Below are positions 1 through 64,000 of a DNA stretch of 64,000 bases, one piece after another. The notes beneath the pieces were generated by a model that saw only the letters and a program-made list of their open reading frames with translations, made no database searches and was not told the DNA's origin. The DNA comes from Acidimicrobiia bacterium (GTDB lineage: Bacteria; Actinomycetota; Acidimicrobiia; Spongiisociales; UBA5794), in the NCBI GenBank assembly GCA_026985095.1, contig JALSQW010000023.1, positions 62,001 through 126,000 of the forward strand, given 5' to 3'. Position 1 is the stretch's first letter, and each line of letters opens with the position of its first letter. The position numbers and the translations under genes are program-made.

Positions 1-1
1 G

Positions 2-145
2 CTCGACTACGCCCGTCTCGTCGACGACGGCGCCACCATCGCCGAGCTGTCGGGAACCGACGAACGCTGGCGAGCGGTCGTCGAGGTCACGGATCGCTCG
101 GGGTTGACATGGCCACTCGCGATCCGATCGGACCTGCTCCCCTGA
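2..145 (+). CDS. C-terminal fragment of an unidentified protein
   Basis: An open frame enters from the left edge (reading from base 2) and ends at a TGA after 47 codons. The residues (ending AIRSDLLP) show normal GC-rich coding bias but no motif I recognise, so no function is given. The gene's start lies outside the window. It is followed by a 72-base gap before the next gene on the same strand. Confidence 0.55.
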   Translation, partial: LDYARLVDDGATIAELSGTDERWRAVVEVTDRSGLTWPLAIRSDLLP

Positions 146-205
146 ACGGCCACCCGCCTCCCGAGGTGCCCGTCGGGCCGACATTCGAGGTCGGTCCGGG
201 GCCGC

Positions 206-211
206 TACCCT
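206..211 (+). promoter_or_regulatory. -10 box for a leaderless transcript
   Basis: TACCCT matches the actinobacterial -10 pattern TAnnnT and ends 6 bases before the ATG of the methyltransferase-like gene. Transcription would then start at or next to the ATG. No Shine-Dalgarno sequence precedes the gene. Several other genes in the window share this layout. Confidence 0.5.
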
Positions 212-217
212 CGCGGC

Positions 218-934
218 ATGCTCACCACACGACGCGCCCCGGCCACCGAATGGCAACGACTGCTCACCGACCTCGGTATCTCCCCTCGGGACCGCATCCT
301 CGTCGTCGAGCCCTCCTCCGGATCCCTCGTCGCCCTCCCTGCGGTCCCGGTCCTCACCGGTCCCCACGGCATGGCGCTGCTCGGGCCACCACTCGATGCT
401 CCCCTCCCCGAGGACGCCACCGCCACCGCCACCGGGCTCCCCGCCGACAGCGTCGACGCCACGTTGCTGTTCTCCCCCTGGACCAACGCCAGCCAGGTCG
501 GGGCGGTCGCGAAGGAGGCGATCCGCATCACCCGCCCAGGCGGAAGGGTCGCTCTTGGAACGCTCGACGCCGGCACGCTCCTCGACGCCTCACCGTCGGC
601 ATACCCGGCCGCGCTCGGCTTCCAGCTCTTCCCAGATCTCGCGTCCCGACTCCGTGACGCCCACCGCCACGACGCCATGATCGGCATCGAGCTGCTCCGG
701 GCGGGCATCCACGACGTCGTGGTGGATCCCTTCGACGTCCCGATGGCCTACTACGACTCCCTCGACGAGTGCGTCGCCGACGTCGAAGCAGGGGCGTGGC
801 CGGGGACCGACACGCTCGACGACGCCCGTCGTCAGATCCTCGCCCACGAGGTGCGACGCCTCCTGAAGGGGCGACGGTTCCCGCTCGTCGACGAACTCCC
901 CTGGCTCATCGCACGAGGCACCAAGGGTTCGTGA
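218..934 (+). CDS. Class I SAM methyltransferase-like protein
   Basis: This 238-residue protein resembles the class I SAM-dependent methyltransferase fold. Residues about 25-35 (RILVVEPSSG) sit where motif I is expected, and about 80-112 (VDATLLFSPW then ITRPGGRVALG) resemble motifs IV and V-VI with the typical PGG turn. The glycine-rich SAM loop is degenerate, so activity and substrate are uncertain. The start is supported by a TAnnnT box 6 bases upstream (leaderless). It ends immediately before the convergent Nfu-like gene, with adjacent stop codons. Confidence 0.6.
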   Translation: MLTTRRAPATEWQRLLTDLGISPRDRILVVEPSSGSLVALPAVPVLTGPHGMALLGPPLDAPLPEDATATATGLPADSVDATLLFSPWTNASQVGAVAKEAIRITRPGGRVALGTLDAGTLLDASPSAYPAALGFQLFPDLASRLRDAHRHDAMIGIELLRAGIHDVVVDPFDVPMAYYDSLDECVADVEAGAWPGTDTLDDARRQILAHEVRRLLKGRRFPLVDELPWLIARGTKGS

Positions 935-1189
935 TCAGCCGAACGTCGCCTCCAGGACGCCGGTGGCCGCAGGGACGATCGACTCCCACGACGCGTCCGC
1001 GGACTTCGTCAAGGTGACGAAGTCCGCGGTCATGAACACGGAGGTGACGCCTTCGATGTCCAACAACGCAGCCGCCAGCGGATCGTCGACCTTTCCAGAC
1101 CCAGGGAAGGTCCTCGGCCCGCCGACATCCACCCCGACGGTGAACTTCAACGCGTTGGGATTGGGCGTGTTGCTGATCTGGACCGGCAC
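935..1189 (-). CDS. Nfu/NifU N-terminal-domain protein
   Basis: An 84-residue protein that starts with the hallmark NTPNPNALKF of the Nfu N-terminal domain (scaffold protein Nfu/NifU N family), followed by the domain's usual IEGVTSVFMTADFVTLTK segment. In Nfu proteins this domain precedes a CxxC iron-sulfur domain; here that part is absent and there is no cysteine, so the protein cannot itself hold a cluster. GTG is chosen as start because AGGAAGGAG lies 6 bases upstream and homology begins there. A much longer reading frame upstream is only a shadow of hyuA. It is divergent from the hydantoinase pair. Confidence 0.8.
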   Translation of the reverse strand: MPVQISNTPNPNALKFTVGVDVGGPRTFPGSGKVDDPLAAALLDIEGVTSVFMTADFVTLTKSADASWESIVPAATGVLEATFG

Positions 1190-1246
1190 CGCGACTCCTT
1201 CCTCGGCACCGAAGGGTAGCGAGGTCTCCGGGCACCGAGGCTCCGC

Positions 1247-3166
1247 ATGATCGTCGGGATCGACGTCGGAGGGACGTTCACCGATGTCGTCGCCGTCGAC
1301 GGCGACGACATCGTCGCGGCGAAGATCCCCACCACACCGGACCAATCCGTCGGCGTCGAGGAGGGTGTGCAGAGGGTCGGGAGCCACGGCCCGGTTCGCC
1401 TCGTCCACGGCACCACCGTCGCCACCAACGCCCTGCTCGAGAGAACCGGCGCCCGCACGGCCCTGATCACCGACCGGGGTCTCGAGGACATCATCGAGAT
1501 CGGCCGTCAGGATCGGCCCAGTCTCTACGACCCGACCGTCGACCGGCCCGAGCCGCTGGTCGCCCGGGAGGATCGCTTCGGCCGCCACGCCGACGGGACC
1601 TTCACCGAGCTTCCTCCCGGCATCGAATCGGTCGCCGTCAGCCTCCTGCGCTCCTACGAGGACCCCGCGGCAGAACGGGACGTCCGGGACCGGATCCGGT
1701 CGACCCGACCCGGGGTGCCCGTCTCCCTCTCCAGCGACGTCTCCCCCGAGTTCCGAGAGTACGAACGCACCTCCACCACCGTCCTCAACGCCTACCTGAC
1801 CTCGGTGACGGCCCGGTACCTCGAACGGATCGGCCGACGACTCGACGCTCGGGTCGAGCACATCACCGTCATGCGTTCCTCCGGTGGCCTCGCCACCGCC
1901 GGCGAGGCGGCGGCGCTGCCGGCGTCGATCCTCCTGTCGGGGCCCGCAGGTGGAGCTGCCGCCGCCGGGACGTTCGGAACCCTCCTCGGTCTCGACACGG
2001 TGGTCTCGTTCGACATGGGTGGCACCTCGACGGATGTGTGTCGCATCGTCGACGGGCGACCCGAAGTGACCTACCAGCGCTCCGTGGCCGGCTATCCGTG
2101 CCGCATGCCATCGACCGCGATCCACACCGTCGGCGCCGGCGGCGGCTCGATCGCCTGGGTCGACGCCGGAGGATCGCTCCGGGTCGGGCCGTCGTCCGCC
2201 GGCTCGGTCCCTGGACCGGCCGCCTACGCACGAGGCGGCACCCGCCCCACGGTGACCGACGCCAACATCGTGTTGGGACGCATCTCCCCCGACGCCCGGC
2301 TCGGTGGAGAACTCGCGATCCGCGGCCAGCTCGCCCTCGCAGCCGTCGCCGACCTCGGCGAGCGGCTCGGCCTGGACCCGTTCCGGACCGCCCTCGGGAT
2401 CGTCGCCATCGTCGAGGAGCACATGGCCGCCGCGATCCGTACCGTGTCCATCGACCGCGGTGCCGATCCCCGTGACGCCGCGCTGGTGGCCTTCGGTGGC
2501 GCCGGCGCGCTCCATGCGACCGCGCTGGCTCGCACCCTGGGGATGCGCGCGGTGATCGTCCCTCCCTTCGCCGGGGTCTTCTCCGCCCTGGGTCTTCTCC
2601 TGAGCCCGCCTCGGACGGACGTCTCCCGGACGATCCTGGTGGCGGAAGGCGACGTCGGGGTCCTCGACGACGTCGCCGCCGAACTCGGCCGCGAAGCGGA
2701 ACATCGCCTCCGGGCGATGGGCGACGAGGCCGACCGCGTCACCACCATGGTGGACGTCCGCTATCGCGGACAGTCCCACGAGCTCACGGTGCCCTACCAC
2801 GCCGGGGAAGGATGGGCGGTCCTCGGCGAACGATTCCACCATGCCCACCGTCGACGGAACGGGTTCCGGCGACCCGGCGATCCCATCGAAGCGGTCACCG
2901 TCCGAGCCGAAGCGATCGGGGTCCCTGCCATCGACGCCGCGTCCCTCCCCCCTCACCGCCCGGTGGGCGAGCCGTCCCGCGGCACCCGTCCGGTGGTCAC
3001 CGACGACGGCATCGTCGACGCGACCGTCTGGTGGCGGCCGGCGCTGGCTCCCGATGCCGTCGTGCCGGGGCCAGCCGTCGTCGAGGAGCCCGAGGCCACG
3101 ACGTGGGTCGCTGCCGGCGAGACGGCTCGGATCGATCCGCTCGGAGCGATGGAGATCCGATGGTGA
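1247..3166 (+). CDS. hyuA: Hydantoinase/oxoprolinase subunit A
   Basis: A 639-residue member of the HyuA/5-oxoprolinase alpha family, which uses ATP to activate cyclic amides or ketones for hydrolysis or carboxylation. The N-terminus IVGIDVGGTFTDVVAV is the ATP phosphate-binding motif of the ASKHA fold; VHGTTVATNALLE (about residues 53-65) and FDMGGTSTDV (about 254-263) are family hallmarks. Length is slightly short of the usual 650-700. It overlaps the next gene by 7 bases, so the two subunits are probably translationally coupled. The substrate (N-methylhydantoin, 5-oxoproline or a ketone) cannot be told from sequence. Confidence 0.9.
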   Translation: MIVGIDVGGTFTDVVAVDGDDIVAAKIPTTPDQSVGVEEGVQRVGSHGPVRLVHGTTVATNALLERTGARTALITDRGLEDIIEIGRQDRPSLYDPTVDRPEPLVAREDRFGRHADGTFTELPPGIESVAVSLLRSYEDPAAERDVRDRIRSTRPGVPVSLSSDVSPEFREYERTSTTVLNAYLTSVTARYLERIGRRLDARVEHITVMRSSGGLATAGEAAALPASILLSGPAGGAAAAGTFGTLLGLDTVVSFDMGGTSTDVCRIVDGRPEVTYQRSVAGYPCRMPSTAIHTVGAGGGSIAWVDAGGSLRVGPSSAGSVPGPAAYARGGTRPTVTDANIVLGRISPDARLGGELAIRGQLALAAVADLGERLGLDPFRTALGIVAIVEEHMAAAIRTVSIDRGADPRDAALVAFGGAGALHATALARTLGMRAVIVPPFAGVFSALGLLLSPPRTDVSRTILVAEGDVGVLDDVAAELGREAEHRLRAMGDEADRVTTMVDVRYRGQSHELTVPYHAGEGWAVLGERFHHAHRRRNGFRRPGDPIEAVTVRAEAIGVPAIDAASLPPHRPVGEPSRGTRPVVTDDGIVDATVWWRPALAPDAVVPGPAVVEEPEATTWVAAGETARIDPLGAMEIRW

Positions 3167-4725
3167 CGATCGACCCCGTCGCCCTCGAGGTCGCCCGCAA
3201 CCGTCTCGCCGCGATCGCCGACGACATGGGGGTCGTGCTCCGGCGCACCGCCTACTCTCCCAACATCAAGGAACGGGCCGACTGTTCGGCAGCGCTGTTC
3301 GTTCCCTCCGGCGAGATGCTCGCCCAAGCCGAGCACATCCCCGTCCATCTCGGGTCGATGCCGGCTTCGGTCCTCGCCGTCCTCGATCGCTTCGGCACCG
3401 ACGTCGAACCCGACGTTCAGTACGCGGTCAACGATCCGTACGCGGGCGGCACGCACCTGAACGACCTGACGCTCGTCCGTCCGGTCTTCGCATCCGGTCG
3501 GCTCGTCGCCTGGGTCGCCAACCGGGCGCACCACGCCGACGTCGGAGGAGAGGCCCCCGGGTCGATGCCCGCCCACGCCGTGACCATCGACCAAGAAGGC
3601 CATCGGGTTCCTCCCACGCTCGCCGTCAGGAACGGTCGCTGGCTCCCGTCGTTCCTCGATCCGTTCCTCGGCGCCACCCGAACCCCCGATGAACGCCTGG
3701 GCGACCTGTCGGCCCAGCTCGGAGCCAACGAGACGGCGGCCCAGAGGATCCTCGGCGAAGTCGGCGACGACCGGGACCGATGGGCAGCGATGACCGGCGC
3801 GTTGCTGTCCTACGGAGAGCGCAGGATGCGGGCCGCCGTCGACGCGCTCGCCGACGGCACCTACCTGTTCGACGACGTCATGGAGTGGAAGGGCGCCCTG
3901 CTCCCCATCCAGGTCGCCGTGACCATCGAAGGATCGACGCTACGGGCGGACTTCGCCGGGTCGGCTCCGCAGGTCGAAGGGAACATCAACGCGGTGGAGG
4001 CGGTGACACGATCGTGCCTCTACTACGCCGTCCGGGTGGCCACCGACCCTTCGATCCCGGCCAACGGCGGGTGCTACCGGCCCCTCGAGCTGGACGTCCC
4101 CGACGCCACCATCGTCAACGCATCGTTCCCCGCGGCCGTCGCCGCCGGCAACGTCGAGACCAGCCAGCGGATCGCCGACGTGCTTCTCGGCGCCCTGGCC
4201 CAAGCGGCACCCGATCGGGTCCCCGCCGCCGGGCAGGGAACGATGAACAACGTCCTGATCGGCAACGACCGCTTCGCCTACTACGAGACCATCGCCGGCG
4301 GGGAGGGAGGACGTCCCCATGCCCCGGGACGCTCGGGCATCCACACCGGGATGACCAACACCAAGAACACCCCGATCGAAGCCCTCGAATCCCACTACCC
4401 GTTCCGGATCCTCACCTACCGGCTCCGTCGAGGCAGTGGGGGGCGAGGCTTGCACCCCGGCGGCGAAGGGATCGAACGGATCATCGAGTTCGACGAGGCA
4501 GCCACCGTGTCGCTGATGGGGGAACGCCGTCAGATCGGACCCTGGGGTCTTGCAGGAGGAGAACCCGGAGCGCCCGGGGAGGATTGGCTCATCCGGGCCG
4601 ACGGCTCGGTGGAGCGACTGGACGCCAAGACGACGGTCCGGGTCGAGCCGGGCGATCGGCTACAGGTGCTCACCCCCGGTGGCGGTGGATGGGGACCTCC
4701 CGACGAGCGGGCGACGGCACGGTGA
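3160..4725 (+). CDS. hyuB: Hydantoinase/oxoprolinase subunit B
   Basis: A 521-residue HyuB-type subunit, partner of the HyuA protein just upstream. The N-terminus PVALEVARNRLAAIADDMG and the segment NDPYAGGTHLNDLTL (about residues 89-103) are typical of the family, as is the C-terminal GGGGWG. The start is the ATG overlapping the end of hyuA, where family similarity begins; the reading frame extends upstream without similarity. The two genes appear to form a self-contained operon. It converges with the DUF3566 gene across a 36-base gap. Confidence 0.9.
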   Translation: MVTIDPVALEVARNRLAAIADDMGVVLRRTAYSPNIKERADCSAALFVPSGEMLAQAEHIPVHLGSMPASVLAVLDRFGTDVEPDVQYAVNDPYAGGTHLNDLTLVRPVFASGRLVAWVANRAHHADVGGEAPGSMPAHAVTIDQEGHRVPPTLAVRNGRWLPSFLDPFLGATRTPDERLGDLSAQLGANETAAQRILGEVGDDRDRWAAMTGALLSYGERRMRAAVDALADGTYLFDDVMEWKGALLPIQVAVTIEGSTLRADFAGSAPQVEGNINAVEAVTRSCLYYAVRVATDPSIPANGGCYRPLELDVPDATIVNASFPAAVAAGNVETSQRIADVLLGALAQAAPDRVPAAGQGTMNNVLIGNDRFAYYETIAGGEGGRPHAPGRSGIHTGMTNTKNTPIEALESHYPFRILTYRLRRGSGGRGLHPGGEGIERIIEFDEAATVSLMGERRQIGPWGLAGGEPGAPGEDWLIRADGSVERLDAKTTVRVEPGDRLQVLTPGGGGWGPPDERATAR

Positions 4726-4761
4726 CGCCGCGGGCGGTCCGCACGTCCCGCCGTCGGATGG

Positions 4762-5253
4762 TCAATGCGCCACGCCGCGGGCAGGGACCACCGTCGGCGC
4801 GCCAGCCGCCTCCTCGGTCGTCTCCGACGGAGCCGGTGCGGTCTGGGTCGTCTCGGGCCGATGCACAGCCGGACGCACCCGCTGTGGCCCGGACTGGGGC
4901 ACCGTGTAGGTCTCTTCGAGGACCAGCACCTCGACACCGCCGACGACGTCGGAGATGAGGTTGTAGAGCACCGCAGCGAGGGTCATGACGCCGCTCATCA
5001 AGATCGCTCCGATGAGCGCCGAGAGGCTGACGATGCGGAAGTAGAGCGGGCCGTTCGGCGTGAACGTCAGCTTCACCGAATCGGCGAGGTCGGCGAGTCG
5101 GGCAGGCACTCCTCGCTGGACGAGGATCGACCACATCACCCACGTTCCCAACACGAAGACGAGGGCCGCGATCAGGTTGAAGACGAGCGACACCTTCAGG
5201 ACGGTCCACGGGTCGAACTTCCGGATCACCCGTCGTACTCGGCGAACGGCCAT
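4762..5253 (-). CDS. DUF3566 membrane protein
   Basis: A 163-residue protein of the DUF3566 family, found almost only in actinobacteria and typically directly downstream of gyrA, as here. A basic N-terminus (MAVRRVRRVIRK) is followed by two membrane segments (about 20-42 and 75-100), and the C-terminal 50 residues are Pro/Thr/Ala-rich. An AAGGAGG ribosome site 8 bases before ATG fixes the start. The role is unknown; conserved linkage suggests co-transcription with gyrBA. Confidence 0.88.
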   Translation of the reverse strand: MAVRRVRRVIRKFDPWTVLKVSLVFNLIAALVFVLGTWVMWSILVQRGVPARLADLADSVKLTFTPNGPLYFRIVSLSALIGAILMSGVMTLAAVLYNLISDVVGGVEVLVLEETYTVPQSGPQRVRPAVHRPETTQTAPAPSETTEEAAGAPTVVPARGVAH

Positions 5254-5304
5254 CTGTGGTCCTCCTTCGACGGCGAGTGTACCGCCGGGTCCGCGTTGCG
5301 GCGG

Positions 5305-7734
5305 TCAGTCCTCGTCTGCGGGGACCTTCGCCACGGCCGACAGCTCGGCACCATCCTCGAGGTTGATGACCTTCACGCCGGTCGACTCACGCTTCTGGCG
5401 GGAGATGTTCTTGACCGCTTGCCGGATCACGATCCCGTCGGTGGAGATGATGAACACCTCGTCGTCCGGATCGACCGACAGTGCGGCCACGAGACGTCCA
5501 CGGGTCCGGGTCAGCTTCATCGCCTTGACGCCCATGCCCCCACGCTTCTGGCGCCGGAACTCCTCGAGTGCGGTCCGTTTCCCATATCCACCTGAGGTCA
5601 ACAACAGCACCTCCCCGCCCTCGCCTGCCCGGGCAGCGGAGACGACGACGTCCCCCTCGCGGAGTCGGATGCCTCGGACACCTTGTGACGCCCGACCCAT
5701 CGCACGGACGTCACTCTCGGCGAAGCGGATGCCCTGCCCGTTCTCGGTGAACATCAACAGGTCCTCCTCGCCCGAGGTGGCGCGCACCGCGACGACCTCG
5801 TCGCCTTCGGTCAGCTTGATCGCCACCAGCACCTGGTTGCGTGAGTCGTAGTCCACGAACTTGGTCTTCTTGACCAGGCCCTTCCTGGTGAACATCACCA
5901 GGAAGCGGTTCGTCTCGTAGTCGCGGGTGTCGATCATCGCCTCGACCCGTTCGTCGGGCTCCATGGACAGCACCGAGTGGATGAGCACACCCTTGGCCGT
6001 GCGGTCCTTACGCGGGATCTCGTGGGCTCGGACACGATGCACCCTGCCGGTGTTCGTGAAGAACAAGATGTAGGCGTGGGCGGTCGTGTGCAGGACGTGG
6101 GTGACGACGTCGTCCTCCCGAACCGCGGCGCCACGTATCCCTCGGCCGCCCCGGCTCTGGGTCCGATAGGTGCCGGCGAGAACGGACTTGACGTACCCGG
6201 CCGCCGAGATCGTGATGACGAGGTCCTCGTCGGCGATGAGGTCCTCGAGCGACATCTCACCGGTGTCGGGGATGATCCGGGAACGACGCCGGTCGGCGAA
6301 CCTGTCCTTGATCGCGGTGAGCTCCTCGGCGACCAGATCGCGGCGGCGATCCTCCGAGGCGAGGATCGCTTCGAGCTCCGCCATCAGCGCCTCCAAGGCG
6401 GCGTACTCCTCGCGCAGCTTGTCCGTCTCGAGGGCCGTCAGGCGCCGCAGCGGCATGTCGAGGATGTGGTTGGCCTGGATCTCGGACAGCTCGAAGCGGC
6501 TCATCAACGCCTGGCGTGCCGCGTCGACGTCGGCCGACGAGCGGATGATCTCGACGACCTCATCGATGTTGTCGAGCGCGATGAGGAGGCCCTCGACGAT
6601 ATGCGCTCGTGCCCTGGCCTTCTCGAGACGGTAGCGGGTACGGCGTTCGATGACCTCGAGCTGGTGGTCGATGTAGTGGTGCACCATCTGGGCCAGATCG
6701 AGGACCCGAGGCACGCCGTCGACCAGCGCCACCTGGTTCACCGCGAAGTTCTCTTCGAGCTGGGTGTGCTTGTAGAGGAGGTTGAGGACCACCTGGGGGT
6801 TGGCGTCCTTCTTCAGCTCCACGACGAGCCTGGTCCCGGTGCGGTCCGACTCGTCTCGGAGATCCGCGATCCCGGTGACGGTCTTCGCCTTCACCAGATC
6901 GGCGATCTTCTCCATGATCCGATCGCGGCTGACCTGGTAGGGGATCTCGGTGACGACGATCCCGAGCCGGCCCTTCTTCATCTCGACGATCTCGGTGACC
7001 GCCCGCATCTTGATGGATCCCCGGCCGGTGTGGAGGGCGTCGTTAATGCCTTTGGTCCCCACGATGTACGCACCGGTCGGGAAGTCGGGGCCCTTCACGA
7101 ACTCGGCCAGGTCGTCGACGGTGGCGTCGGGATGCTTGAGGGCGTACAGGACCGCGTCGGTGACCTCGCCCAGGTTGTGGGGCGGGATGTTGGTCGCCAT
7201 CCCCACCGCGATGCCCGTCGAGCCGTTGGCCAGCAGGTTGGGGAAGCGCGCCGGAAGCACCAGAGGCTCCTCGCGTTCTCCCGAGTAGTTGTCGCCGAAG
7301 TCGACCGTGTTCTCGTCGATGCCCTCCATCATGTGCGCGGCGATCGGCGCCAGACGCGCCTCGGTGTACCGCATGGCCGCCGGCGGGTCGTCGACGGTAC
7401 CGAAGTTCCCCTGCGGGTCGATCAGGGGGTACCGCGAGGCGAAGTCCTGGCCGAGCCGCACCATCGAGTCGTAGACGGCTTCGGGACTGTGGGGGTGGAA
7501 CCAGCCGACGACGTCGCCGACCACCCGTGACGACTTCCGGTACGGTGTGCCGGGACGGATCCCGGCATCGTGCATCGCGTACAGGATCCGGCGATGGACC
7601 GGTTTGAGCCCATCGCGGACGTCCGGCAGCGCCCGTGACACGATGACCGACATCGCGTACTCCAGGAAGGACTCCTGCATCTCGGTTTCGATGTCGATCG
7701 GATCGATGTTGCCGTGCTGTTCGGTCTCTGGCAT
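5305..7734 (-). CDS. gyrA: DNA gyrase subunit A
   Basis: An 809-residue GyrA, the DNA cleavage and religation subunit of gyrase that introduces negative supercoils with GyrB. The catalytic tyrosine is Tyr123 in AAMRYTE, and a GyrA box (QKRGGMG) near residue 730 marks the C-terminal DNA-wrapping domain. The quinolone-resistance-determining region is strikingly divergent: where most GyrAs read HPHGDS(A) this one has HPHSPEA, so the position of E. coli Ser83 is Glu85, while the Asp87 equivalent (Asp89) is kept. A nearby loop (GTVDDPPAAM) is also shorter than usual. It lies 18 bases downstream of gyrB. Confidence 0.98.
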   Translation of the reverse strand: MPETEQHGNIDPIDIETEMQESFLEYAMSVIVSRALPDVRDGLKPVHRRILYAMHDAGIRPGTPYRKSSRVVGDVVGWFHPHSPEAVYDSMVRLGQDFASRYPLIDPQGNFGTVDDPPAAMRYTEARLAPIAAHMMEGIDENTVDFGDNYSGEREEPLVLPARFPNLLANGSTGIAVGMATNIPPHNLGEVTDAVLYALKHPDATVDDLAEFVKGPDFPTGAYIVGTKGINDALHTGRGSIKMRAVTEIVEMKKGRLGIVVTEIPYQVSRDRIMEKIADLVKAKTVTGIADLRDESDRTGTRLVVELKKDANPQVVLNLLYKHTQLEENFAVNQVALVDGVPRVLDLAQMVHHYIDHQLEVIERRTRYRLEKARARAHIVEGLLIALDNIDEVVEIIRSSADVDAARQALMSRFELSEIQANHILDMPLRRLTALETDKLREEYAALEALMAELEAILASEDRRRDLVAEELTAIKDRFADRRRSRIIPDTGEMSLEDLIADEDLVITISAAGYVKSVLAGTYRTQSRGGRGIRGAAVREDDVVTHVLHTTAHAYILFFTNTGRVHRVRAHEIPRKDRTAKGVLIHSVLSMEPDERVEAMIDTRDYETNRFLVMFTRKGLVKKTKFVDYDSRNQVLVAIKLTEGDEVVAVRATSGEEDLLMFTENGQGIRFAESDVRAMGRASQGVRGIRLREGDVVVSAARAGEGGEVLLLTSGGYGKRTALEEFRRQKRGGMGVKAMKLTRTRGRLVAALSVDPDDEVFIISTDGIVIRQAVKNISRQKRESTGVKVINLEDGAELSAVAKVPADED

Positions 7735-7752
7735 CGTGCGGTGGTCTCCGGT

Positions 7753-10153
<2,401 letters not shown>

Positions 10154-10202
10154 CGGGTCGTCATCCTCGCTGCTCGGGTCGGCGCCGGGCCGGCACCGAC
10201 GC

Positions 10203-11282
10203 TCATCGGTGGACCGTGCCGGCCGAGACGTTCCACCGGACGCCTGCGACCGGAACCTCATCTTCTCTCGCGGTGGTGACGAGAACCTGCCCCTCGGGAA
10301 GCTCGGAGACGACGCCCGCGACCCGATCGGTGTCGAGCTCAGAGAACACGTCGTCGAGGAGCAGGATCGGGACCACGTCCTTGAGGTCGGCGATGGCACG
10401 GAAGGCCGCCAGACGGAGCGCCAATGCTGCGGTGCGCTGTTCACCCTGGCTCGCTGCCGTCCGCACGGGCCGGCCGTCGAGCATCAGCATCGGATCGTCC
10501 CGATGCGGGCCGACGCTCGTGGTCCGCATCTCCATGTCCCGGTGCCGTCGGCTCCGGAGGGCCTCCAGGAGGGCCGGAGCGGGATCACCCGTCCCAGGGA
10601 ACCATCCCGGCGTGTAGCTCCACCGCAGGACGCCTTGCCGCCCGATCTCCCGGTAGGTCCGTTCGAGGGTGTCCTCGATGGCATCGAGCACCGCGACCCT
10701 GGCCGCGTACAGACGCGCCCCCGACGCGGCGTACCGCTCGTCCCAGACGTCGAGGGTCGTCGGATCGGTCCCTCGCCCTTCCTGTCGCAGCAAGGCGTTC
10801 CGTTGCCGCAGCGCGCGCTCGGCGTCGGTCTGATCCGCGGCCGCTGCCGGCCACAGCGCCGCCGCCAGGTCGTCGAGGTAGTCACGGCGGCGGCCCGGTC
10901 CCCGCTTGACGAGGTCGAGATCGTCCGGTTGGAACGCCACGACCGGCACCTCCGACAGCAGGTCCCGAATCCGCGGCGGCCGTTTCCCGTTGAGAAGCAC
11001 TCGCCGTCGCCCCTGCCGGGGCACGGCGACCTCGACGAGGCGTTCACGCACCCCATCGTCGAAGGCCCCCCGCACGATCGCTTCGTCTGCTCCGGATCGG
11101 ATCAACGCGTCGTCGGGAGTCCCCCGGAACGATCGCATGGATCCCAGAAAGGCGACTGCTTCCAGGATCGTGGTCTTCCCCGCACCGTTCCCGCCGACGA
11201 AGACGTTCACCCCCGGGGCGGGCCGCAGATCCAGCTCGCGATAACACCGGACGTCCGCCAGCCGAAGCCACTCGAGATGCAC
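10203..11282 (-). CDS. recF: DNA replication and repair protein RecF
   Basis: A 359-residue RecF, an SMC-like ABC ATPase that loads RecA at gaps of stalled forks. The Walker A motif GGNGAGKT is at residues 30-37, the signature region SQGEQRTAALALRLA near residue 280, and the Walker B ILLLDDVFSELD near 310. It starts 10 bases after dnaN and is surely in the dnaN operon. Length and order are normal for the family. Confidence 0.96.
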   Translation of the reverse strand: MHLEWLRLADVRCYRELDLRPAPGVNVFVGGNGAGKTTILEAVAFLGSMRSFRGTPDDALIRSGADEAIVRGAFDDGVRERLVEVAVPRQGRRRVLLNGKRPPRIRDLLSEVPVVAFQPDDLDLVKRGPGRRRDYLDDLAAALWPAAAADQTDAERALRQRNALLRQEGRGTDPTTLDVWDERYAASGARLYAARVAVLDAIEDTLERTYREIGRQGVLRWSYTPGWFPGTGDPAPALLEALRSRRHRDMEMRTTSVGPHRDDPMLMLDGRPVRTAASQGEQRTAALALRLAAFRAIADLKDVVPILLLDDVFSELDTDRVAGVVSELPEGQVLVTTAREDEVPVAGVRWNVSAGTVHR

Positions 11283-11292
11283 GCTCGTTCGC

Positions 11293-12372
11293 TCAGAGCC
11301 GCACCGGCATCAGCAGGTAGCGGAACTCGTCGGTGTTCGCTCCCTTGAGGAGACCCGGCTTGAGCGGATCGGACGTCTCGATCGTGACCTCCTCGTCGGC
11401 CACCGCCGACACACCGTCGGTCAGGTACCGGGTGTTGAAGGCGATGGTCATCTCCTCACCCTGGTAGTCGGCCGCGATGTGCTCGGTCTCTTCCCCGACC
11501 TCCTGGCGGATGACGCTCAGACCGATCCCACCGTCGTGCAGATTCAGGCGGACCGGGATGTGGTCCTCGGCGACGAGCGCCGCTCGTCCCACCGCCTCGA
11601 GGAGCTCCTCTTTGTTGACCACCACCCGATTGGGGTACGACTCGGGCAGGAGCTGCCGGTAGTTCGGGAAGGCGGCATCGATGATCCGGGCCGACAGACG
11701 TCCACGGCCCGTGGCGAACACCGCCTCACGCTCGCCCAGCCCGACGGTCATCTTCCCGTCTCCCACCGTCCGGGCGAGCTCTCTCAACGCCCGGTACGGG
11801 ACCAGCCGGGTGCCCGACGTCGACACGCCTGGCACGTCGCGCACGGCGAGGCGGTACGAGTCGGTCGCCACCAGACGCAGTCCCTCGTCGGTCGCCTCGA
11901 ACAGCACCCCGGTCAACGTCGGTCTCGCTTCGTCCGACGACGCCGCCACCCCGACCTGCCCGATCGCCTTGGTCAGCTCGAGCCCATCGACGTCCACGGT
12001 CTCGGCCGGGAACCCATCGGTCACCGATGGGAAGTCATCGACGTTCATCTCCCGGAGCCGGAACCGTGGCCCGTTGCCGGTGATCTCCACCTCACCGTCG
12101 GCTGCGGTCATCGACACCGCTCCCGCCGGCAGTTTCCGCACCGCCTCCGCGGCGAGCTTGGCGGGGATGACCGTGCGCCCCTCCTCCATCGCCTCGACGT
12201 CGAGGTACGTCTGGACGGTGACCTCGTTGTCGGTCCCGGTGACGGTGAGCTTCGATCCGACCACCTCGACCAGGATCCCCTGGAGGATGGGCAACGGGGA
12301 CCGGGTTCCCACGGCTCGGCCGGCACGGGCCAGGACATCGGCGAGGTCGTCTCGTTCTGCTCGGATTCTCAC
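11293..12372 (-). CDS. dnaN: DNA polymerase III beta sliding clamp
   Basis: A 359-residue beta clamp that encircles DNA and tethers the replicative polymerase. Similarity is continuous from MRIRAERDDLADVLARAGRAV to the family-typical C-terminus YLLMPVRL. The start is GTG with GAGGAAG about 6 bases upstream. It is separated from dnaA by a 185-base spacer with DnaA-box-like sites and is followed closely by recF. Confidence 0.97.
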   Translation of the reverse strand: MRIRAERDDLADVLARAGRAVGTRSPLPILQGILVEVVGSKLTVTGTDNEVTVQTYLDVEAMEEGRTVIPAKLAAEAVRKLPAGAVSMTAADGEVEITGNGPRFRLREMNVDDFPSVTDGFPAETVDVDGLELTKAIGQVGVAASSDEARPTLTGVLFEATDEGLRLVATDSYRLAVRDVPGVSTSGTRLVPYRALRELARTVGDGKMTVGLGEREAVFATGRGRLSARIIDAAFPNYRQLLPESYPNRVVVNKEELLEAVGRAALVAEDHIPVRLNLHDGGIGLSVIRQEVGEETEHIAADYQGEEMTIAFNTRYLTDGVSAVADEEVTIETSDPLKPGLLKGANTDEFRYLLMPVRL

Positions 12373-12557
12373 GTGGTTCTTCCTCTGCTGCTATCTGATG
12401 GATATGGAAACGGTAGAAGCCGTAGTAGGTACTGTGGATGGTGGATAGGTCCGGTGCAACCCGGCAGGCACCCGGTTCCCCCGTCCACACCGGATGTGGA
12501 CAGATGGCGGGCTGTCCACGGAGGCGACGCGATCGTTCGGGGAGGTGTTGACAACCA
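12373..12557. other. Candidate origin of replication (oriC)
   Basis: The dnaA-dnaN spacer, where oriC lies in other actinobacteria. It holds five sites close to the DnaA box (TTATCCACA, or the actinobacterial TTGTCCACA) on both strands: TGTGGATGG at 12433, GGTGGATAG at 12440, CCGTCCACA at 12481, TGTGGACAG at 12495 and CTGTCCACG at 12512. All carry one or two mismatches. The dnaN-proximal third (about 12373-12448) is the least GC-rich stretch nearby and could be the unwinding element. A GACAAC/GTTGTC inverted repeat at 12550-12567 closes the region at the dnaA stop codon. Confidence 0.65.
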
Positions 12558-13955
12558 TCATGTTGTCCTCAGGCGTCCCGACAGGTTGCTCACAGCGTCG
12601 AAGACCTCCTTGTCGCGTTCCATCAGCCCCTTGATCTTGTCGACGGCGTGCATGACGGTGGTGTGGTCCCGGCCGCCGAACGCGGCGCCGATCTTGGGAA
12701 GGGACAGGTCGGTGAGCTCCCGGCACAGGTACATGGCGATCTGGCGAGCCCGGGCGAGGGGCTGCTTCCGGGACGGGCCGAGCAGATCGGCCCTGGGCAG
12801 ATCGAAGTACCGGGAGGTGGCGTCGATGACCAGGTCGGCGGTGATCGGCTCGTCCCGCGGAGAGCGGATGACGTCGCGGAGGACCTCCTTGGCCAGCGGG
12901 AGGGTGATCCGCTCGTGGGTGAGGGCGGCGAAGGCGGTGACACGGGTGAGTGCCCCTTCGAGCTCGCGGACGTTCTCGAAGACGTTGTCGGCGATGTAGT
13001 TGAGGACGTCGCGTGGAACCGGCGTCGGGGCGAACTCGGCGTTCTTGCGCAAGATCGCGAGGCGCGTCTCGACGTCGGGGGTCTGGATGTCGGTCAGGAG
13101 CCCCCACTCGAACCGGCTGCGGAGCCGATCTTCGAGGGTCGACAGATTGCGGGGATGGCGATCGGAGCTGATGACGAGCTGCTTGCCGTGCTCGTAGAGG
13201 GTGTTGAAGGTGTGGAAGAACTCCTCGAGGATCTGTTCCTTCCCCTCGAAGAACTGGACGTCGTCGAGGAGGAGGAGGTCGGTGTGGCGGTACCGGTCCT
13301 TGAACTGATCCATCCGCTTGCGGCGGATCCCGTTGATGAACTCGTTGAAGAACTGTTCGGAGGTGACATAACGGATGGTGGCGGTGGGATCGATCTCGAG
13401 CCGGTGATGTCCCACGGCATGGAGGAGATGGGTCTTGCCGAGGCCGGCGTCGGCGTAGATGAACAGGGGGTTGTACTGGCTGCCGGGCTGTTCGGCCACC
13501 GCCAGGGCGGCGGCGTGGGCGAACCGATTCGACTGACCGACGACGAAGTTGTCGAACGTGTACTTGGGGATGAGTCGAACGGTCCGCTGTTGCGGTGGCC
13601 GTTCGTCGACCGGGCCGCTGCCGAGGGGATGGGAGATCCGTGGGGCGGGGGTCGTCGGGTCGCCGGGGTCGCCGGGCTCACGCAGGGCCGCGACGAGGTC
13701 GACGGTGACCTCTTCACCGAAGAGGCCTTCGGCGGCATCCGCGATGGCGGCCAGGTACCGGTCGCGCACCCAGCGATAGTGGAAATCGGTGGGTGCCACG
13801 AGACGGAGGACGTTGCCGTCGATCTCGGTGTCGAGGGGGTCGATCCAGGTCTGGAGCGCCGCCTGGGGGATCCGACCTTGAAGGTGGCTGCGGAACGTGT
13901 CCCAGGTGGTGTCCGAGGAGTTTGGCTGTGCCACGATGTGCGGTGCGCTCCCCAT
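12558..13955 (-). CDS. dnaA: Chromosomal replication initiator DnaA
   Basis: A 465-residue DnaA that binds and opens oriC. Domain I is at residues about 12-90, a short variable linker follows, and the AAA+ domain spans about 130-345 with Walker A ADAGLGKTHLL near 168-178 and Walker B LLLLDDVQF. The C-terminal helix-turn-helix contains the DnaA signature FGGRDHTTVMHAVDKI. ATG is taken as start because domain I follows directly. DnaA boxes just upstream of the ATG suggest self-repression. Confidence 0.97.
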   Translation of the reverse strand: MGSAPHIVAQPNSSDTTWDTFRSHLQGRIPQAALQTWIDPLDTEIDGNVLRLVAPTDFHYRWVRDRYLAAIADAAEGLFGEEVTVDLVAALREPGDPGDPTTPAPRISHPLGSGPVDERPPQQRTVRLIPKYTFDNFVVGQSNRFAHAAALAVAEQPGSQYNPLFIYADAGLGKTHLLHAVGHHRLEIDPTATIRYVTSEQFFNEFINGIRRKRMDQFKDRYRHTDLLLLDDVQFFEGKEQILEEFFHTFNTLYEHGKQLVISSDRHPRNLSTLEDRLRSRFEWGLLTDIQTPDVETRLAILRKNAEFAPTPVPRDVLNYIADNVFENVRELEGALTRVTAFAALTHERITLPLAKEVLRDVIRSPRDEPITADLVIDATSRYFDLPRADLLGPSRKQPLARARQIAMYLCRELTDLSLPKIGAAFGGRDHTTVMHAVDKIKGLMERDKEVFDAVSNLSGRLRTT

Positions 13956-13973
13956 GTGGTCGGTCGTGTCTTG

Positions 13974-14006
13974 CTATCCACACATGTATCCACAGGGTGT
14001 GGAAAC
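13974..14006. promoter_or_regulatory. DnaA-box cluster upstream of dnaA
   Basis: Three DnaA-box-like nonamers lie 19-51 bases from the dnaA start: CTATCCACA (13974-13982) and GTATCCACA (13986-13994), each one mismatch from TTATCCACA, and an inverted degenerate TGTGGAAAC (13998-14006). They sit between the likely dnaA promoter and the start codon, a position suited to DnaA autoregulation or to a second part of a bipartite origin. Confidence 0.65.
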
Positions 14007-14089
14007 ACGTGACGGCGGTCCGTCTCGGCGTCGGACCCGTTTCCTCTCGGAGGGAAGTCTGCGGTTCGGCCCGCCCAAGAGCGGCGGCG

Positions 14090-14119
14090 AGTATATGGAC
14101 GGCGTGAAGCGACATGCAA
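14090..14119 (-). promoter_or_regulatory. Putative dnaA promoter
   Basis: On the minus strand TTGCAT (14119-14114) and TATACT (14095-14090) are separated by 18 bases. The -10 is near consensus; the -35 keeps only TTG. The predicted leader is about 125-130 bases and includes the three DnaA-box-like sites. This is the best sigma-70-type match in the 448-base dnaA-rpmH gap in this direction. Confidence 0.5.
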
Positions 14120-14154
14120 GACCGGCAAAAGCGCGCCTTGCTCCCCCGCCAGGG

Positions 14155-14171
14155 CCGATGTCGGACATCGG
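14155..14171. repeat. 17-base perfect palindrome in dnaA-rpmH gap
   Basis: CCGATGTC and GACATCGG flank a single central G, giving 8-base perfect arms. It lies between the divergent dnaA and rpmH promoters, about 35 bases upstream of the proposed dnaA -35. The geometry fits a dimeric repressor or a small hairpin. No known regulator is recognised. Confidence 0.45.
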
Positions 14172-14329
14172 GGAAGCCTTGGGCCACAAGGGATCCGGCG
14201 TCCTGGGATCCTCTGGAAGATGCGGCGGCCGGGCACGAGAAGCGCCGCGGAGGCGGCGATCGGGTTTTCGCGAGGAGCGGTAAGATTTCGCGACCCGCAC
14301 GAACGACGGCGTGGTGCTGGGTGCGAGCT

Positions 14330-14358
14330 TTGACATAGATCACCATGCTCCGTAACCT
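14330..14358 (+). promoter_or_regulatory. rpmH operon promoter
   Basis: A perfect -35 TTGACA (14330-14335) and a TAnnnT -10, TAACCT (14353-14358), are separated by the ideal 17 bases. Transcription would begin near 14365, giving a leader of about 40 bases before rpmH. This is the strongest classical promoter in the window and would drive the ribosomal protein and RNase P genes and perhaps the rest of the operon. Confidence 0.75.
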
Positions 14359-14403
14359 TCCCGGCCGAACCGCGTACCTCTCCCCATCCGGGATCGATCT
14401 CTC

Positions 14404-14538
14404 ATGAAACGTACCTATCAACCGAACGTGCGACGTCGCAAGCGCAAGCACGGGTTCCGCTCCCGCATGCGGACCCGGGCGGGCCGGGCCATCGTCAAGC
14501 GCCGACGTGCCAAGGGCCGTCACGAGCTCACGGCCTGA
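14404..14538 (+). CDS. rpmH: Ribosomal protein L34
   Basis: A 44-residue, highly basic protein with the L34 hallmark [19 protein letters not shown] and the conserved GFRSRM...[13 protein letters not shown]. It is a structural protein of the 50S subunit. It lies opposite dnaA across the intergenic region and is the first gene of a rightward operon. Its last 32 bases overlap the presumed rnpA start in another frame. Confidence 0.97.
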
Positions 14539-14875
14539 GGCTCGCGGGCGTCCGTTCGTTCCCCTTCGCTCGCGCTCTCGATTCCGGGAGGTGTACCGAA
14601 GGGGACGTCGGCGTCGCTGCGGGGGCGTGACGGTCGTGCGCCTCGGAGGCACCGAGGGGCGGCCCGAGGTGGGCGTCGTCGCCGGTCGGAAGGTGGGGAA
14701 CGCGGTTCGACGGAACCGGGCGAAACGCCGCCTGCGGGAGGCAGTAGCCCGGGTTCCGTTGCAGCCGGGGGCGGCGTACATCGTGATCGCGTCGCCACCG
14801 GTGGTCGATGCCCCGTTCGACCGACTGGTCGAGTGGGTCGCCGATGCCGTCGGGGACGCGAAGGAGGAGACGTGA
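14507..14875 (+). CDS. rnpA: Ribonuclease P protein component
   Basis: A 122-residue RnpA, the protein that helps the RNase P RNA mature tRNA 5' ends. The core begins [17 protein letters not shown] and includes the family motif [16 protein letters not shown] (about residues 64-79). No ATG, GTG or TTG occurs in frame between the GTG at 14507 and the conserved core, so that GTG inside rpmH is the only normal start. This gives an N-terminal extension of about 19 residues and a 32-base overlap with rpmH. It overlaps yidD by 4 bases. Confidence 0.92.
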
Positions 14876-15138
14876 GCGAGATGACGACCGCCGATCGGCC
14901 GGGGGTCGTCGCGCGTCTGGCCATCGGGGCGATCCGGGGCTACCAGCGGTTCGCGTCTCCCTTGCTGGGCGCACGCTGCCGGTACCACCCGACGTGCTCG
15001 TCCTACGGGCTGGAGGCGCTCCAGCGCCATGGCGCGCTCCGCGGTGGATGGTTGGCGGCCAAACGGATCGGTCGATGCCATCCCTTCCATGACGGCGGGT
15101 TCGATCCGGTCCCCGACGTGCCGGGAGGGCCCTCGTGA
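14872..15138 (+). CDS. yidD: Membrane protein insertion efficiency factor YidD
   Basis: An 88-residue YidD, a small amphipathic protein that assists YidC-dependent membrane insertion. The family core is clear: [22 protein letters not shown] is split by the conserved cysteines of [15 protein letters not shown], and [18 protein letters not shown] closes the domain. GTG overlapping the rnpA stop (GTGA) is preferred to an earlier start because homology begins just after it. It overlaps yidC by the same 4-base pattern. Confidence 0.93.
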
Positions 15139-16040
15139 ACCTCAATCCGTGGAACCTCCTGCTGTCGTTGATCGGCGGACTCCTCGCCTTCTTCTACCAG
15201 ATTCTTCCAAACTATGGCATCGCCATCATCCTGTTGACCTTGGCCATCAGCCTGGTGCTGTTCCCGATGACCCTCAAACAGACCCGCTCGATGAAGGCGA
15301 TGCAGGAGATCCAGCCGGAGGTCAAGCGGCTCCAGAAGGAGCTGAAGGGCGATCGCGAGGAGCTGAACAAGCGGCTGATGGAGCTCTACCAGGAACGCGG
15401 GGTGAACCCGGCTGCCGGGTGCCTGCCGCTGGTGATCCAGATGCCGATCTGGTTCGCGCTCTTCAGCGTGCTACGCGGGGGCAGCGGCATCCCCGCGGAT
15501 TCGGCGCTGGCCGCCGCCGTCGATCCGGCCCGGGAGGCGATCAACGCGGGTGTGTCCCTCGCCGATCCGGTCTTCGATGCCGTCCGCTTTCTCGGCATGA
15601 ACCTCATGGCGAGCCCGAGCAAGGCGGTGTCGGAGCAGGGGTTGCTCGCGGCGATCCCCTACCTGATCTTGGTCCTGATCATCGTGGCCGCGGGCTACTA
15701 CCAACAGGTCCAGACGACACGGACCCGGGACGACACGGGCCAACAGAGCCAGGCCGCCCAGAGCATGCAATCCGCCATGAAGATCATGCCGGTCTTCTTC
15801 GGGTTCATCTCGTGGACGCTGCCGGCCGGGCTCGGTCTGTACTTCGCCACGTCGAACCTCTTCCGGATCGGCCAGCAGGCGCTGATCCTCCGGATGGACG
15901 AGGGCGACGGCAACGGGAAAGCGACCACCGGCTCGGCCGGGTCCGATCCGGGGGACGACCAGGGATCCTCGGGGAACGGGCCCCGGAACGGGCCATCCCG
16001 CAACGCCAGCAAGAAACGCAACCGCCGCAAGAGGAGATAG
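15135..16040 (+). CDS. yidC: Membrane protein insertase YidC
   Basis: A 301-residue YidC/Oxa1-type insertase that inserts and folds inner-membrane proteins alone or with Sec. Hydrophobic segments lie at about 8-30 and 32-50, then 95-115, 170-195 and 218-240. The conserved cytoplasmic loop includes [20 protein letters not shown] and a [19 protein letters not shown] segment. It is the short Gram-positive form without the large periplasmic domain. The C-terminal tail is long and basic (KKRNRRKRR), as expected for ribosome contact. Confidence 0.95.
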
Positions 16041-16043
16041 CGC

Positions 16044-17000
16044 ATGGAGTGGGTCGAAGTTCAGGGCAAGAGCGTCGACGTCGCCGTCGCCGCCGCCCTC
16101 GCCGAGCTCGGACTCGAATCGGCGGACGAGGCCACCATCGAGGTCATCCAGGAGCCCAAGAGCGGCTTCCTGGGCATCGGCGGGCAGGAGGCGATCGTCA
16201 AGGTCACCCGGAAGCCGCGGTCCAAGCGACGTCGCCGTCGGAGGGGCCGAGGGAAGGATCGGGACGGCGCCGGATCGGGCTCGAAGGCCGACACGGGCCA
16301 GGGCGACGGGTCCGGGCGCAACGGCGGGAGGCGCGGTCGTGGAGGCAAGCGATCGGACGGCAACGCCGGCGGTGCGTCGAGCGAGGAGCGACGAGCTTCC
16401 CGTCAGAAGCCGAAGCAACGGCAGGAACGAACGAAGGAGCCGGCGATGAACGACACGGAGAAGCCGAAGGCCGACATTAACGAGCAGGCCGAGATCGCCG
16501 TGGCGTTCCTGAAGGGACTCCTGGACGCCTTCGGCCTGGAAGGGGAGGTCACCTCGAGGGTCGACGACGACGTCCTCTTCCTGGACGTCGCCGGGGATCA
16601 GACCGAGGCCTTGGTGGGCCCGAAGGGCTCGGTGATGCATGCGGTGCTGGAGCTCACCCGGACGGTCATCCAACGGAAGACCTTCGGTGCGCCGAGGATG
16701 CGGATCGACATCGCGGGATACGCCCAACGTCGACGGGAAGCCCTGAAGATCTACACCACCAAGCTGGCGGAGAAGGCCATCGCCGAGGGCGGCGAGATCA
16801 TGCTCGAGCCGATGAACGCCGCCGATCGTAAGGTGGTGCATGACACGGTGGCTGAGATCGAGGGCGTTCGGAGCTTCTCGGAGGGCGAAGAACCCCAGCG
16901 GGCCGTGGTCATCGCCGCCGAGGACCGGGCTGCGGAGCCCGCGGAGGAGCCCGCGGAGGAGACGCTCGACCACGGGGGAGCGACTGCCGACGAGGGGTGA
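16044..17000 (+). CDS. khpB: RNA-binding protein KhpB (Jag)
   Basis: A 318-residue Jag/KhpB protein. It has a Jag-N domain (about 1-55, including GFLGIGGQEAIVKV), a long Arg/Lys/Gly-rich linker (about 56-140), a KH domain (about 150-222) and an R3H domain (about 225-290, with PMNAADRKVVHDTVAE). The C-terminus is acidic and alanine-rich. KhpB binds RNA with KhpA and affects cell length and division. It follows yidC by 3 bases, the usual arrangement. Confidence 0.94.
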   Translation: MEWVEVQGKSVDVAVAAALAELGLESADEATIEVIQEPKSGFLGIGGQEAIVKVTRKPRSKRRRRRRGRGKDRDGAGSGSKADTGQGDGSGRNGGRRGRGGKRSDGNAGGASSEERRASRQKPKQRQERTKEPAMNDTEKPKADINEQAEIAVAFLKGLLDAFGLEGEVTSRVDDDVLFLDVAGDQTEALVGPKGSVMHAVLELTRTVIQRKTFGAPRMRIDIAGYAQRRREALKIYTTKLAEKAIAEGGEIMLEPMNAADRKVVHDTVAEIEGVRSFSEGEEPQRAVVIAAEDRAAEPAEEPAEETLDHGGATADEG

Positions 17001-17007
17001 GCCGCCC

Positions 17008-17730
17008 ATGACGAACGAAGGGTCCGATGTTTCCCGTGGAACATCGGACCCGGTCGCGTCGGGGACCCACCTCACCGGAGCGGAGCGCCGGGGCCTGGAT
17101 GCCGTCGGACGCTGGGCTCGGCTCCCGCATCTCCCGGCCGAGGGCCTCGCCCGGTACCGGCGCTGGCTGGCCGAGGAAGCGGCGCCGGCGGGCGGGATCG
17201 GCCCCAAGGAGGTCCCGCGTCTGTGGACTCGGCACCTGGTCGATGCCTTGACCTTCGCCGGTCCGCGGGATGTGGACGAACCGCGGCGGATCGTCGACGT
17301 CGGTACGGGGGTCGGACTGCCCGGGATCCCACTGGCGATGGCGTTCCCTCGCAGCGAGGTGGTGCTGGTGGATCGGGCGAGGCGTCGGGCCGACCTCGTT
17401 CGGCGGGCGGTACGGATCCTGGCCCTCGACAACGTGGTCGTGGTCGAGGGCGACGCGGGGGCCCTGGCCACCGCCGGGATCCGGCCCCACCTCATGACCT
17501 TCCGAGGGTCCCTCGGGGTTCCGGCCGCTGCCCGGCTGGCGGTCCAGGCGGTCGGGGACGGCGGGGCCGGGGTGCTGGGCCTGAGCCGACGGCCCGAGTC
17601 TCCGTCGCTCCCGGTCGTCGACGGCCTCGACGCCGACCTGGAGGTGGTGCGGGTACCCGAGGATGTCCTTGACTCGCCCGCCTGGCTCCTTAGGATACGC
17701 CCGCGACGGGATGTTCCCCGCCGCTCGTGA
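17008..17730 (+). CDS. rsmG: 16S rRNA m7G methyltransferase RsmG (GidB)
   Basis: A 240-residue RsmG that methylates a guanine in the 530 loop of 16S rRNA; loss gives low-level streptomycin resistance in other bacteria. The SAM motif reads IVDVGTGVGLPGIPLAMAFP (about residues 94-113), followed by VVLVDRARRRADLVRRAV. The residues encoded before the conserved core contain a parS-like palindrome. The stop overlaps the parA start by GTGA. Confidence 0.92.
   Translation: MTNEGSDVSRGTSDPVASGTHLTGAERRGLDAVGRWARLPHLPAEGLARYRRWLAEEAAPAGGIGPKEVPRLWTRHLVDALTFAGPRDVDEPRRIVDVGTGVGLPGIPLAMAFPRSEVVLVDRARRRADLVRRAVRILALDNVVVVEGDAGALATAGIRPHLMTFRGSLGVPAAARLAVQAVGDGGAGVLGLSRRPESPSLPVVDGLDADLEVVRVPEDVLDSPAWLLRIRPRRDVPRRS
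17021..17050. promoter_or_regulatory. parS-like centromere site within rsmG
   Basis: The central 16 bases TGTTTCCCGTGGAACA (17028-17043) match the universal parS site TGTTTCACGTGAAACA at 14 of 16 positions. The flanks extend the symmetry, with 11-base perfect arms GGTCCGATGTT and AACATCGGACC. It lies about 0.7 kb upstream of parA and a few kilobases from the proposed origin, where parS sites cluster. It is the best parS match I found in the window. Confidence 0.75.
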
Positions 17731-18536
17731 TCCGAGGAGATGCTTCACCGTTGGAGCCTGCAACCATCGTCGCCATCGCCAACCAGAAGGGTGGAGTCGG
17801 CAAGTCCACGACCGCCATCAACCTCGGCGCGGGACTGGCGTTCCAAGGGGAGCGGGTGCTCATCGTCGATCTCGATCCTCAGGGCAACACGACCTCGGGC
17901 CTGGGGGTGGATCGAGGCGCCATCGAGTACTCGACCTACGACCTCCTCGTCGACGAGGTCGATGCCGCCGATGTGCTCGAACCGACGAGTGTTCGTGATC
18001 TCTTCGTGGTGCCGGCGACGATCGAGCTCGCCGGCGCCGAGATCGAACTGGTCTCGATGTTCTCCCGGGAGACCCGGCTCCGGACGGCCCTCAAGCCGCT
18101 GGTCGCCGACTACGACTTCGTGCTCATCGACTGTCCGCCCTCGTTGGGGTTGCTCACGGTCAATGGTCTGTCGGCGGCCCACGAGGTCCTGATCCCCATC
18201 CAGTGTGAGTACTACGCCCTCGAGGGGGTCAGTCAACTCATGCGCAACATCCAACTCGTCCGGCAGAACCTGAACCCTGAGCTTGAGGTCGAGGGTGTGG
18301 TGCTGACGATGTTCGACGGACGCACGACGCTCGCCACCGACGTGGTCGAGCAGGTGCGGGCCCACTTCGGCGAGCGTACCTACCGGACGGTGATCCCGCG
18401 GACGGTGCGGCTCTCGGAGGCGCCCTCCTACGGCGAGCCGATCGAGGCGTACGACCCGATGTCCCGAGGCGCCATCGCCTACCGGGAGCTGGCCCGGGAG
18501 TTCAGAAGGAGGCACGGCCATGACCAGGCAACGTAA
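17727..18536 (+). CDS. parA: Chromosome partitioning ATPase ParA
   Basis: A 269-residue ParA/Soj ATPase that moves ParB-parS complexes apart after origin replication. The deviant Walker A KGGVGKST is at residues 21-28, with DLDPQGN following and DFVLIDCPPSLG forming Walker B. The GTG start overlaps the rsmG stop by 4 bases. It overlaps parB by 17 bases, supporting coupled translation of the pair. Confidence 0.96.
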   Translation: MIRGDASPLEPATIVAIANQKGGVGKSTTAINLGAGLAFQGERVLIVDLDPQGNTTSGLGVDRGAIEYSTYDLLVDEVDAADVLEPTSVRDLFVVPATIELAGAEIELVSMFSRETRLRTALKPLVADYDFVLIDCPPSLGLLTVNGLSAAHEVLIPIQCEYYALEGVSQLMRNIQLVRQNLNPELEVEGVVLTMFDGRTTLATDVVEQVRAHFGERTYRTVIPRTVRLSEAPSYGEPIEAYDPMSRGAIAYRELAREFRRRHGHDQAT

Positions 18537-19389
18537 GGCAGGGGCGAGGAAGGCGGGCCTGGGCCGAGGTTTGGATGCGTTGATCCCCACCGATCTCCCG
18601 GTGGCCGGGTTCGCCGAGATCCCGGTGGCGTCGGTTCGGCCCAACCCCCGTCAACCCCGCCGGACCTTCGACGATGCGGCATTGGAGGAACTCGCCGCAT
18701 CCATCTCCGCCGTCGGGGTGTTGCAGCCCATCGTCGTCAGGGACGCCGGCGACGGGGCCTACGAGCTGGTGGCCGGCGAGCGCCGTCTCCGGGCGACGGC
18801 CTTGGCAGGCAACGCGACGATCCCGGCGATCATCCGCGGGGAGTCCGACGACGAGACGTCTCTCACGCAGGCCCTGATCGAGAACGTCCAACGGGAGGAC
18901 CTGTCCCCTCTGGAGGAAGCCGCCGCCTATCGCCAGCTTCTGGAAGATTTTGGTATGACCCACGAGGAGGTCGCCAACCAGGTCGGGAAGAGCCGCAGCG
19001 CGGTCACCAACACGCTCCGGCTGCTCCAGCTCCCAGGGCCGGTGCAGGCGATGGTCGATGACGGGACCCTGAGCGCCGGGCACGCCAGGGCGCTCCTGGG
19101 GCTCGACGACGTCGCCTACACGATCCATATCGCCGAGCGAGCAGCGACCGAGGGGTGGTCGGTCCGACAGACCGAAGACGCGGTGCGGATGCGCAAGGCG
19201 AGTGAGGGCAAGCGGACCCGCCGGGAGCCGGCGGTGAGACCAGCGGCGATCATCGAGCTCGAGTCGAAACTGGCCGAACATCTGGGGACGAAGGTCGCCA
19301 TCGACTACCGAGGCAGGGGCGGCAAGCTGGTGGTCCGCTTCTCCTCCCTCGACGATCTCGAGCGGATCTACCGACTCTTCTATCGCTGA
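18520..19389 (+). CDS. parB: Chromosome partitioning protein ParB
   Basis: A 289-residue ParB, the CTP-dependent clamp that loads at parS. The N-terminal CTPase domain has VRPNPRQPRRTF and the GERR motif (residues 86-89); the helix-turn-helix lies around 130-165 (THEEVANQVGKSRSAVTNTLRLL). The C-terminal dimerisation domain ends LVVRFSSLDDLERIYRLF. Its stop lies within the last codons of the converging CwlM-like gene, a 10-base tail-to-tail overlap. Confidence 0.96.
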   Translation: MTRQRKAGARKAGLGRGLDALIPTDLPVAGFAEIPVASVRPNPRQPRRTFDDAALEELAASISAVGVLQPIVVRDAGDGAYELVAGERRLRATALAGNATIPAIIRGESDDETSLTQALIENVQREDLSPLEEAAAYRQLLEDFGMTHEEVANQVGKSRSAVTNTLRLLQLPGPVQAMVDDGTLSAGHARALLGLDDVAYTIHIAERAATEGWSVRQTEDAVRMRKASEGKRTRREPAVRPAAIIELESKLAEHLGTKVAIDYRGRGGKLVVRFSSLDDLERIYRLFYR

Positions 19390-20369
19390 TCTCGAGATGA
19401 CCCCTCGCGCCGCTGAGCCGGCGGCGTCTCGTGGAACCGGACGAGGGCACGGCCGGTGAGGATCCCCGTCGTTCCGTCGGGTTCGGGCACGGCGACCACG
19501 ATGGCCGGTGAGCGGGTCTCCTTGAGGATGGGGGTGGCGCGTCCACCGACCGGGAGGGACAGCTCGGCGGCCACGGCGCCGGCCAGGGAGCGCCCGGCTT
19601 CGGAGGCACTGCGTTCGGAGGCGAAGGAGTAGACCCCCGGTCGGGGCTCGGCGACGAAGGACACCACCAAGGTGGCGTCGAGACGGTTGGCGCGACGCGC
19701 CCGCAGACGTTCGGTCGGTCGGGTGTCGATGCTGCGCGACAGGAGCGGGTAGGCCCCTCGCTCGGCGACGAAGCGGACGAGACCCAAGGCCGCGCGCCAG
19801 GTACTGGCAGATTCTTCCTCATCGGAGCACGCGGCATCCACGTAGATGCGGCTGCCGACGATCGTCGGTGGCAGGGTGTCGATCCACTCCCGCTCGCGGA
19901 CGACCTCCCGGCCCGGCTTGTCGGTGGCCCGCCGCATGAGGGCCAACTCGGATGCGACGGCCGGGCCGGCGATGCCGTCCTCGGGCATCCGCCGGTTGTG
20001 CTGGAAATCCAACAGCGCTCGCAACGTGTCGTCACCGAAGATGCCATCGACCTTGCCCGCGTCGAACCCGAGGGCATTGAGTCGGCGCTGGAGCTCGGCG
20101 ACGTCATCGCCTCGCATCATCGGGATCCGCCGGTACAGCAGCCGATCACCGAGCGAGAAGCCGGCGTCGACGAGCGATCGCCAGGTGTCGGGACCGACGA
20201 TGCCATCGACCGGGAGCCCCTTCTTGCGTTGGAACGAGCGGACCGCAGCTTCCGTGGCGTCGCCGAAGAGCCCGACCTCGTCGTCGCCCGTCGGGTGCCC
20301 GAGGGCGGCGAGTCGATCCTGGATGTCGCGCACCGGTTCGCCGCGATCGCCGCGGTGGAAGAGCCTCAC
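19380..20369 (-). CDS. cwlM: CwlM-like protein with degenerate amidase domain
   Basis: A 329-residue protein with two peptidoglycan-binding domains (about 1-68 and 77-140, each with the FGDxT...F pattern) and a C-terminal Amidase_3-like domain (about 165-320). Position and architecture match mycobacterial CwlM, a cytoplasmic regulator of MurA. The amidase zinc ligands are not visible: the usual DPGHGG is replaced by VDAACSDEE and the SxHxN motif by SFVAE. GTG before RLFHRGDRGEPV is chosen because the family begins there; an upstream GTG 18 bases earlier is possible. It follows trxA in the same direction. Confidence 0.78.
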   Translation of the reverse strand: MRLFHRGDRGEPVRDIQDRLAALGHPTGDDEVGLFGDATEAAVRSFQRKKGLPVDGIVGPDTWRSLVDAGFSLGDRLLYRRIPMMRGDDVAELQRRLNALGFDAGKVDGIFGDDTLRALLDFQHNRRMPEDGIAGPAVASELALMRRATDKPGREVVREREWIDTLPPTIVGSRIYVDAACSDEEESASTWRAALGLVRFVAERGAYPLLSRSIDTRPTERLRARRANRLDATLVVSFVAEPRPGVYSFASERSASEAGRSLAGAVAAELSLPVGGRATPILKETRSPAIVVAVPEPDGTTGILTGRALVRFHETPPAQRREGSSRDQR

Positions 20370-20466
20370 GCTCCCATGGTCCCACACGTGGTGCCGAAGC
20401 GGCGATCGTCGGGGCTTCGCGCCTGCACCGACATCCAGGATCGACCGCGCGGCGACGCTTCTGGTC

Positions 20467-20793
20467 TCAGCGGAGGAAGTCGGCGAGCTCCGTCTCGAGC
20501 TGTGCCTTCGAGCGGGCACCGACCAGACGCTTGACCTCCTGACCGTCCTGGAACACGATCAAGGTCGGGATGCTCATCACGCCGTACTGCATGGCGGTCG
20601 CCTGGTTCTCATCGACGTTGAGCTTCACCACCTTGAGCTTCCCGGCCTTCTCGGCGGCCAGTTCCTCGAGCGGGCGATCCATCATCTTGCATGGTCCACA
20701 CCACTCGGCCCAGAAGTCGACGAGCGACGGAGTGGAATCGGCGACGATCTGGCTGAACGTGGCGTCGTCGGCGGTGACGGTGTTGGCGGACAT
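20467..20793 (-). CDS. trxA: Thioredoxin
   Basis: A 108-residue thioredoxin with the active site WCGPC (about residues 31-35) and the cis-proline in MSIPTLIVF. It reduces protein disulfides and is itself reduced by the neighbouring TrxB. An AGGAGGAACC ribosome site directly before ATG fixes the start. The gene lies 49 bases downstream of trxB. Confidence 0.96.
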   Translation of the reverse strand: MSANTVTADDATFSQIVADSTPSLVDFWAEWCGPCKMMDRPLEELAAEKAGKLKVVKLNVDENQATAMQYGVMSIPTLIVFQDGQEVKRLVGARSKAQLETELADFLR

Positions 20794-20842
20794 GGGTTCC
20801 TCCTGCTGGTTCGTCGGGGTGGGGTTCACGGTGTGGCCGAGG

Positions 20843-21769
20843 TCAGGTCTGCTCGTCCAACCATCGCTCCGCATCGATCGCGGCCTGGCAGCCCATGCCG
20901 GCGGCGGTGACGGCTTGACGGTACGTGTGGTCGACCACATCCCCGGCGGCGAACACCCCCTCGACCGACGTTCGAGTCCCCTCGTGCACGACGATGTAGC
21001 CGGCATCGTCGAGGTCGAGCTGGTCGCCGAAGACACTCGTATTGGGGGTGTGGCCGATGGCCAGGAACAGGCCGTCGACGGCGAACTCGGTCTCCTCGCC
21101 CGTCTTGACGTTCTCCAGACGCAGTCCGGTGACCTCCTTGTCGCCGAGGACTTCCTGGACGGTCGTGTCCCAGATGACCTCGATCTTGGGATGGTCGAGG
21201 GCCCGGTGGGTCATGATCTTCGATGCCCGGAACTCGTCTCGACGATGGATGATCGTTACCTTCGAAGCGAACTTGGTGAGGAACAGGGCCTCCTCCATGG
21301 CGCTGTCACCGCCACCGACGACCGCCAGTTCCTTGTCCCGGAAGAAGAAACCGTCGCAGGTCGCGCACGCCGACACGCCGTAGCCACGGAGGCGTTCCTC
21401 GCCGGGCACGCCGAGCCACCGAGCGGACGCCCCCGTGGAGACGATCACGGACTCGGCGTGATAGAGGTCGTCGTTGACCCACACCTTGAACGGGTAGGCG
21501 CCGAAGTCGACCTGCGTGACGTCGGACGACACGATGCGGGTGCCGAACCGCTCGGCCTGCTTGCGCATGTTGTCCATCAGCTCGGGGCCCATGATGCCGT
21601 CGGGGAAGCCAGGGTAGTTCTCGACGTCGGTGGTCAACATGAGCTGGCCGCCGCGTTCCATGCCTTCGATCATCAAGGGGGCGAGATCCGCTCGGGCGGC
21701 GTAGATCGCTGCGGTGAGCCCGGCAGGGCCCGATCCGACGATGAGCACCTTCTCACACGAGTCCGTCAT
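20843..21769 (-). CDS. trxB: Thioredoxin reductase
   Basis: A 308-residue FAD- and NADPH-dependent thioredoxin reductase. The FAD motif is VGSGPAGLTAAIYAARA near the N-terminus, the redox-active cysteines are in SACATCDGFF (about residue 135), the NADPH motif is VVGGGDSAMEEA, and the C-terminal FAD motif is GVFAAGDVVDHTYRQAVTAA. An AGGAG ribosome site precedes ATG. It is in one run with the holin-like, sigma and anti-sigma genes. Confidence 0.97.
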   Translation of the reverse strand: MTDSCEKVLIVGSGPAGLTAAIYAARADLAPLMIEGMERGGQLMLTTDVENYPGFPDGIMGPELMDNMRKQAERFGTRIVSSDVTQVDFGAYPFKVWVNDDLYHAESVIVSTGASARWLGVPGEERLRGYGVSACATCDGFFFRDKELAVVGGGDSAMEEALFLTKFASKVTIIHRRDEFRASKIMTHRALDHPKIEVIWDTTVQEVLGDKEVTGLRLENVKTGEETEFAVDGLFLAIGHTPNTSVFGDQLDLDDAGYIVVHEGTRTSVEGVFAAGDVVDHTYRQAVTAAGMGCQAAIDAERWLDEQT

Positions 21770-21772
21770 CGG

Positions 21773-22066
21773 TCACTCCTGGTTGTCTGCGGGGAAACGC
21801 TTGCTCCAGATGAACGCACCGGCGACGACGAATATGCCGCCAACGACGGCGTAGGCCACCTCCATCCCGATGAGGGCACCGAGGGCGCGGAACAGACCCA
21901 CGATGACCCACAGGACGATGAGGAACGCGAGGGTCGTGACGACGAGGCCGAGGGCCGTCCAGGTCACCGCGTCGGCGACCCGATCCACCGTCATCCGGCG
22001 GATCTTGGCGGCGAGCTCTTCGAGGAAGCTCGCCAGCTGGGTCGCGTAGTCGTTGCGGTCGGTCAT
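21773..22066 (-). CDS. Small phage-holin-like membrane protein
   Basis: A 97-residue protein with an N-terminal amphipathic region (about 1-32) and two membrane helices (about 33-60 and 68-87). The pattern resembles the DUF1469/actinobacterial holin-superfamily membrane proteins of unknown role. It lies 3 bases upstream of trxB and follows the anti-sigma gene by 30 bases. There is no sign of a nearby prophage, so a lysis role is unlikely. Confidence 0.7.
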   Translation of the reverse strand: MTDRNDYATQLASFLEELAAKIRRMTVDRVADAVTWTALGLVVTTLAFLIVLWVIVGLFRALGALIGMEVAYAVVGGIFVVAGAFIWSKRFPADNQE

Positions 22067-22096
22067 CGCCGCCGAGGTTAGCGGTCCGTCGACCCC

Positions 22097-22930
22097 TCAA
22101 GGGCCCGTGACGGAGCAGTCGCTCAGGTCGAGGGTGACGAGGCGTCCGGTTCCCACGATCTCGAGGAGGACCGTGTCGCCGCCGGCGGCGATCGGGGTGA
22201 CCGAGATCGGCGAGCCGACAGCGTCGGCGAGCGCGGCCAAGCAGGCTTCCAGGTCGGCGCGGGCGATCGCGACGTCGAGGCCGGTCTCGCCGACCTCGAC
22301 GGTCGTGGCGCCGTCCTGCTGGAGCGCGGAGAGCCGTTCGGTCGACAGGACCGGCACGACGTAGGTGTCGAGGGTCGGTTCGAGGGTGACCGGCTCGGCT
22401 TCTGCCCGGGCCCCGGTGGTCGTGGTGGCCGCCGTATCGCCCGACGAGAGCGTTTCGGGTGCGGCTTCGCTCATCTCGACGCCGCCGGCGGCGCTGTCGG
22501 CGGCTCGGTCCTCCGCCCCCTGGAACTCCTGGGTCGATGTGGTGGCGGTGACGACGACCTGGGCGAGGTCCTCGCTGGAACCACCCCCCGTGCCGCCGAT
22601 GGCGACGAACGCCACGGCCACCGCGGCGACGCCGACGGCAGGAACGAGCCAGCGGATCCATCCCGGACCGGTGCGCCGGGCCGGTTGGGCCGCTGGAGGC
22701 CGATCGAAGCCGAGGTGGGTGCGGAGGGCCGATCGTAGTTCCGACCGTTCGGCGGCCGTCATGCGAGCGGGTTCGGTGGCGGCGAGGGCCGTCAGGGCTC
22801 GACGTTGCAGGTCGAGCTCGGCGGCCAGTTCGGGATCGGCGGCGAGGAGGGCTTCGGCTTCGGCGCGTTCGGGCCCCGTGAGCCGGCCCTCGGCCAGCGC
22901 GAGGATGAGGTCGAGGTGCTGTTCGTTCAT
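22097..22930 (-). CDS. Anti-sigma factor, membrane-anchored
   Basis: A 277-residue protein starting within the stop of the sigma gene (ATGA), the usual arrangement of a cognate anti-sigma factor. The N-terminal cytoplasmic part (about 1-88) has LALAEGRLTGPERAEAEALLAADPELAAEL, the helical pattern of anti-sigma domains, but no HxxxCxxC zinc motif. One membrane helix lies at about 90-112, and the exterior part is Ser/Thr/Glu-rich with a globular end. In mycobacteria RsmA occupies this place. Confidence 0.8.
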   Translation of the reverse strand: MNEQHLDLILALAEGRLTGPERAEAEALLAADPELAAELDLQRRALTALAATEPARMTAAERSELRSALRTHLGFDRPPAAQPARRTGPGWIRWLVPAVGVAAVAVAFVAIGGTGGGSSEDLAQVVVTATTSTQEFQGAEDRAADSAAGGVEMSEAAPETLSSGDTAATTTTGARAEAEPVTLEPTLDTYVVPVLSTERLSALQQDGATTVEVGETGLDVAIARADLEACLAALADAVGSPISVTPIAAGGDTVLLEIVGTGRLVTLDLSDCSVTGP

Positions 22931-23502
22931 GGTGTGCCTCTTGGATGCTCCGAACCGTCGCGGAGGTTCCCGAGGATCTCGGCGAGCCGTCTCCTGGCCC
23001 GGAAGAGCCGGCTCTTCACGGTTCCGGTCGGAACCTCGAGGATCTCGGCGGCCTGCTCGAGGGCGAGGCCCTCCATGTCGACGAGGACGATGGGGGCGCG
23101 GAACTCGGGGGAGAGCTCGGCGAGGGCGTCCTCGATGCTCGGTCGAAGATCGGCGGAAGCGAACCCTGCCTCCGCCGTGACGTCCACCGGATCGTGGTGT
23201 TCGGGGAGCGGGTCTGCTCGCCGGCGCTTCTGCTTGCGGAGGTGGTCGTAGCAGGTGTTCATCGCGACCCGGTGGAGCCAGGTGGAGAACGCGGCTTCGG
23301 CCTTGTAGCGATCCGCCTTGCGGAAGACGGTGAGGAACGTGTCCTGGGTGGCGTCGAGGGCGGCGTCACGGTCACGGAGCATGCGGAGACAGATCCCGAA
23401 GACCCGGTCCTCGTGCGCGGCCATCAGCTCGTCGAACGCGGCGACATCTCCGGTGAGGTACCTGGAGATGAGCTCGACGTCCTGGGCGGCGCGGTAGGTC
23501 AC
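22927..23502 (-). CDS. ECF RNA polymerase sigma factor, SigM-like
   Basis: A 191-residue ECF sigma factor. Region 2 includes HEDRVFGICLRMLRDRDAALDATQDTFLTVFRK and the segment AFSTWLHRVAMNTCYDHLRKQ; region 4 includes VDMEGLALEQAAEILEVPTGTVKSRLFRARR. GTG at 23502 is preferred because it lies just after the upstream gene; an earlier ATG would overlap that gene by 68 bases. Neighbouring trxB, trxA and CwlM-like genes match the mycobacterial sigM locus, whose regulon is linked to envelope and redox functions. Confidence 0.87.
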   Translation of the reverse strand: MTYRAAQDVELISRYLTGDVAAFDELMAAHEDRVFGICLRMLRDRDAALDATQDTFLTVFRKADRYKAEAAFSTWLHRVAMNTCYDHLRKQKRRRADPLPEHHDPVDVTAEAGFASADLRPSIEDALAELSPEFRAPIVLVDMEGLALEQAAEILEVPTGTVKSRLFRARRRLAEILGNLRDGSEHPRGTP

Positions 23503-23521
23503 GGGGTGATTCTGTCCGAAA

Positions 23522-24808
23522 TCAGCCCGTGAAGCGAGCTTCGGCGATCGTGGTGGAGTATCCGCCACGATCGTCGGGGGGGAGATCACGGAACCACAAC
23601 AGCCAGACGCCGCCTTCCCGGTCGGGGAGACCGATGGTGGTCGTTCCCGGCAGCAGGATGCCGGTGGCGACGTTCTGCCATGCCTCGGGGTCGTCGGGTC
23701 GATCGTCGGACCAGCCGATGCGGTAGGCCGTGCCGCCGGTGCCGGTCACGAGGAGGCGGGTGGGGCTGCCATCGACCTCGAGTGTGAGGCCGACGCCGTT
23801 CTTGATCTCCCGGAGCGGTCGCGAGTACGACTCGGTGGTCCACACGGTGTCGGGGTCTCCGTCCACGACGTTGCCGACGAGGTCATCGAGCTCGGTGCCA
23901 TCACCCAACGGGTCGTACACCGAGGGCCGGGACGGGAGGGTCACGCGTTGGACGACCTCGAGGTCACGGGTTCCGGCCGGCACCGATGGGGTGGGGGTCG
24001 GTTCGGCTTCCACCGGGTAGAGGAAGGGGGCGTTCGAGCGATCGCCGATCGCCAAGCCGGCCGCCGCGGTGGCGATGATCGTCATGGCGACGATCGCGAA
24101 GGCCACGCTCCACCGGATCATGCCGGTGGAGCGGTCACGGTCGTGGCCGGCGGTGAAGGGGATGCCGCGAAGGCCGGCGGCCAGTTGGGCCGCGTCCAGT
24201 TCGCCGCGTTCGGCTCGGTCGAGCACATCATCGAGGGTGGCGGGGAGACCCTCGACGACGTGGGAGGGTCGAACCGACGCTTCGGGGGTGCCGGTGACGG
24301 CCTCGCGCAGGACGCGGGCGAGGTCCCTCGTGTCGGTGTCGCGGGGCTCGGGGGTCCGTCCGAAACCGCCGAGTTTCGCCGGATGGGCGCGGGAGAAATG
24401 GATCGTCGAGGCGTCGATGGCGCCATGGATACCGCCGGCCGCGTGGAACGTCGCGAGACCATCGGCGAGACCCGCGGCGTTGGGGAGGAACTCCTCGACA
24501 GGGAGCGTTTCACCGGCGGCGAGTCGATCCGAGATGGAGACCGCCCCGTCCCATTCGCACGCGGCGTACGTGCCGTTGCCGTCGCTCCCGGCGGCGTAGA
24601 CCTTCTGCACATGCTGGTGCGTCGTGGCCGCCGCTGCCCGGACCGGGGCGAGGAAGGTTTCGATCCGTTCGGGGGATGCATCGGGCGGGAGGAAGCGGAT
24701 GAGGACGGGTCGGTCGAGTTGCTCGTCGGTGGCGAGCCATTCCTCGACGTCTCGGTCACGGCCGAGGCGAACGTTGAGGGAGTAGCGGTCGGGGAGGCGA
24801 GGGGGCAT
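23522..24808 (-). CDS. Pseudokinase-TM-discoidin-like envelope protein
   Basis: A 428-residue protein with three parts: a cytoplasmic protein-kinase-like domain (about 1-215), one membrane helix (about 230-252) and an exterior domain resembling F5/8 type C (discoidin) modules (about 290-428, with NVVDGDPDTVWTT). The kinase is inactive by sequence: HGAID stands where HRDLK is expected and GGFG where DFG is expected. Mycobacterial MviN carries this same arrangement fused behind its lipid II flippase; here the flippase part is missing. It starts 21 bases after the acetyltransferase gene. Confidence 0.78.
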   Translation of the reverse strand: MPPRLPDRYSLNVRLGRDRDVEEWLATDEQLDRPVLIRFLPPDASPERIETFLAPVRAAAATTHQHVQKVYAAGSDGNGTYAACEWDGAVSISDRLAAGETLPVEEFLPNAAGLADGLATFHAAGGIHGAIDASTIHFSRAHPAKLGGFGRTPEPRDTDTRDLARVLREAVTGTPEASVRPSHVVEGLPATLDDVLDRAERGELDAAQLAAGLRGIPFTAGHDRDRSTGMIRWSVAFAIVAMTIIATAAAGLAIGDRSNAPFLYPVEAEPTPTPSVPAGTRDLEVVQRVTLPSRPSVYDPLGDGTELDDLVGNVVDGDPDTVWTTESYSRPLREIKNGVGLTLEVDGSPTRLLVTGTGGTAYRIGWSDDRPDDPEAWQNVATGILLPGTTTIGLPDREGGVWLLWFRDLPPDDRGGYSTTIAEARFTG

Positions 24809-24829
24809 GGGTCCTCCTGCGGTGGTCGC

Positions 24830-25564
24830 TCAGCCGAACCGTAGGACGGTCAGGGGCTCGGGGAGGGTCACGTACCCCTCCGACACGTACAGGCCGATCG
24901 CGGCCCGGTTGTCGAGTTGGGTGTTCAGCAGGAGGGCCTTGGCACCTTGGGTGCGAGCGTTGCGGGCGGCGGCGCGTACCAGCGAGCGACCCATGCCGTT
25001 GCCTTGCCACGCGGGATCCACGGCGACCCGTTGGAGGTAGGAGATGGCATGGCCGTACCCGACGACGGCGTAGGCGATCGGCCGGGTCTCGTTGCCCCTG
25101 ATGATGAGGACCTTCGTCTTGGCCGTGGCCCCGATGGCTTCGCCGAGCCCGTGCTCGTCGAACCGCCAGAAGTCGGGGAAGGCGGCCCGGTCGATGGCGA
25201 GCAGCGGCTCGAGGTCGGAGGGATCGCCTTCGACGACGAGATGGTCGGGGCTGGGTGGCGGCCCGGTGAGGTCGAGACGCATCAACGCGAGGGACAGGTG
25301 GTCGACGTAGCCGACGGCGGTCCACGGCCGTTTCGCCGACTGCGGCAGCGGGGGAGACAGGATGGCGGGGGCGCCGACGGCGAGGAGCCGTTCCGTGCAT
25401 GCCTGCAGGAAGCCGGACCCGCCGCGGACGATGCGGAGGGACGCGTCGTCGACGACGTCGTTCCAGGGTCGGGCTTCTGCCCGGGCCCAGCCCCGGCGAA
25501 GTGTGAGTGGTCCTGGCCATGTTCCACGCTGGAACACTGGGAGGGGGCTCTCTGCGAGCGCCAT
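24830..25564 (-). CDS. GNAT family N-acetyltransferase
   Basis: A 244-residue protein with a C-terminal GNAT domain (about 130-244). The acetyl-CoA loop is VAVDPAWQGNGMGRSLVRAA, followed by LLNTQLDNRAAIGLYVSEGY. The N-terminal half is weakly recognisable. The ATG at 25564 is chosen over one 33 bases upstream because GAGGAG stands 9 bases before it and a TACGCT -10 overlaps the upstream ATG. The substrate is unknown. It heads the leftward cell-wall/redox gene run. Confidence 0.8.
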   Translation of the reverse strand: MALAESPLPVFQRGTWPGPLTLRRGWARAEARPWNDVVDDASLRIVRGGSGFLQACTERLLAVGAPAILSPPLPQSAKRPWTAVGYVDHLSLALMRLDLTGPPPSPDHLVVEGDPSDLEPLLAIDRAAFPDFWRFDEHGLGEAIGATAKTKVLIIRGNETRPIAYAVVGYGHAISYLQRVAVDPAWQGNGMGRSLVRAAARNARTQGAKALLLNTQLDNRAAIGLYVSEGYVTLPEPLTVLRFG

Positions 25565-25596
25565 GGTGCTTGCTCCTCGACTCCGAGCGCCCGCCA

Positions 25597-25602
25597 AGCG
25601 TA
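25597..25602 (-). promoter_or_regulatory. -10 box of the acetyltransferase-to-cwlM run
   Basis: The minus strand reads TACGCT (TAnnnT), about 33 bases before the GNAT start codon, leaving a short leader that includes the GAGGAG ribosome site. No good -35 was found. It would be the promoter of the leftward run through trxA. Confidence 0.35.
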
Positions 25603-25632
25603 CCTGCGGCTCGGAGGTGCGGGGCCGCCTGC

Positions 25633-25638
25633 GACAAT
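25633..25638 (+). promoter_or_regulatory. Weak -10 box before the deacetylase gene
   Basis: GACAAT ends 6 bases before the ATG, the spacing seen for leaderless genes elsewhere in this window, although the first base departs from TAnnnT. No ribosome site is present upstream of this gene. Confidence 0.3.
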
Positions 25639-25644
25639 GCGGCC

Positions 25645-26658
25645 ATGCAGGTCGGGCTCTTCACGCATCCGTCGGCGGACGATCATCGCGGTCCACGGGG
25701 TCACCCGGAGCGACCCGAGCGACTGCGGGCGGTCATCGACGGGGTCGATGCCTCCGGGTTGACGGTGGTGCGCCGGTCGGCCTCCGAGGTGGATCTGGGA
25801 ACGCTGGCGACCGTGCACGATCCGGGCTACATCAGGAGCATCGAGCGGTTCTGTGCAGCCGGGGGCGGGGCGCTGGACCCCGACACGTATGCGGTTCGGG
25901 CGACCTGGGAGGCGGCGTTGCGGGCTGCGGGCGCGGGTCTCGACGCGATCGAGCGGCTGTCGTCGGGGTTCGATGGATGCGCGTTCTCGGCGATGAGGCC
26001 ACCGGGCCATCATGCCGAACGCGACCGGGCGATGGGGTTCTGCGTCTTCAACAACATCGCGGTCGCGGCCGCGACGTTGGTCGGATCGGGAGCGCGGGTC
26101 GCGATCGTCGATTGGGACGTTCATCACGGCAACGGCACCCAGCACACGTTCTACGACGATCCCCGGGTGCTGTACGTGTCGTTGCATCAGTTCCCGTTCT
26201 ATCCGGGAACCGGCTGGCTCGACGAGACGGGTTCCGGTGCCGGGGAGGGCTTCACCGTGAACCTGCCGCTTCCGGCGGGGAGCGACGGGGCGGTCTACCG
26301 GGCGGCGTTCCACCACGTCGTGGTACCGGTGCTGGCGGAGTTCGCCCCGGACTGGGTGTTGATCTCCGCGGGATACGACGCACATCTGCGAGATCCGTTG
26401 GCGTCGATGCGGCTGGTGGCCGACGACTATCGGGCGATGGCCCAGGCGATCCGGGCGGTCGTCGCCGCCGATCGGATCGTGGCGTTCCTCGAGGGAGGCT
26501 ACGACCTGACGGCGTTGACCGAGTCGGTGGCGGCGACGCTGCAGGGGGTGGCGGCGGGTCCGTCGGTGGGCATCGTGGCGGGGGAACCCGGCGGGGAGGC
26601 CGCCGAGGTACTGGCCCGGGCGGTGACGCTGTTCTCTCGCTGGTGGGAGCTGGGGTAG
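25645..26658 (+). CDS. Histone deacetylase family hydrolase
   Basis: A 337-residue member of the arginase/deacetylase fold (AcuC/HdaH type). The active site is complete: RPPGHHAE (paired histidines), DWDVHHGNGTQ (zinc ligands Asp and His), a third Asp in SAGYDAH, and EGGYD near the C-terminus. Bacterial members deacetylate polyamines, acetoin-related substrates or lysines of enzymes; which applies here is not clear. The start is supported by leaderless spacing and by the family-typical first residues. Confidence 0.9.
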   Translation: MQVGLFTHPSADDHRGPRGHPERPERLRAVIDGVDASGLTVVRRSASEVDLGTLATVHDPGYIRSIERFCAAGGGALDPDTYAVRATWEAALRAAGAGLDAIERLSSGFDGCAFSAMRPPGHHAERDRAMGFCVFNNIAVAAATLVGSGARVAIVDWDVHHGNGTQHTFYDDPRVLYVSLHQFPFYPGTGWLDETGSGAGEGFTVNLPLPAGSDGAVYRAAFHHVVVPVLAEFAPDWVLISAGYDAHLRDPLASMRLVADDYRAMAQAIRAVVAADRIVAFLEGGYDLTALTESVAATLQGVAAGPSVGIVAGEPGGEAAEVLARAVTLFSRWWELG

Positions 26659-26693
26659 GAGACACCTCTCAAGCGCCGGACGAGGGGTGCCGA

Positions 26694-26705
26694 TACCCGC
26701 GGGTA
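26694..26705. repeat. 12-base palindrome upstream of pilT
   Basis: TACCCGCGGGTA is a perfect palindrome 3 bases before the pilT ATG. It could be an operator over the translation or transcription start, or simply chance in GC-rich DNA. Confidence 0.3.
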
Positions 26706-26708
26706 CCC

Positions 26709-27836
26709 ATGGAGACGACGACCCCGGGGGATGCCCACGTGCCCGAGAACGAACCACTGCCATCGCTCGACGAGCTGCTTCACAAGCTCATCTCCATCAA
26801 CGGCTCCGACCTCCATCTGAAGGTCGGCTCTCCCCCGGCCTTCCGTATCGACGGGGTGCTGCACCTGTCGAACCTGGAGAAGCTGTCGCCCCAGGACACC
26901 GAGCGGTTCCTCGATGAGATCATGCCCCCGCGGATGCGCCCCGAGTTCGAAGCCACCAACGAGGCGGACTTCGCCTACGGGAAGGCGTCGCTGGGACGGT
27001 TCCGGGTCAACTGCTACCGCCAACGTGGCTCGATCAACGTGGTGGTGAGGGCGGTCCATCCCGCCAGTGGCGAGTTCTCCAGTTTGGGGCTGCCGTCGGT
27101 GGTGGAGCGCCTCGCCAACGAGCAGCGCGGCCTGATCCTGGTCACGGGCCCGACCGGGTCGGGGAAGACCACCACCGTGGGGGCGATCATCGACCACATC
27201 AACGCCAACCGGCGGGTGAACATCATCACGTTGGAGGATCCGATCGAGATCCTCCACCCCGACAAGTTGGCGATCGTGTCCCAACGTGAGGTGGGTGTCG
27301 ATACGGCGTCGTTCCACGAGGGGTTGCGGCGCATCCTCCGTCAGGACCCGGACGTGATCTTCATCGGCGAGATGCGCGACGCCGAGACGGTGGAGGCGGC
27401 GCTGAAGGCGGCCGAGACCGGTCATCTCGTCCTGTCGACCCTGCACACCGGCGATGCTCCCGAGACGATCAGCAGGATCATCGAGTTCTTCCCGCCCTAT
27501 CAGGAGCGTCAGGTGCGCCAGGTCCTGGCGATGTCGCTCAAAGGGGTCATCTCGCAGCGGCTGCTCCCCCGGGCGGATGGACAAGGCCGGGTTCCGGCCG
27601 TGGAGGTGCTCGTGAACACGGAGCGGGTCTTCGATCGGATCGTCGATCCCGAGCAGACCCACACGCTCCCGGAGGTCATCGCCGACGGGGACTTCTACGG
27701 CATGCAGACCTTCGATCAGGCCCTCATGAAGCTGTACGCGTCGGGAGAGGTGACGTTCCAGGACGCCCTGGTCCATGCCTCGGACGCCACCGATTTCAAG
27801 CTCGCTGCCCAGAACCGCGGCCTGATGAGCGCCTAG
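26709..27836 (+). CDS. pilT: PilT-type twitching ATPase
   Basis: A 375-residue secretion ATPase of the PilT class, which retracts type IV pili. After the N-terminal domain (LHLKVGSPPAFRIDGVL) come Walker A GPTGSGKTT (near residue 150), Walker B VIFIGEMRDAET and the His box LSTLHTGDAPETISRIIEFFP. Length is close to the family's 340-380. A GTG 30 bases downstream with a GGGGGA site is an alternative start. No other pilus genes lie in the window, so it acts with components elsewhere or in another ATPase role. Confidence 0.9.
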   Translation: METTTPGDAHVPENEPLPSLDELLHKLISINGSDLHLKVGSPPAFRIDGVLHLSNLEKLSPQDTERFLDEIMPPRMRPEFEATNEADFAYGKASLGRFRVNCYRQRGSINVVVRAVHPASGEFSSLGLPSVVERLANEQRGLILVTGPTGSGKTTTVGAIIDHINANRRVNIITLEDPIEILHPDKLAIVSQREVGVDTASFHEGLRRILRQDPDVIFIGEMRDAETVEAALKAAETGHLVLSTLHTGDAPETISRIIEFFPPYQERQVRQVLAMSLKGVISQRLLPRADGQGRVPAVEVLVNTERVFDRIVDPEQTHTLPEVIADGDFYGMQTFDQALMKLYASGEVTFQDALVHASDATDFKLAAQNRGLMSA

Positions 27837-27894
27837 CTCCCGGGGGCGCCCCGACGCGCCCGATCGCAGCCGGTGGGGGTCGTCGCGGGTGGGC

Positions 27895-27900
27895 TAGCCT
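27895..27900 (+). promoter_or_regulatory. -10 box for leaderless rnhA transcript
   Basis: TAGCCT (TAnnnT) ends 6 bases before the rnhA ATG, so the mRNA would begin at the start codon. The same hexamer with 7-base spacing precedes the MazG-like gene 20 kb away. Confidence 0.5.
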
Positions 27901-27906
27901 GCGGGT

Positions 27907-28551
27907 ATGCCGGATTTCACCTGCCGAGACTGCGGCGCGTCCTTCTCGGTGCCGCTCGCGGTCGTCGAGCGGTACCCGGGCTGGACCCCGCGGCAGTGCC
28001 TGATGTGCCGGGACGCCGCTCGGGTGCCGTCGGCGAGTGGCGGACGGTCGGCGGCGACGTCGAGGCGATCGCGGCGGCCGCAGACCACCGACGAGGCGCT
28101 CGCTCGGCACGAAGGCGGTCCGACGACGGGGGTGTTCACCGACGGCGGTGCGTCTCCGAACCCGGGTCCGGGAGGGTGGGGCGCCGTGTACGTCGTCGAC
28201 GACGAGATCGTCGCGGAGGCGTACGGTCACGAAGAGCAGACGACGAACAACCGGATGGAGCTCACGGCGCTGCTGCATGCCCTCGATCTCGTCCCCGAGG
28301 GCACCGCGGCGACCGTCTATTCGGATTCGAACCTGGCGGTCCGGACGATCAACGAATGGGCCGAGGGTTGGGAACGCCGCGGATGGAAGCGCAAGACCGG
28401 ACCGGTGGAGAACCTCGACCTCGTGAAGGAGGTCTACGCGGGGTTCAAACGTCGGCCGGAGCTGAGGCTGCAGTGGATCAAGGCCCATGCCGGCTCTCGG
28501 TGGAACGAGTACGCCGATGCGTTGGCGAACCGGTGGAGGACCGAGTCGTGA
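27907..28551 (+). CDS. rnhA: Ribonuclease HI with N-terminal zinc ribbon
   Basis: A 214-residue fusion. Residues 1-38 form a probable zinc ribbon (CRDC at about 6-9 and CLMC at about 31-34); a basic Ser/Arg linker follows; residues about 73-212 are RNase HI, which removes RNA from RNA-DNA hybrids. The catalytic residues are present: Asp in TDGGASPNPGPGG, Glu in NRMELTA, Asp in YSDSNLA, and His/Asp in KAHAG...NEYADALAN. It overlaps the CCA-adding enzyme gene by 4 bases (GTGA). Confidence 0.92.
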   Translation: MPDFTCRDCGASFSVPLAVVERYPGWTPRQCLMCRDAARVPSASGGRSAATSRRSRRPQTTDEALARHEGGPTTGVFTDGGASPNPGPGGWGAVYVVDDEIVAEAYGHEEQTTNNRMELTALLHALDLVPEGTAATVYSDSNLAVRTINEWAEGWERRGWKRKTGPVENLDLVKEVYAGFKRRPELRLQWIKAHAGSRWNEYADALANRWRTES

Positions 28552-29942
28552 CCATCCCGGCTCGTCTCGAGGCGGTCCTCGCACCAGGTTCCGAGGCCCG
28601 GACCTTGGCCCGGTTGTTCGCCCAGCGTGGTCACGTGCTGTACCTGGTCGGAGGGTCGGTGCGGGACGCGTTGTTGGGTCGTGATCACGAGGACCTCGAC
28701 TTCGCCACCGACGCCAGACCGGAGGAGATCGAGGAAGTCGTCTCGAGCTGGGCGGACGACCTGTACCTGGCCGGTCGCACCTTCGGGACGGTGGGGGCGA
28801 TCAAGGACGGCAGGGTGATCGAGATCACGACGTTCCGGGCCGAGGTGTACCGCGACGACACCCGCAAGCCCCAGGTGACGTTCTCCGACGACATCGTCGA
28901 GGATCTGGGCCGCCGCGACTTCACCGTCAACGCGATGGCGATCGAGGTCCCGGCAGGTGACGGCGCTGCTCCGGCGATGATCGACCCGTTCGGTGGTCTC
29001 GTCGATCTGCATGAAAGCGTGTTGCGGACGCCGTTGGATCCGGAGATCTCCTTCGGTGACGACCCGTTGCGGATGCTGCGGCTCTTCCGTTTCGTCTCGA
29101 CCTTGGGCTTCCGCCCCGACACCGCCGCGGTCGACGCCGTCCGGCGGATGCGCGATCGGCTGTCCATCGTCTCGCCCGAGCGGGTCAGGGATGAGTTCGA
29201 CAAGCTGATGGTGGGCGAGTTCGTCGGACCGGCCTTGTGGGGCCTGGTGGAGACGGGCCTGGCCGAGGAGTTCATCCCGGAGGTGCCGGCGCTGGCCGTC
29301 GAGCAGGATCCGCAGCACCGTCACAAGGACGTCCTCGCCCACACGATCGCGGTGGTCGAGAAGTGCCCCCCGAAGTTGGAGCTGCGCCTCGCCGCCCTGT
29401 TCCACGACGTCGGGAAACCGTCCACCAGACGTTTCGAGGCCGGTGGGGTGACGTTCCACCATCACGAGGTGGTGGGGGCGAGGATGACCCGGAAGCGTCT
29501 GGAGGCGTTGCGGTACCCGAAGAAGGTCGTCGAGGCGGTGTCGGAGCTGGTGTACCTCCACATGCGGGCGCACACGTTCAAGATGGGCTGGACCGATTCG
29601 GCGGTGCGTCGGTACGTGCGGGATGCCGGGCCGTATCTCGAGGACCTCAACCGGCTGGTGCGATGCGACGTGACGACGGGGAACCGGAAGCTGGCCCGAC
29701 AGATCGATCGGCGGATCGACGAGCTGGAGGAGCGGATCGCCGAACTGCGGAAGAAGGAGGAGCTGGAACGGCTCCGCCCACCGATCGACGGCAACGAGGT
29801 GATGGCGTACCTGGGGATCGAGCCGGGACCTCAGGTCGGTGAGATCATGCGGATGCTCCTCGAGCACCGGATCGAACACGGACCGTATTCCGAGGACGAG
29901 GCGTTCCGTCTGATCGATGCCTGGCGGGCGTCCCGGAGCTGA
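28548..29942 (+). CDS. cca: CCA tRNA nucleotidyltransferase
   Basis: A 464-residue member of the class II nucleotidyltransferase/poly(A) polymerase family that builds or repairs the tRNA 3' CCA end. The N-terminal catalytic domain has LVGGSVRDALLGRDHEDLDFATDARPEE and RRDFTVNAMAI; an HD domain follows (RLAALFHDVGKPSTR and HHHEVVGARM). Actinobacterial homologues of this type sit near the origin (pcnA in mycobacteria). The GTG start overlaps the rnhA stop by 4 bases; the reading frame continues upstream only as a shadow of rnhA. Confidence 0.93.
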   Translation: MTIPARLEAVLAPGSEARTLARLFAQRGHVLYLVGGSVRDALLGRDHEDLDFATDARPEEIEEVVSSWADDLYLAGRTFGTVGAIKDGRVIEITTFRAEVYRDDTRKPQVTFSDDIVEDLGRRDFTVNAMAIEVPAGDGAAPAMIDPFGGLVDLHESVLRTPLDPEISFGDDPLRMLRLFRFVSTLGFRPDTAAVDAVRRMRDRLSIVSPERVRDEFDKLMVGEFVGPALWGLVETGLAEEFIPEVPALAVEQDPQHRHKDVLAHTIAVVEKCPPKLELRLAALFHDVGKPSTRRFEAGGVTFHHHEVVGARMTRKRLEALRYPKKVVEAVSELVYLHMRAHTFKMGWTDSAVRRYVRDAGPYLEDLNRLVRCDVTTGNRKLARQIDRRIDELEERIAELRKKEELERLRPPIDGNEVMAYLGIEPGPQVGEIMRMLLEHRIEHGPYSEDEAFRLIDAWRASRS

Positions 29943-29951
29943 CGGCCGAGA

Positions 29952-31139
29952 TCAGCCCCGGCGGGTGTCCTTCCATGGCACATCCTTGTCGACCCGGGGT
30001 TCTCCGGGAAGGCCGAGCACCCGTTCTCCGATGATGTTGCGCATGATCTCCGAGGTGCCACCTTCGATCGAGTTGGCCCGGACCCGGAGGAACCGGCGGC
30101 GGATGTCGGTGCTGACGGCCTCGCCGGGTCGGGGTTGGATGAACTCGTAGGTGTCGTAGAGGGTCGCCTCGGGGCCCATCAGGTCGAGGGCGAGCTCGTA
30201 GATCTTCTTGTTCAGCTCGGCGTAGACGAGCTTGCCGGTGGAGCCCTCAGGTCCGGGGGTGCCCGCCTCCCGGTTCTGCTGGGCGCGGAGGTTGGTGAGC
30301 CGGGCGGCCTCGGCGGCGACCCAGAGGCGCATGACGTCGTCGGCGAGGCGGGGGTCGGGACGGCTGCGCCAGACGTCGACGAGGTCGGCGATGGAGCCCT
30401 CTCCGCGCTCGGCGACGTTGCCGCCGATGGCGACCCGTTCGTTCATGAGGGTGGTCATCGCGATCCGCCAGCCGTCGCCGAGGTCCCCGATGCGGTTGGC
30501 GTCCGGGATGCGGGCGTCGGTCATGTAGACCTCGTTGAACTCCGCTTCGCCGGTGATCTGCCGGAGCGGGCGGACCTCGACGCCGGGCGCCTTCATGTCG
30601 ATGAGGAAGTAGGTGAGCCCCTTGTGTTTGGGTTGGTCGGGATCGGTGCGGGCGACGAGCATGCCCCACGACGCGATGTGGGCGACGGTGGTCCACACCT
30701 TCTGGCCGTTGACGATCCACTCGTCGCCGTCGCGGACCGCCCGGGTGGACAACCCGGCGAGGTCGGATCCGGCTCCCGGCTCGGAGAAGAGCTGACACCA
30801 CACCTCTTCTCCGGTGAACATGGGTCGGAGGAAACGTCGCTTCTGTGCGTCGGTCCCGTGGGCGATGAGGACGGGGGCGCCCATGCCGTGGCCGAGGACG
30901 TCGAAGAAGCGGGGGCGATGCTCGGTGATGGCATCGAGGCGTTCGTCGACGCGATGCTGCAGGTGCGGTGGCAGGCCGAGACCGCCATAGCCTTCCGGGA
31001 ACCACACCCACGCCAGGCCCAGGTCGTACTGGGCGCCCATGAAGTCGTACCGGTCCCCGTGGGGGTCGTGTTCGGCGACGAGCCGTTCGAGACGTTCGTC
31101 GATCAGGGCTTCTGCAGTGCGGTCTGCGATGTCGGCCAT
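29952..31139 (-). CDS. Acyl-CoA dehydrogenase
   Basis: A 395-residue flavin-dependent acyl-CoA dehydrogenase. Family motifs include CQLFSEPGAGSDLAGL, FNEVYMTDARIPDANRIGDLGDGW and the C-terminal NSIEGGTSEIMRNIIGERVLGLP. It would oxidise an acyl-CoA, chain length unknown, passing electrons to ETF. The ATG has a strong GAGGAGGAG ribosome site. It lies 25 bases downstream of a small membrane-protein gene and converges with the CCA enzyme gene. Confidence 0.92.
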   Translation of the reverse strand: MADIADRTAEALIDERLERLVAEHDPHGDRYDFMGAQYDLGLAWVWFPEGYGGLGLPPHLQHRVDERLDAITEHRPRFFDVLGHGMGAPVLIAHGTDAQKRRFLRPMFTGEEVWCQLFSEPGAGSDLAGLSTRAVRDGDEWIVNGQKVWTTVAHIASWGMLVARTDPDQPKHKGLTYFLIDMKAPGVEVRPLRQITGEAEFNEVYMTDARIPDANRIGDLGDGWRIAMTTLMNERVAIGGNVAERGEGSIADLVDVWRSRPDPRLADDVMRLWVAAEAARLTNLRAQQNREAGTPGPEGSTGKLVYAELNKKIYELALDLMGPEATLYDTYEFIQPRPGEAVSTDIRRRFLRVRANSIEGGTSEIMRNIIGERVLGLPGEPRVDKDVPWKDTRRG

Positions 31140-31164
31140 CGTCGCTCCTCCTCGTCGGCTGACC

Positions 31165-31326
31165 CTACCGGGTGTCGTCCTCCGTCGCGGCGCGGTCGTT
31201 CCCGTCGTCGCTGCTCGCCCGCTTCTCCAGATAGCGGACACCGGCGAGGGCGAGGACGATCGGGACGACGAACAACCCGATCTCGTCCCATCCGTACTGG
31301 TGGGCGATGATCCACGATGCCTCCAT
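31165..31326 (-). CDS. Small single-pass membrane protein
   Basis: A 53-residue open frame beginning MEASWIIAHQYGWDEIG, with one hydrophobic helix at about residues 16-34 and an acidic, charged C-terminus (SDDGNDRAATEDDTR). The composition is typical of a real small membrane protein. It precedes the acyl-CoA dehydrogenase by 25 bases on the same strand. No family is recognised; no clear ribosome site is seen. Confidence 0.5.
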   Translation of the reverse strand: MEASWIIAHQYGWDEIGLFVVPIVLALAGVRYLEKRASSDDGNDRAATEDDTR

Positions 31327-31340
31327 GGTGTGAGCTTGGA

Positions 31341-31370
31341 CCGGCCGGCCTTCTCGCGCAAACCGGCCGG
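31341..31370. repeat. CCGGCCGG paired repeat
   Basis: Two copies of the self-palindromic octamer CCGGCCGG (31341-31348 and 31363-31370) are separated by 14 bases. They could pair as a hairpin or act as repeated half sites. They lie between the small membrane-protein gene and the divergent giant surface-protein gene. Confidence 0.35.
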
Positions 31371-31391
31371 AGGAGGAGGGCCCGTGCCGAG

Positions 31392-31406
31392 CCGACACCG
31401 TGTCGG
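31392..31406. promoter_or_regulatory. 15-base palindrome upstream of surface-protein gene
   Basis: CCGACAC and GTGTCGG flank one central C, giving perfect 7-base arms, about 90 bases before the start codon of the giant surface protein. It is a plausible operator or hairpin in a 170-base intergenic region where no clear sigma-70 promoter was found. Confidence 0.4.
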
Positions 31407-31496
31407 AACCGGTCAAGCTCCCGGCGGCCGGTGCCGATAGCGGAAGGGACCGGATGGGCCCGACCGGGCCGAACGAGTGTGAAGGAAGACGGATCG

Positions 31497-34400
31497 ATGA
31501 AGCGCGCGCTGATCGCCGGCCTGGCGATGACGATCGCGGTCGCCGGTATGGCGATCCTCCCCGAGACCCATGCCGAAGCGGCGGGAACACCCGACATCTC
31601 CCTGTCGGTGGACGTCCCCGGCGAAACCCTCTACGGGGCGACCACGCCGGTGTCGCTGACGGTGACGAACGCGACGGCGACCAACGGCTACAACCTGTCG
31701 TTCCGGGCGGTGCTGCCGCCGGGGCTGACGGCCAGCGGGTTCTCCACGGCACCGACGAGGACGCTCACGAACCAGCCCGGAGCGGGCCAGACGACGCTCA
31801 TCTGGGAGAACGTGGCCGACTCGATCGCCGGGACGACGGTCGCGGTGTCCTTCTCGGCGACCCACGCCACCGGCACCTACGACGTCGGCAACTCGATCAC
31901 GATCGACGCCTCCGCCTACGTCAACACCGATCCCCGGACGGTCCCGGACTTCGACCCGACGACGGGTGTCGCCACCGGCGACTACACCGGTTGGGACACC
32001 GCTTCGGGATCCACGACGCTGATCCCCTTCGAGGTCACCAAGACCGAGCCGAACACCGAAGCCGAGCTGCTGCGCGGCGTGCACGACCACCAGACGCTGT
32101 ACACGATCGTGGTGCAGAACAACTACGTGAACCCGACGGCATCGTTCCTGGTCGAGGACTGGATCCCCGCTGGGCTCGAGTTCCTGTCCTGCGGCACCGC
32201 CGACAACTCGACGACAGAGGAGTACCCGGGCGCGGGCCCGTTGAACCCCGGCAACGCCCCGGCGATCCCGTCGGGCACCCGCGAGGGCTGCGTCGATCCG
32301 ACCTCGGTCGATACGGTCACGGTCGACCCCGACGGCGCCGGTCCGCTCCCCAACGCCGTCTACACACACGTCACGTGGACGGCAGCCACGTTGGCGGCGG
32401 CCTTCGGGACCGACACCCTCGCCGCCGGGCAGACCTTCACGTTGCACTACGTCGCCGGCATCCCGCGGTTCGCCAACACGACGACATGGCCGGCGGGGGC
32501 GCCGGCGGCGGCGTCGGGCCTGCAGGCCGCGAACCTCGACAACAACACCGGCCCGTCGACCGCAGAGACCGGGACCGAACAGTCGCTGACGAACCTGGCG
32601 CGCGCCACCGGCGACTACGACTCGCGAGGCACCTTCTCCACCGACGGCGACACGATGACCGTGACCGCCGAGGACGTCTCGATCCACAAGTCGGTCTCCG
32701 ACACCACGATCGGCCAAGGCGACGTCGACACCTGGACCCTGCTCGTCGAGACGTCCGAGTACGTCGACAACCCGGCGATCGGGGCGACGAACGCCAACGC
32801 GATCGTCGTCACCGACACCGTCCCCGACGGGCTCTGTCCCCTCGGCGCGGGCAGCCCCGACGCCGAATGTCAGGATCCGGCATCGCCCAGCCATCCGTAC
32901 ACGTCGGCCACCGAGAACGCCGACGGGACCTGGACCCTGGTCTGGGACTTCGATTCGATCGCGGGCCTGGGCTCGATGAGCCGCTCCGACAGTCGCACGA
33001 TCACGTTCCCGACCAAGGTCCGGCAGTTCTATCAGGAGAACGGGGCCGACGACACGCCGGTCCTGGCCGAGGACTCGTGGGAGAACACGGTGACGCTCAC
33101 CGCGGTCGCCGACGGACGGAACGTGGCCGACGACTCGTCGGCGGGCCAGAGCGCCGGGCCGGTGGCCATCTCCAAGGAGGTGTCGGTCCCCGGGGCGGCC
33201 CCGTACGCCTGCGGTGACGGCAGCGCCATCGCCTGGGACCCGACGCAGGCGGGACCGTACGGTCCGGGGGATCGGGTCTGTTGGCGTCTCACCGTCACCT
33301 ACCCGGGCGCGTTGGACACGGGTGGCTCGTCGATCGTCGACTTCCTCCCTGCGGGCTTCACCTACGAGTCCTACACGCTGGGGGTGAACAACACGGTCCC
33401 GGCGGGCGACGTCACCTTCGACGGCACCGGTGCGGCCGACGGACGGCTGGCCTGGTCGGTCGGAGCGTCCGGGTACGTCGATACGGCCCAGACACTGGAG
33501 TTGATCGTCTCGTCGACCATCACGGACGCCACCGCGGCGTCGTCGGCCGACCTGCCGCAGAACCTCATGAAGTTCACGTTCACGAACACCTCCGGTGACG
33601 TCTTCCAGCTCCGCGACGACGCAGACGCGTTGTGGGCCGAACCGGAGCTCACGCTCCTCAAGGGGGTCAGGGACGTCAACGACGGTGCCGTCAACGGTCC
33701 GGACGTCGACGGTGTCCAGATCGTCGAGGGCGACACCGTCACCTACCGCATCGACGTCACGAACACGGGAACCCGGGACGCGCTCGACGTGGTCCTGTGG
33801 GACGTGCTCCCCGCCGACTTCGACTGTTCGATGGTGTCGAACATCTCCGACGCCGGCGCATGCAACGCGACGCCGGATCCCGATCGCCTGGAGTGGCCGA
33901 CGACGGGCATCGATGTCGCAGCCGGCACGAGCCGCACCCTCACGTACGACGTGACGGTCCCGGTCGGGACCGGCGCCTCGGGCGAGACGTTCATCAATCG
34001 TTCGGGGGTGGTCCGGTACGAGTCGGACGCCAACACCGGCGTCGGCGACCGCTTCGTGTACGTGCCGGCCGGGAACATCGACTCCGGCGCCCCGGCTGCG
34101 AACACGGCCGCCGCCGACGACACGTCGAGCGTCTTCACCGCCGACGCCACGATCGCCAAGACCCGCAGCACCGGGATCACCGAGACCGGCAACGCCGCCG
34201 CCGACGAGGCCACCATCGGCGAGGTCGTCTCCTACACGGTGACGGCGGTCATCCCCGAGGGCACGACCGTGCATGCGGCCACGATCACCGACGTCGTCGA
34301 TACCGCCCGCCTCACCTATCTGAACGATGCCACGGCGACGCTGAACGGCGGGCTGCTGCCGGTCGGGTTCTTCCTCTCGGACGCCGGAGGAGCGATCACG

Positions 34401-37400
34401 CTGACGTTCCCCGACCCGTACACGAACGCGGCGGGGTCGGGTGACGACACCTTCGCCATCACCTTCTCGGCCCGGGTGTCGGACGTAGGGGGCAACGTCC
34501 GTTCGACGACGATCCCCAATACGGCGACCCTCCGCTGGGAGAGCGCCTCGGGCACCGTTCACACGAAGTCCTCCTCTGCCAGCACGAGGGTCGTCGAGCC
34601 GAACCTGACGGTCTCCAAGGCCTCGTCGGTCACCAACGTGCTGCCGGGCCAGATCGTCGACTACACGGTGACGGTCGCCAACCAGAACGGCGCCGACGTG
34701 TCCCCGGCCCACGAGGTGGTCGCGGTCGACACCCTCCCCGCGGACCTGTCGCCGGTGGACGGGGGCGGAACGCTCGTCCCCGACGGCGGCGCGGTCCCGC
34801 CCAGCGGAGGGATCTGGGACCTGACGACCCGCACCATCACCTGGACCCAGGCCGAGGTCGCCGGCCTCGGCACCATCGATCCGGGTTCGACGGTGGGGAT
34901 CACCTACCAGGCCAAGGTGGCCGATTCGATCGTCACCAACGGCACGATGACCAACGACGTCGCGGTCACCGGCTCGTCCCTGTCGGGAACACCGACGGGC
35001 GAACGCGACGCGACCTCGCCCAACGGCGGTCCCGGAAGCGGCTACCAGGCGACGGACTCCAACACCGTGATCGCACCTCGCTCGTCGATCACCAAGTCGG
35101 TGGATCCGACCTCGGCGACCATCGGCGAGCCGATCCGCTACACCGTCGACGTGACGCTGCCCGCCAACGTCATCCAGTACGACGTGACCGTCATCGATCA
35201 GCTCCCGACCGGGATCCAGGTCCTGTCACCGGGCTACACCGTCTCCACGTCGTGTCAGGCGGCCGGGGGTGGGGCGTGCTCGCCGGACGTCACCGGCATC
35301 ACCGAGCTGACACCCACCGGCGGTGACGTGGGATGGTTCCTGGGTGACCTGACGACCCCGTCGGCGGACGATCGGGTCGTGACGATCGTGTTCGACGCGT
35401 ACGTCGACGACGCGGCTCCGGCGGTGTCGGGGGCGACGCTGACGAACTCGGTGAACGTCTACGGCAACCAGACCGACAAGCTGGGGACGATCACGGTCGT
35501 GCCCGACACCCCGAACTACGACGTCGTCGGAACTCCGGCGTCGGCGGGCGAGGGCATCGTCGAACCGCACATGACGATCGCCAAGCGGGTCCTCGACGGC
35601 GCCACCCCGGTGGTGTCCCGCCGGGCGCTGCCGGGTGAGACGCTGACGTACCAGGTGACGTTGACGAACACCGGCACGTCGGACGCGTACGACCTGACGA
35701 TCACCGACACCCCCGACGCCCGTCTCCTCAACGCGGTCGTCGTGGACGGTACGTCGAACGGCGTGGCGTACACGGTCACCGACGGCGACCTGACCGACGG
35801 CACGCTGTCGTGGTCGATCGCCGGACCGATCGCTCCCGGCGGCGACGTGGTCATCACCTACACGGCGGACGTGTGGCCGGCGGTGGTCGGCGACGAGATC
35901 GTCGCCGGACCCGAGATCGTCAACACGGCGGACGTCCCGTCGTACTGGGGCGTTCCCGAGGCGACCCGGACGGCCAACCCGCAGTACCCGTACCGGAACT
36001 ACGACGACGTCACGCCGTCGACGGCGAACGTGGAGCTGGACCTGGCGTCGATCGGTGACACCGTCTGGTTCGACGTCGACGCCGACGGTGTCATCGACGC
36101 CGGTGAACCGCGCCTCGGCGGTGTCGACGTGACCGTCACCTACCTCGGTCCCGACGGGGTCCTCGGCGGAGGGGACGATGAGGTGCATGTGACCACGACC
36201 GCTGCCGACGGAACGTACCTGGTCGACCGGCTCCCGGGTGGGAGCTACCAGGTCGTCGTCGATGCCGCCGATCTTCCCTCAGGGCTGACCCCCTCGTACG
36301 ACCTCGACGGCGGCACGACCTCGCCCGACGGGGTCTGGCTCGGGTCCCTGGCCCAGGACGGCGTCGAACGGGACGTCGACTTCGGCTACACCGGGACCGG
36401 GTCCCTGGGCGACCGGGTGTGGTTCGACCGTGACGGCGACGGGGTTCTCGACGCCGACGAGCCGGGCATCGGTGGGGTCGACCTGACGGTCGTCTACGCC
36501 GGCTTCGACGGGGTGACGGGCACCGGCGACGACGTGACCTATGCGGTGACGACGGCCGCCGACGGCACCTGGGGTGTGCCGGATCTGCCGGCAGGCGACT
36601 ACACGACGACGGTGAACCCCGCGACCTTGCCCACCGGCATGAGCGCCACCTACGACCTGGACGGCGGCACGGCGACGCCCGATGGGGTGGCGCCGGCGAC
36701 GTTGGCGGCCGGTCAGGACCGATCCGACGTCGACTTCGGCTACCGGGGCTCGAGCTCGATCGGCGACACCGTCTGGCTCGACGCCGATCTCGACGGGGTG
36801 CAGGATCCGGGGGAGACGGGCATCGGTGGCGTCGCTGTGATCCTCACCTGGCCCGGACCCGATGGCGTCCTCGGCAACGGCGACGATGTGACCTTCACCG
36901 ACACCACCGACGCCGCGGGGCTCTACGGGTTCGGGGGGCTCAACCCCGGCGACTATCGGGTGACGGTCGACACGGCGACCGTACCGGCCGGGTTGATCGC
37001 GACCTTCGACGAGAACGGCGGTCTCGATGACACGACCGTCGTGTCCCTGCCGGATGCGACGGACCATCTCACCGCCGACTTCGGGTACGGCGGGTCGGGC
37101 TCGATCGGTGATCGGGTGTGGTGGGACACCGACGGCGACGGCGTCGACGACGTCGGCGAGCCGGGGATCCAGGGCGTCGAGGTCCGCCTGACGTGGTACG
37201 GGCCCGACGGGATCGTCGGCACCGCCGACGACGTGGTCCAGACGCGGTTCACCGATGGTTCGGGCAGCTACCTGTTCGTCAACCTGCCGGCGGGTGATTT
37301 CGACGTCGACGTGGTGGGCGCGTTGCCCGGTGTCGCTGCCCCGACGTCGGAGCGGGACGCCACCTTGGACGGTTCGACGACGGTCACCTTGGCCACGGGT

Positions 37401-39212
37401 CAGGTCGTCATCGACGCCGACTTCGGCTACACGGGCGACAACACGGTCGGTGACCTCGTCTGGTTCGATCGCGACGGTGATGGTCTGCTCCAGGCAGGCG
37501 AGCCGGGCATCGCCGGTGTGACGCTCACCGTCACCTGGACGGGTCTCGACGGGACCTTCGGGACGGGTGACGACCTCATCTTCCCGGCGACCACCGACGC
37601 TGCCGGCGCCTATCTGGTCGAACGGCTTCCCGACGGCGACGTCCGGGTCGACGTCACCGGCGGTGTGCCGAGCGGGATGGCCCAGACCTTCGATGAGGAC
37701 GGGGGCAACGACGCCACCTCGTCGATCGTGGGGTTGTCGGGCGGAGCCACCCACCTCACCGCCGACTTCGGGTACACGGGGACGGGATCGCTCGGCGACA
37801 CGATCTGGTGGGACCTCGACGGCGACGGCGTCCAGGACGCCGGCGAGCCGGGCTTCCCCGGCGTCGACGTGACGGTCACATGGGCCGGTCCGGACGGTAC
37901 GTTCGGCACCGGCGACGACGTGGCGACGGCGACCACCACTGCAGCCGGGGGCACCTACCTCGTCGAGCGGCTGGCGGCCGGCGCCTACCGAGTGGACGTG
38001 GACCGGGCCGACCTACCGGCCGACGTGGTGGCGACGGCCGATCCCGACGGCGGGTCGGACGACACGGCGACCGCCGCCCTCTCGGCAGGTGAGACGAACC
38101 TGATCCAGGACTTCGGCTACCGAGGTTCGGCCTCGCTGGGCGATCGGATCTGGTTCGACCTCGACGCCGACGGGACGCAGGACGCCGTCGAGCCGGGTGT
38201 GGCAGGGGTCGACCTCACCGTCACCTGGCCAGGTGCCGACGGGACGCTCGGCACCGGCGACGACGTGACCTTCACGGTGACGACCGACGCCGCGGGCCTC
38301 TACGGGGCTGCGGGTCTGGTGGCCGGAACCTATACGGTCCGCCTCGACCCGACCGAGTTGCCGCCGGGGACCGCCGCGTCGGTCGACGTCGACGGCGGCG
38401 ATCCGGCGGTGAGCACGGCGGTGTTGGCGGCCGGTGAGGCGCGGACCGACGTGGACTTCGGTATCGTCGGGAACGCCTCGCTGTCGGGGACCGTGTGGAG
38501 CGACGTCGACGGCGACCAGGTGATCGACGCGGGTGAGTCCGGGGTTCCGCTGGTGACGGTGAACGTCACGTGGCATGGACCGTCCGGCGACGTGGTGCTG
38601 CCGATCGTCTCGGGCGCCGACGGCACCTGGTCGATGCCGAATCTGCCGCCGGGCGACTACACGGTGACGGTGGACGAGTCGACGATCCCCGCCGGAACCG
38701 TGTCGACGACACCGACGAGTCGAGACGTGACGTTGCCGCTGGGCGGCAGCGACGAGGTCGACTTCGGGATCGCCCGTCCGGCGAGCGTCGGGAGCGTGGT
38801 GTGGATCGACGGCGACGGCGACGGGACGATGGACGCCGACGAGGCCGGGATCCCGGGCGTGGTCGTCGAGCTGCTCGACGCCGACGGGGTGGTCGTGGCG
38901 GTGCAGACGACCGATGCTGCCGGCGGGTACCGGTTCGCCGGCGTCGTCCCGGGCACCTATACGGTGCGGGTGGTCGCCTCGACCGTGCCCGCAGGACTCG
39001 TGCAGACCTACGGCAAGGACGGGCTGCTCGACCTGAGCGTCGTCCAGCCACTGGTCGCCGGTGACAACGTGCTCGACGTGAACTTCGGGTTCCAGGAGCA
39101 GGCGCTCCCGAACACCGGTTTCGACGCCGCCCGGCTGATGCTGCTCGGGTTCCTGCTGGCGTTGTTCGGTGCGGCGGCGGTGGTCGTCACCCGGCCTCGC
39201 CGGGAGACGTGA
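31497..39212 (+). CDS. Giant LPXTG-anchored surface protein
   Basis: A 2571-residue exported protein. Residues 1-28 are a signal peptide (basic start, hydrophobic core, cleavage near AEA). Nine DUF11/isopeptide-type beta modules of about 160 residues begin near 33, 177, 394, 555, 717, 882, 1035, 1195 and 1357; most open with a strand carrying a conserved Lys (VTK, ISK, VSK, IAK) suited to an internal isopeptide bond. Nine SdrD_B/Cna-B-like repeats of about 115 residues run from 1518 to 2535 (pattern GDxVWxDxDGDGxxDxGEPG). LPNTG at 2537-2541, a membrane helix and an RPRRET tail form a sortase anchor. A GAAGGA site precedes ATG. No sortase gene is in the window. Likely role: adhesin or stalk. 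Confidence 0.93.
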   Translation: MKRALIAGLAMTIAVAGMAILPETHAEAAGTPDISLSVDVPGETLYGATTPVSLTVTNATATNGYNLSFRAVLPPGLTASGFSTAPTRTLTNQPGAGQTTLIWENVADSIAGTTVAVSFSATHATGTYDVGNSITIDASAYVNTDPRTVPDFDPTTGVATGDYTGWDTASGSTTLIPFEVTKTEPNTEAELLRGVHDHQTLYTIVVQNNYVNPTASFLVEDWIPAGLEFLSCGTADNSTTEEYPGAGPLNPGNAPAIPSGTREGCVDPTSVDTVTVDPDGAGPLPNAVYTHVTWTAATLAAAFGTDTLAAGQTFTLHYVAGIPRFANTTTWPAGAPAAASGLQAANLDNNTGPSTAETGTEQSLTNLARATGDYDSRGTFSTDGDTMTVTAEDVSIHKSVSDTTIGQGDVDTWTLLVETSEYVDNPAIGATNANAIVVTDTVPDGLCPLGAGSPDAECQDPASPSHPYTSATENADGTWTLVWDFDSIAGLGSMSRSDSRTITFPTKVRQFYQENGADDTPVLAEDSWENTVTLTAVADGRNVADDSSAGQSAGPVAISKEVSVPGAAPYACGDGSAIAWDPTQAGPYGPGDRVCWRLTVTYPGALDTGGSSIVDFLPAGFTYESYTLGVNNTVPAGDVTFDGTGAADGRLAWSVGASGYVDTAQTLELIVSSTITDATAASSADLPQNLMKFTFTNTSGDVFQLRDDADALWAEPELTLLKGVRDVNDGAVNGPDVDGVQIVEGDTVTYRIDVTNTGTRDALDVVLWDVLPADFDCSMVSNISDAGACNATPDPDRLEWPTTGIDVAAGTSRTLTYDVTVPVGTGASGETFINRSGVVRYESDANTGVGDRFVYVPAGNIDSGAPAANTAAADDTSSVFTADATIAKTRSTGITETGNAAADEATIGEVVSYTVTAVIPEGTTVHAATITDVVDTARLTYLNDATATLNGGLLPVGFFLSDAGGAITLTFPDPYTNAAGSGDDTFAITFSARVSDVGGNVRSTTIPNTATLRWESASGTVHTKSSSASTRVVEPNLTVSKASSVTNVLPGQIVDYTVTVANQNGADVSPAHEVVAVDTLPADLSPVDGGGTLVPDGGAVPPSGGIWDLTTRTITWTQAEVAGLGTIDPGSTVGITYQAKVADSIVTNGTMTNDVAVTGSSLSGTPTGERDATSPNGGPGSGYQATDSNTVIAPRSSITKSVDPTSATIGEPIRYTVDVTLPANVIQYDVTVIDQLPTGIQVLSPGYTVSTSCQAAGGGACSPDVTGITELTPTGGDVGWFLGDLTTPSADDRVVTIVFDAYVDDAAPAVSGATLTNSVNVYGNQTDKLGTITVVPDTPNYDVVGTPASAGEGIVEPHMTIAKRVLDGATPVVSRRALPGETLTYQVTLTNTGTSDAYDLTITDTPDARLLNAVVVDGTSNGVAYTVTDGDLTDGTLSWSIAGPIAPGGDVVITYTADVWPAVVGDEIVAGPEIVNTADVPSYWGVPEATRTANPQYPYRNYDDVTPSTANVELDLASIGDTVWFDVDADGVIDAGEPRLGGVDVTVTYLGPDGVLGGGDDEVHVTTTAADGTYLVDRLPGGSYQVVVDAADLPSGLTPSYDLDGGTTSPDGVWLGSLAQDGVERDVDFGYTGTGSLGDRVWFDRDGDGVLDADEPGIGGVDLTVVYAGFDGVTGTGDDVTYAVTTAADGTWGVPDLPAGDYTTTVNPATLPTGMSATYDLDGGTATPDGVAPATLAAGQDRSDVDFGYRGSSSIGDTVWLDADLDGVQDPGETGIGGVAVILTWPGPDGVLGNGDDVTFTDTTDAAGLYGFGGLNPGDYRVTVDTATVPAGLIATFDENGGLDDTTVVSLPDATDHLTADFGYGGSGSIGDRVWWDTDGDGVDDVGEPGIQGVEVRLTWYGPDGIVGTADDVVQTRFTDGSGSYLFVNLPAGDFDVDVVGALPGVAAPTSERDATLDGSTTVTLATGQVVIDADFGYTGDNTVGDLVWFDRDGDGLLQAGEPGIAGVTLTVTWTGLDGTFGTGDDLIFPATTDAAGAYLVERLPDGDVRVDVTGGVPSGMAQTFDEDGGNDATSSIVGLSGGATHLTADFGYTGTGSLGDTIWWDLDGDGVQDAGEPGFPGVDVTVTWAGPDGTFGTGDDVATATTTAAGGTYLVERLAAGAYRVDVDRADLPADVVATADPDGGSDDTATAALSAGETNLIQDFGYRGSASLGDRIWFDLDADGTQDAVEPGVAGVDLTVTWPGADGTLGTGDDVTFTVTTDAAGLYGAAGLVAGTYTVRLDPTELPPGTAASVDVDGGDPAVSTAVLAAGEARTDVDFGIVGNASLSGTVWSDVDGDQVIDAGESGVPLVTVNVTWHGPSGDVVLPIVSGADGTWSMPNLPPGDYTVTVDESTIPAGTVSTTPTSRDVTLPLGGSDEVDFGIARPASVGSVVWIDGDGDGTMDADEAGIPGVVVELLDADGVVVAVQTTDAAGGYRFAGVVPGTYTVRVVASTVPAGLVQTYGKDGLLDLSVVQPLVAGDNVLDVNFGFQEQALPNTGFDAARLMLLGFLLALFGAAAVVVTRPRRET
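36048..39102 (+). repeat. Nine tandem SdrD_B-like coding repeats
   Basis: Units start near 36048, 36401, 36756, 37101, 37441, 37788, 38131, 38477 and 38784, a period of about 345 bases except for the shorter last two. Each encodes a GDxVW strand, a DxDGDGxxD calcium-like loop and an ending DFGY or DFGI. Copies share protein motifs but differ at many bases, so the array is old and not a recent slippage product. Confidence 0.88.
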
Positions 39213-39234
39213 TCGACGACCGGCCGCCCGGCTG

Positions 39235-39265
39235 ATGCATAGTTGGTCGCATATGCGTATATAGT
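39235..39265 (+). promoter_or_regulatory. argC promoter and possible ArgR operator
   Basis: TATAGT (39260-39265) is a near-consensus -10 ending 6 bases before the argC ATG, predicting a leaderless arg operon mRNA. The sequence before and across it is unusually AT-rich, with TGCATA (39237-39242) and CATATGCG (39250-39257) resembling half-sites of ARG boxes described in Streptomyces. The ArgR gene is in the same operon, so autoregulated repression by arginine is likely. Confidence 0.55.
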
Positions 39266-39271
39266 CGCGCT

Positions 39272-40309
39272 ATGATCACGGTGCCCGTTGCCATCGTCGG
39301 GGCCTCCGGGTACGCCGGCGGCGAGCTGATCCGACTCGTCGATGCCCATCCGGGGTTGGAGGCCGTGTACCTGGCAGCGAGGCGGGCCGCCGGGAAACCG
39401 CTCGGTGAGGTCCACCCCCAGCTTGGCGGCGGCGACCGGATCCTCTCCCCCTGGGACCCGGTCGCCGCCGCTTCCTCAGGAGCGAAGCTCGCGTTCCTCG
39501 CGCTTCCCCATGGCGCCTCGGCGGAGCCGGCGATGGAGCTGCTGGCGGCCGGGGTGGCCGTGGTCGATCTCGGGAGCGACTTCCGGCTCGATACCCCGGG
39601 GCGGTACGAGGAGGCTTACGGGTCGCCACATCCGTTCCCCGAGGAGCTGGGTCGATGGGCGTACGGCCTGCCTGAGCTGTTCCGGAACGACATCCTGGCC
39701 ACCGATCGGGTCGCGGCACCGGGGTGCTATCCGACCTCGGCGGTGCTGGCGCTGGCGCCACTGGTGAAGGAGGGCCTGGTGGTGGGGGAGGGGATCATCG
39801 TCGATGCCAAGTCCGGCGCGTCGGGGGCGGGCCGGAGCATCGTCCCCGAGCTGTTGTACGGTGCCGTCGACGAGTCGGTGAAGGCGTACAACGTCCTTCG
39901 GCACCGGCATCAGCCCGAGATGGAACGGGCCCTCGAGATCGGTGGCGGTGTTGCCCGGGTCATGTTCACGCCGCACCTGGTGCCCATGCAGCGTGGGATC
40001 CTGTCGACCTGCTACGCCAAGACGGTGGCCGGGGTCGTCCTCGACGACCTGTTCGAGGCGCTGGACCGGACGTACGTCAAGGCGCCGTTCGTCGATGTGA
40101 TCGCTCGGCCCCCCGAGACCCGGTGGGTGGTCGGCTCGAACCGCGCCCTGCTGTCGGTGGCGCTCGACCCCCGGTCGGGAGTGGCGGTGGTCATGTCGGC
40201 GATCGACAACCTCCTCAAGGGCGCTGCCGGCCAGGCGGTCCAGTGCGCCAACTTGATGGTGGGCTTCGACGAGGCCGAGGGCCTCCCGTCGACGGGGTGG
40301 ATGCCGTGA
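39272..40309 (+). CDS. argC: N-acetyl-gamma-glutamyl-phosphate reductase
   Basis: A 345-residue ArgC, the NADPH-dependent reductase of the third arginine step. The Rossmann motif VAIVGASGYAGGELIRL is at the N-terminus and the catalytic Cys is in APGCYPTSAVLAL (about residue 152). The C-terminal part has TPHLVPMQRGILSTCY. It is the first gene of the arginine operon and overlaps argJ by GTGA. Confidence 0.96.
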   Translation: MITVPVAIVGASGYAGGELIRLVDAHPGLEAVYLAARRAAGKPLGEVHPQLGGGDRILSPWDPVAAASSGAKLAFLALPHGASAEPAMELLAAGVAVVDLGSDFRLDTPGRYEEAYGSPHPFPEELGRWAYGLPELFRNDILATDRVAAPGCYPTSAVLALAPLVKEGLVVGEGIIVDAKSGASGAGRSIVPELLYGAVDESVKAYNVLRHRHQPEMERALEIGGGVARVMFTPHLVPMQRGILSTCYAKTVAGVVLDDLFEALDRTYVKAPFVDVIARPPETRWVVGSNRALLSVALDPRSGVAVVMSAIDNLLKGAAGQAVQCANLMVGFDEAEGLPSTGWMP

Positions 40310-41469
40310 GCGTCACCCGTCCCGTCGGCTTCCGGGCGGCGGGCGTCGCGGCGGGGATCAAGGAGGGCGGCGCCCGTGACGTCGCTCTGGTCGTCGCCGA
40401 CGAGCCCGCCGCCGTCGCCGCGATGTTCACCGTCAACCGGGCCGCGGCCGCGCCGGTGACGATCAGCCGTGCCCACGTCGCCGCCGGGCCTACGGGTCGG
40501 GCGGTCGTGGTGAACTCGGGTTGCGCCAACGCCGGGACGGGTGAGCGGGGCCTCGCCGCCGCCGAGGCCATGGCGGCGGCCGTCGCCGACGCGGTGGGAT
40601 GCGAGCCGACCGATGTCGTCGTCTGTTCGACCGGTCCGATCGGCACGTACCTGCCGGAGGACCGGATCGCGGAGGGGATCCGTTCCGCCGCCGCGGTCCT
40701 GGGGGACGACGAGGCGTCGGGCGTCGCCGCCGCGGAGGCGATCATGACCACCGACACGGTGCCCAAGACCACCGTCGTGGTCGGCGACGGGTTCGTAGTC
40801 GGCGGCATGGCGAAGGGTGCGGGCATGGTCAGGCCCGACATGGCCACGATGCTCGCGGTGCTGACCACCGACGCCGTCGTCGACCCGGAGGTGCTCGACG
40901 AGGCGTTGCGCACCGCCGTGGATCGGTCGTTCCATGCCCTCGACATCGACGGCTGCGCGTCGACGAACGACACGGTGGCGGTACTCGCCTCCGGGGGCTC
41001 GGGGATCCGACCGGACCCGGTGGAGTTCATCGGGGCCTTGACCGCCGCGTGTGTGCACCTCGAGGAGCAACTCGCCGCCGACGCCGAGGGAGCGAGTCGG
41101 GTGGTGGTGATCGAGGTGACGGGTGCCCCCGACGACGCCACCGCCAGGGAGGCCGGTCGGGCGATGGCCGACTCGGCGCTGGTGCGATCCGCGTTCTACG
41201 GCGGCGACCCCAACTGGGGTCGGTTGTTGGGCGCCCTCGGGGCGAGCCCGGTCGAGTTCGATCCGACCCGGTTCTCGGTGTGGTTCGCCGGGGTGCAGGT
41301 GGCCGCCGACGGGGAGCCGGTCGCCTACGACGAGACGGCGCTCCTGGAGGTCCTGGCCGGCGGGAACTTCGACGTCCGGGTCGACCTGGGAGCGGGGACC
41401 GCGGCCGTCCCGGTGATCACGACCGACCTGACGCCCGACTACGTGCGCTTCAACGGGGAGCGCTCATGA
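40306..41469 (+). CDS. argJ: Bifunctional glutamate N-acetyltransferase ArgJ
   Basis: A 387-residue ArgJ that recycles the acetyl group from acetylornithine to glutamate; the bifunctional form also uses acetyl-CoA. The self-cleavage motif is KGAGMVRPDMATMLAV (about residues 169-184), where the protein is split before Thr into two chains. FYGGDPNWGRLLGALG near 300 is also typical. The GTG start overlaps the argC stop; the stop overlaps argB by ATGA. Whether it is mono- or bifunctional cannot be told from sequence. Confidence 0.95.
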   Translation: MSVTRPVGFRAAGVAAGIKEGGARDVALVVADEPAAVAAMFTVNRAAAAPVTISRAHVAAGPTGRAVVVNSGCANAGTGERGLAAAEAMAAAVADAVGCEPTDVVVCSTGPIGTYLPEDRIAEGIRSAAAVLGDDEASGVAAAEAIMTTDTVPKTTVVVGDGFVVGGMAKGAGMVRPDMATMLAVLTTDAVVDPEVLDEALRTAVDRSFHALDIDGCASTNDTVAVLASGGSGIRPDPVEFIGALTAACVHLEEQLAADAEGASRVVVIEVTGAPDDATAREAGRAMADSALVRSAFYGGDPNWGRLLGALGASPVEFDPTRFSVWFAGVQVAADGEPVAYDETALLEVLAGGNFDVRVDLGAGTAAVPVITTDLTPDYVRFNGERS

Positions 41470-42368
41470 GCACCGGCCACACCTCTCCGAACCCGGCGAA
41501 GTCGAGGATCGCCACGTCGATGGGCAAGGCCCGCATCTTCTCCGAGGCGCTGCCGTTCATCAAGGCGTACCGAGGCAAGACGGTGGTGATCAAGTACGGC
41601 GGCTCGGCGATGGTGGACGACGCGTTGCGGAACACGTTCGCCGACGACGTCGCGATGCTGCACTACGTGGGGATCGACCCGGTGATCGTGCACGGGGGCG
41701 GGCCGCACATCTCCCGGGCGATGGGTCAGCAGGGGATCGAGCCACAGTGGATCGACGGCCTGCGGGTGACCGATGCCGACACGATCCGGGTCGTCCAGGC
41801 GACACTGGCGGGCGAGATCAACCCCGATATCGTCCGGCTCGTCAACGCCCACGGTTCGGTGGCGACCGGCGTGAGCGGCCTGGACGGGAACCTGTTCGTC
41901 GCCCGGCCTCGCGATGAGCGCTTGGGGTTCGTGGGGGACATCGCCAAGGTGGATCCGGGGATCATCGAGAGCCTCCAGAGCCAGGGCTACGTGCCGGTGG
42001 TGGCGCCGCTGGCGAGGGGTGAGGACGGTCGCACCTACAACCTGAACGCCGACACCGCCGCCGGCGCCTTGGCCGCGGCCCTGGGCGCCGCGAAGCTCGT
42101 CTACCTGACCGACGTCGAGGGTCTGTACCGGGACCTGGGTGACGAGGACAGCCTCATCTCACGGATCGACCTGGCCGGGTTGCGGGAGCTGGTGACATCG
42201 GGGTCGGTGTCGGCGGGGATGCTGCCGAAGCTGGCGTCGTGCGTCGAGGCGCTCGAGGCAGGCGTGGCCCAGGCCCACATCCTCGACGGTCGGGTGCAGC
42301 ACGCGTTGCTGCTCGAGATCTTCACCCCCGAGGGGATCGGCACGATGGTCACGATGGGAGAGGCGTGA
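41466..42368 (+). CDS. argB: Acetylglutamate kinase
   Basis: A 300-residue ArgB that phosphorylates N-acetylglutamate, usually the arginine-inhibited step. Motifs include VVIKYGGSAMVD (about 40-51), VIVHGGGPHISRAM, and YNLNADTAAGALAAALGA. The N-terminal extension before the kinase core (about 35 residues) matches arginine-sensitive hexameric forms. ATGA overlap with argJ sets the start. The next gene is argR, not argD as in most actinobacteria. Confidence 0.95.
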   Translation: MSTGHTSPNPAKSRIATSMGKARIFSEALPFIKAYRGKTVVIKYGGSAMVDDALRNTFADDVAMLHYVGIDPVIVHGGGPHISRAMGQQGIEPQWIDGLRVTDADTIRVVQATLAGEINPDIVRLVNAHGSVATGVSGLDGNLFVARPRDERLGFVGDIAKVDPGIIESLQSQGYVPVVAPLARGEDGRTYNLNADTAAGALAAALGAAKLVYLTDVEGLYRDLGDEDSLISRIDLAGLRELVTSGSVSAGMLPKLASCVEALEAGVAQAHILDGRVQHALLLEIFTPEGIGTMVTMGEA

Positions 42369-42841
42369 TGCGGGACACGACGACCTCCGAGGCGCGGCGT
42401 CGCATGGTGCGCCGGCTCCTGACGACGAGACGGATCCGCAGCCAGAGCGAGCTTCGCGATCTGCTCGCCGTCGCCGGCTACCGGGTGACCCAGGCCACGG
42501 TGTCGCGTGACCTGGGGGCGGTCGGTGCTCGCAAGGTGCGTGATCCCGACGACGGCGAGGGTCGGTACGAGCTGGCGGAGGAGGTCGATCAGGCGAACGA
42601 GCTCGACGCATTGCGTCAGGCCATCGACGAGTACGTGGCGACGGTCCGGGTGTCGGGCAACCTGGTGGTGATCAAGGTCCCGCCGGGGGCGGCGCATCTG
42701 GTGGCGAGCCGTATGGACGCCGTGGGATTGTCCGGGGTGCTGGGCACCGTCGCCGGAGACGACACGCTGCTGGTCGTCGCAGACGAGGAGATCGGAGGCG
42801 CGGCGGTGGCCGCGATGATCGAGCGAGGAGTGCGGCCGTGA
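42368..42841 (+). CDS. argR: Arginine repressor ArgR
   Basis: A 157-residue ArgR. The N-terminal winged helix (about 5-75) includes [25 protein letters not shown], and the C-terminal arginine-binding hexamerisation domain includes [18 protein letters not shown] and [13 protein letters not shown]. An in-frame GTG directly before the ATG is equally possible as start. Being inside the operon, it likely controls its own synthesis through sites at argC. Confidence 0.95.
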
Positions 42842-44058
42842 GCAAGGGTGAGATCAAGAAGGTGGTCCTGGCCTACAGCGGGGGGTTGGACACGTCGGTG
42901 ATCCTGCGGTGGATCATCGAGGAGTACGGCGCCGAGGTGGTCGCCTACACCGCCGATGTGGGCCAGGGCGAGGAGGTGGAGGAGGCTCGGGTCAAGGCCC
43001 TCGAGACCGGGGCCGTCGAAGCGATCGCCGAGGATGTGCGGGAGGAGTTCGTCGCCGACTACGTGTTCCCTGCGATCCGGGCGTCGGCGTTGTACGAGGG
43101 CTACTACCTGATGGGGACGTCCCTGGCCCGCCCGTTGATCGCCAAGGGGCTGGTTCGGGCCGCGGAGGCGACCGGCGCGGATGCGATCGCTCACGGAGCG
43201 ACGGGGAAGGGCAACGACCAGGTCCGTTTCGAGCTGGCGGCGTACGCGCTGAAGCCCGACATCAAGGTGGTGGCCCCGTGGCGGGAGTGGGACCTGAAGG
43301 GTCGAGCGGACCTGATCGCGTACGCCGAACGTCATGGGATCCCGGTGCCGGTGACCGCGGACAAGCCCTATTCGACCGACGCCAACCTGCTGCACATCTC
43401 CTACGAGGGAGGTGTCCTGGAGGACCCGTGGATGGGACCTCCGCCGGGGATGTTCAAGATGACGACCGACCCGGAGGCTGCTCCCGACACCCCGGAGGTG
43501 GTGACCGTCGGGTTCCATGCCGGGAGCCCGGTGTCGGTGAACGGAGTGGAGATGGATCCGGTCACGCTGCTGGCGACGCTCAACGACATGGGCGGCCGCC
43601 ACGGGGTGGGCCGGATCGACATCGTGGAGAACCGGTTCGTGGGGATGAAGAGCCGGGGGGTGTACGAGACACCGGGCGGGACGATCCTCTATCACGCCCA
43701 TCGGGCGGTGGAGTCACTGACCTTGGACCGGGAGGTCATGCATCTACGTGACGAGCTGTCGGATCGGTACGCCGAGATGGTGTACAACGGGTTCTGGTTC
43801 TCACCGGAGCGGGAGGCGTTGCAGGCGTTCATGGACGATGTCCAGCAGCGAGTCAGCGGTGAGGCCCGGTTGAAGCTGTTCAAGGGCCAGGCGGTGGTGG
43901 AGGGCCGCCGGTCGGACACCCATGGCCTGTACGACGAGGCGACGGTGACCTTCGAGGCCGACGAGGTGTACGACCAGTCCGACGCCACCGGGTTCATCCG
44001 TCTTCAGTCGTTGCGACTGCGGACGTTCGCCGAGCGGCGCCTGGGCGAGGGCGAGTGA
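42838..44058 (+). CDS. argG: Argininosuccinate synthase
   Basis: A 406-residue ArgG that condenses citrulline and aspartate using ATP. The PP-loop [13 protein letters not shown] is near the N-terminus (about 9-21), followed by [15 protein letters not shown] and [17 protein letters not shown]. It is the type 1 form of normal length. The GTG start overlaps argR by 4 bases. The product goes to ArgH, encoded 40 bases downstream. Confidence 0.96.
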
Positions 44059-44098
44059 CCGTAGGCTTGACGGCACCCGATGGGGAGGTTTCGGAGCG

Positions 44099-45457
44099 AT
44101 GACGTTGTGGGGTGGGAGGTTCACGGAACCGCCCGACGACACGCTGTGGCGGTTCACGACCGATCCTTCCGATCGGCGCTTGTTGACCGAGGACGTCGCC
44201 GGATCGATCGCGCATGTGGAGATGCTCGGTGAGGTCGGGTTGCTTCCCGACGAGGACGTCACGGTGCTGGTGGAGGGTCTGAAGCGGATCCTCGACGACG
44301 CGAACGAGGGCCGGTTCGAGTTCGTCGACACCGACGAGGACGTGCATACCGCGGTGGAGCGGCGTCTGGGGGAGCTGGTGGGACCGGTGGCTGGGAAGCT
44401 CCATACGGGGCGATCCCGGAACGATCAGGTCTGTCTCGACCTGCGTCTGTACCTGCGACGAGCGTGTGACCGCCGGATCGATCAGCTCCACGATCTGGTG
44501 GCGGTGCTGGTGGCGAAGGCCGAGGAGGTCGAGGAGACGGTGGTCGCCGCCTATACGCATCTGCAGCAGGCGCAAGCGGTGCCGCTGGCGCATCATCTGT
44601 TGGCGTATGCCTGGATGTTGTTGCGCGACGCGGAGCGGTTCCGGGATGCGAAGGACCGGATCGACGTGTCGCCCTTGGGGGCGGGAGCGGCCGCGGGTTC
44701 CAGCTTGCCGCTCGATCCGCGGGAGGTGGCGGACCGCCTGAAGTTCTCCGGGGTGTTCGACAACAGCCTGGATGCGGTCGGTTCGCGCGATTTCGTCGCT
44801 GAGTTCGCGTTCGCCTGCGCCCAGACCCTGGTGACCGTATCGCGGCTGTCCGAGGAACTGGTGGTGTGGGCGACCGAGGAGTTCGGGTGGGTGCGCTTCG
44901 CGGACCGGTACACGACCGGTTCGTCGGCCTTGCCCCAGAAGAAGAATCCCGACATCGCGGAGCTGGCCCGGGGGAAGGCGGCGACGGTGATCGGTGACGT
45001 GACGGCGTTGCTGGCGTTGCAGAAGGGCTTGCCGCTGGCCTACAACCGGGATCTGCAGGAGGACAAGCGGGCGGTGTTCCATGCCGACGACACGGTGACC
45101 GAGGCGCTGGCGGCGTTGTCGGGGATGGTCGCGACGGCCCGGTTCGATCCGCCTCCACCGTCGCCATGGGTGACGGCGCTGGATCTGGCCGAGGCGCTGG
45201 TGGCGAGGGGGGTTCCGTTCCGGGAGGCTCATGGAGCGGTGGGGAGCCTGGTGGCCCGCCTGTGGGCGGAGGGTCGGACGCTGGCCGAGGTGACGGCGGG
45301 AGAGCTGGAGGGAACGCATCCTCGCTTCGTTCCCGAGGATCTGGAGCTGGTCGATCCTCGCGTCTCGGTGGAGGCTCGGCGGACGGCGGGCGGGGGGAGC
45401 TGGTCGTCGGTGGCGGACCAGATGCGCCGATTGCGAGAGATCTTGGGTTCGCGCTGA
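44099..45457 (+). CDS. argH: Argininosuccinate lyase
   Basis: A 452-residue ArgH that splits argininosuccinate to arginine and fumarate. Motifs include LWGGRF at the start, HTGRSRNDQVCLDLRLY, TYTHLQQAQAVPLAHHLL-type sequence at about 150-165, and the fumarase/lyase signature GSSALPQKKNPD (about 278-289). A GGGGAGG ribosome site lies 11 bases before ATG. Its stop codon abuts the stop of the converging DUF5667 gene with no base between. Confidence 0.96.
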   Translation: MTLWGGRFTEPPDDTLWRFTTDPSDRRLLTEDVAGSIAHVEMLGEVGLLPDEDVTVLVEGLKRILDDANEGRFEFVDTDEDVHTAVERRLGELVGPVAGKLHTGRSRNDQVCLDLRLYLRRACDRRIDQLHDLVAVLVAKAEEVEETVVAAYTHLQQAQAVPLAHHLLAYAWMLLRDAERFRDAKDRIDVSPLGAGAAAGSSLPLDPREVADRLKFSGVFDNSLDAVGSRDFVAEFAFACAQTLVTVSRLSEELVVWATEEFGWVRFADRYTTGSSALPQKKNPDIAELARGKAATVIGDVTALLALQKGLPLAYNRDLQEDKRAVFHADDTVTEALAALSGMVATARFDPPPPSPWVTALDLAEALVARGVPFREAHGAVGSLVARLWAEGRTLAEVTAGELEGTHPRFVPEDLELVDPRVSVEARRTAGGGSWSSVADQMRRLREILGSR

Positions 45458-46213
45458 TCAGCCGTCGCGGCTGCCGCCGTCGTGGCCGTCCCGGGTGCCG
45501 CCGTCGTGGCCGTGCCGTCCGCCCGAGTCGGTGACGCCGTTCCCGTCGGTCAGGGGGGAGCCGTCGTCGGTGGTCCCGGGCATCTCGTCGGTCATGGGGG
45601 AGCCGTCGTCGGTGGTCCCGGGCATCTGGTCGGTGATCGTGCCGTCGGTGATCGTGTCGTGGGGCGGGTCGCTGCGGCCGCCGCCAGGTCCGTCGCCGTC
45701 GGCGTCGCGGTGGGGGCCTTGGTCGGGGGGCCTCGAGTCCCGGTCCATCCGGTCGGTCATGTCCATCCACCGGTCCCTGAGGTCGGGTGGGTCACCGGCG
45801 TCGGTGATGGCCCGGTCGGCCTCGTCGAGGACGACCACGATGTCGGTGACGGGGCGATCGCGGTCGTGCATGCGTTCGGCCTCGTCGAGGCGATGACGGG
45901 CGACGATGGTGGGGTCGATGACGGCCCGGAGCTCCTCGGTCATCTGCTTGACCGGATAGAGGGGGTCGCCGGGGAGGCTGCTCTCGGCGGCGACGGCGAC
46001 CGCGGCGGGGGTGAAGACGGTGGCCGCGGCGACGAGAGCGGCGAGGCGCGTCCGCCATCTGGCGGTGGTCGGCATGGTGACGGGTGTCGCGGCCGGTGCC
46101 TCCTTCATGGCCGACGCGATGGCGGCGAGCTGGCGCCGGCGCGTCTGGCTGTTCATCTCGATCCGGTACGCCGATCTGAGCCGGTCCGCGAGGTCTCGGT
46201 GCTCGTGTTTCAT
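45458..46213 (-). CDS. DUF5667-like membrane anti-sigma candidate
   Basis: A 251-residue protein starting within the stop of the sigma gene upstream (ATGA), so it is probably that factor's partner. Residues about 1-52 are cytoplasmic and basic, a membrane helix lies at about 54-76, and SSLPGDPLYPVKQMTEELR is the hallmark of the DUF5667 domain. The C-terminal 80 residues are low-complexity and acidic, with a 14-residue repeat (MPGTTDDGSPxTDx) and GHDGG repeats. No zinc-binding anti-sigma motif is present. Confidence 0.75.
   Translation of the reverse strand: MKHEHRDLADRLRSAYRIEMNSQTRRRQLAAIASAMKEAPAATPVTMPTTARWRTRLAALVAAATVFTPAAVAVAAESSLPGDPLYPVKQMTEELRAVIDPTIVARHRLDEAERMHDRDRPVTDIVVVLDEADRAITDAGDPPDLRDRWMDMTDRMDRDSRPPDQGPHRDADGDGPGGGRSDPPHDTITDGTITDQMPGTTDDGSPMTDEMPGTTDDGSPLTDGNGVTDSGGRHGHDGGTRDGHDGGSRDG
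45555..45628 (-). repeat. Two-copy direct repeat in the DUF5667 gene
   Basis: A 32-base identical segment occurs at 45555-45586 and 45597-45628, a 42-base period (14 codons). It encodes two copies of the MPGTTDDGSP unit in the extracellular tail. The identity at DNA level suggests recent duplication or slippage. Confidence 0.8.
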
Positions 46214-46839
46214 CGTTCCTCCGCCTCTTGAGACGCCGGAGGGCCTGCAGATCCGACGGGGGCCAGCGATCTTCTCAGGTGGCGTTCGGCGCGGGCGGCC
46301 GCGGCGTACACGGCGGCCCGGTTGGTGCCGACGATCCCGGCGATCTCGGCGCCGGAGAAGCCGAGCACGTGCTTGAGGACGATGATGCTGCGTTGCCGCT
46401 CGGTGAGTTCGGCCATGGCGGCGTCGAGCTCGGGATCGATCCCGAGGTCCGGTTCGATGCCGGTCGTGGGAGGGTCGGGCAGGTCTGCGGTGGGCTGTTC
46501 GGGGTGACGCGCGCGGCGACGGACCTCATCGAGGCAGTTGAATCGGACGGCCCGGTAGAGCCAGGAGCGGAGGGACCGCCCGTCGCCTCGGAAGGAAGAG
46601 GACGTGCGGGCGAGTTCGAGGAACGCCTGTTGGACGGCGTCCTCGGCGGCTTGCCGGTCGCGGAGCGTCCCATAGGCGTACGAGACCAGACCGTCGGCCA
46701 TGATGCGATGGAGATCCGAGAACGCCCGTTCGGAGCGTTCCCGGATCCCATCGACCAGATGGTCGAGGTCGGGCGGGGGAGGTGCCACCTCGGAACGGTA
46801 GCGTTCCGCCCTATCGGTCCCAGCGACCCTGGTGGTCAT
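46210..46839 (-). CDS. ECF-type RNA polymerase sigma factor
   Basis: A sigma-70 family protein of about 209 residues. Region 2 covers AYGTLRDRQAAEDAVQQAFLELAR and SLRSWLYRAVRFNCLDEVRRR; region 4 covers LTERQRSIIVLKHVLGFSGAEIAGIVGTNRAAVYAAAARAE. The start is uncertain: the ATG at 46839 overlaps the upstream gene by 29 bases, while a GTG at 46788 would lie just after it. The stop overlaps the DUF5667 gene. With both neighbours it forms a three-gene regulatory set. Confidence 0.82.
   Translation of the reverse strand: MTTRVAGTDRAERYRSEVAPPPPDLDHLVDGIRERSERAFSDLHRIMADGLVSYAYGTLRDRQAAEDAVQQAFLELARTSSSFRGDGRSLRSWLYRAVRFNCLDEVRRRARHPEQPTADLPDPPTTGIEPDLGIDPELDAAMAELTERQRSIIVLKHVLGFSGAEIAGIVGTNRAAVYAAAARAERHLRRSLAPVGSAGPPASQEAEER
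46791..46808. repeat. Hairpin near the sigma-gene start
   Basis: CGGAACG and CGTTCCG form a perfect 7-base stem with a GTAG loop. It lies at the end of the secreted-protein gene and just before a possible GTG start of the sigma gene, so it might limit read-through or translation of the sigma factor. Confidence 0.4.
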
Positions 46840-47326
46840 CGCTGCGGTGGTCCATGTCCCGGTCGCGGGCCTGGTCATGGTCGCAGTCGAGGTCGGTTCT
46901 CCGGTCGGCCACGACGCAGTCGCGGGGATCGTCTCCGGAGGCGTGGTGGTCGGCTCGCCGGTCGGTGACCCGATCCCGGATCATGTCGCGGATGGGGTCG
47001 GCCACGTCGCGGGCCCGGTCGACGACCCGGTCGCGGACCTGGTCGCGGACCTGGTCCATCTCGCGGTCGCGGACGGCGTCGCGGATGGGGTCGGCCACGT
47101 CGCGGGCCCGGTCGACGACGGCGTGGGCGGCGTCCCGGACCGTCCATCCCCACGCGGTGCGGAGCTGGCGCATGACACGGGCGACGATCGGGTCGATGTC
47201 CTGGCCGTGCGCGACCGTGGCGACCTGGCCCTGGACGTCGGCGACGGGTCCCGTCCCGGCCCACGCCACCGCGGCGGTGGCGGAGAGTGCGACGACGGTG
47301 GCCCCGATGATGAGCAGACGCCTCAT
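46811..47326 (-). CDS. Secreted Arg/Asp-repeat protein
   Basis: A 171-residue protein with a clear signal peptide (MRRLLIIGATVVALSATAAVAWA). The mature part after about residue 60 is dominated by RD dipeptides (DREMDQVRDQVRDRVVDRARD), likely a long charged helix or disordered chain, and ends His/Asp-rich. A 14-residue unit VVDRARDVADPIRD occurs twice. The start is firm: AAGGAGGAAGCACC directly precedes ATG. It lies upstream of and overlaps the sigma gene. No family is recognised. Confidence 0.7.
   Translation of the reverse strand: MRRLLIIGATVVALSATAAVAWAGTGPVADVQGQVATVAHGQDIDPIVARVMRQLRTAWGWTVRDAAHAVVDRARDVADPIRDAVRDREMDQVRDQVRDRVVDRARDVADPIRDMIRDRVTDRRADHHASGDDPRDCVVADRRTDLDCDHDQARDRDMDHRSDDHQGRWDR
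46985..47119 (-). repeat. 42-base perfect direct repeat
   Basis: An identical 42-base segment occurs at 46985-47026 and 47078-47119, 93 bases apart start to start. It encodes the duplicated 14 residues in the RD-rich secreted protein. Perfect identity suggests recent duplication within the gene. Confidence 0.85.
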
Positions 47327-47409
47327 GGTGCTTCCTCCTTGTTCGGCGTGCTTCATCGGTCAAGACGCCGCGACCGCCGCCGATCCGACGGGGTGATCGG
47401 GGAGGTCGC

Positions 47410-47514
47410 TCAGGCGGCCAGTTCGAGATCCGCCACGACCTCGACGTCGAGGCCGACGTCGGCGAACCAGGCGACCAGCTCTTCGTCGGACATGTGCATC
47501 GGTTCCATACCCAT
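47410..47514 (-). CDS. Possible 34-residue peptide
   Basis: A short frame starting MGMEPMHMSDEELVAWFADV and ending ELAA, acidic and amphipathic. It lies in a 247-base gap between the secreted protein gene and the divergent MazG-like gene. No ribosome site or family supports it, so it may be chance. It is listed because its composition (acid-rich, Trp, Met) looks more protein-like than most shadow frames. Confidence 0.25.
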   Translation of the reverse strand: MGMEPMHMSDEELVAWFADVGLDVEVVADLELAA

Positions 47515-47560
47515 GAAGGTACCCGGGAGGTGTGACAGGAACGACGGAGCGGCCGCCGAG

Positions 47561-47566
47561 TAGCCT
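47561..47566 (+). promoter_or_regulatory. -10 box for leaderless MazG-like transcript
   Basis: TAGCCT (TAnnnT) ends 7 bases before the ATG of the MazG-like gene, predicting transcription from the start codon. No ribosome site is present upstream. Confidence 0.5.
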
Positions 47567-47573
47567 CGGACGC

Positions 47574-47972
47574 ATGAGCGGGCTCGAACGTCTCCGGGAG
47601 TTCCACCGGTCGGTCGACGGTGAGGTGCCGGCGATGCCCACGGTTCCCGATCGAGAGACCTTGGAGCTGCGACGGGCCTTGATCGCCGAGGAATGCGAAG
47701 AGGTGATCGAGGCGATCGACCTGCTGGCGGCCCAGCCGACCGACGAGCGGCTGGCGGCACTGGCGCACGAGCTCGCGGACCTGCTGTACGTGACGTACGG
47801 GACGTTCGTCGTCGCCGGGATCGACGCCGATGCGGTCATGGCGGAGGTCCACCGCGCCAACATGCGGAAGGTCTCGGGCCCTCGTCGGGCGGACGGCAAG
47901 CAGCTCAAGCCGGAGGGGTGGGAGCCGCCCGACGTTCGACGCGTGCTTTTCGGCCCTGACGCGGCGCTGTGA
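47574..47972 (+). CDS. MazG/PRA-PH-like nucleotide pyrophosphohydrolase
   Basis: A 132-residue all-alpha NTP pyrophosphatase-like protein. The metal-binding pattern is EECEEVIEAID (about residues 40-50) followed by HELADLLYVTYGTF, i.e. the ExxE then ExxD arrangement of the MazG and phosphoribosyl-ATP pyrophosphohydrolase superfamily. NMRKVSGPRRADGKQLKPEGW near the C-terminus is typical of one subgroup. It probably hydrolyses non-canonical or excess nucleotides. A leaderless start is supported by a TAnnnT box 7 bases upstream. Confidence 0.82.
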   Translation: MSGLERLREFHRSVDGEVPAMPTVPDRETLELRRALIAEECEEVIEAIDLLAAQPTDERLAALAHELADLLYVTYGTFVVAGIDADAVMAEVHRANMRKVSGPRRADGKQLKPEGWEPPDVRRVLFGPDAAL

Positions 47973-47980
47973 CGGTCCGA

Positions 47981-47986
47981 TAGAGT
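47981..47986 (+). promoter_or_regulatory. -10 box for leaderless cupin transcript
   Basis: TAGAGT (TAnnnT) ends 7 bases before the ATG of the cupin gene, immediately after the MazG-like gene's stop. The cupin gene therefore seems to have its own leaderless transcript. Confidence 0.5.
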
Positions 47987-47993
47987 CCCTCCC

Positions 47994-48335
47994 ATGGAAC
48001 TGACACGCCACGAGGACACCAAGCCGTTCGAGTTCGCCGAGTTCGTGATCCGGGAGCTGAGCCCGGCGTCGTTCGAAGAGGGCTCCATCGCCGAGATCAC
48101 GGTCCCGATCGGCGCTGATCGTCCCGCCCGGGTGAACCAGAAGCGTCATCGGATCTACGTGGGGATCGCCGGAGACGTGGAGTTCCAGGTCGGCAGTGAG
48201 ACGGTTCATGTCCGTCCGGGGGATCTCCTGCGCATCGACGAAGGGGAGGAGTACGGGTTCCACAACGGCGGATACGAGGAGGCCAAGCTCCTCCTCATCC
48301 GCATGCCGGGACCGTCGCTCCCCGAGAACTACTGA
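47994..48335 (+). CDS. Small cupin-domain protein
   Basis: A 113-residue single cupin. The second cupin motif is clear (VRPGDLLRIDEGEEYGFHN), with the first motif degenerate (VNQKRHRIYVGIAGDVEFQVG), so a metal site is not assured. Similar small cupins bind or isomerise small ligands, but no substrate can be named. A short hairpin follows the stop codon directly. Confidence 0.8.
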   Translation: MELTRHEDTKPFEFAEFVIRELSPASFEEGSIAEITVPIGADRPARVNQKRHRIYVGIAGDVEFQVGSETVHVRPGDLLRIDEGEEYGFHNGGYEEAKLLLIRMPGPSLPENY

Positions 48336-48351
48336 CCGGGTCCCGACCCGG
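48336..48351 (+). terminator. Hairpin after the cupin gene
   Basis: CCGGGTC and GACCCGG form a 7-base GC stem with a 2-base loop, starting on the base after the cupin stop codon. There is no T-run; U-less hairpins are common at actinobacterial gene ends, but termination is not proven. Confidence 0.35.
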
Positions 48352-48505
48352 CACGTGTGGCGGGTCCGGCGAGCCTCCGTCGGCCCTGAGACGGCCGGGC
48401 ACCGAGGCCGCCGATGGCGCGCCGTTCAGCCGGCCGGTGCCCTCCTTCGATCGGCTCTCCACCGCGCATACCGATGGGGCCGGCCGAGCGGGCTGCCGGG
48501 TGCGC

Positions 48506-48511
48506 TAGCGT
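48506..48511 (+). promoter_or_regulatory. -10 box before the HAD hydrolase gene
   Basis: TAGCGT (TAnnnT) ends 2 bases before one ATG and 11 bases before a second. Since transcription should begin 6-7 bases after the box, the first ATG would be outside or at the edge of the mRNA, favouring the second as start. Confidence 0.45.
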
Positions 48512-48521
48512 CATGGCGCTC

Positions 48522-49169
48522 ATGACGGTGGAGTTCGCCCTGTTCGACGTGGGTGGCGTGATCGTGTTCACGCCCTTCGAGCTGGCGGCGCGTCTGGAGC
48601 GCCGCCGGGGACTGGAGCCCGGCACCCTCGAGCTGTACGGGCCGTTCGCTCCGGAGAGGGATCCCGAATGGGGTCGGATCCTGGCCGGCGAGATCGGCGA
48701 GACCGCCTACTGGCGGCGCCATGCGCAGCGGCTGGCGCCCCTGCTGGGGCTGGAGGGACCCGACCCGACCCGTGCCCTGATCGCCGAGCTGTTCGCGGGG
48801 GACGAGACCGACGTGGTGCGCCCGGAGCTGGAGGCGGCTCTCGACGAGCTGCAGGCCCACGGGATCCGCACCGGGGTCCTGTCGAACCACCTGACCATGT
48901 TCCACCGGCCCGACGCCATCGCCGGCGTGCTGGCCCGTTTCGATCCGGTCATCGACCTGTCCGACGCCGCGGTGCGCAAGCCCGACCCGGCGGCCTTCAC
49001 CGCCGCCGCCGACCGGCTGGGAGTGACCGATCCGTCGCGGGTGCTGCTGGTCGACGACCAGCCCGCCCATGTGGCCGGTGCCCGGTCCGCGGGACTGTCT
49101 GCGATCCGGTTCGATCCGACTCGCCCAGCCGAGTCCTTCGAGGAGCTGGTGACGCTGGCGTGTCGGTGA
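48522..49169 (+). CDS. HAD-superfamily hydrolase
   Basis: A 215-residue HAD subfamily IA hydrolase. Motif I is FALFDVGGV near the N-terminus, motif II VLSNHLT, motif III KPDPAAF and motif IV LLVDDQPAHVAGARSAG. Such enzymes dephosphorylate small molecules or dehalogenate; the substrate is unknown. The second ATG is chosen as start because a -10 box lies too close to the first; starting at the first adds MAL. Confidence 0.85.
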   Translation: MTVEFALFDVGGVIVFTPFELAARLERRRGLEPGTLELYGPFAPERDPEWGRILAGEIGETAYWRRHAQRLAPLLGLEGPDPTRALIAELFAGDETDVVRPELEAALDELQAHGIRTGVLSNHLTMFHRPDAIAGVLARFDPVIDLSDAAVRKPDPAAFTAAADRLGVTDPSRVLLVDDQPAHVAGARSAGLSAIRFDPTRPAESFEELVTLACR

Positions 49170-49214
49170 TCGTCGCCGACCGGGCCCATCGAAGGGGACA
49201 CCGAGCTCGATCGT

Positions 49215-50228
49215 TCAGGGTCGGTGCCCGTCGGGCGCGGCGAGCTGCGCGCGGAGTCGGCCGAGGAGCTCGTCGGTGATCGGGGCGCCCCTGTCCTCCT
49301 CGATCGCCATGGCCACTGCCCCCACGGCACCGCTCACCGTCTCGACGATCGTCGTCGCGGGCCACGTGGCGCGAAGGCGATCGACGACTCTCCGGTTGAT
49401 CGGTGGGGACAGGACGATCACCGAACCGGCGAGCACCACGACCGGTGGCGGTTCTTCGACGACGGCCGACGCCATGTCGACCAGCTCGTCCACGGCGGCG
49501 GCGACGATCTCCTGAGCGACCGGATCTCCGTTGTCGGCGGCGTCGGTGACCTCAAGGGCGATGCGGCCCAACGCAGCCGGTGGGCGACCGTGGACGGCAG
49601 CGACGATCTTCGAGCTCGTCCGCTCGCCCGTCGATGGGTCGATGGCGAGCGCATCGCACACCCTCCCGAGCAGGGTCGTCTCCGGGCCTCGTCGGTCGGC
49701 GGCCCGGAGCGCGGCACGAACCCCGGCGAGGCCGAGCCACACGGCGGAGCCTTCGTCGCCGACGAGCCAGCCGTGCCCTCCGGCGCGCATGTGGATCCGG
49801 TGATCGGCGATGGCCGCCGCGACGGATCCGGTGCCTGCCACGAGGACGACGCCGTCGGGAGCCGTGGTGCCGGCACGGTAGGCGGCGAGGATGTCCGGGA
49901 CGACGTGTGGCGCGCCGCGCAGGCCGACGCGGGTCCATGCGCCGGTGATCTCGGCAACGAGGTCCGGACGTGCCGAGGCGGGCCCGGCGACCGCGACGAT
50001 CCCGCCCTCGACGGAACCCGCGGGCATCCCGTCGAAGGCGTCGGCGAGGGCGGTCGCCACGGCCTCGGACGCCGTGGCGTCACCCGACCACAGGTTCGCC
50101 CCCGGTCCGAGGCCCCGGCCGACGATCCGCCCGTCGCCGGTCGAGACGAGAGCCCGCGTTCGGGTTCCGCCGGCGTCGACCCCGACGAAGAGAGTTGACA
50201 GCGTTCGTGGTCTGAAAGTATCTTTCAT
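49215..50228 (-). CDS. BadF/BcrA-type amino-sugar kinase, MurK-like
   Basis: A 337-residue ASKHA-fold kinase of the BadF/BadG family. FVGVDAGGTRTRALVS (about 14-29) is the phosphate-1 loop, VVLVAGTGSVAAA (about 117-129) the phosphate-2 loop and PVVVLAGSV the adenosine motif. Related proteins include GlcNAc kinases and clostridial MurK, which phosphorylates MurNAc and GlcNAc. It is divergent from the RpiR-murQ operon, which would use its products. A 15-base palindrome covers the start codon. Confidence 0.82.
   Translation of the reverse strand: MKDTFRPRTLSTLFVGVDAGGTRTRALVSTGDGRIVGRGLGPGANLWSGDATASEAVATALADAFDGMPAGSVEGGIVAVAGPASARPDLVAEITGAWTRVGLRGAPHVVPDILAAYRAGTTAPDGVVLVAGTGSVAAAIADHRIHMRAGGHGWLVGDEGSAVWLGLAGVRAALRAADRRGPETTLLGRVCDALAIDPSTGERTSSKIVAAVHGRPPAALGRIALEVTDAADNGDPVAQEIVAAAVDELVDMASAVVEEPPPVVVLAGSVIVLSPPINRRVVDRLRATWPATTIVETVSGAVGAVAMAIEEDRGAPITDELLGRLRAQLAAPDGHRP
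50213..50227. promoter_or_regulatory. RpiR-type operator 1
   Basis: TGAAAGTATCTTTCA, a perfect palindrome (6-base arms, 3-base centre), overlaps the start codon of the kinase gene. Its shape matches the TGNAATnnnATTNCA-like operators used by RpiR-family regulators. Its centre is 30 bases from that of a second such site, about three helical turns. Confidence 0.65.
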
Positions 50229-50242
50229 CTTCGATGGCTCAC

Positions 50243-50257
50243 TGTAATAACATTCCA
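50243..50257. promoter_or_regulatory. RpiR-type operator 2 over divergent -10 boxes
   Basis: TGTAATAACATTCCA is an imperfect palindrome of the same geometry as operator 1. It overlaps TAACAT (50248-50253, plus strand) and TACAGT (minus strand, 50246-50241), possible -10 boxes of the rpiR and kinase genes. Binding here would block both promoters. Confidence 0.6.
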
Positions 50258-50295
50258 CTGTCGGCCTGGGTGACCCTGGCGGGAGGACCGAGCTG

Positions 50296-51207
50296 ATGTG
50301 GCTCGCCGCTCCCGACGGGGACGGCGCCCCGGCCGACCCGCTCGTGACCATCCGCGCGATTCTGCCATCGCTGTCGCCGGCCGAGCGCCGCGTGGCCGAT
50401 TGGGTGCTCGGTCACCCCGCCGACGTGGTCGCGCTGAGCATCTCCGCGATGGCCGACGGCGCCGGGACGTCGGAGGCCACCGTCGTACGGTTCTGCCAGA
50501 AGGCCGGCTTCACCGGCTACCCCGACCTACGGCTCGCGCTGGCGTCGCGCCTGGGTCGGTCCGTCGCCCGGGGACGCACCGATCACCTGATGGGATTCGA
50601 CATCGACCCGGACGATTCGTTGGCCGACATCGTGGCCAAGGTCGGCTCGTTGGATGCCCAAGCCATCCGCGACACCGTCGACCAGCTCGACCTCGACCAG
50701 CTTGGCCGGGTCGTCGACGTGCTGGTCTCCGCCCATCGGATCGAACTGGTCGGCGTCGGAGCATCGGGACTCGTCGCCGCCGACCTCGAGCAGAAGCTCC
50801 GGCGGATCGGCATGATGGTCTCTCGTTCCCTCGACGCCCATGCCGCGCTGACCGCGGCCGCGGTCCTCGGCACCGACGCCGTCTGCGTCGGCATCAGTCA
50901 CAGCGGCGAGACCATCGACGTCATCGAGCCGATCGAGCTGGCCAAGGCCCGAGGCGTCCCCACCGTCGCCATCACCAACCATCCACGATCGACCCTGGCG
51001 ACCATCGTCGACCACGTCCTGACCACCGCCGCCCGCGACTCGGTCTTCCGGGCAGGGGCGATGGCGAGCCGCTCTGCCCAGCTCACGGTCATCGACAGCA
51101 TCTACCTGGCGGTGGCACAACGCAACTACGACCAGGCCCTCGAGGCGCTCGATCTGACGTCTGAGGCCGTGAAGGGCCGCCGAACACGGGCCCGGAGGAT
51201 CAGGTGA
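50296..51207 (+). CDS. RpiR/MurR-family transcriptional regulator
   Basis: A 303-residue regulator with an N-terminal helix-turn-helix (about 15-90; SEATVVRFCQKAGFTGYPDLRLALA is the recognition region) and a C-terminal SIS sugar-phosphate domain (about 130-270; GVGASGLVAADLEQKLRRIG, GISHSGETIDVIEP). MurR in E. coli has this build and senses MurNAc-6-phosphate. A GGGAGG ribosome site precedes the ATG. It overlaps murQ by GTGA and is the first gene of the operon. Confidence 0.9.
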   Translation: MWLAAPDGDGAPADPLVTIRAILPSLSPAERRVADWVLGHPADVVALSISAMADGAGTSEATVVRFCQKAGFTGYPDLRLALASRLGRSVARGRTDHLMGFDIDPDDSLADIVAKVGSLDAQAIRDTVDQLDLDQLGRVVDVLVSAHRIELVGVGASGLVAADLEQKLRRIGMMVSRSLDAHAALTAAAVLGTDAVCVGISHSGETIDVIEPIELAKARGVPTVAITNHPRSTLATIVDHVLTTAARDSVFRAGAMASRSAQLTVIDSIYLAVAQRNYDQALEALDLTSEAVKGRRTRARRIR

Positions 51208-52190
51208 ACAACGGAGACCTCGTCGTTCGGGTCGACTCGGTCACCGAGGCCCGCAACCCGCATACCATCGGCATCGATACCGCATCGACCGTCGAGATCC
51301 TGGCGTTGCTCAACGACGAAGACGCCCGGGTCGCGCCCGCGGTGCGCCGGGCGTTGCCGCAGGTCGCCGCCGTGGTCGACGCGGCGATCGATCGGTACAC
51401 GGACGGCGGAAGGATCCACTACTTCGGGGCCGGAACCTCGGGGCGGATCGGCGCGCTGGACGCCGCCGAGCTCCCCCCCACGTTCTCGATCGATCCGCAT
51501 CGTGTCGTCGCCCACCGCCCGACCACCGGCAACGGCGGGGAAGAGGCCTCGGAGGCGTCCGAGGACGATGCCGACCTGGGTCGCGCCCACGCCGCCGAGG
51601 TGACCGCCGACGATCTCGTGATCGGGCTGACCGCCAGCGGCCGGACGCCTTACGTGCAGGGCGCCCTGGAGGTTGCCAAGGCTGCGGGAGCGCTGACCGT
51701 CCTCGTCAGCTCCCGGCCCGATGGCCCCATCGCCGAGCTCGTGGACATCCACGTCTTCGCCGACACGGGACCCGAGGCCATCGCGGGCTCCACCCGATTG
51801 AAGGCCGGGACGGCCCAGAAGCTCATCCTCAACGGCTTCTCGACCGCGCTCATGATCCGACTGGGGAAGACCTACTCCAACCTGATGGTCGACGTCCATC
51901 CGTCGAACGGCAAGCTGCGGGGCCGGGTCCTGGCGATCCTCGAGGAAGCCTCCGGTCTCCCCGAACAGCGTTGTGCTCGCGTGCTCGAACAGGCGGGGGG
52001 CGACACCCGAACGGCACTGGTCGCGCTTCTCGCCGAGGTCGACGTCGACGACGCCCGGGCCGCGCTCGCCTCCTCCGGTGGCCACGTACGCCGCGCGATC
52101 GTCGACCTCGGCGAGGGCCCGTCCCGCGACAGATCTCAACCACGCACACCAGACAGCTCGACGAGGGAGGAAGAGCATGAGACCGCATGA
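51204..52190 (+). CDS. murQ: N-acetylmuramic acid 6-phosphate etherase
   Basis: A 328-residue MurQ that cleaves the lactyl ether of MurNAc-6-phosphate to GlcNAc-6-phosphate and lactate. The N-terminal TEARNPHTIGID, the SIS signature GRIHYFGAGTSGRIGALDAAE and GNGGEEASEASEDD with the catalytic glutamate region are conserved, as is KAGTAQKLILNGFSTALMIRLGKT. A UBA-like helical tail ends the protein. The 14-base overlap with the transporter gene indicates one operon. Confidence 0.95.
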   Translation: MNNGDLVVRVDSVTEARNPHTIGIDTASTVEILALLNDEDARVAPAVRRALPQVAAVVDAAIDRYTDGGRIHYFGAGTSGRIGALDAAELPPTFSIDPHRVVAHRPTTGNGGEEASEASEDDADLGRAHAAEVTADDLVIGLTASGRTPYVQGALEVAKAAGALTVLVSSRPDGPIAELVDIHVFADTGPEAIAGSTRLKAGTAQKLILNGFSTALMIRLGKTYSNLMVDVHPSNGKLRGRVLAILEEASGLPEQRCARVLEQAGGDTRTALVALLAEVDVDDARAALASSGGHVRRAIVDLGEGPSRDRSQPRTPDSSTREEEHETA

Positions 52191-53550
52191 CACGAGACAC
52201 CGGCTGTGGTTGCCGGCGCTGATCGCAGTCCTCGCCCTGGTGGCGGCGGCATGCAGTGGAGGCGCCACCGATACCACATCGGCCGCCGGATCCACCGCGA
52301 CCACCCAAGCCGGTGGTGCGACCACCACGACGGGAGGGTCCACGGCCGGCACCGAAGCGCCCATGGAGGACGTCACCTTGACGGTGTGGTCGTGGCGACC
52401 CGAGGACGAGGACGCCTACACGGAGATCTTCGACGCCTACGAAGCCGCCAATCCCGGCGTCACCGTGGAGTTCGTTCCCTTCGTCAACACCGACTACAAC
52501 AACATCCTCTCCACGGGATTGACCGGCGAAGGCGGCCCGGATGTGGTCCAGCTCCGTGCCTACGGCGGGGTCCAACCGCTCATCGAAGCGGGTCAGCTCG
52601 TCCCGCTCGACGGCGAGATCTCGACCTTGTCCAACTTCACCGATGGAGCGTTGAAGGTCTCGACCGGCCTGAAGGACGGGCGCATCTACGGTGTGCCCTT
52701 CGCCTATCAGGCGTTCGCGGTCTTCTACAACAAGGCGATCTTCGACAGCCTCGGGCTGTCGGAGCCGACGACCTGGGACGAGTGGACGAACATCCTCGAC
52801 ACCCTGAAGGGTGCCGGGTACATCCCCATCTCCGTTCCGGCGAAGGACCCCGACACCTGGATGCTGGCGATCATCCACGACACGATCGGCGCGCCCCGTT
52901 ACGGCGGACAGGAGTTCGAGAAGGAGATCCTGGCCGGTGAGACCGACTTCACCGATCCCGACTACGTCGCCTCGATCGCGTTGATGAACGATCTGCTTCC
53001 GTACCTTCCCGACGACGTCGTCGGTGTCGGGTATCAGGACTCCAAGACGCTGTTCATCACCGAGGCCGCGGCGATGTTCATCGGAGGTTCGTTCGAGATC
53101 GGCTTCTGGCGAGACAACGCGCCGGATCTCGACCTCGGGGTGTTCGCCGTCCCAGCGCCACCCGATTCCCTCGCCCCATCGAGCACGGTGGGCTGGATGG
53201 ACGGCTCCTTCGGCGTGAACGCCAACTCCGACCACGTCGAGGAGGCCAAGAAGCTCGTCGAGTGGATGGGGTCACAGGAGTTCGGGCAGCTCTTCACCGA
53301 GAAGATCAAGCAGCTCTCACCCATCCCCGGGACGTCGCCGGAGGATCCGCTCCTGGCCGAGTTCGGCGAGCTGTACAACGCCTCGCCGGTGTCGTATCTG
53401 GATCTCGTGAACTTCCGGTTCGGGGATCCGCGAGGCGACGTGCTGCTGCGGGAAGGCATCGTCAAGATGTGGCTGGGCCAGGCGACTCCCGAGGAGGTCG
53501 CGCAGATGGTCCAGGATGGGATCTCGCAGTGGTTCACCCCTGGGGGATGA
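52177..53550 (+). CDS. ABC sugar transporter, lipoprotein binding subunit
   Basis: A 457-residue extracellular solute-binding protein of family 1. A signal peptide ends in the lipobox LVAAAC with Cys26 as lipid site, followed by a Thr/Gly/Ala-rich linker (about 27-65) and the binding fold (LTVWSWRPEDEDAYTEIFDAYEAANPG; YNNILSTGLTGEGGPDVVQL). Context with murQ and nagA suggests it takes up amino sugars from the wall. GAGGGAGGA lies before ATG. Confidence 0.92.
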   Translation: MRPHDTRHRLWLPALIAVLALVAAACSGGATDTTSAAGSTATTQAGGATTTTGGSTAGTEAPMEDVTLTVWSWRPEDEDAYTEIFDAYEAANPGVTVEFVPFVNTDYNNILSTGLTGEGGPDVVQLRAYGGVQPLIEAGQLVPLDGEISTLSNFTDGALKVSTGLKDGRIYGVPFAYQAFAVFYNKAIFDSLGLSEPTTWDEWTNILDTLKGAGYIPISVPAKDPDTWMLAIIHDTIGAPRYGGQEFEKEILAGETDFTDPDYVASIALMNDLLPYLPDDVVGVGYQDSKTLFITEAAAMFIGGSFEIGFWRDNAPDLDLGVFAVPAPPDSLAPSSTVGWMDGSFGVNANSDHVEEAKKLVEWMGSQEFGQLFTEKIKQLSPIPGTSPEDPLLAEFGELYNASPVSYLDLVNFRFGDPRGDVLLREGIVKMWLGQATPEEVAQMVQDGISQWFTPGG

Positions 53551-53557
53551 CCGGACG

Positions 53558-54523
53558 ATGACGGTGAGTCGGCCGTCGTCGAAGCGGCGAACCCGTCCCA
53601 CGCCCACCGCGGGCGTGGGACGGGCAGCGCCTCCCTGGCGCACCCTGGCCGTCTTCCTCGCTCCCGCGTTCATCCTCTACACGATCTTCCTGGTCTTCCC
53701 GCTGGCCCAGGCGCTGTTCTTCAGCCTCTTCGAGTGGAAGGGAAGCGCCCGAGGGAGCTTCGTGGGACTGCAGAACTTCGCCACGCTCTTCGGGAGGTTC
53801 CCGCTCAACGAGCAGCTGCCCCGGGCGCTCATGCACAACTCGATCTTCTTCGTGGTGACGATGATCATCCAGGTCAGCCTCGGTCTGCTGTTCGCCGTGC
53901 TGCTTCAGCGCGAGTTCCGGGGCCGGCAGTTCTTCCGCACGGTCTACGTGTTGCCGTTCATGATCAGTCCGCTGGTCGTGGGGTACGTATGGTCGTTGAT
54001 CCTCAACCCCACTTTCGGTCCGGTCAACGCGACCCTGCGGTCGCTGGGGCTCGACGGGTTGGCGCGACCATGGCTCGGCGATCCGTCGACCGCCTTCCCG
54101 ACCATCATGCTGGTCAACGTCTGGTTCTGGCTCGGGTTCCCGATGCTGTTGTTCGCCGCCGGCCTGGCGGCCATCCCCGAGGACTTCGCCGAAGCTGCGC
54201 AGGTGGATGGAGCCAACAGGTGGCAGGTGTTCCGGCACGTCACGTTCCCTCTGCTGATCCCGGTGTTCGGGACCGTGACGGTGCTCACGTTCATCCGATC
54301 GTTCAACGTCTTCGGCCTCGTGTGGTCCCTCGGTGGAGTGGACGGCGGACCCGTGGGAACCACGGACGTCCTCGGCCTGTTGTTCTACCGCACCGCGTTC
54401 CGAGGAGGAGTCGACGCGTTCGGGGTGGCCTCGGCGCTGGCGGTGATCATGTTCGCGGTCATCTTCGGCGCCGCGATCGTGTTCCGGTGGTGGTTCCACC
54501 GTCTCGAGGGGGGCCTCACGTGA
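53558..54523 (+). CDS. ABC sugar transporter permease, MalF-type
   Basis: A 321-residue permease with six membrane helices and the EAA loop EDFAEAAQVDGANRWQVFRHVTFP (about residues 220-243) that contacts the ATPase. The first helix is LAVFLAPAFILYTIFLVFPL. It starts 7 bases after the binding-protein gene; the second permease overlaps it by GTGA. Like CUT1 systems it forms a heterodimer with the next protein. Confidence 0.92.
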   Translation: MTVSRPSSKRRTRPTPTAGVGRAAPPWRTLAVFLAPAFILYTIFLVFPLAQALFFSLFEWKGSARGSFVGLQNFATLFGRFPLNEQLPRALMHNSIFFVVTMIIQVSLGLLFAVLLQREFRGRQFFRTVYVLPFMISPLVVGYVWSLILNPTFGPVNATLRSLGLDGLARPWLGDPSTAFPTIMLVNVWFWLGFPMLLFAAGLAAIPEDFAEAAQVDGANRWQVFRHVTFPLLIPVFGTVTVLTFIRSFNVFGLVWSLGGVDGGPVGTTDVLGLLFYRTAFRGGVDAFGVASALAVIMFAVIFGAAIVFRWWFHRLEGGLT

Positions 54524-55383
54524 CCGCCGGAGCGACGTCGCTGCGCCGCCGTTCGCGGTCGCGTCGCACGCCTGCGGGGGCCGCGATCTCGGTGCTCCTC
54601 TGGGGATACGCGGTGGTCGTCATCGCTCCGCTCATGCTGGTGGTGTTCAACTCCATGCGTCCGACCCGGGAGATCTTCCGGGACCCCATCGCGCTTCCCG
54701 GGTCGATCAATCTCGACAGCTATGTGACCGCATGGAACGAGGCCAGCTTCAGCACCTACTTCTGGAACTCACTGTTCATCACCGTGGCCTCGGTGGTGTT
54801 GGCGACGGCCACCTCGGTCATGGCGGCCTACGTCCTGGGGAGGTACCGCTTCCGCGGCAGCTCCGTGTTGGCGATCTTCTTCCTTTCGGGGCTGTTGCTG
54901 CCGTTCCGATTGGCCATCTTGCCCCTGTTCCTGCTCCTCCAGAACCTGGGGCTGGTCGACACCCGCGCCGGGCTGATCCTCGTCTACGCCGCCACCGGGA
55001 TCCCCTTCTCGGTGTTCATCCTGTCGGCGTACTTCCGGCAACTCCCGGGCGAACTGACCGAGGCTGCCCGCATCGACGGGGCGAACGAGTTCGTCATCTT
55101 CGGCCGGGTCATGTTCCCATTGGTGCGTCCAGCATTGGCGACGGTCGCGGTCTTCCAGTTCGTCCCGCTGTGGAACGACTTCTTCTTCCCCCTCGTGCTC
55201 CTCCGATCATCCGAGAAGTGGACCCTTCCGGTGGGCATGACGCGGTTCTTCGGCGAGTTCCAGACGGACTGGTCGACGTTGTTCGCCGGCATCCTCATCA
55301 CCACCTTGCCGCTCGTGGCGCTCTTCTTGGTCGCGACGAAGCAGATCATCGCCGGGTTGACCGCAGGCGTCGGCAAGATCTGA
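54520..55383 (+). CDS. ABC sugar transporter permease, MalG-type
   Basis: A 287-residue permease with about six membrane helices and the EAA loop GELTEAARIDGANEFVIFGRVMFP. The basic N-terminus (LRRRSRSRRT) places the start inside. The system has binding protein and two permeases but no ATPase gene, so it probably shares an MsiK/UgpC-type ATPase encoded elsewhere. nagA begins 2 bases after its stop. Confidence 0.92.
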   Translation: MTAGATSLRRRSRSRRTPAGAAISVLLWGYAVVVIAPLMLVVFNSMRPTREIFRDPIALPGSINLDSYVTAWNEASFSTYFWNSLFITVASVVLATATSVMAAYVLGRYRFRGSSVLAIFFLSGLLLPFRLAILPLFLLLQNLGLVDTRAGLILVYAATGIPFSVFILSAYFRQLPGELTEAARIDGANEFVIFGRVMFPLVRPALATVAVFQFVPLWNDFFFPLVLLRSSEKWTLPVGMTRFFGEFQTDWSTLFAGILITTLPLVALFLVATKQIIAGLTAGVGKI

Positions 55384-55385
55384 CC

Positions 55386-56579
55386 ATGGACCGCGCCATT
55401 GCTCCCCGTGGGGACCGCCTCGTGGTCGTGGGCGGCCGCGTGCTGTCGGCCGGCGGACTCGTCGATGCCGACGTGCTGATCGAAGACGGTCGGATCCGTG
55501 CCGTCGCCTCGGAGGTGCCGCGCCGGGGTCGTGTCCTGGACGCCGAGGGATGCGTGGTGGCTCCCGGCCTCGTCGACCTGCAGATCAACGGAGGATTCGG
55601 TCACGACTTCACGAGCGACCCGGCCTCGATCTGGGCGGTCGGCGCGCTGCTCCCGTCGTTCGGCGTGACGGCGTTCCTCCCGACGATCATCACCGCCGCG
55701 GAAGGGGCCGTCGACGGGGCGCGGTCGGCCCTCGCGGCGGGCCCGCCGGTGGGCTACGCGGGAGCGCAGCCGCTGGGTCTCCATCTGGAAGGGCCTGCGA
55801 TCTCGCCCCGCCGACGCGGAACCCACGATCGACGGTTCCTTCGGGAACCGCGGGCGGAGTGGGCCCGGGAGTGGGACCCCGACCGGCACGTCCGTATGGT
55901 CACGCTGGCCCCCGAGCTCCCCGGCGCCCTCCCGCTCATCGCGGCGCTCGGGGCCGCGGGGGTGGTCGTGGCCGTCGGACACACCGATGCCTCCTACGAC
56001 CAGACACGGGAAGCCATCGAGGCGGGAGCGACCGCGGCCACCCACGTCTTCAACGCCATGCCCCCACTGCACCATCGTCGGCCCGGAGCGGTAGGGGCGG
56101 TGCTGACCGCCTCCGAGGTGACCGTGGGGACCATCGTCGACGGGATCCATCTGCATCCGGCGATCGTGCGACTGGTGTGGGAGATGAAGGGACCCGATCG
56201 TTTCGTGCTCGTCACCGACGCCGTGGCCGTCATGGGATCGTCGCCGGGCACGTACCGGCTGGGCGGCATCGAGGTGACCGCCACCGAGGACGGGCCGCGC
56301 AATCCCGACGGTGGGCTCGCCGGGAGCGCGCTGACGCTCGACGAGGCGATCCGGAACCTGGTCGAGTTCACGGGTTGCTCGATCGCCGAGGCCATCGCCG
56401 CGGCCTCCACCAATCCGGCCCGGCTCGTCGGGGATCGCCACCGCGGCACGGTCGCGATCGGCGCCCGCGGTGATCTCGTGGTTCTCGATGCGGAGCTTCG
56501 CGTCCGGGCGACCGTCGTGGGAGGCGACGTGGTCGATGCCGACCCGAGATCCGGTGCGGGGTCTCCGCCGGTGCCATGA
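55386..56579 (+). CDS. nagA: N-acetylglucosamine-6-phosphate deacetylase
   Basis: A 397-residue NagA that turns GlcNAc-6-phosphate into glucosamine-6-phosphate. Family motifs: VAPGLVDLQINGGFGHDF, HLEGPAISP (metal Glu), VAVGHTDASYDQ (His), ATHVFNAMPPLHHRRPG (second His) and VLVTDAVAVMG (catalytic Asp). Length is normal. It overlaps the SIS gene by ATGA and receives the product of MurQ or of the kinase. Confidence 0.95.
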   Translation: MDRAIAPRGDRLVVVGGRVLSAGGLVDADVLIEDGRIRAVASEVPRRGRVLDAEGCVVAPGLVDLQINGGFGHDFTSDPASIWAVGALLPSFGVTAFLPTIITAAEGAVDGARSALAAGPPVGYAGAQPLGLHLEGPAISPRRRGTHDRRFLREPRAEWAREWDPDRHVRMVTLAPELPGALPLIAALGAAGVVVAVGHTDASYDQTREAIEAGATAATHVFNAMPPLHHRRPGAVGAVLTASEVTVGTIVDGIHLHPAIVRLVWEMKGPDRFVLVTDAVAVMGSSPGTYRLGGIEVTATEDGPRNPDGGLAGSALTLDEAIRNLVEFTGCSIAEAIAAASTNPARLVGDRHRGTVAIGARGDLVVLDAELRVRATVVGGDVVDADPRSGAGSPPVP

Positions 56580-57601
56580 CGCTGTGGGAGGAGATCCATC
56601 AGCAGCCCGAGACCCTGCAGCGGTTGGCCGCCACAGGCCGATCCACTGCGGAGGAGGTCGCTCGCTACATCCACTCGACCTCGCCGGCGTTCGTCGTCAT
56701 CGCCGCCCGCGGAACCTCCGACAACGCGGCCCGCTATGCCAAGTATCTCTGGGGTGCCCGCAACGGCATGGTCGTGGCCCTGGCGGCCCCGTCCCTGATC
56801 TCGACCCCCGGACCGCCGCCGAGGTTGGCGGGAGGCCTCGTGGTGGCCATCTCCCAGTCGGGTCGGTCTCCCGATGTCGTGGGGGTCGTCGAGGAGGCTG
56901 CGGCACAGGGTCGGCCGACGGTCGCCATCACCAACGACCCGGGTTCACCGCTCGCTGCCGCCGCAGAGGTGTGCTTCGACCTCGGGGTCGGCGAGGAGCG
57001 ATCGATCGCGGCCACCAAGACCTACACAGCCGAGCTGGCTGCCGTCGCCCTCGTGTCGGATGCCCTCCGAGGTGAGGTGGCCACGCTGGATGCGGTCCCG
57101 CGATCCGTCGAGTCGGTGCTCGCCGACTCGGCGTCCATCGCGGGGGTCGCGGAGGCCTTCGCGCGGGATCGGTTCGCTGCCGTGCTGGGTCGCGGCGTCC
57201 ACTACGCCACTGCGTTCGAATGGGCCCTCAAGCTTCAGGAGTTGGCGTCGGTCCTCGCCCATGCGTACTCGACCGCGGATTTCGCCCACGGTCCACTCGC
57301 CTTGGTCACGAGGGGCTTCCCGGTCCTCGCCGTGACCTCGGCCGGCCCGCTCCACGCCCGGGCGCGAGCGCTGCTCGAACGTGTGAGTGCCGAGCTCGGG
57401 GGGCGTCTCGCGGTGATCTCCGACGACAGGTCGATGGGGGACCTGGCGGAGGGCTCGATCGTCATCCCGGTGGTGGCCGAGTGGCTCAGCCCGATCGTGG
57501 CCACGGTCGCCGCACAGCTCTTCACCTACCACCTGACCGTGGCCAAGGGGTCCGACCCGGACGCTCCTCCGACCATCGCGAAGGTCACCGAGACCCTGTG
57601 A
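56576..57601 (+). CDS. SIS-domain glucosamine-6-phosphate deaminase (GlmS-like)
   Basis: A 341-residue protein equal to the isomerase half of GlmS, with two SIS domains and no glutaminase part. Motifs: AARGTSDNAARYAKY (about 44-58), VAISQSGRSPDVVGV, ITNDPGSPLA, SIAATKTYTAEL and the C-terminal TVAKGSDPDAPPTIAKVTETL. In sugar operons such proteins (NagB-II/AgaS type) deaminate glucosamine-6-phosphate to fructose-6-phosphate. No classical nagB is nearby, so this likely completes the pathway. Confidence 0.88.
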   Translation: MTLWEEIHQQPETLQRLAATGRSTAEEVARYIHSTSPAFVVIAARGTSDNAARYAKYLWGARNGMVVALAAPSLISTPGPPPRLAGGLVVAISQSGRSPDVVGVVEEAAAQGRPTVAITNDPGSPLAAAAEVCFDLGVGEERSIAATKTYTAELAAVALVSDALRGEVATLDAVPRSVESVLADSASIAGVAEAFARDRFAAVLGRGVHYATAFEWALKLQELASVLAHAYSTADFAHGPLALVTRGFPVLAVTSAGPLHARARALLERVSAELGGRLAVISDDRSMGDLAEGSIVIPVVAEWLSPIVATVAAQLFTYHLTVAKGSDPDAPPTIAKVTETL

Positions 57602-57663
57602 GCGGTGGCGTTGGAGCGTCGGGGTCCTCGGCGTCCTCGGCGTTCATCACGCTCGAAGGGCAC

Positions 57664-57669
57664 TAGCGT
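57664..57669 (+). promoter_or_regulatory. -10 box for leaderless HAD transcript
   Basis: TAGCGT (TAnnnT) ends 7 bases before the ATG of the HAD gene that follows the amino-sugar operon. It suggests this gene can be transcribed by itself, without a leader. Confidence 0.45.
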
Positions 57670-57676
57670 GCCGCCG

Positions 57677-58288
57677 ATGGGCATTCACGGTTTGCTGCTC
57701 GACCTCGACCGGACCCTCGTCGACGTCCAGTCGTTCACCGACTACGAAGCGGCGGTGGCCGATCTCGAGGCCCGGTTCGGGGAGCTGCCCGGCTCGGACA
57801 TCCCCGAGACGTACTGGCGTCCGGCGACGCTGCGAGCCATGGAGGTGTTGGTGGCGTGGGCGGGTGATCCGCGTTGGCAGGAGGCGTCGGACCTCATCGA
57901 GGCCCACGAGCTGGCGGCGGTGGAGGTGTCGACGCCGATGCCCGGGGTGGAACGGTTCGTCACCACCATCGCCGGGATCCCGACGATGGTGGTGACGTTG
58001 ATGGGGCCGACCGCGGCCCGAGCCGCACTCGATCGTCACGGCATCGACCTGCCGGTCGTCGGCCGTCGCGTGGACCTACGGCCGAAGCCCTCCCCCGACC
58101 AGCTCCTGGCCGCGGCGGAGCTGCTGGGCGTCGATGCGTCGTCGTGCACGATGGTCGGGGACAGTTCGTGGGATCACGGAGCGGCGACGGCGGCCGGTTG
58201 CCGGTTCGTCGGTGTCGGCTCCACGGACTTCGGTCCGGGGGTCACCGTCGTCGACGACCTCGCCGCCGCTCTCGACGCCTTGGGGTGA
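57677..58288 (+). CDS. HAD-superfamily phosphatase-like protein
   Basis: A 203-residue HAD hydrolase. Motif I is LLLDLDRTLVD at residues 5-15, motif III lies in RPKPSPDQLLAAAELLG, and motif IV is MVGDSSWDHGAATAAG. It lies 75 bases after the amino-sugar operon and may act on a sugar phosphate, but nothing in the sequence shows the substrate. A GTG 9 bases upstream is an alternative start; the leaderless -10 box favours the ATG. Confidence 0.83.
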   Translation: MGIHGLLLDLDRTLVDVQSFTDYEAAVADLEARFGELPGSDIPETYWRPATLRAMEVLVAWAGDPRWQEASDLIEAHELAAVEVSTPMPGVERFVTTIAGIPTMVVTLMGPTAARAALDRHGIDLPVVGRRVDLRPKPSPDQLLAAAELLGVDASSCTMVGDSSWDHGAATAAGCRFVGVGSTDFGPGVTVVDDLAAALDALG

Positions 58289-58404
58289 GTGGCGCTCCTG
58301 GGAGATGGTGCCCGCGGATGGGTGGGCACCGATGGAAGATGACGGGCTCCTGCTCGACGCCGCGGTGCCGACGGCCGCTCGGGGCATGCGCATCGCGGCT
58401 CGGA

Positions 58405-58767
58405 TCACCCCTCGTCGTGGGCAGCCTCGAGCAACACCTCGCGCATCGAGCGGCGAGGCGGCGGGGGCGGGACGAGGACCCGCACGACGCCGTCGAGGAC
58501 CTCGACGCGGCGTTCGGGCAGGACGACGTCGGGCGCCCCGAGACGGCGGCCGTCGACGAGGTCGAAGCGCCACCAGTGCAGCGGACAGGTCACGACGCCG
58601 TCGACGACCCGGCCCGCAGCCAGCGACCCGCCCCGATGAGGGCAGGCGTCACGGCGGGCGACGACCCCATCGCCGACGCGGAACACGGCGACGCCCTCGA
58701 CGCACACTCCGGTGTCGAGGGGCAGCTCCTCGAGGGGTCCGACCTCCACCCAGGTGCCGTCATCCAT
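58405..58767 (-). CDS. Rieske [2Fe-2S] ferredoxin
   Basis: A 120-residue Rieske protein. The cluster ligands are Cys42-x-His44 in CPHRGG and Cys61-x2-His64 in CPLHWWRFD. Its size matches the ferredoxin of ring-hydroxylating dioxygenases or a nitrite-reductase small-subunit type. It is the last gene of the leftward meta-cleavage operon and overlaps the tautomerase gene by 8 bases, suggesting an electron carrier for an aromatic oxygenase encoded elsewhere. Confidence 0.88.
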   Translation of the reverse strand: MDDGTWVEVGPLEELPLDTGVCVEGVAVFRVGDGVVARRDACPHRGGSLAAGRVVDGVVTCPLHWWRFDLVDGRRLGAPDVVLPERRVEVLDGVVRVLVPPPPPRRSMREVLLEAAHDEG

Positions 58768-58978
58768 CGCCGGATCCGGCCTCCCGGCGACGCTTCACCT
58801 CCGGATACGGGACCCCGCCGATCCCGTACTGGTGGGGCGCCATCTCGTTGACGATCACCCGCACGGTCTCGATCGGGGCCGGCAGCGACACGGCGATCGC
58901 CTCCGACACCGCCGCGATCATCCGCTCGACCTGCTCGGGTTCCCGTCCCTCCATGATGTCGATGTGCACCAGCGGCAC
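58760..58978 (-). CDS. 4-oxalocrotonate tautomerase family protein
   Basis: A 72-residue tautomerase. After removal of Met the catalytic Pro is N-terminal; Arg11 and Arg39 of the classical enzyme are kept, and the position of Phe50 is Tyr. It would isomerise 2-hydroxymuconate to 2-oxo-3-hexenedioate in the dehydrogenase branch of catechol meta-cleavage. It ends inside the Rieske gene and begins 1 base after the upstream gene's stop. Confidence 0.85.
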   Translation of the reverse strand: MPLVHIDIMEGREPEQVERMIAAVSEAIAVSLPAPIETVRVIVNEMAPHQYGIGGVPYPEVKRRREAGSGDG

Positions 58979-58979
58979 G

Positions 58980-59747
58980 TCACACCTCCCTCGTCCGCAG
59001 CTCCACCGTACCGACCCGATCGATCGTGCAGCGCACCACCATGCCGGGGCGGAGGTCCACGGGTCGGGTCAACCCGCCGGAGATGACCAGCGTACCCGGC
59101 TCCACTGCCCGGCCCTCCGCAGCCAGACGTCGGGCCGCCCACGCCACCGCCGCCGCCGGATGATCCAACACCGCCGCGCCCGCCGCCGTCGCCGCCAGCT
59201 CACCATCGACCTCGAGCACCACCCCGACCGTCCGTAGATCCGCCGGCAGGTCGACCGGATCGCCGAGCACCACCAGACCGGCCGACGAATCATCCGCGAT
59301 GTTGTCGGCGGCGAGGAACGAGAAGCCGTCGAAGCGGGAATCGACCACCTCGAGGCAGGCCATCACATGGTCGGTGGCGGACAGCACGCCGGCGGCCGAG
59401 GGATGCGGCCCCAAGCCGGAGCCGAGGACGAAGGCGATCTCGGGTTCCGCCTTCGGGTGGATCAGCTCGCCGAGATCCACCTCGCCGTCGGGCAGCACCA
59501 TGGCGTCGGTGAGGATCCCGTAGTTGGGCTCGGCGACCCCCATCGCCTCGCGCATCGCGGCGCTCGTGAACCCCAGTTTGGCGCCGACGATCCGCTCTCC
59601 TGCGGCCACCCGCAGGGCGATCCCCTCCCGCTGGACGGCGTACCCGTCGGCGGCGGTGAATCCCTCCACCCGGTCGGTGATCCGCGCCACCGTCCGGCGC
59701 TGCAGGCGAGCCTCGTGCAGCTCCGCGGCGAGGGCGGCGGCGTTCAC
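58980..59747 (-). CDS. 2-keto-4-pentenoate hydratase/oxalocrotonate decarboxylase family (copy A)
   Basis: A 255-residue fumarylacetoacetase-fold enzyme of the MhpD/DmpE/DmpH family. Metal ligands lie in KAEPEIAFVLG (two Glu) and LEVVDSRF (third Glu). KLGFTSAAMREAMGV and DHPAAAVAWAARRLA are family features. GTG overlapping the upstream stop by 4 bases sets the start. It cannot be assigned to hydratase or decarboxylase with certainty; adjacency to the tautomerase fits 4-oxalocrotonate decarboxylase. Confidence 0.85.
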   Translation of the reverse strand: MNAAALAAELHEARLQRRTVARITDRVEGFTAADGYAVQREGIALRVAAGERIVGAKLGFTSAAMREAMGVAEPNYGILTDAMVLPDGEVDLGELIHPKAEPEIAFVLGSGLGPHPSAAGVLSATDHVMACLEVVDSRFDGFSFLAADNIADDSSAGLVVLGDPVDLPADLRTVGVVLEVDGELAATAAGAAVLDHPAAAVAWAARRLAAEGRAVEPGTLVISGGLTRPVDLRPGMVVRCTIDRVGTVELRTREV

Positions 59748-60517
59748 GTCGCTCGGAGCCCCACCGACCCGAGGCGGTCGATCTCGACGGTCACGTGATC
59801 GCCCGGCTGCATCGGGACGGCCGCCGTCAACGCCCCCGACAGCACCCACATCCCGGCTGCCAGCATCCCGCCGCGGGCCGAGACCTTCCGCGCCGCCCAC
59901 GCCACCGCGGCGGCCGGATGATCCAGCGACGCCGCCCCCGCCGCCGTCGCCGCCAGCACGCCGTTGCGCCGGAACACGCACCCCAGGGTCCGCAGGTCGA
60001 GTCCCGCCGGGTCCCTCAACGTGGCACCCACCAGATAGCGGCCCGCCGACGAGTTGTCCGCCGCCACGTCGGGCAACGTGAACCGGTAGCCGGTGAAGCG
60101 CGAATCGAGCACGTCGATGGCGGGCGCTACCGCGGCGGTCGCCGCCAGCACGTCGGCGGCGGTCACCGCAGGTCCCGCCAGGTCCCGGCCGAGGAGGAAG
60201 GCGATCTCCGGCTCGGCCCGGGGCTGGATCAGGGTGTCGGTCGCCAGCGGTTCCCCGACGTCGAGGGCCATCGAGGCCGTCAACCAGCCGTACAACGGCT
60301 CGGTGACCTGCATCTGGGTCTGTTTGGCCCGACTCGTCAACCCCAGCTTCAGCGCCGTCACCGGATCCCCCGCCGCCTCGTAACGGGCGACCACCACGTC
60401 CTGGATCTCGTAGGCGGCGTCCACGGTCAGTTCCGGCAAGTCCGCGGTCAGCGGCGTGATCGCCTCGCGGCGGCCGATCGCGTCCCAGAGCCGGTCGGCA
60501 GCGGCCTGGAGGTCCAT
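59744..60517 (-). CDS. 2-keto-4-pentenoate hydratase/decarboxylase family (copy B)
   Basis: A 257-residue paralogue of the neighbouring enzyme. It has KLGLTSRAKQTQMQV, RAEPEIAFLLG with the paired Glu ligands and DHPAAAVAWAARKV, but the third ligand site reads IDVLDSRF, with Asp in place of Glu. That change may shift metal binding or mark another substrate. ATG shares one base with the aldolase stop (TGATG). Confidence 0.85.
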   Translation of the reverse strand: MDLQAAADRLWDAIGRREAITPLTADLPELTVDAAYEIQDVVVARYEAAGDPVTALKLGLTSRAKQTQMQVTEPLYGWLTASMALDVGEPLATDTLIQPRAEPEIAFLLGRDLAGPAVTAADVLAATAAVAPAIDVLDSRFTGYRFTLPDVAADNSSAGRYLVGATLRDPAGLDLRTLGCVFRRNGVLAATAAGAASLDHPAAAVAWAARKVSARGGMLAAGMWVLSGALTAAVPMQPGDHVTVEIDRLGSVGLRAT

Positions 60518-61545
60518 CACAGCTGTGACGCCTGGGCTTCGGCGGCTCGGCGTTCGAGCTCGACGGCCACGTCGATGATCATGTCCTCCTGACCGCCCAC
60601 CACCTGTCTTCGCCCGAGCTCGAGCAGGATCTCCTTCGAATCGACGCCGTGGCGTTCCGCCGCCCGCCGGGCGTGCAACAGGAACGACCCGTACACCCCG
60701 GCGTAGCCGAGCATCAGGCCGTCGCCGTCGATGACGCCCTGGGTCGGTTTCAACGGCCGGACCACGTCGTCGGCGACGTCGACCAGGCTCATCGGCTCCA
60801 CGCCGGTCTGATACCCGGATCGTTCGCAGGCGGCTACCAGCACCTCCGTCGGGCAGTTCCCCGCGCCGGCGCCCAGACCCGTCGTGCAGCCGTCCACCTG
60901 GTCGACGCCTTCTTCGAGGGCGGCCAGCGAGTTGGCGACGGCCAGCGAGAGGTTGTTGTGGGCGTGGATCCCCACCTGACATGTCAGCCGATCCTTCAGG
61001 GTCGCCACCCGGCGGCGGGCATCGTCGATCGTCATCGCCCCGGCGGAGTCGACCACGTAGACGCAATCGGCCCCGTAGGACTCCATCTTCTTGGCCTCCT
61101 CCAGCAGCGCCTCGGGCGGCGTCATGTGCGACATCATCAGGAACCCGACGGCCTCCATCCCCAGTTCCTTGGCCAGGGAGATGTGCTGCTGGGAGATGTC
61201 GGCCTCGGTGCAATGGGTGGCGATCCGGGCCACCGTCGCCCCCACCGCATGGGCCCTGATCAGATCCTCCTTGATCCCGATGCCCGGCAGCAGCAACACC
61301 GCGATCTTGGCGTGCTCGGCCTCGTCGACGGCGGCCGCGAGGAGATGCATCTCGTCGGTGCCCGAGAAGCCGTAGTTGAACGACGACCCACCCAACCCAT
61401 CACCATGGGACACCTCGATGACCGGCACCCCGGCGGCGTCCAGGCCCCGGACGACGGCTCGGACCTGATCGACGGTGAACTGATGCGACAAGGCGTGCGA
61501 GCCGTCCCGCAGGGTCGAGTCGGTGAGGCGGAACACGGCACTCAT
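60517..61545 (-). CDS. mhpE: 4-hydroxy-2-oxovalerate aldolase
   Basis: A 342-residue DRE-TIM metallolyase of the MhpE/DmpG/HsaF type that splits 4-hydroxy-2-oxovalerate into pyruvate and acetaldehyde. The catalytic STLRDGSHA is at residues 9-17 and the metal-binding HAHNN near 200. It acts as a complex that channels acetaldehyde to the dehydrogenase encoded just upstream, whose stop overlaps its ATG. Confidence 0.95.
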
Positions 61546-62453
61546 GCGGGCACCTCCATGAGATGGCGGGCGACGGCTTCACCGACCTGGGTCGCCGCGG
61601 CGGTCATGATGTCGAGGTTGCCGGCGTATGGGGGGAAGTAGTCGGCGGCGCCCTCGACCTCGATCAGCGTGATCACCCGAGCCGCGGCCGGACCGCCCGG
61701 GGTGGCGAACGGCCCCTCGTCGAACACCGGCGGGCTCGTCAGGTGATACCCCGGGACGTAGGCGGCGACGGCCTTCTCCATCGCCAAGATGGCGTCGGAG
61801 ACGGCATCGGCGTCGTACCCCTCCGGCAACGCGCAGAACACGGTGTTGCGCATCAGGATCGGCGGTTCGGCCGGGTTCAGGATCATGATCGCCTTCCCGT
61901 GGTCCGCTCCGCCGACCTCCACCAGGCACGACGACGTCGTCTTGGTGAACTCGTCGATGTTCTGGCGGGTTCCCGGACCGGCCGACTTGGACGCCACCGT
62001 CGAGACGATCTCGGCGTACGGCACATCGGTGACCGACCGTACCGCGGCGACGATCGGCGTCGTTGCCTGGCCGCCGCAGGTGATCATGTTGACGTTGGGA
62101 GCGTCGAGATGCTCATCGAGGTTGACGGTCGGCACCACCGCCGGACCGAGCTTGGCCGGAGTCAGGTCGATGGCCCGGATCCCGGCCTCGGCGTAGCGGG
62201 GCGCGTTCTGCCGATGCACCCAGGCGCTGGTGGCCTCGAACACGACGGCGATCCCGTCGGCGTCGTCGCCGAACAGCCAGTCGACGCCCTCGGGGGTCCC
62301 CACCAGCCCGTGCTCGCGGGCTCTGCGCAGGCCCTCCGACTCGGGGTCGATCCCGACGACGGCTCGCAGATCGAGGACGTCGGAGCGAAGCAGTTTGTAC
62401 ATCAGGTCGGTGCCGATGTTCCCGGAACCGACGATGGCGCAGGGGACGGGCAT
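61542..62453 (-). CDS. mhpF: Acetaldehyde dehydrogenase (acylating)
   Basis: A 303-residue enzyme that turns acetaldehyde into acetyl-CoA with NAD. The Rossmann motif [19 protein letters not shown] starts the protein and the catalytic Cys is in [15 protein letters not shown] at 62453 is chosen because AAGGAGGAG lies 4 bases upstream; a GTG 15 bases earlier overlaps that ribosome site. It is the partner of the aldolase gene that follows. Confidence 0.95.
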
Positions 62454-62464
62454 GGACTCCTCCT

Positions 62465-63241
62465 TCACGTGAACCGCACTTCCACCGACCCGAGCCGATC
62501 GAACTCGGCACGGACCACGTCGCCGGCCCTCACGTCGAACGCGGCATGCAGGGAACCGGTCATCACGAACCGGCCGGCCTCCAACGTCACGCCGTGGGGG
62601 GCCAGGGTGTTGGCCAGCCAGGCGACCGCCGCCACCGGGTCACCCAAGGCGGCGGCCCCCGCCCCGGTGCCGGCCGTGGCGCCGTTGTGGGAGATGACCA
62701 TGCCGACCAGGCGGGGGTCCCATCCGTCGATCGGCACCGGCCGGGATCCGAGCACCACCGTGCCGCACGATGCCAGGTCGGCGATCGTGTCGGCGAGACC
62801 GATCTTCCAGTCCGCGATGCGTGAGTCGACGACCTCGATCGCCGCCACCGCCCCGGCGATCGCACCGGCGGCTTCGACGGCTGTCACCCCCGGACCCCGC
62901 AGTGGCCGGTCGAGGACGAGCGCGATCTCGGCCTCTGCCTTGGGTTGGATGAACGCGGCGGCCTCCAGTACGGCACCGTCGTCGACGGTCATCGACGCCA
63001 GCACCGGCGCGTAGTCGGGTTGATCGACGCCCAGCATCTCTTGCATCGGAGCCGACGTGAGCCCCAGCTTGTAGCCCACGACGTGGTCTCCGTCGGACAG
63101 CATCCGGGCCACGATGAGCTGCTGGATCGCGTAGGCGTCGTCGGCGGTCAGCTCCGGGTCGTCGGCGGTGAGCGGCGGGATCGGCGTCCGGCTGGCGCGG
63201 GCTTCGTAGAGGGCATCGGCGACGGCGGCGGGATCGGTCAT
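62465..63241 (-). CDS. 2-hydroxypenta-2,4-dienoate hydratase family (copy C)
   Basis: A 258-residue third member of the MhpD/DmpE family. [20 protein letters not shown] and [11 protein letters not shown] with [11 protein letters not shown] hold the three acidic metal ligands. Its place directly before the acetaldehyde dehydrogenase matches the hydratase of meta pathways, which makes 4-hydroxy-2-oxovalerate for the aldolase. ATG overlaps the IclR gene's stop by 4 bases. Confidence 0.87.
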
Positions 63242-64000
63242 CGCCGGCTCCTCGTCCGAGCGCGCAGTGGTCGCCAGCCCAGGTTGCGGGAGATGGCTTC
63301 GGCGGCGGCCATCACCGCCCCGGCATGGCTCTCGAGCGACGTGCGGTTGAGGCGCAGCGTCGGGCCGGCGGCCGACACCGCCGCGATGACCCGTCCGGCG
63401 GCGTCGCGGATCGGCGCGCCCACCGACGCCACACCGATGTTCGACTCGTTGACGTTCTCGGCGTACCCCCGATCGCGGACCTTGGCCAGGTCGGCGCGCA
63501 GTGCCTGGGCGTCGGTGATCGTGTGCGGCGTCAACGCCGGCAGTTCCCAGCCGTCGAGGATCTCGTCGAGCTCGTCGTCGTGGAGGAACGCCAGGAGGGT
63601 CTTGCCGGTCCCCGTGCAGTGGGCCCAGTTGCGCCGGCCGACCTCGTTGAAGAGCCGCAGCGTGTGCGACGATTCGATCCGTTCCACGTAGACCACTTCG
63701 CGGTGGTCGAGATGCGCGACCTGGACCGTCTCCCCGGTGAGTTTCCACAGCTCCTCCAGCGGTCCGATCGCCGCCGCGTGGAACTCGGTGTTGAGCGTGA
63801 CCGCCGCGCCCAACTCGGCGAGGACCAGCCCCAGGCGGTACTTGCCGGTGGCCGGGTCCTGACGGAGGAACCCCTCGGCGGTGAGGGTCCGAAGGAGCCG
63901 ATGCACGGTGCTCTTGCCCAGGTCCAGCTCGCGGGACAGTTCGCTGACCCCCAGGTCACGGTCGGCGTGGCGGAACGCCTTGAGGAGTCGCAGGGCATTG
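63238..64000 (-). CDS. IclR-family regulator (5' end outside window)
   Basis: At least 253 residues of an IclR-type regulator; the start lies beyond the right edge. The helix-turn-helix reads VSELSRELDLGKSTVHRLLR, continuing through the wing GFLRQDPATGKYRLG. The effector domain has NWAHCTGTGKTLLAFL and SVGAPIRDAAGRVIAAVS. It is the first visible gene of the meta-cleavage operon and overlaps the hydratase gene, so it likely controls the operon in response to an aromatic or its ring-cleavage product. Confidence 0.92.
   Translation of the reverse strand, partial: NALRLLKAFRHADRDLGVSELSRELDLGKSTVHRLLRTLTAEGFLRQDPATGKYRLGLVLAELGAAVTLNTEFHAAAIGPLEELWKLTGETVQVAHLDHREVVYVERIESSHTLRLFNEVGRRNWAHCTGTGKTLLAFLHDDELDEILDGWELPALTPHTITDAQALRADLAKVRDRGYAENVNESNIGVASVGAPIRDAAGRVIAAVSAAGPTLRLNRTSLESHAGAVMAAAEAISRNLGWRPLRARTRSRR

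Follow-up and report, generated by a model that had tools for sequence, protein, structure and literature searches.

The pseudokinase of MviN is among the best-studied bacterial pseudokinases, and it is dispensable in mycobacteria. MviN of Mycobacterium tuberculosis (Rv3910) is a MurJ fusion, and the family to which its pseudokinase belongs, ActPs3, has been described (PMC12599244) as having all canonical catalytic motifs degraded, a deletion in the activation loop, dimer contacts at L750 and D793, and a common pseudokinase descent; other ActPs3 members are said to lack a carbohydrate-binding domain (PMC12599244). In mycobacteria, PknB phosphorylates the tail of MviN, to which FhaA then binds (PMC10166564, PMC6180346). 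The legend to S6 Fig of PMC10166564 also records, for Actinobacteria, that an unextended mviN can be followed by a separate gene labelled 'protein kinase family protein'. As far as that legend describes it, this gene occupies the same place as the one analysed here and probably belongs to the same orthologue group, although murJ is not adjacent in the order to which our genome belongs.

The window analysed here, a stretch of 64,000 nucleotides from an Acidimicrobiia genome, carries a stand-alone gene (23522–24808, minus strand) for a protein of 428 aa that resembles MviN in its pseudokinase fold, its transmembrane (TM) helix, its CBM-like exterior domain and its sigM-trxB-cwlM neighbourhood. 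Unlike MviN, the protein is unfused and has no murJ nearby, its family has no conserved juxtamembrane Thr, and its degenerate motifs differ. The family shares with ActPs3 the degradation of all canonical catalytic motifs and the activation-loop deletion; the equivalent of L750 is kept in all 35 orthologues of the order, whereas that of D793 is lost in 34 of them.

A receptor pseudokinase at the sigM locus

The gene begins 21 bases past its conserved upstream neighbour, a GNAT acetyltransferase gene (24830–25597, minus strand), and its stop lies about 19 bases ahead of the likely start, at 23502, of a gene for a SigM-type ECF sigma factor (22927–23502, minus strand; the longest ORF starts at 23589). 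Beyond sigM follow a putative anti-sigma factor (22097–22930, minus strand), assigned from a weak NCBIfam match, and two further conserved neighbours on the same strand, trxB (20843–21769) and a gene for a CwlM-like protein with two PG-binding domains (19380–20519). The arrangement of CCA transferase, GNAT acetyltransferase, pseudokinase, sigM, anti-sigma factor, trxB, trxA and cwlM, with parB, parA and rsmG convergent on the other strand after cwlM, is preserved from the CCA transferase to rsmG across the window's order, and we take it to match the mycobacterial mviN-sigM region. Among order-mates, 23 genomes of seven families carry orthologues of near-constant length and identical start (one is clipped by a contig end). 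In the CwlM-like protein, a Pfam scan detected two PG_binding_1 domains and no Amidase_3 domain; the amidase motifs appear degenerate in the window and, by eye, in sister families.

The single protein gave weak matches to Pfam PF07714 (E 1.5e-4, below the cut-off) and to PknB (2.4e-4), whereas a profile of the 35-sequence family matched PknB strongly (5.6e-20). The AlphaFold model of the protein (mean pLDDT 89.1, pTM 0.61) places a kinase-fold domain at residues 1–222 (24143–24808, minus strand), of which residues 1–219 superpose on the intracellular domain of Rv3910 (3uqc_C; Z 21.2, rmsd 3.1, 217 aligned, 18% identity) and on PknB (Z 21.8, 30% identity). PknB shares this fold, but it is catalytic, and on the outside it has PASTA repeats where the window's protein has a CBM32 domain. 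A helix at residues 227–253 (24050–24130, minus strand) is hydrophobic and compatible with a single TM segment. The exterior domain, residues 289–428 (23525–23944, minus strand), gave only weak profile matches to CBM32 (E 0.013) before it was modelled by itself (pLDDT 95.4); the separate model is predicted to adopt the discoidin/CBM32 (F5/8 type C) beta-sandwich fold, with the best match to the CBM32 of AlyQ (Z 14.6, 118 aligned, rmsd 2.3). Domains of this fold also bind ligands other than carbohydrate. A sequence-only reading had taken the gene for a separate pseudokinase-TM-discoidin homologue of the regulatory half of MviN at the sigM locus, lacking HRD and DFG and without its MurJ half, and had pointed to structure prediction as a check; the ORF, the domain folds, the motif alignment and the locus bear it out on each of these counts.

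The Lys, HRD and DFG residues that serve ATP/Mg binding and catalysis in PknB-type Ser/Thr kinases are missing from the family. Across the 35 orthologues of the order, the beta3 Lys is replaced by Arg in every sequence, 34 have lost the HRD Asp, and all 35 lack the catalytic Asn and the DFG Asp. The APE segment, which all 19 sister kinases have, is deleted throughout (35/35). No catalytic residue that was checked survives in more than one of the 35. Judged from these residues, the protein is a dead kinase.

In sister Acidimicrobiia families, a separate gene at the same locus encodes an intact PknB-type receptor kinase (L058–L077), mostly about 490–680 aa in length, with VAIK, HRD and DFG intact, a TM helix and the same CBM32-like exterior domain (L070 stops short of the latter); the 19 aligned sister kinases all keep the Lys, alphaC Glu, HRD, Asn, DFG and APE positions. 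The usual sister arrangement is GNAT, DUF6049, murJ, degV, kinase and sigM, whereas the loci of the window's order lack both murJ and the DUF6049 gene and keep degV in some families. The comparison gives good support to an ancestor of the gene that was a murJ-linked TM receptor kinase, with a PknB-type kinase, one TM helix and a CBM32-like exterior domain, and to a loss of catalysis in the window's order, with the kinase left unimpaired in the class's sister families. With an intact kinase as the orthologue in those families, the gene does not represent a relic broken off MviN. This history of the gene is well supported, and from it and from the candidate partners we infer a mechanism. As one explanation of the locus, we favour a dead receptor kinase lineage, a replaced MurJ and a non-catalytic membrane scaffold acting in trans, which we regard as somewhat more probable than not.

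Candidate partners of the pseudokinase

One canonical Pkinase gene was detected in the genome, a PASTA PknB gene beside a PBP gene, and an FhaA gene lies about 5 kb away. Most order-mates have one or two Pkinase genes, and most sister families, except f12, have more. With PknB, FhaA and the CwlM-like protein all encoded in the genome, MviN-like action in trans is conceivable, in which PknB phosphorylates the juxtamembrane tail, FhaA is recruited, and MurJ and wall synthesis are restrained. The mycobacterial precedent (PMC10166564, PMC6180346) and the match of the model to 3oun_B (Z 20.5), the Rv3910 domain in its crystal structure with FhaA, speak for it. However, no conserved Thr column was found in the juxtamembrane stretch of the 35 orthologues, ten of which have no Thr there at all, making a phospho-Thr/FhaA route unlikely as a conserved function, and the MurJ of the genome is of a different lineage and lies at another locus. 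We consider such action unlikely here, and the FhaA phospho-docking of MviN, which the sequence-only reading cited, cannot simply be transferred to this protein.

By alignment, the invariant Arg8 and Leu31 of the pseudokinase are the equivalents of PknB Arg10 and Leu33, which presumably belong, with Asp76, to the back-to-back dimer face of PknB. The equivalent of Asp76 is lost in 34 of the 35 orthologues, and the loss of this dimer contact would weaken a simple back-to-back dimer. Most likely, the protein serves PknB as a membrane scaffold or allosteric partner that has no catalysis of its own. In the mechanism that we propose, the exterior domain would bind a putative cell-wall glycan or precursor, and the pseudokinase, on the cytoplasmic side, would use the N-lobe face that holds Arg8 and Leu31 to bind PknB or its wall-control partners (FhaA, CwlM). 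Wall status could then tune PknB signalling without phosphotransfer by the pseudokinase, which would act in trans and not as a part of MurJ.

Replacement of the neighbouring flippase

No murJ was found near the pseudokinase at any of the 98 loci of the order, some of which represent one genome under two identifiers, compared with 15 of 15 sister loci that have one. The sole convincing MurJ of the genome (541 aa) is encoded on contig 63 (G000:C63:90441-92066) and carries no kinase domain, let alone a pseudokinase of its own. A second PF03023 match, on contig 56 (33 bits), was rejected as MurJ; its sequence reads as a MATE-type transporter.

The MurJs of the order form one clade (support 100) to which the class's sigM-locus MurJs do not belong, and forcing the two together was rejected (AU p 5.7e-5). 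With wider sampling, the order's MurJ joins four MurJs of the Actinomarina-type family f12 (support 100) within a clade of other classes, and the other MurJs of Acidimicrobiia, with the Mycobacteriales-like and Streptomyces-like ones, fall on the opposite side of the tree; the nearest matches to a profile of the order's MurJ outside the order likewise fall in other classes. Since the MurJ on the other contig belongs to a different lineage, the original was replaced and not simply moved. A replacement of the original neighbouring flippase by a MurJ of another lineage, which Actinomarina-type genomes share, is well supported by these sequence comparisons, although a long-branch artefact is possible given the very long stem of the order's MurJ clade (2.04). 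That stem is also what would be expected if the sigM-locus flippase gene had been relocated to a different contig and had evolved rapidly there, with no change of lineage, and the genome has only the one convincing MurJ to account for. The rejected constraint, the supported clade with other classes and the profile matches all go against such a move, which we hold to be quite improbable; the sequence-only reading had offered it as one of two alternatives, and this half of its proposal finds no support.

The order UBA5794, within which f_ZC4RG35 falls, is the sister of Ca. Actinomarinales (PMC12008989); the window's order is probably UBA5794, and the replacement would then predate the split between the two. 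Its source could be either an old paralogue or horizontal transfer. We had at first expected the order's MurJ to correspond to the second MurJ paralogue of other families of the class, but those copies are too divergent to place; two of them were long branches in a MurJ tree and were then excluded. A very divergent second MurJ copy is present in several sister families (L090–L094). The replacement murJ (L078 8442-10067, G000:C63) has ABC-transporter-like genes next to it, and f1, f2 and f8 share this conserved neighbourhood.

Descent of the receptor and loss of catalysis across the phylum

A profile of the exterior domain matched 172 of 396 sampled genomes of the phylum, in which the state of the gene was read from the fetched ORFs, with doubtful ORFs judged by eye. 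In the presumably Mycobacteriales family f54 (ORFs of 1219–1501 aa), the gene is MurJ-fused and a pseudokinase in 6/6; a separate pseudokinase with adjoining murJ is found in f49 (Streptomyces-like), f58, f61, f37, f38, f41, f44 and f67, and in f81 a separate pseudokinase without a detected adjacent murJ. Many other families have a separate intact kinase. The fusion was seen only in f54, and separate genes for MurJ and a kinase or pseudokinase occur across the phylum, which fits the other alternative raised from the sequence, that the fusion arose later in mycobacteria. The remark on carbohydrate-binding domains in ActPs3 (PMC12599244) needs qualifying, since the genomes with a homologous exterior domain include several families with separate pseudokinases.

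Supported groups mix intact and dead neighbours (f55; f64 with f67), which makes more than one loss of catalysis in Actinomycetota probable. The exterior-domain trees, at 149 columns, are too short to resolve the count of losses: a single origin of all pseudokinases was not rejected (AU p 0.095), and a clade of the order's gene with the class, f11 left out, was fully compatible (AU p 0.51), so that neither the common pseudokinase descent of ActPs3 nor descent with the class is rejected. A quick tree of kinase plus exterior domain was kept out of the counting, as it contains the columns of the trait itself.

Synteny, class membership and the compatible AU test point to an independent loss of catalysis in the order. 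Alternatively, the pseudokinase could have been acquired already dead from an Actinomycetes lineage, and the exterior domain of the order does group weakly with the Mycobacteriales-like pseudokinases of f54 (support 83, not starred). However, the gene sits at the same locus position as the sister kinases and can form a clade with those of its class, the kinase-domain alignment score of the order against f54 (92) is the lowest of all groups (others 113–125), and identity in the structural alignments is higher to PknB than to Rv3910. On this evidence, acquisition of a dead kinase is distinctly improbable, and we retain loss within the order's own lineage.

Against a relative that is 92% identical, dN/dS is 0.098 over residues 1–274 and 0.094 over the kinase domain (NG86, one sequence pair), and 33 columns are invariant among the 35 sequences of the order. 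A dN/dS of about 0.1 in this one pair indicates that the order's pseudokinase is under purifying selection. In family f2 of the same order, the pseudokinase gene is lost from between the GNAT gene and sigM in 6/6 genomes (L138–L143), from which it follows that the gene is dispensable. The loss in f2 and the disappearance of every catalytic motif might suggest a decaying kinase leftover with no remaining function, but this is hardly credible beside the near-constant ORF length in seven families, the invariant columns, the low dN/dS and the fixed replacement of the beta3 Lys by Arg.

With apparently active orthologues in sister lineages and a dead version kept without its flippase, issues that are tangled in the fused protein can be taken apart: whether MurJ is a target of the pseudokinase in the first place, which signal its exterior domain senses, and by what route a kinase becomes a scaffold. 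In a non-exhaustive search of the open-access literature, we found no account of orthologues that combine an intact kinase with the exterior domain, of catalysis being lost repeatedly, or of an order in which the dead receptor persists although its flippase has been replaced. In a broader and more tentative proposal, which we put at somewhat less than an even chance, the tail of MviN goes back to a free-standing, active receptor kinase that sensed glycan and was encoded next to murJ, catalysis was lost repeatedly in Actinomycetota, and the dead receptor of this order outlived its flippase and now senses glycan for PknB, the sole canonical kinase detected, by allostery alone.

Two public MAG records titled Acidobacteria (L222, L270) carry the locus of the window's order and look misnamed. 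Elsewhere in the window, the gene at 31317–39212 (plus strand) encodes a repetitive protein of 2631 residues with, by eye, an LPNTG-like motif at its end, a probable wall-anchored surface protein.
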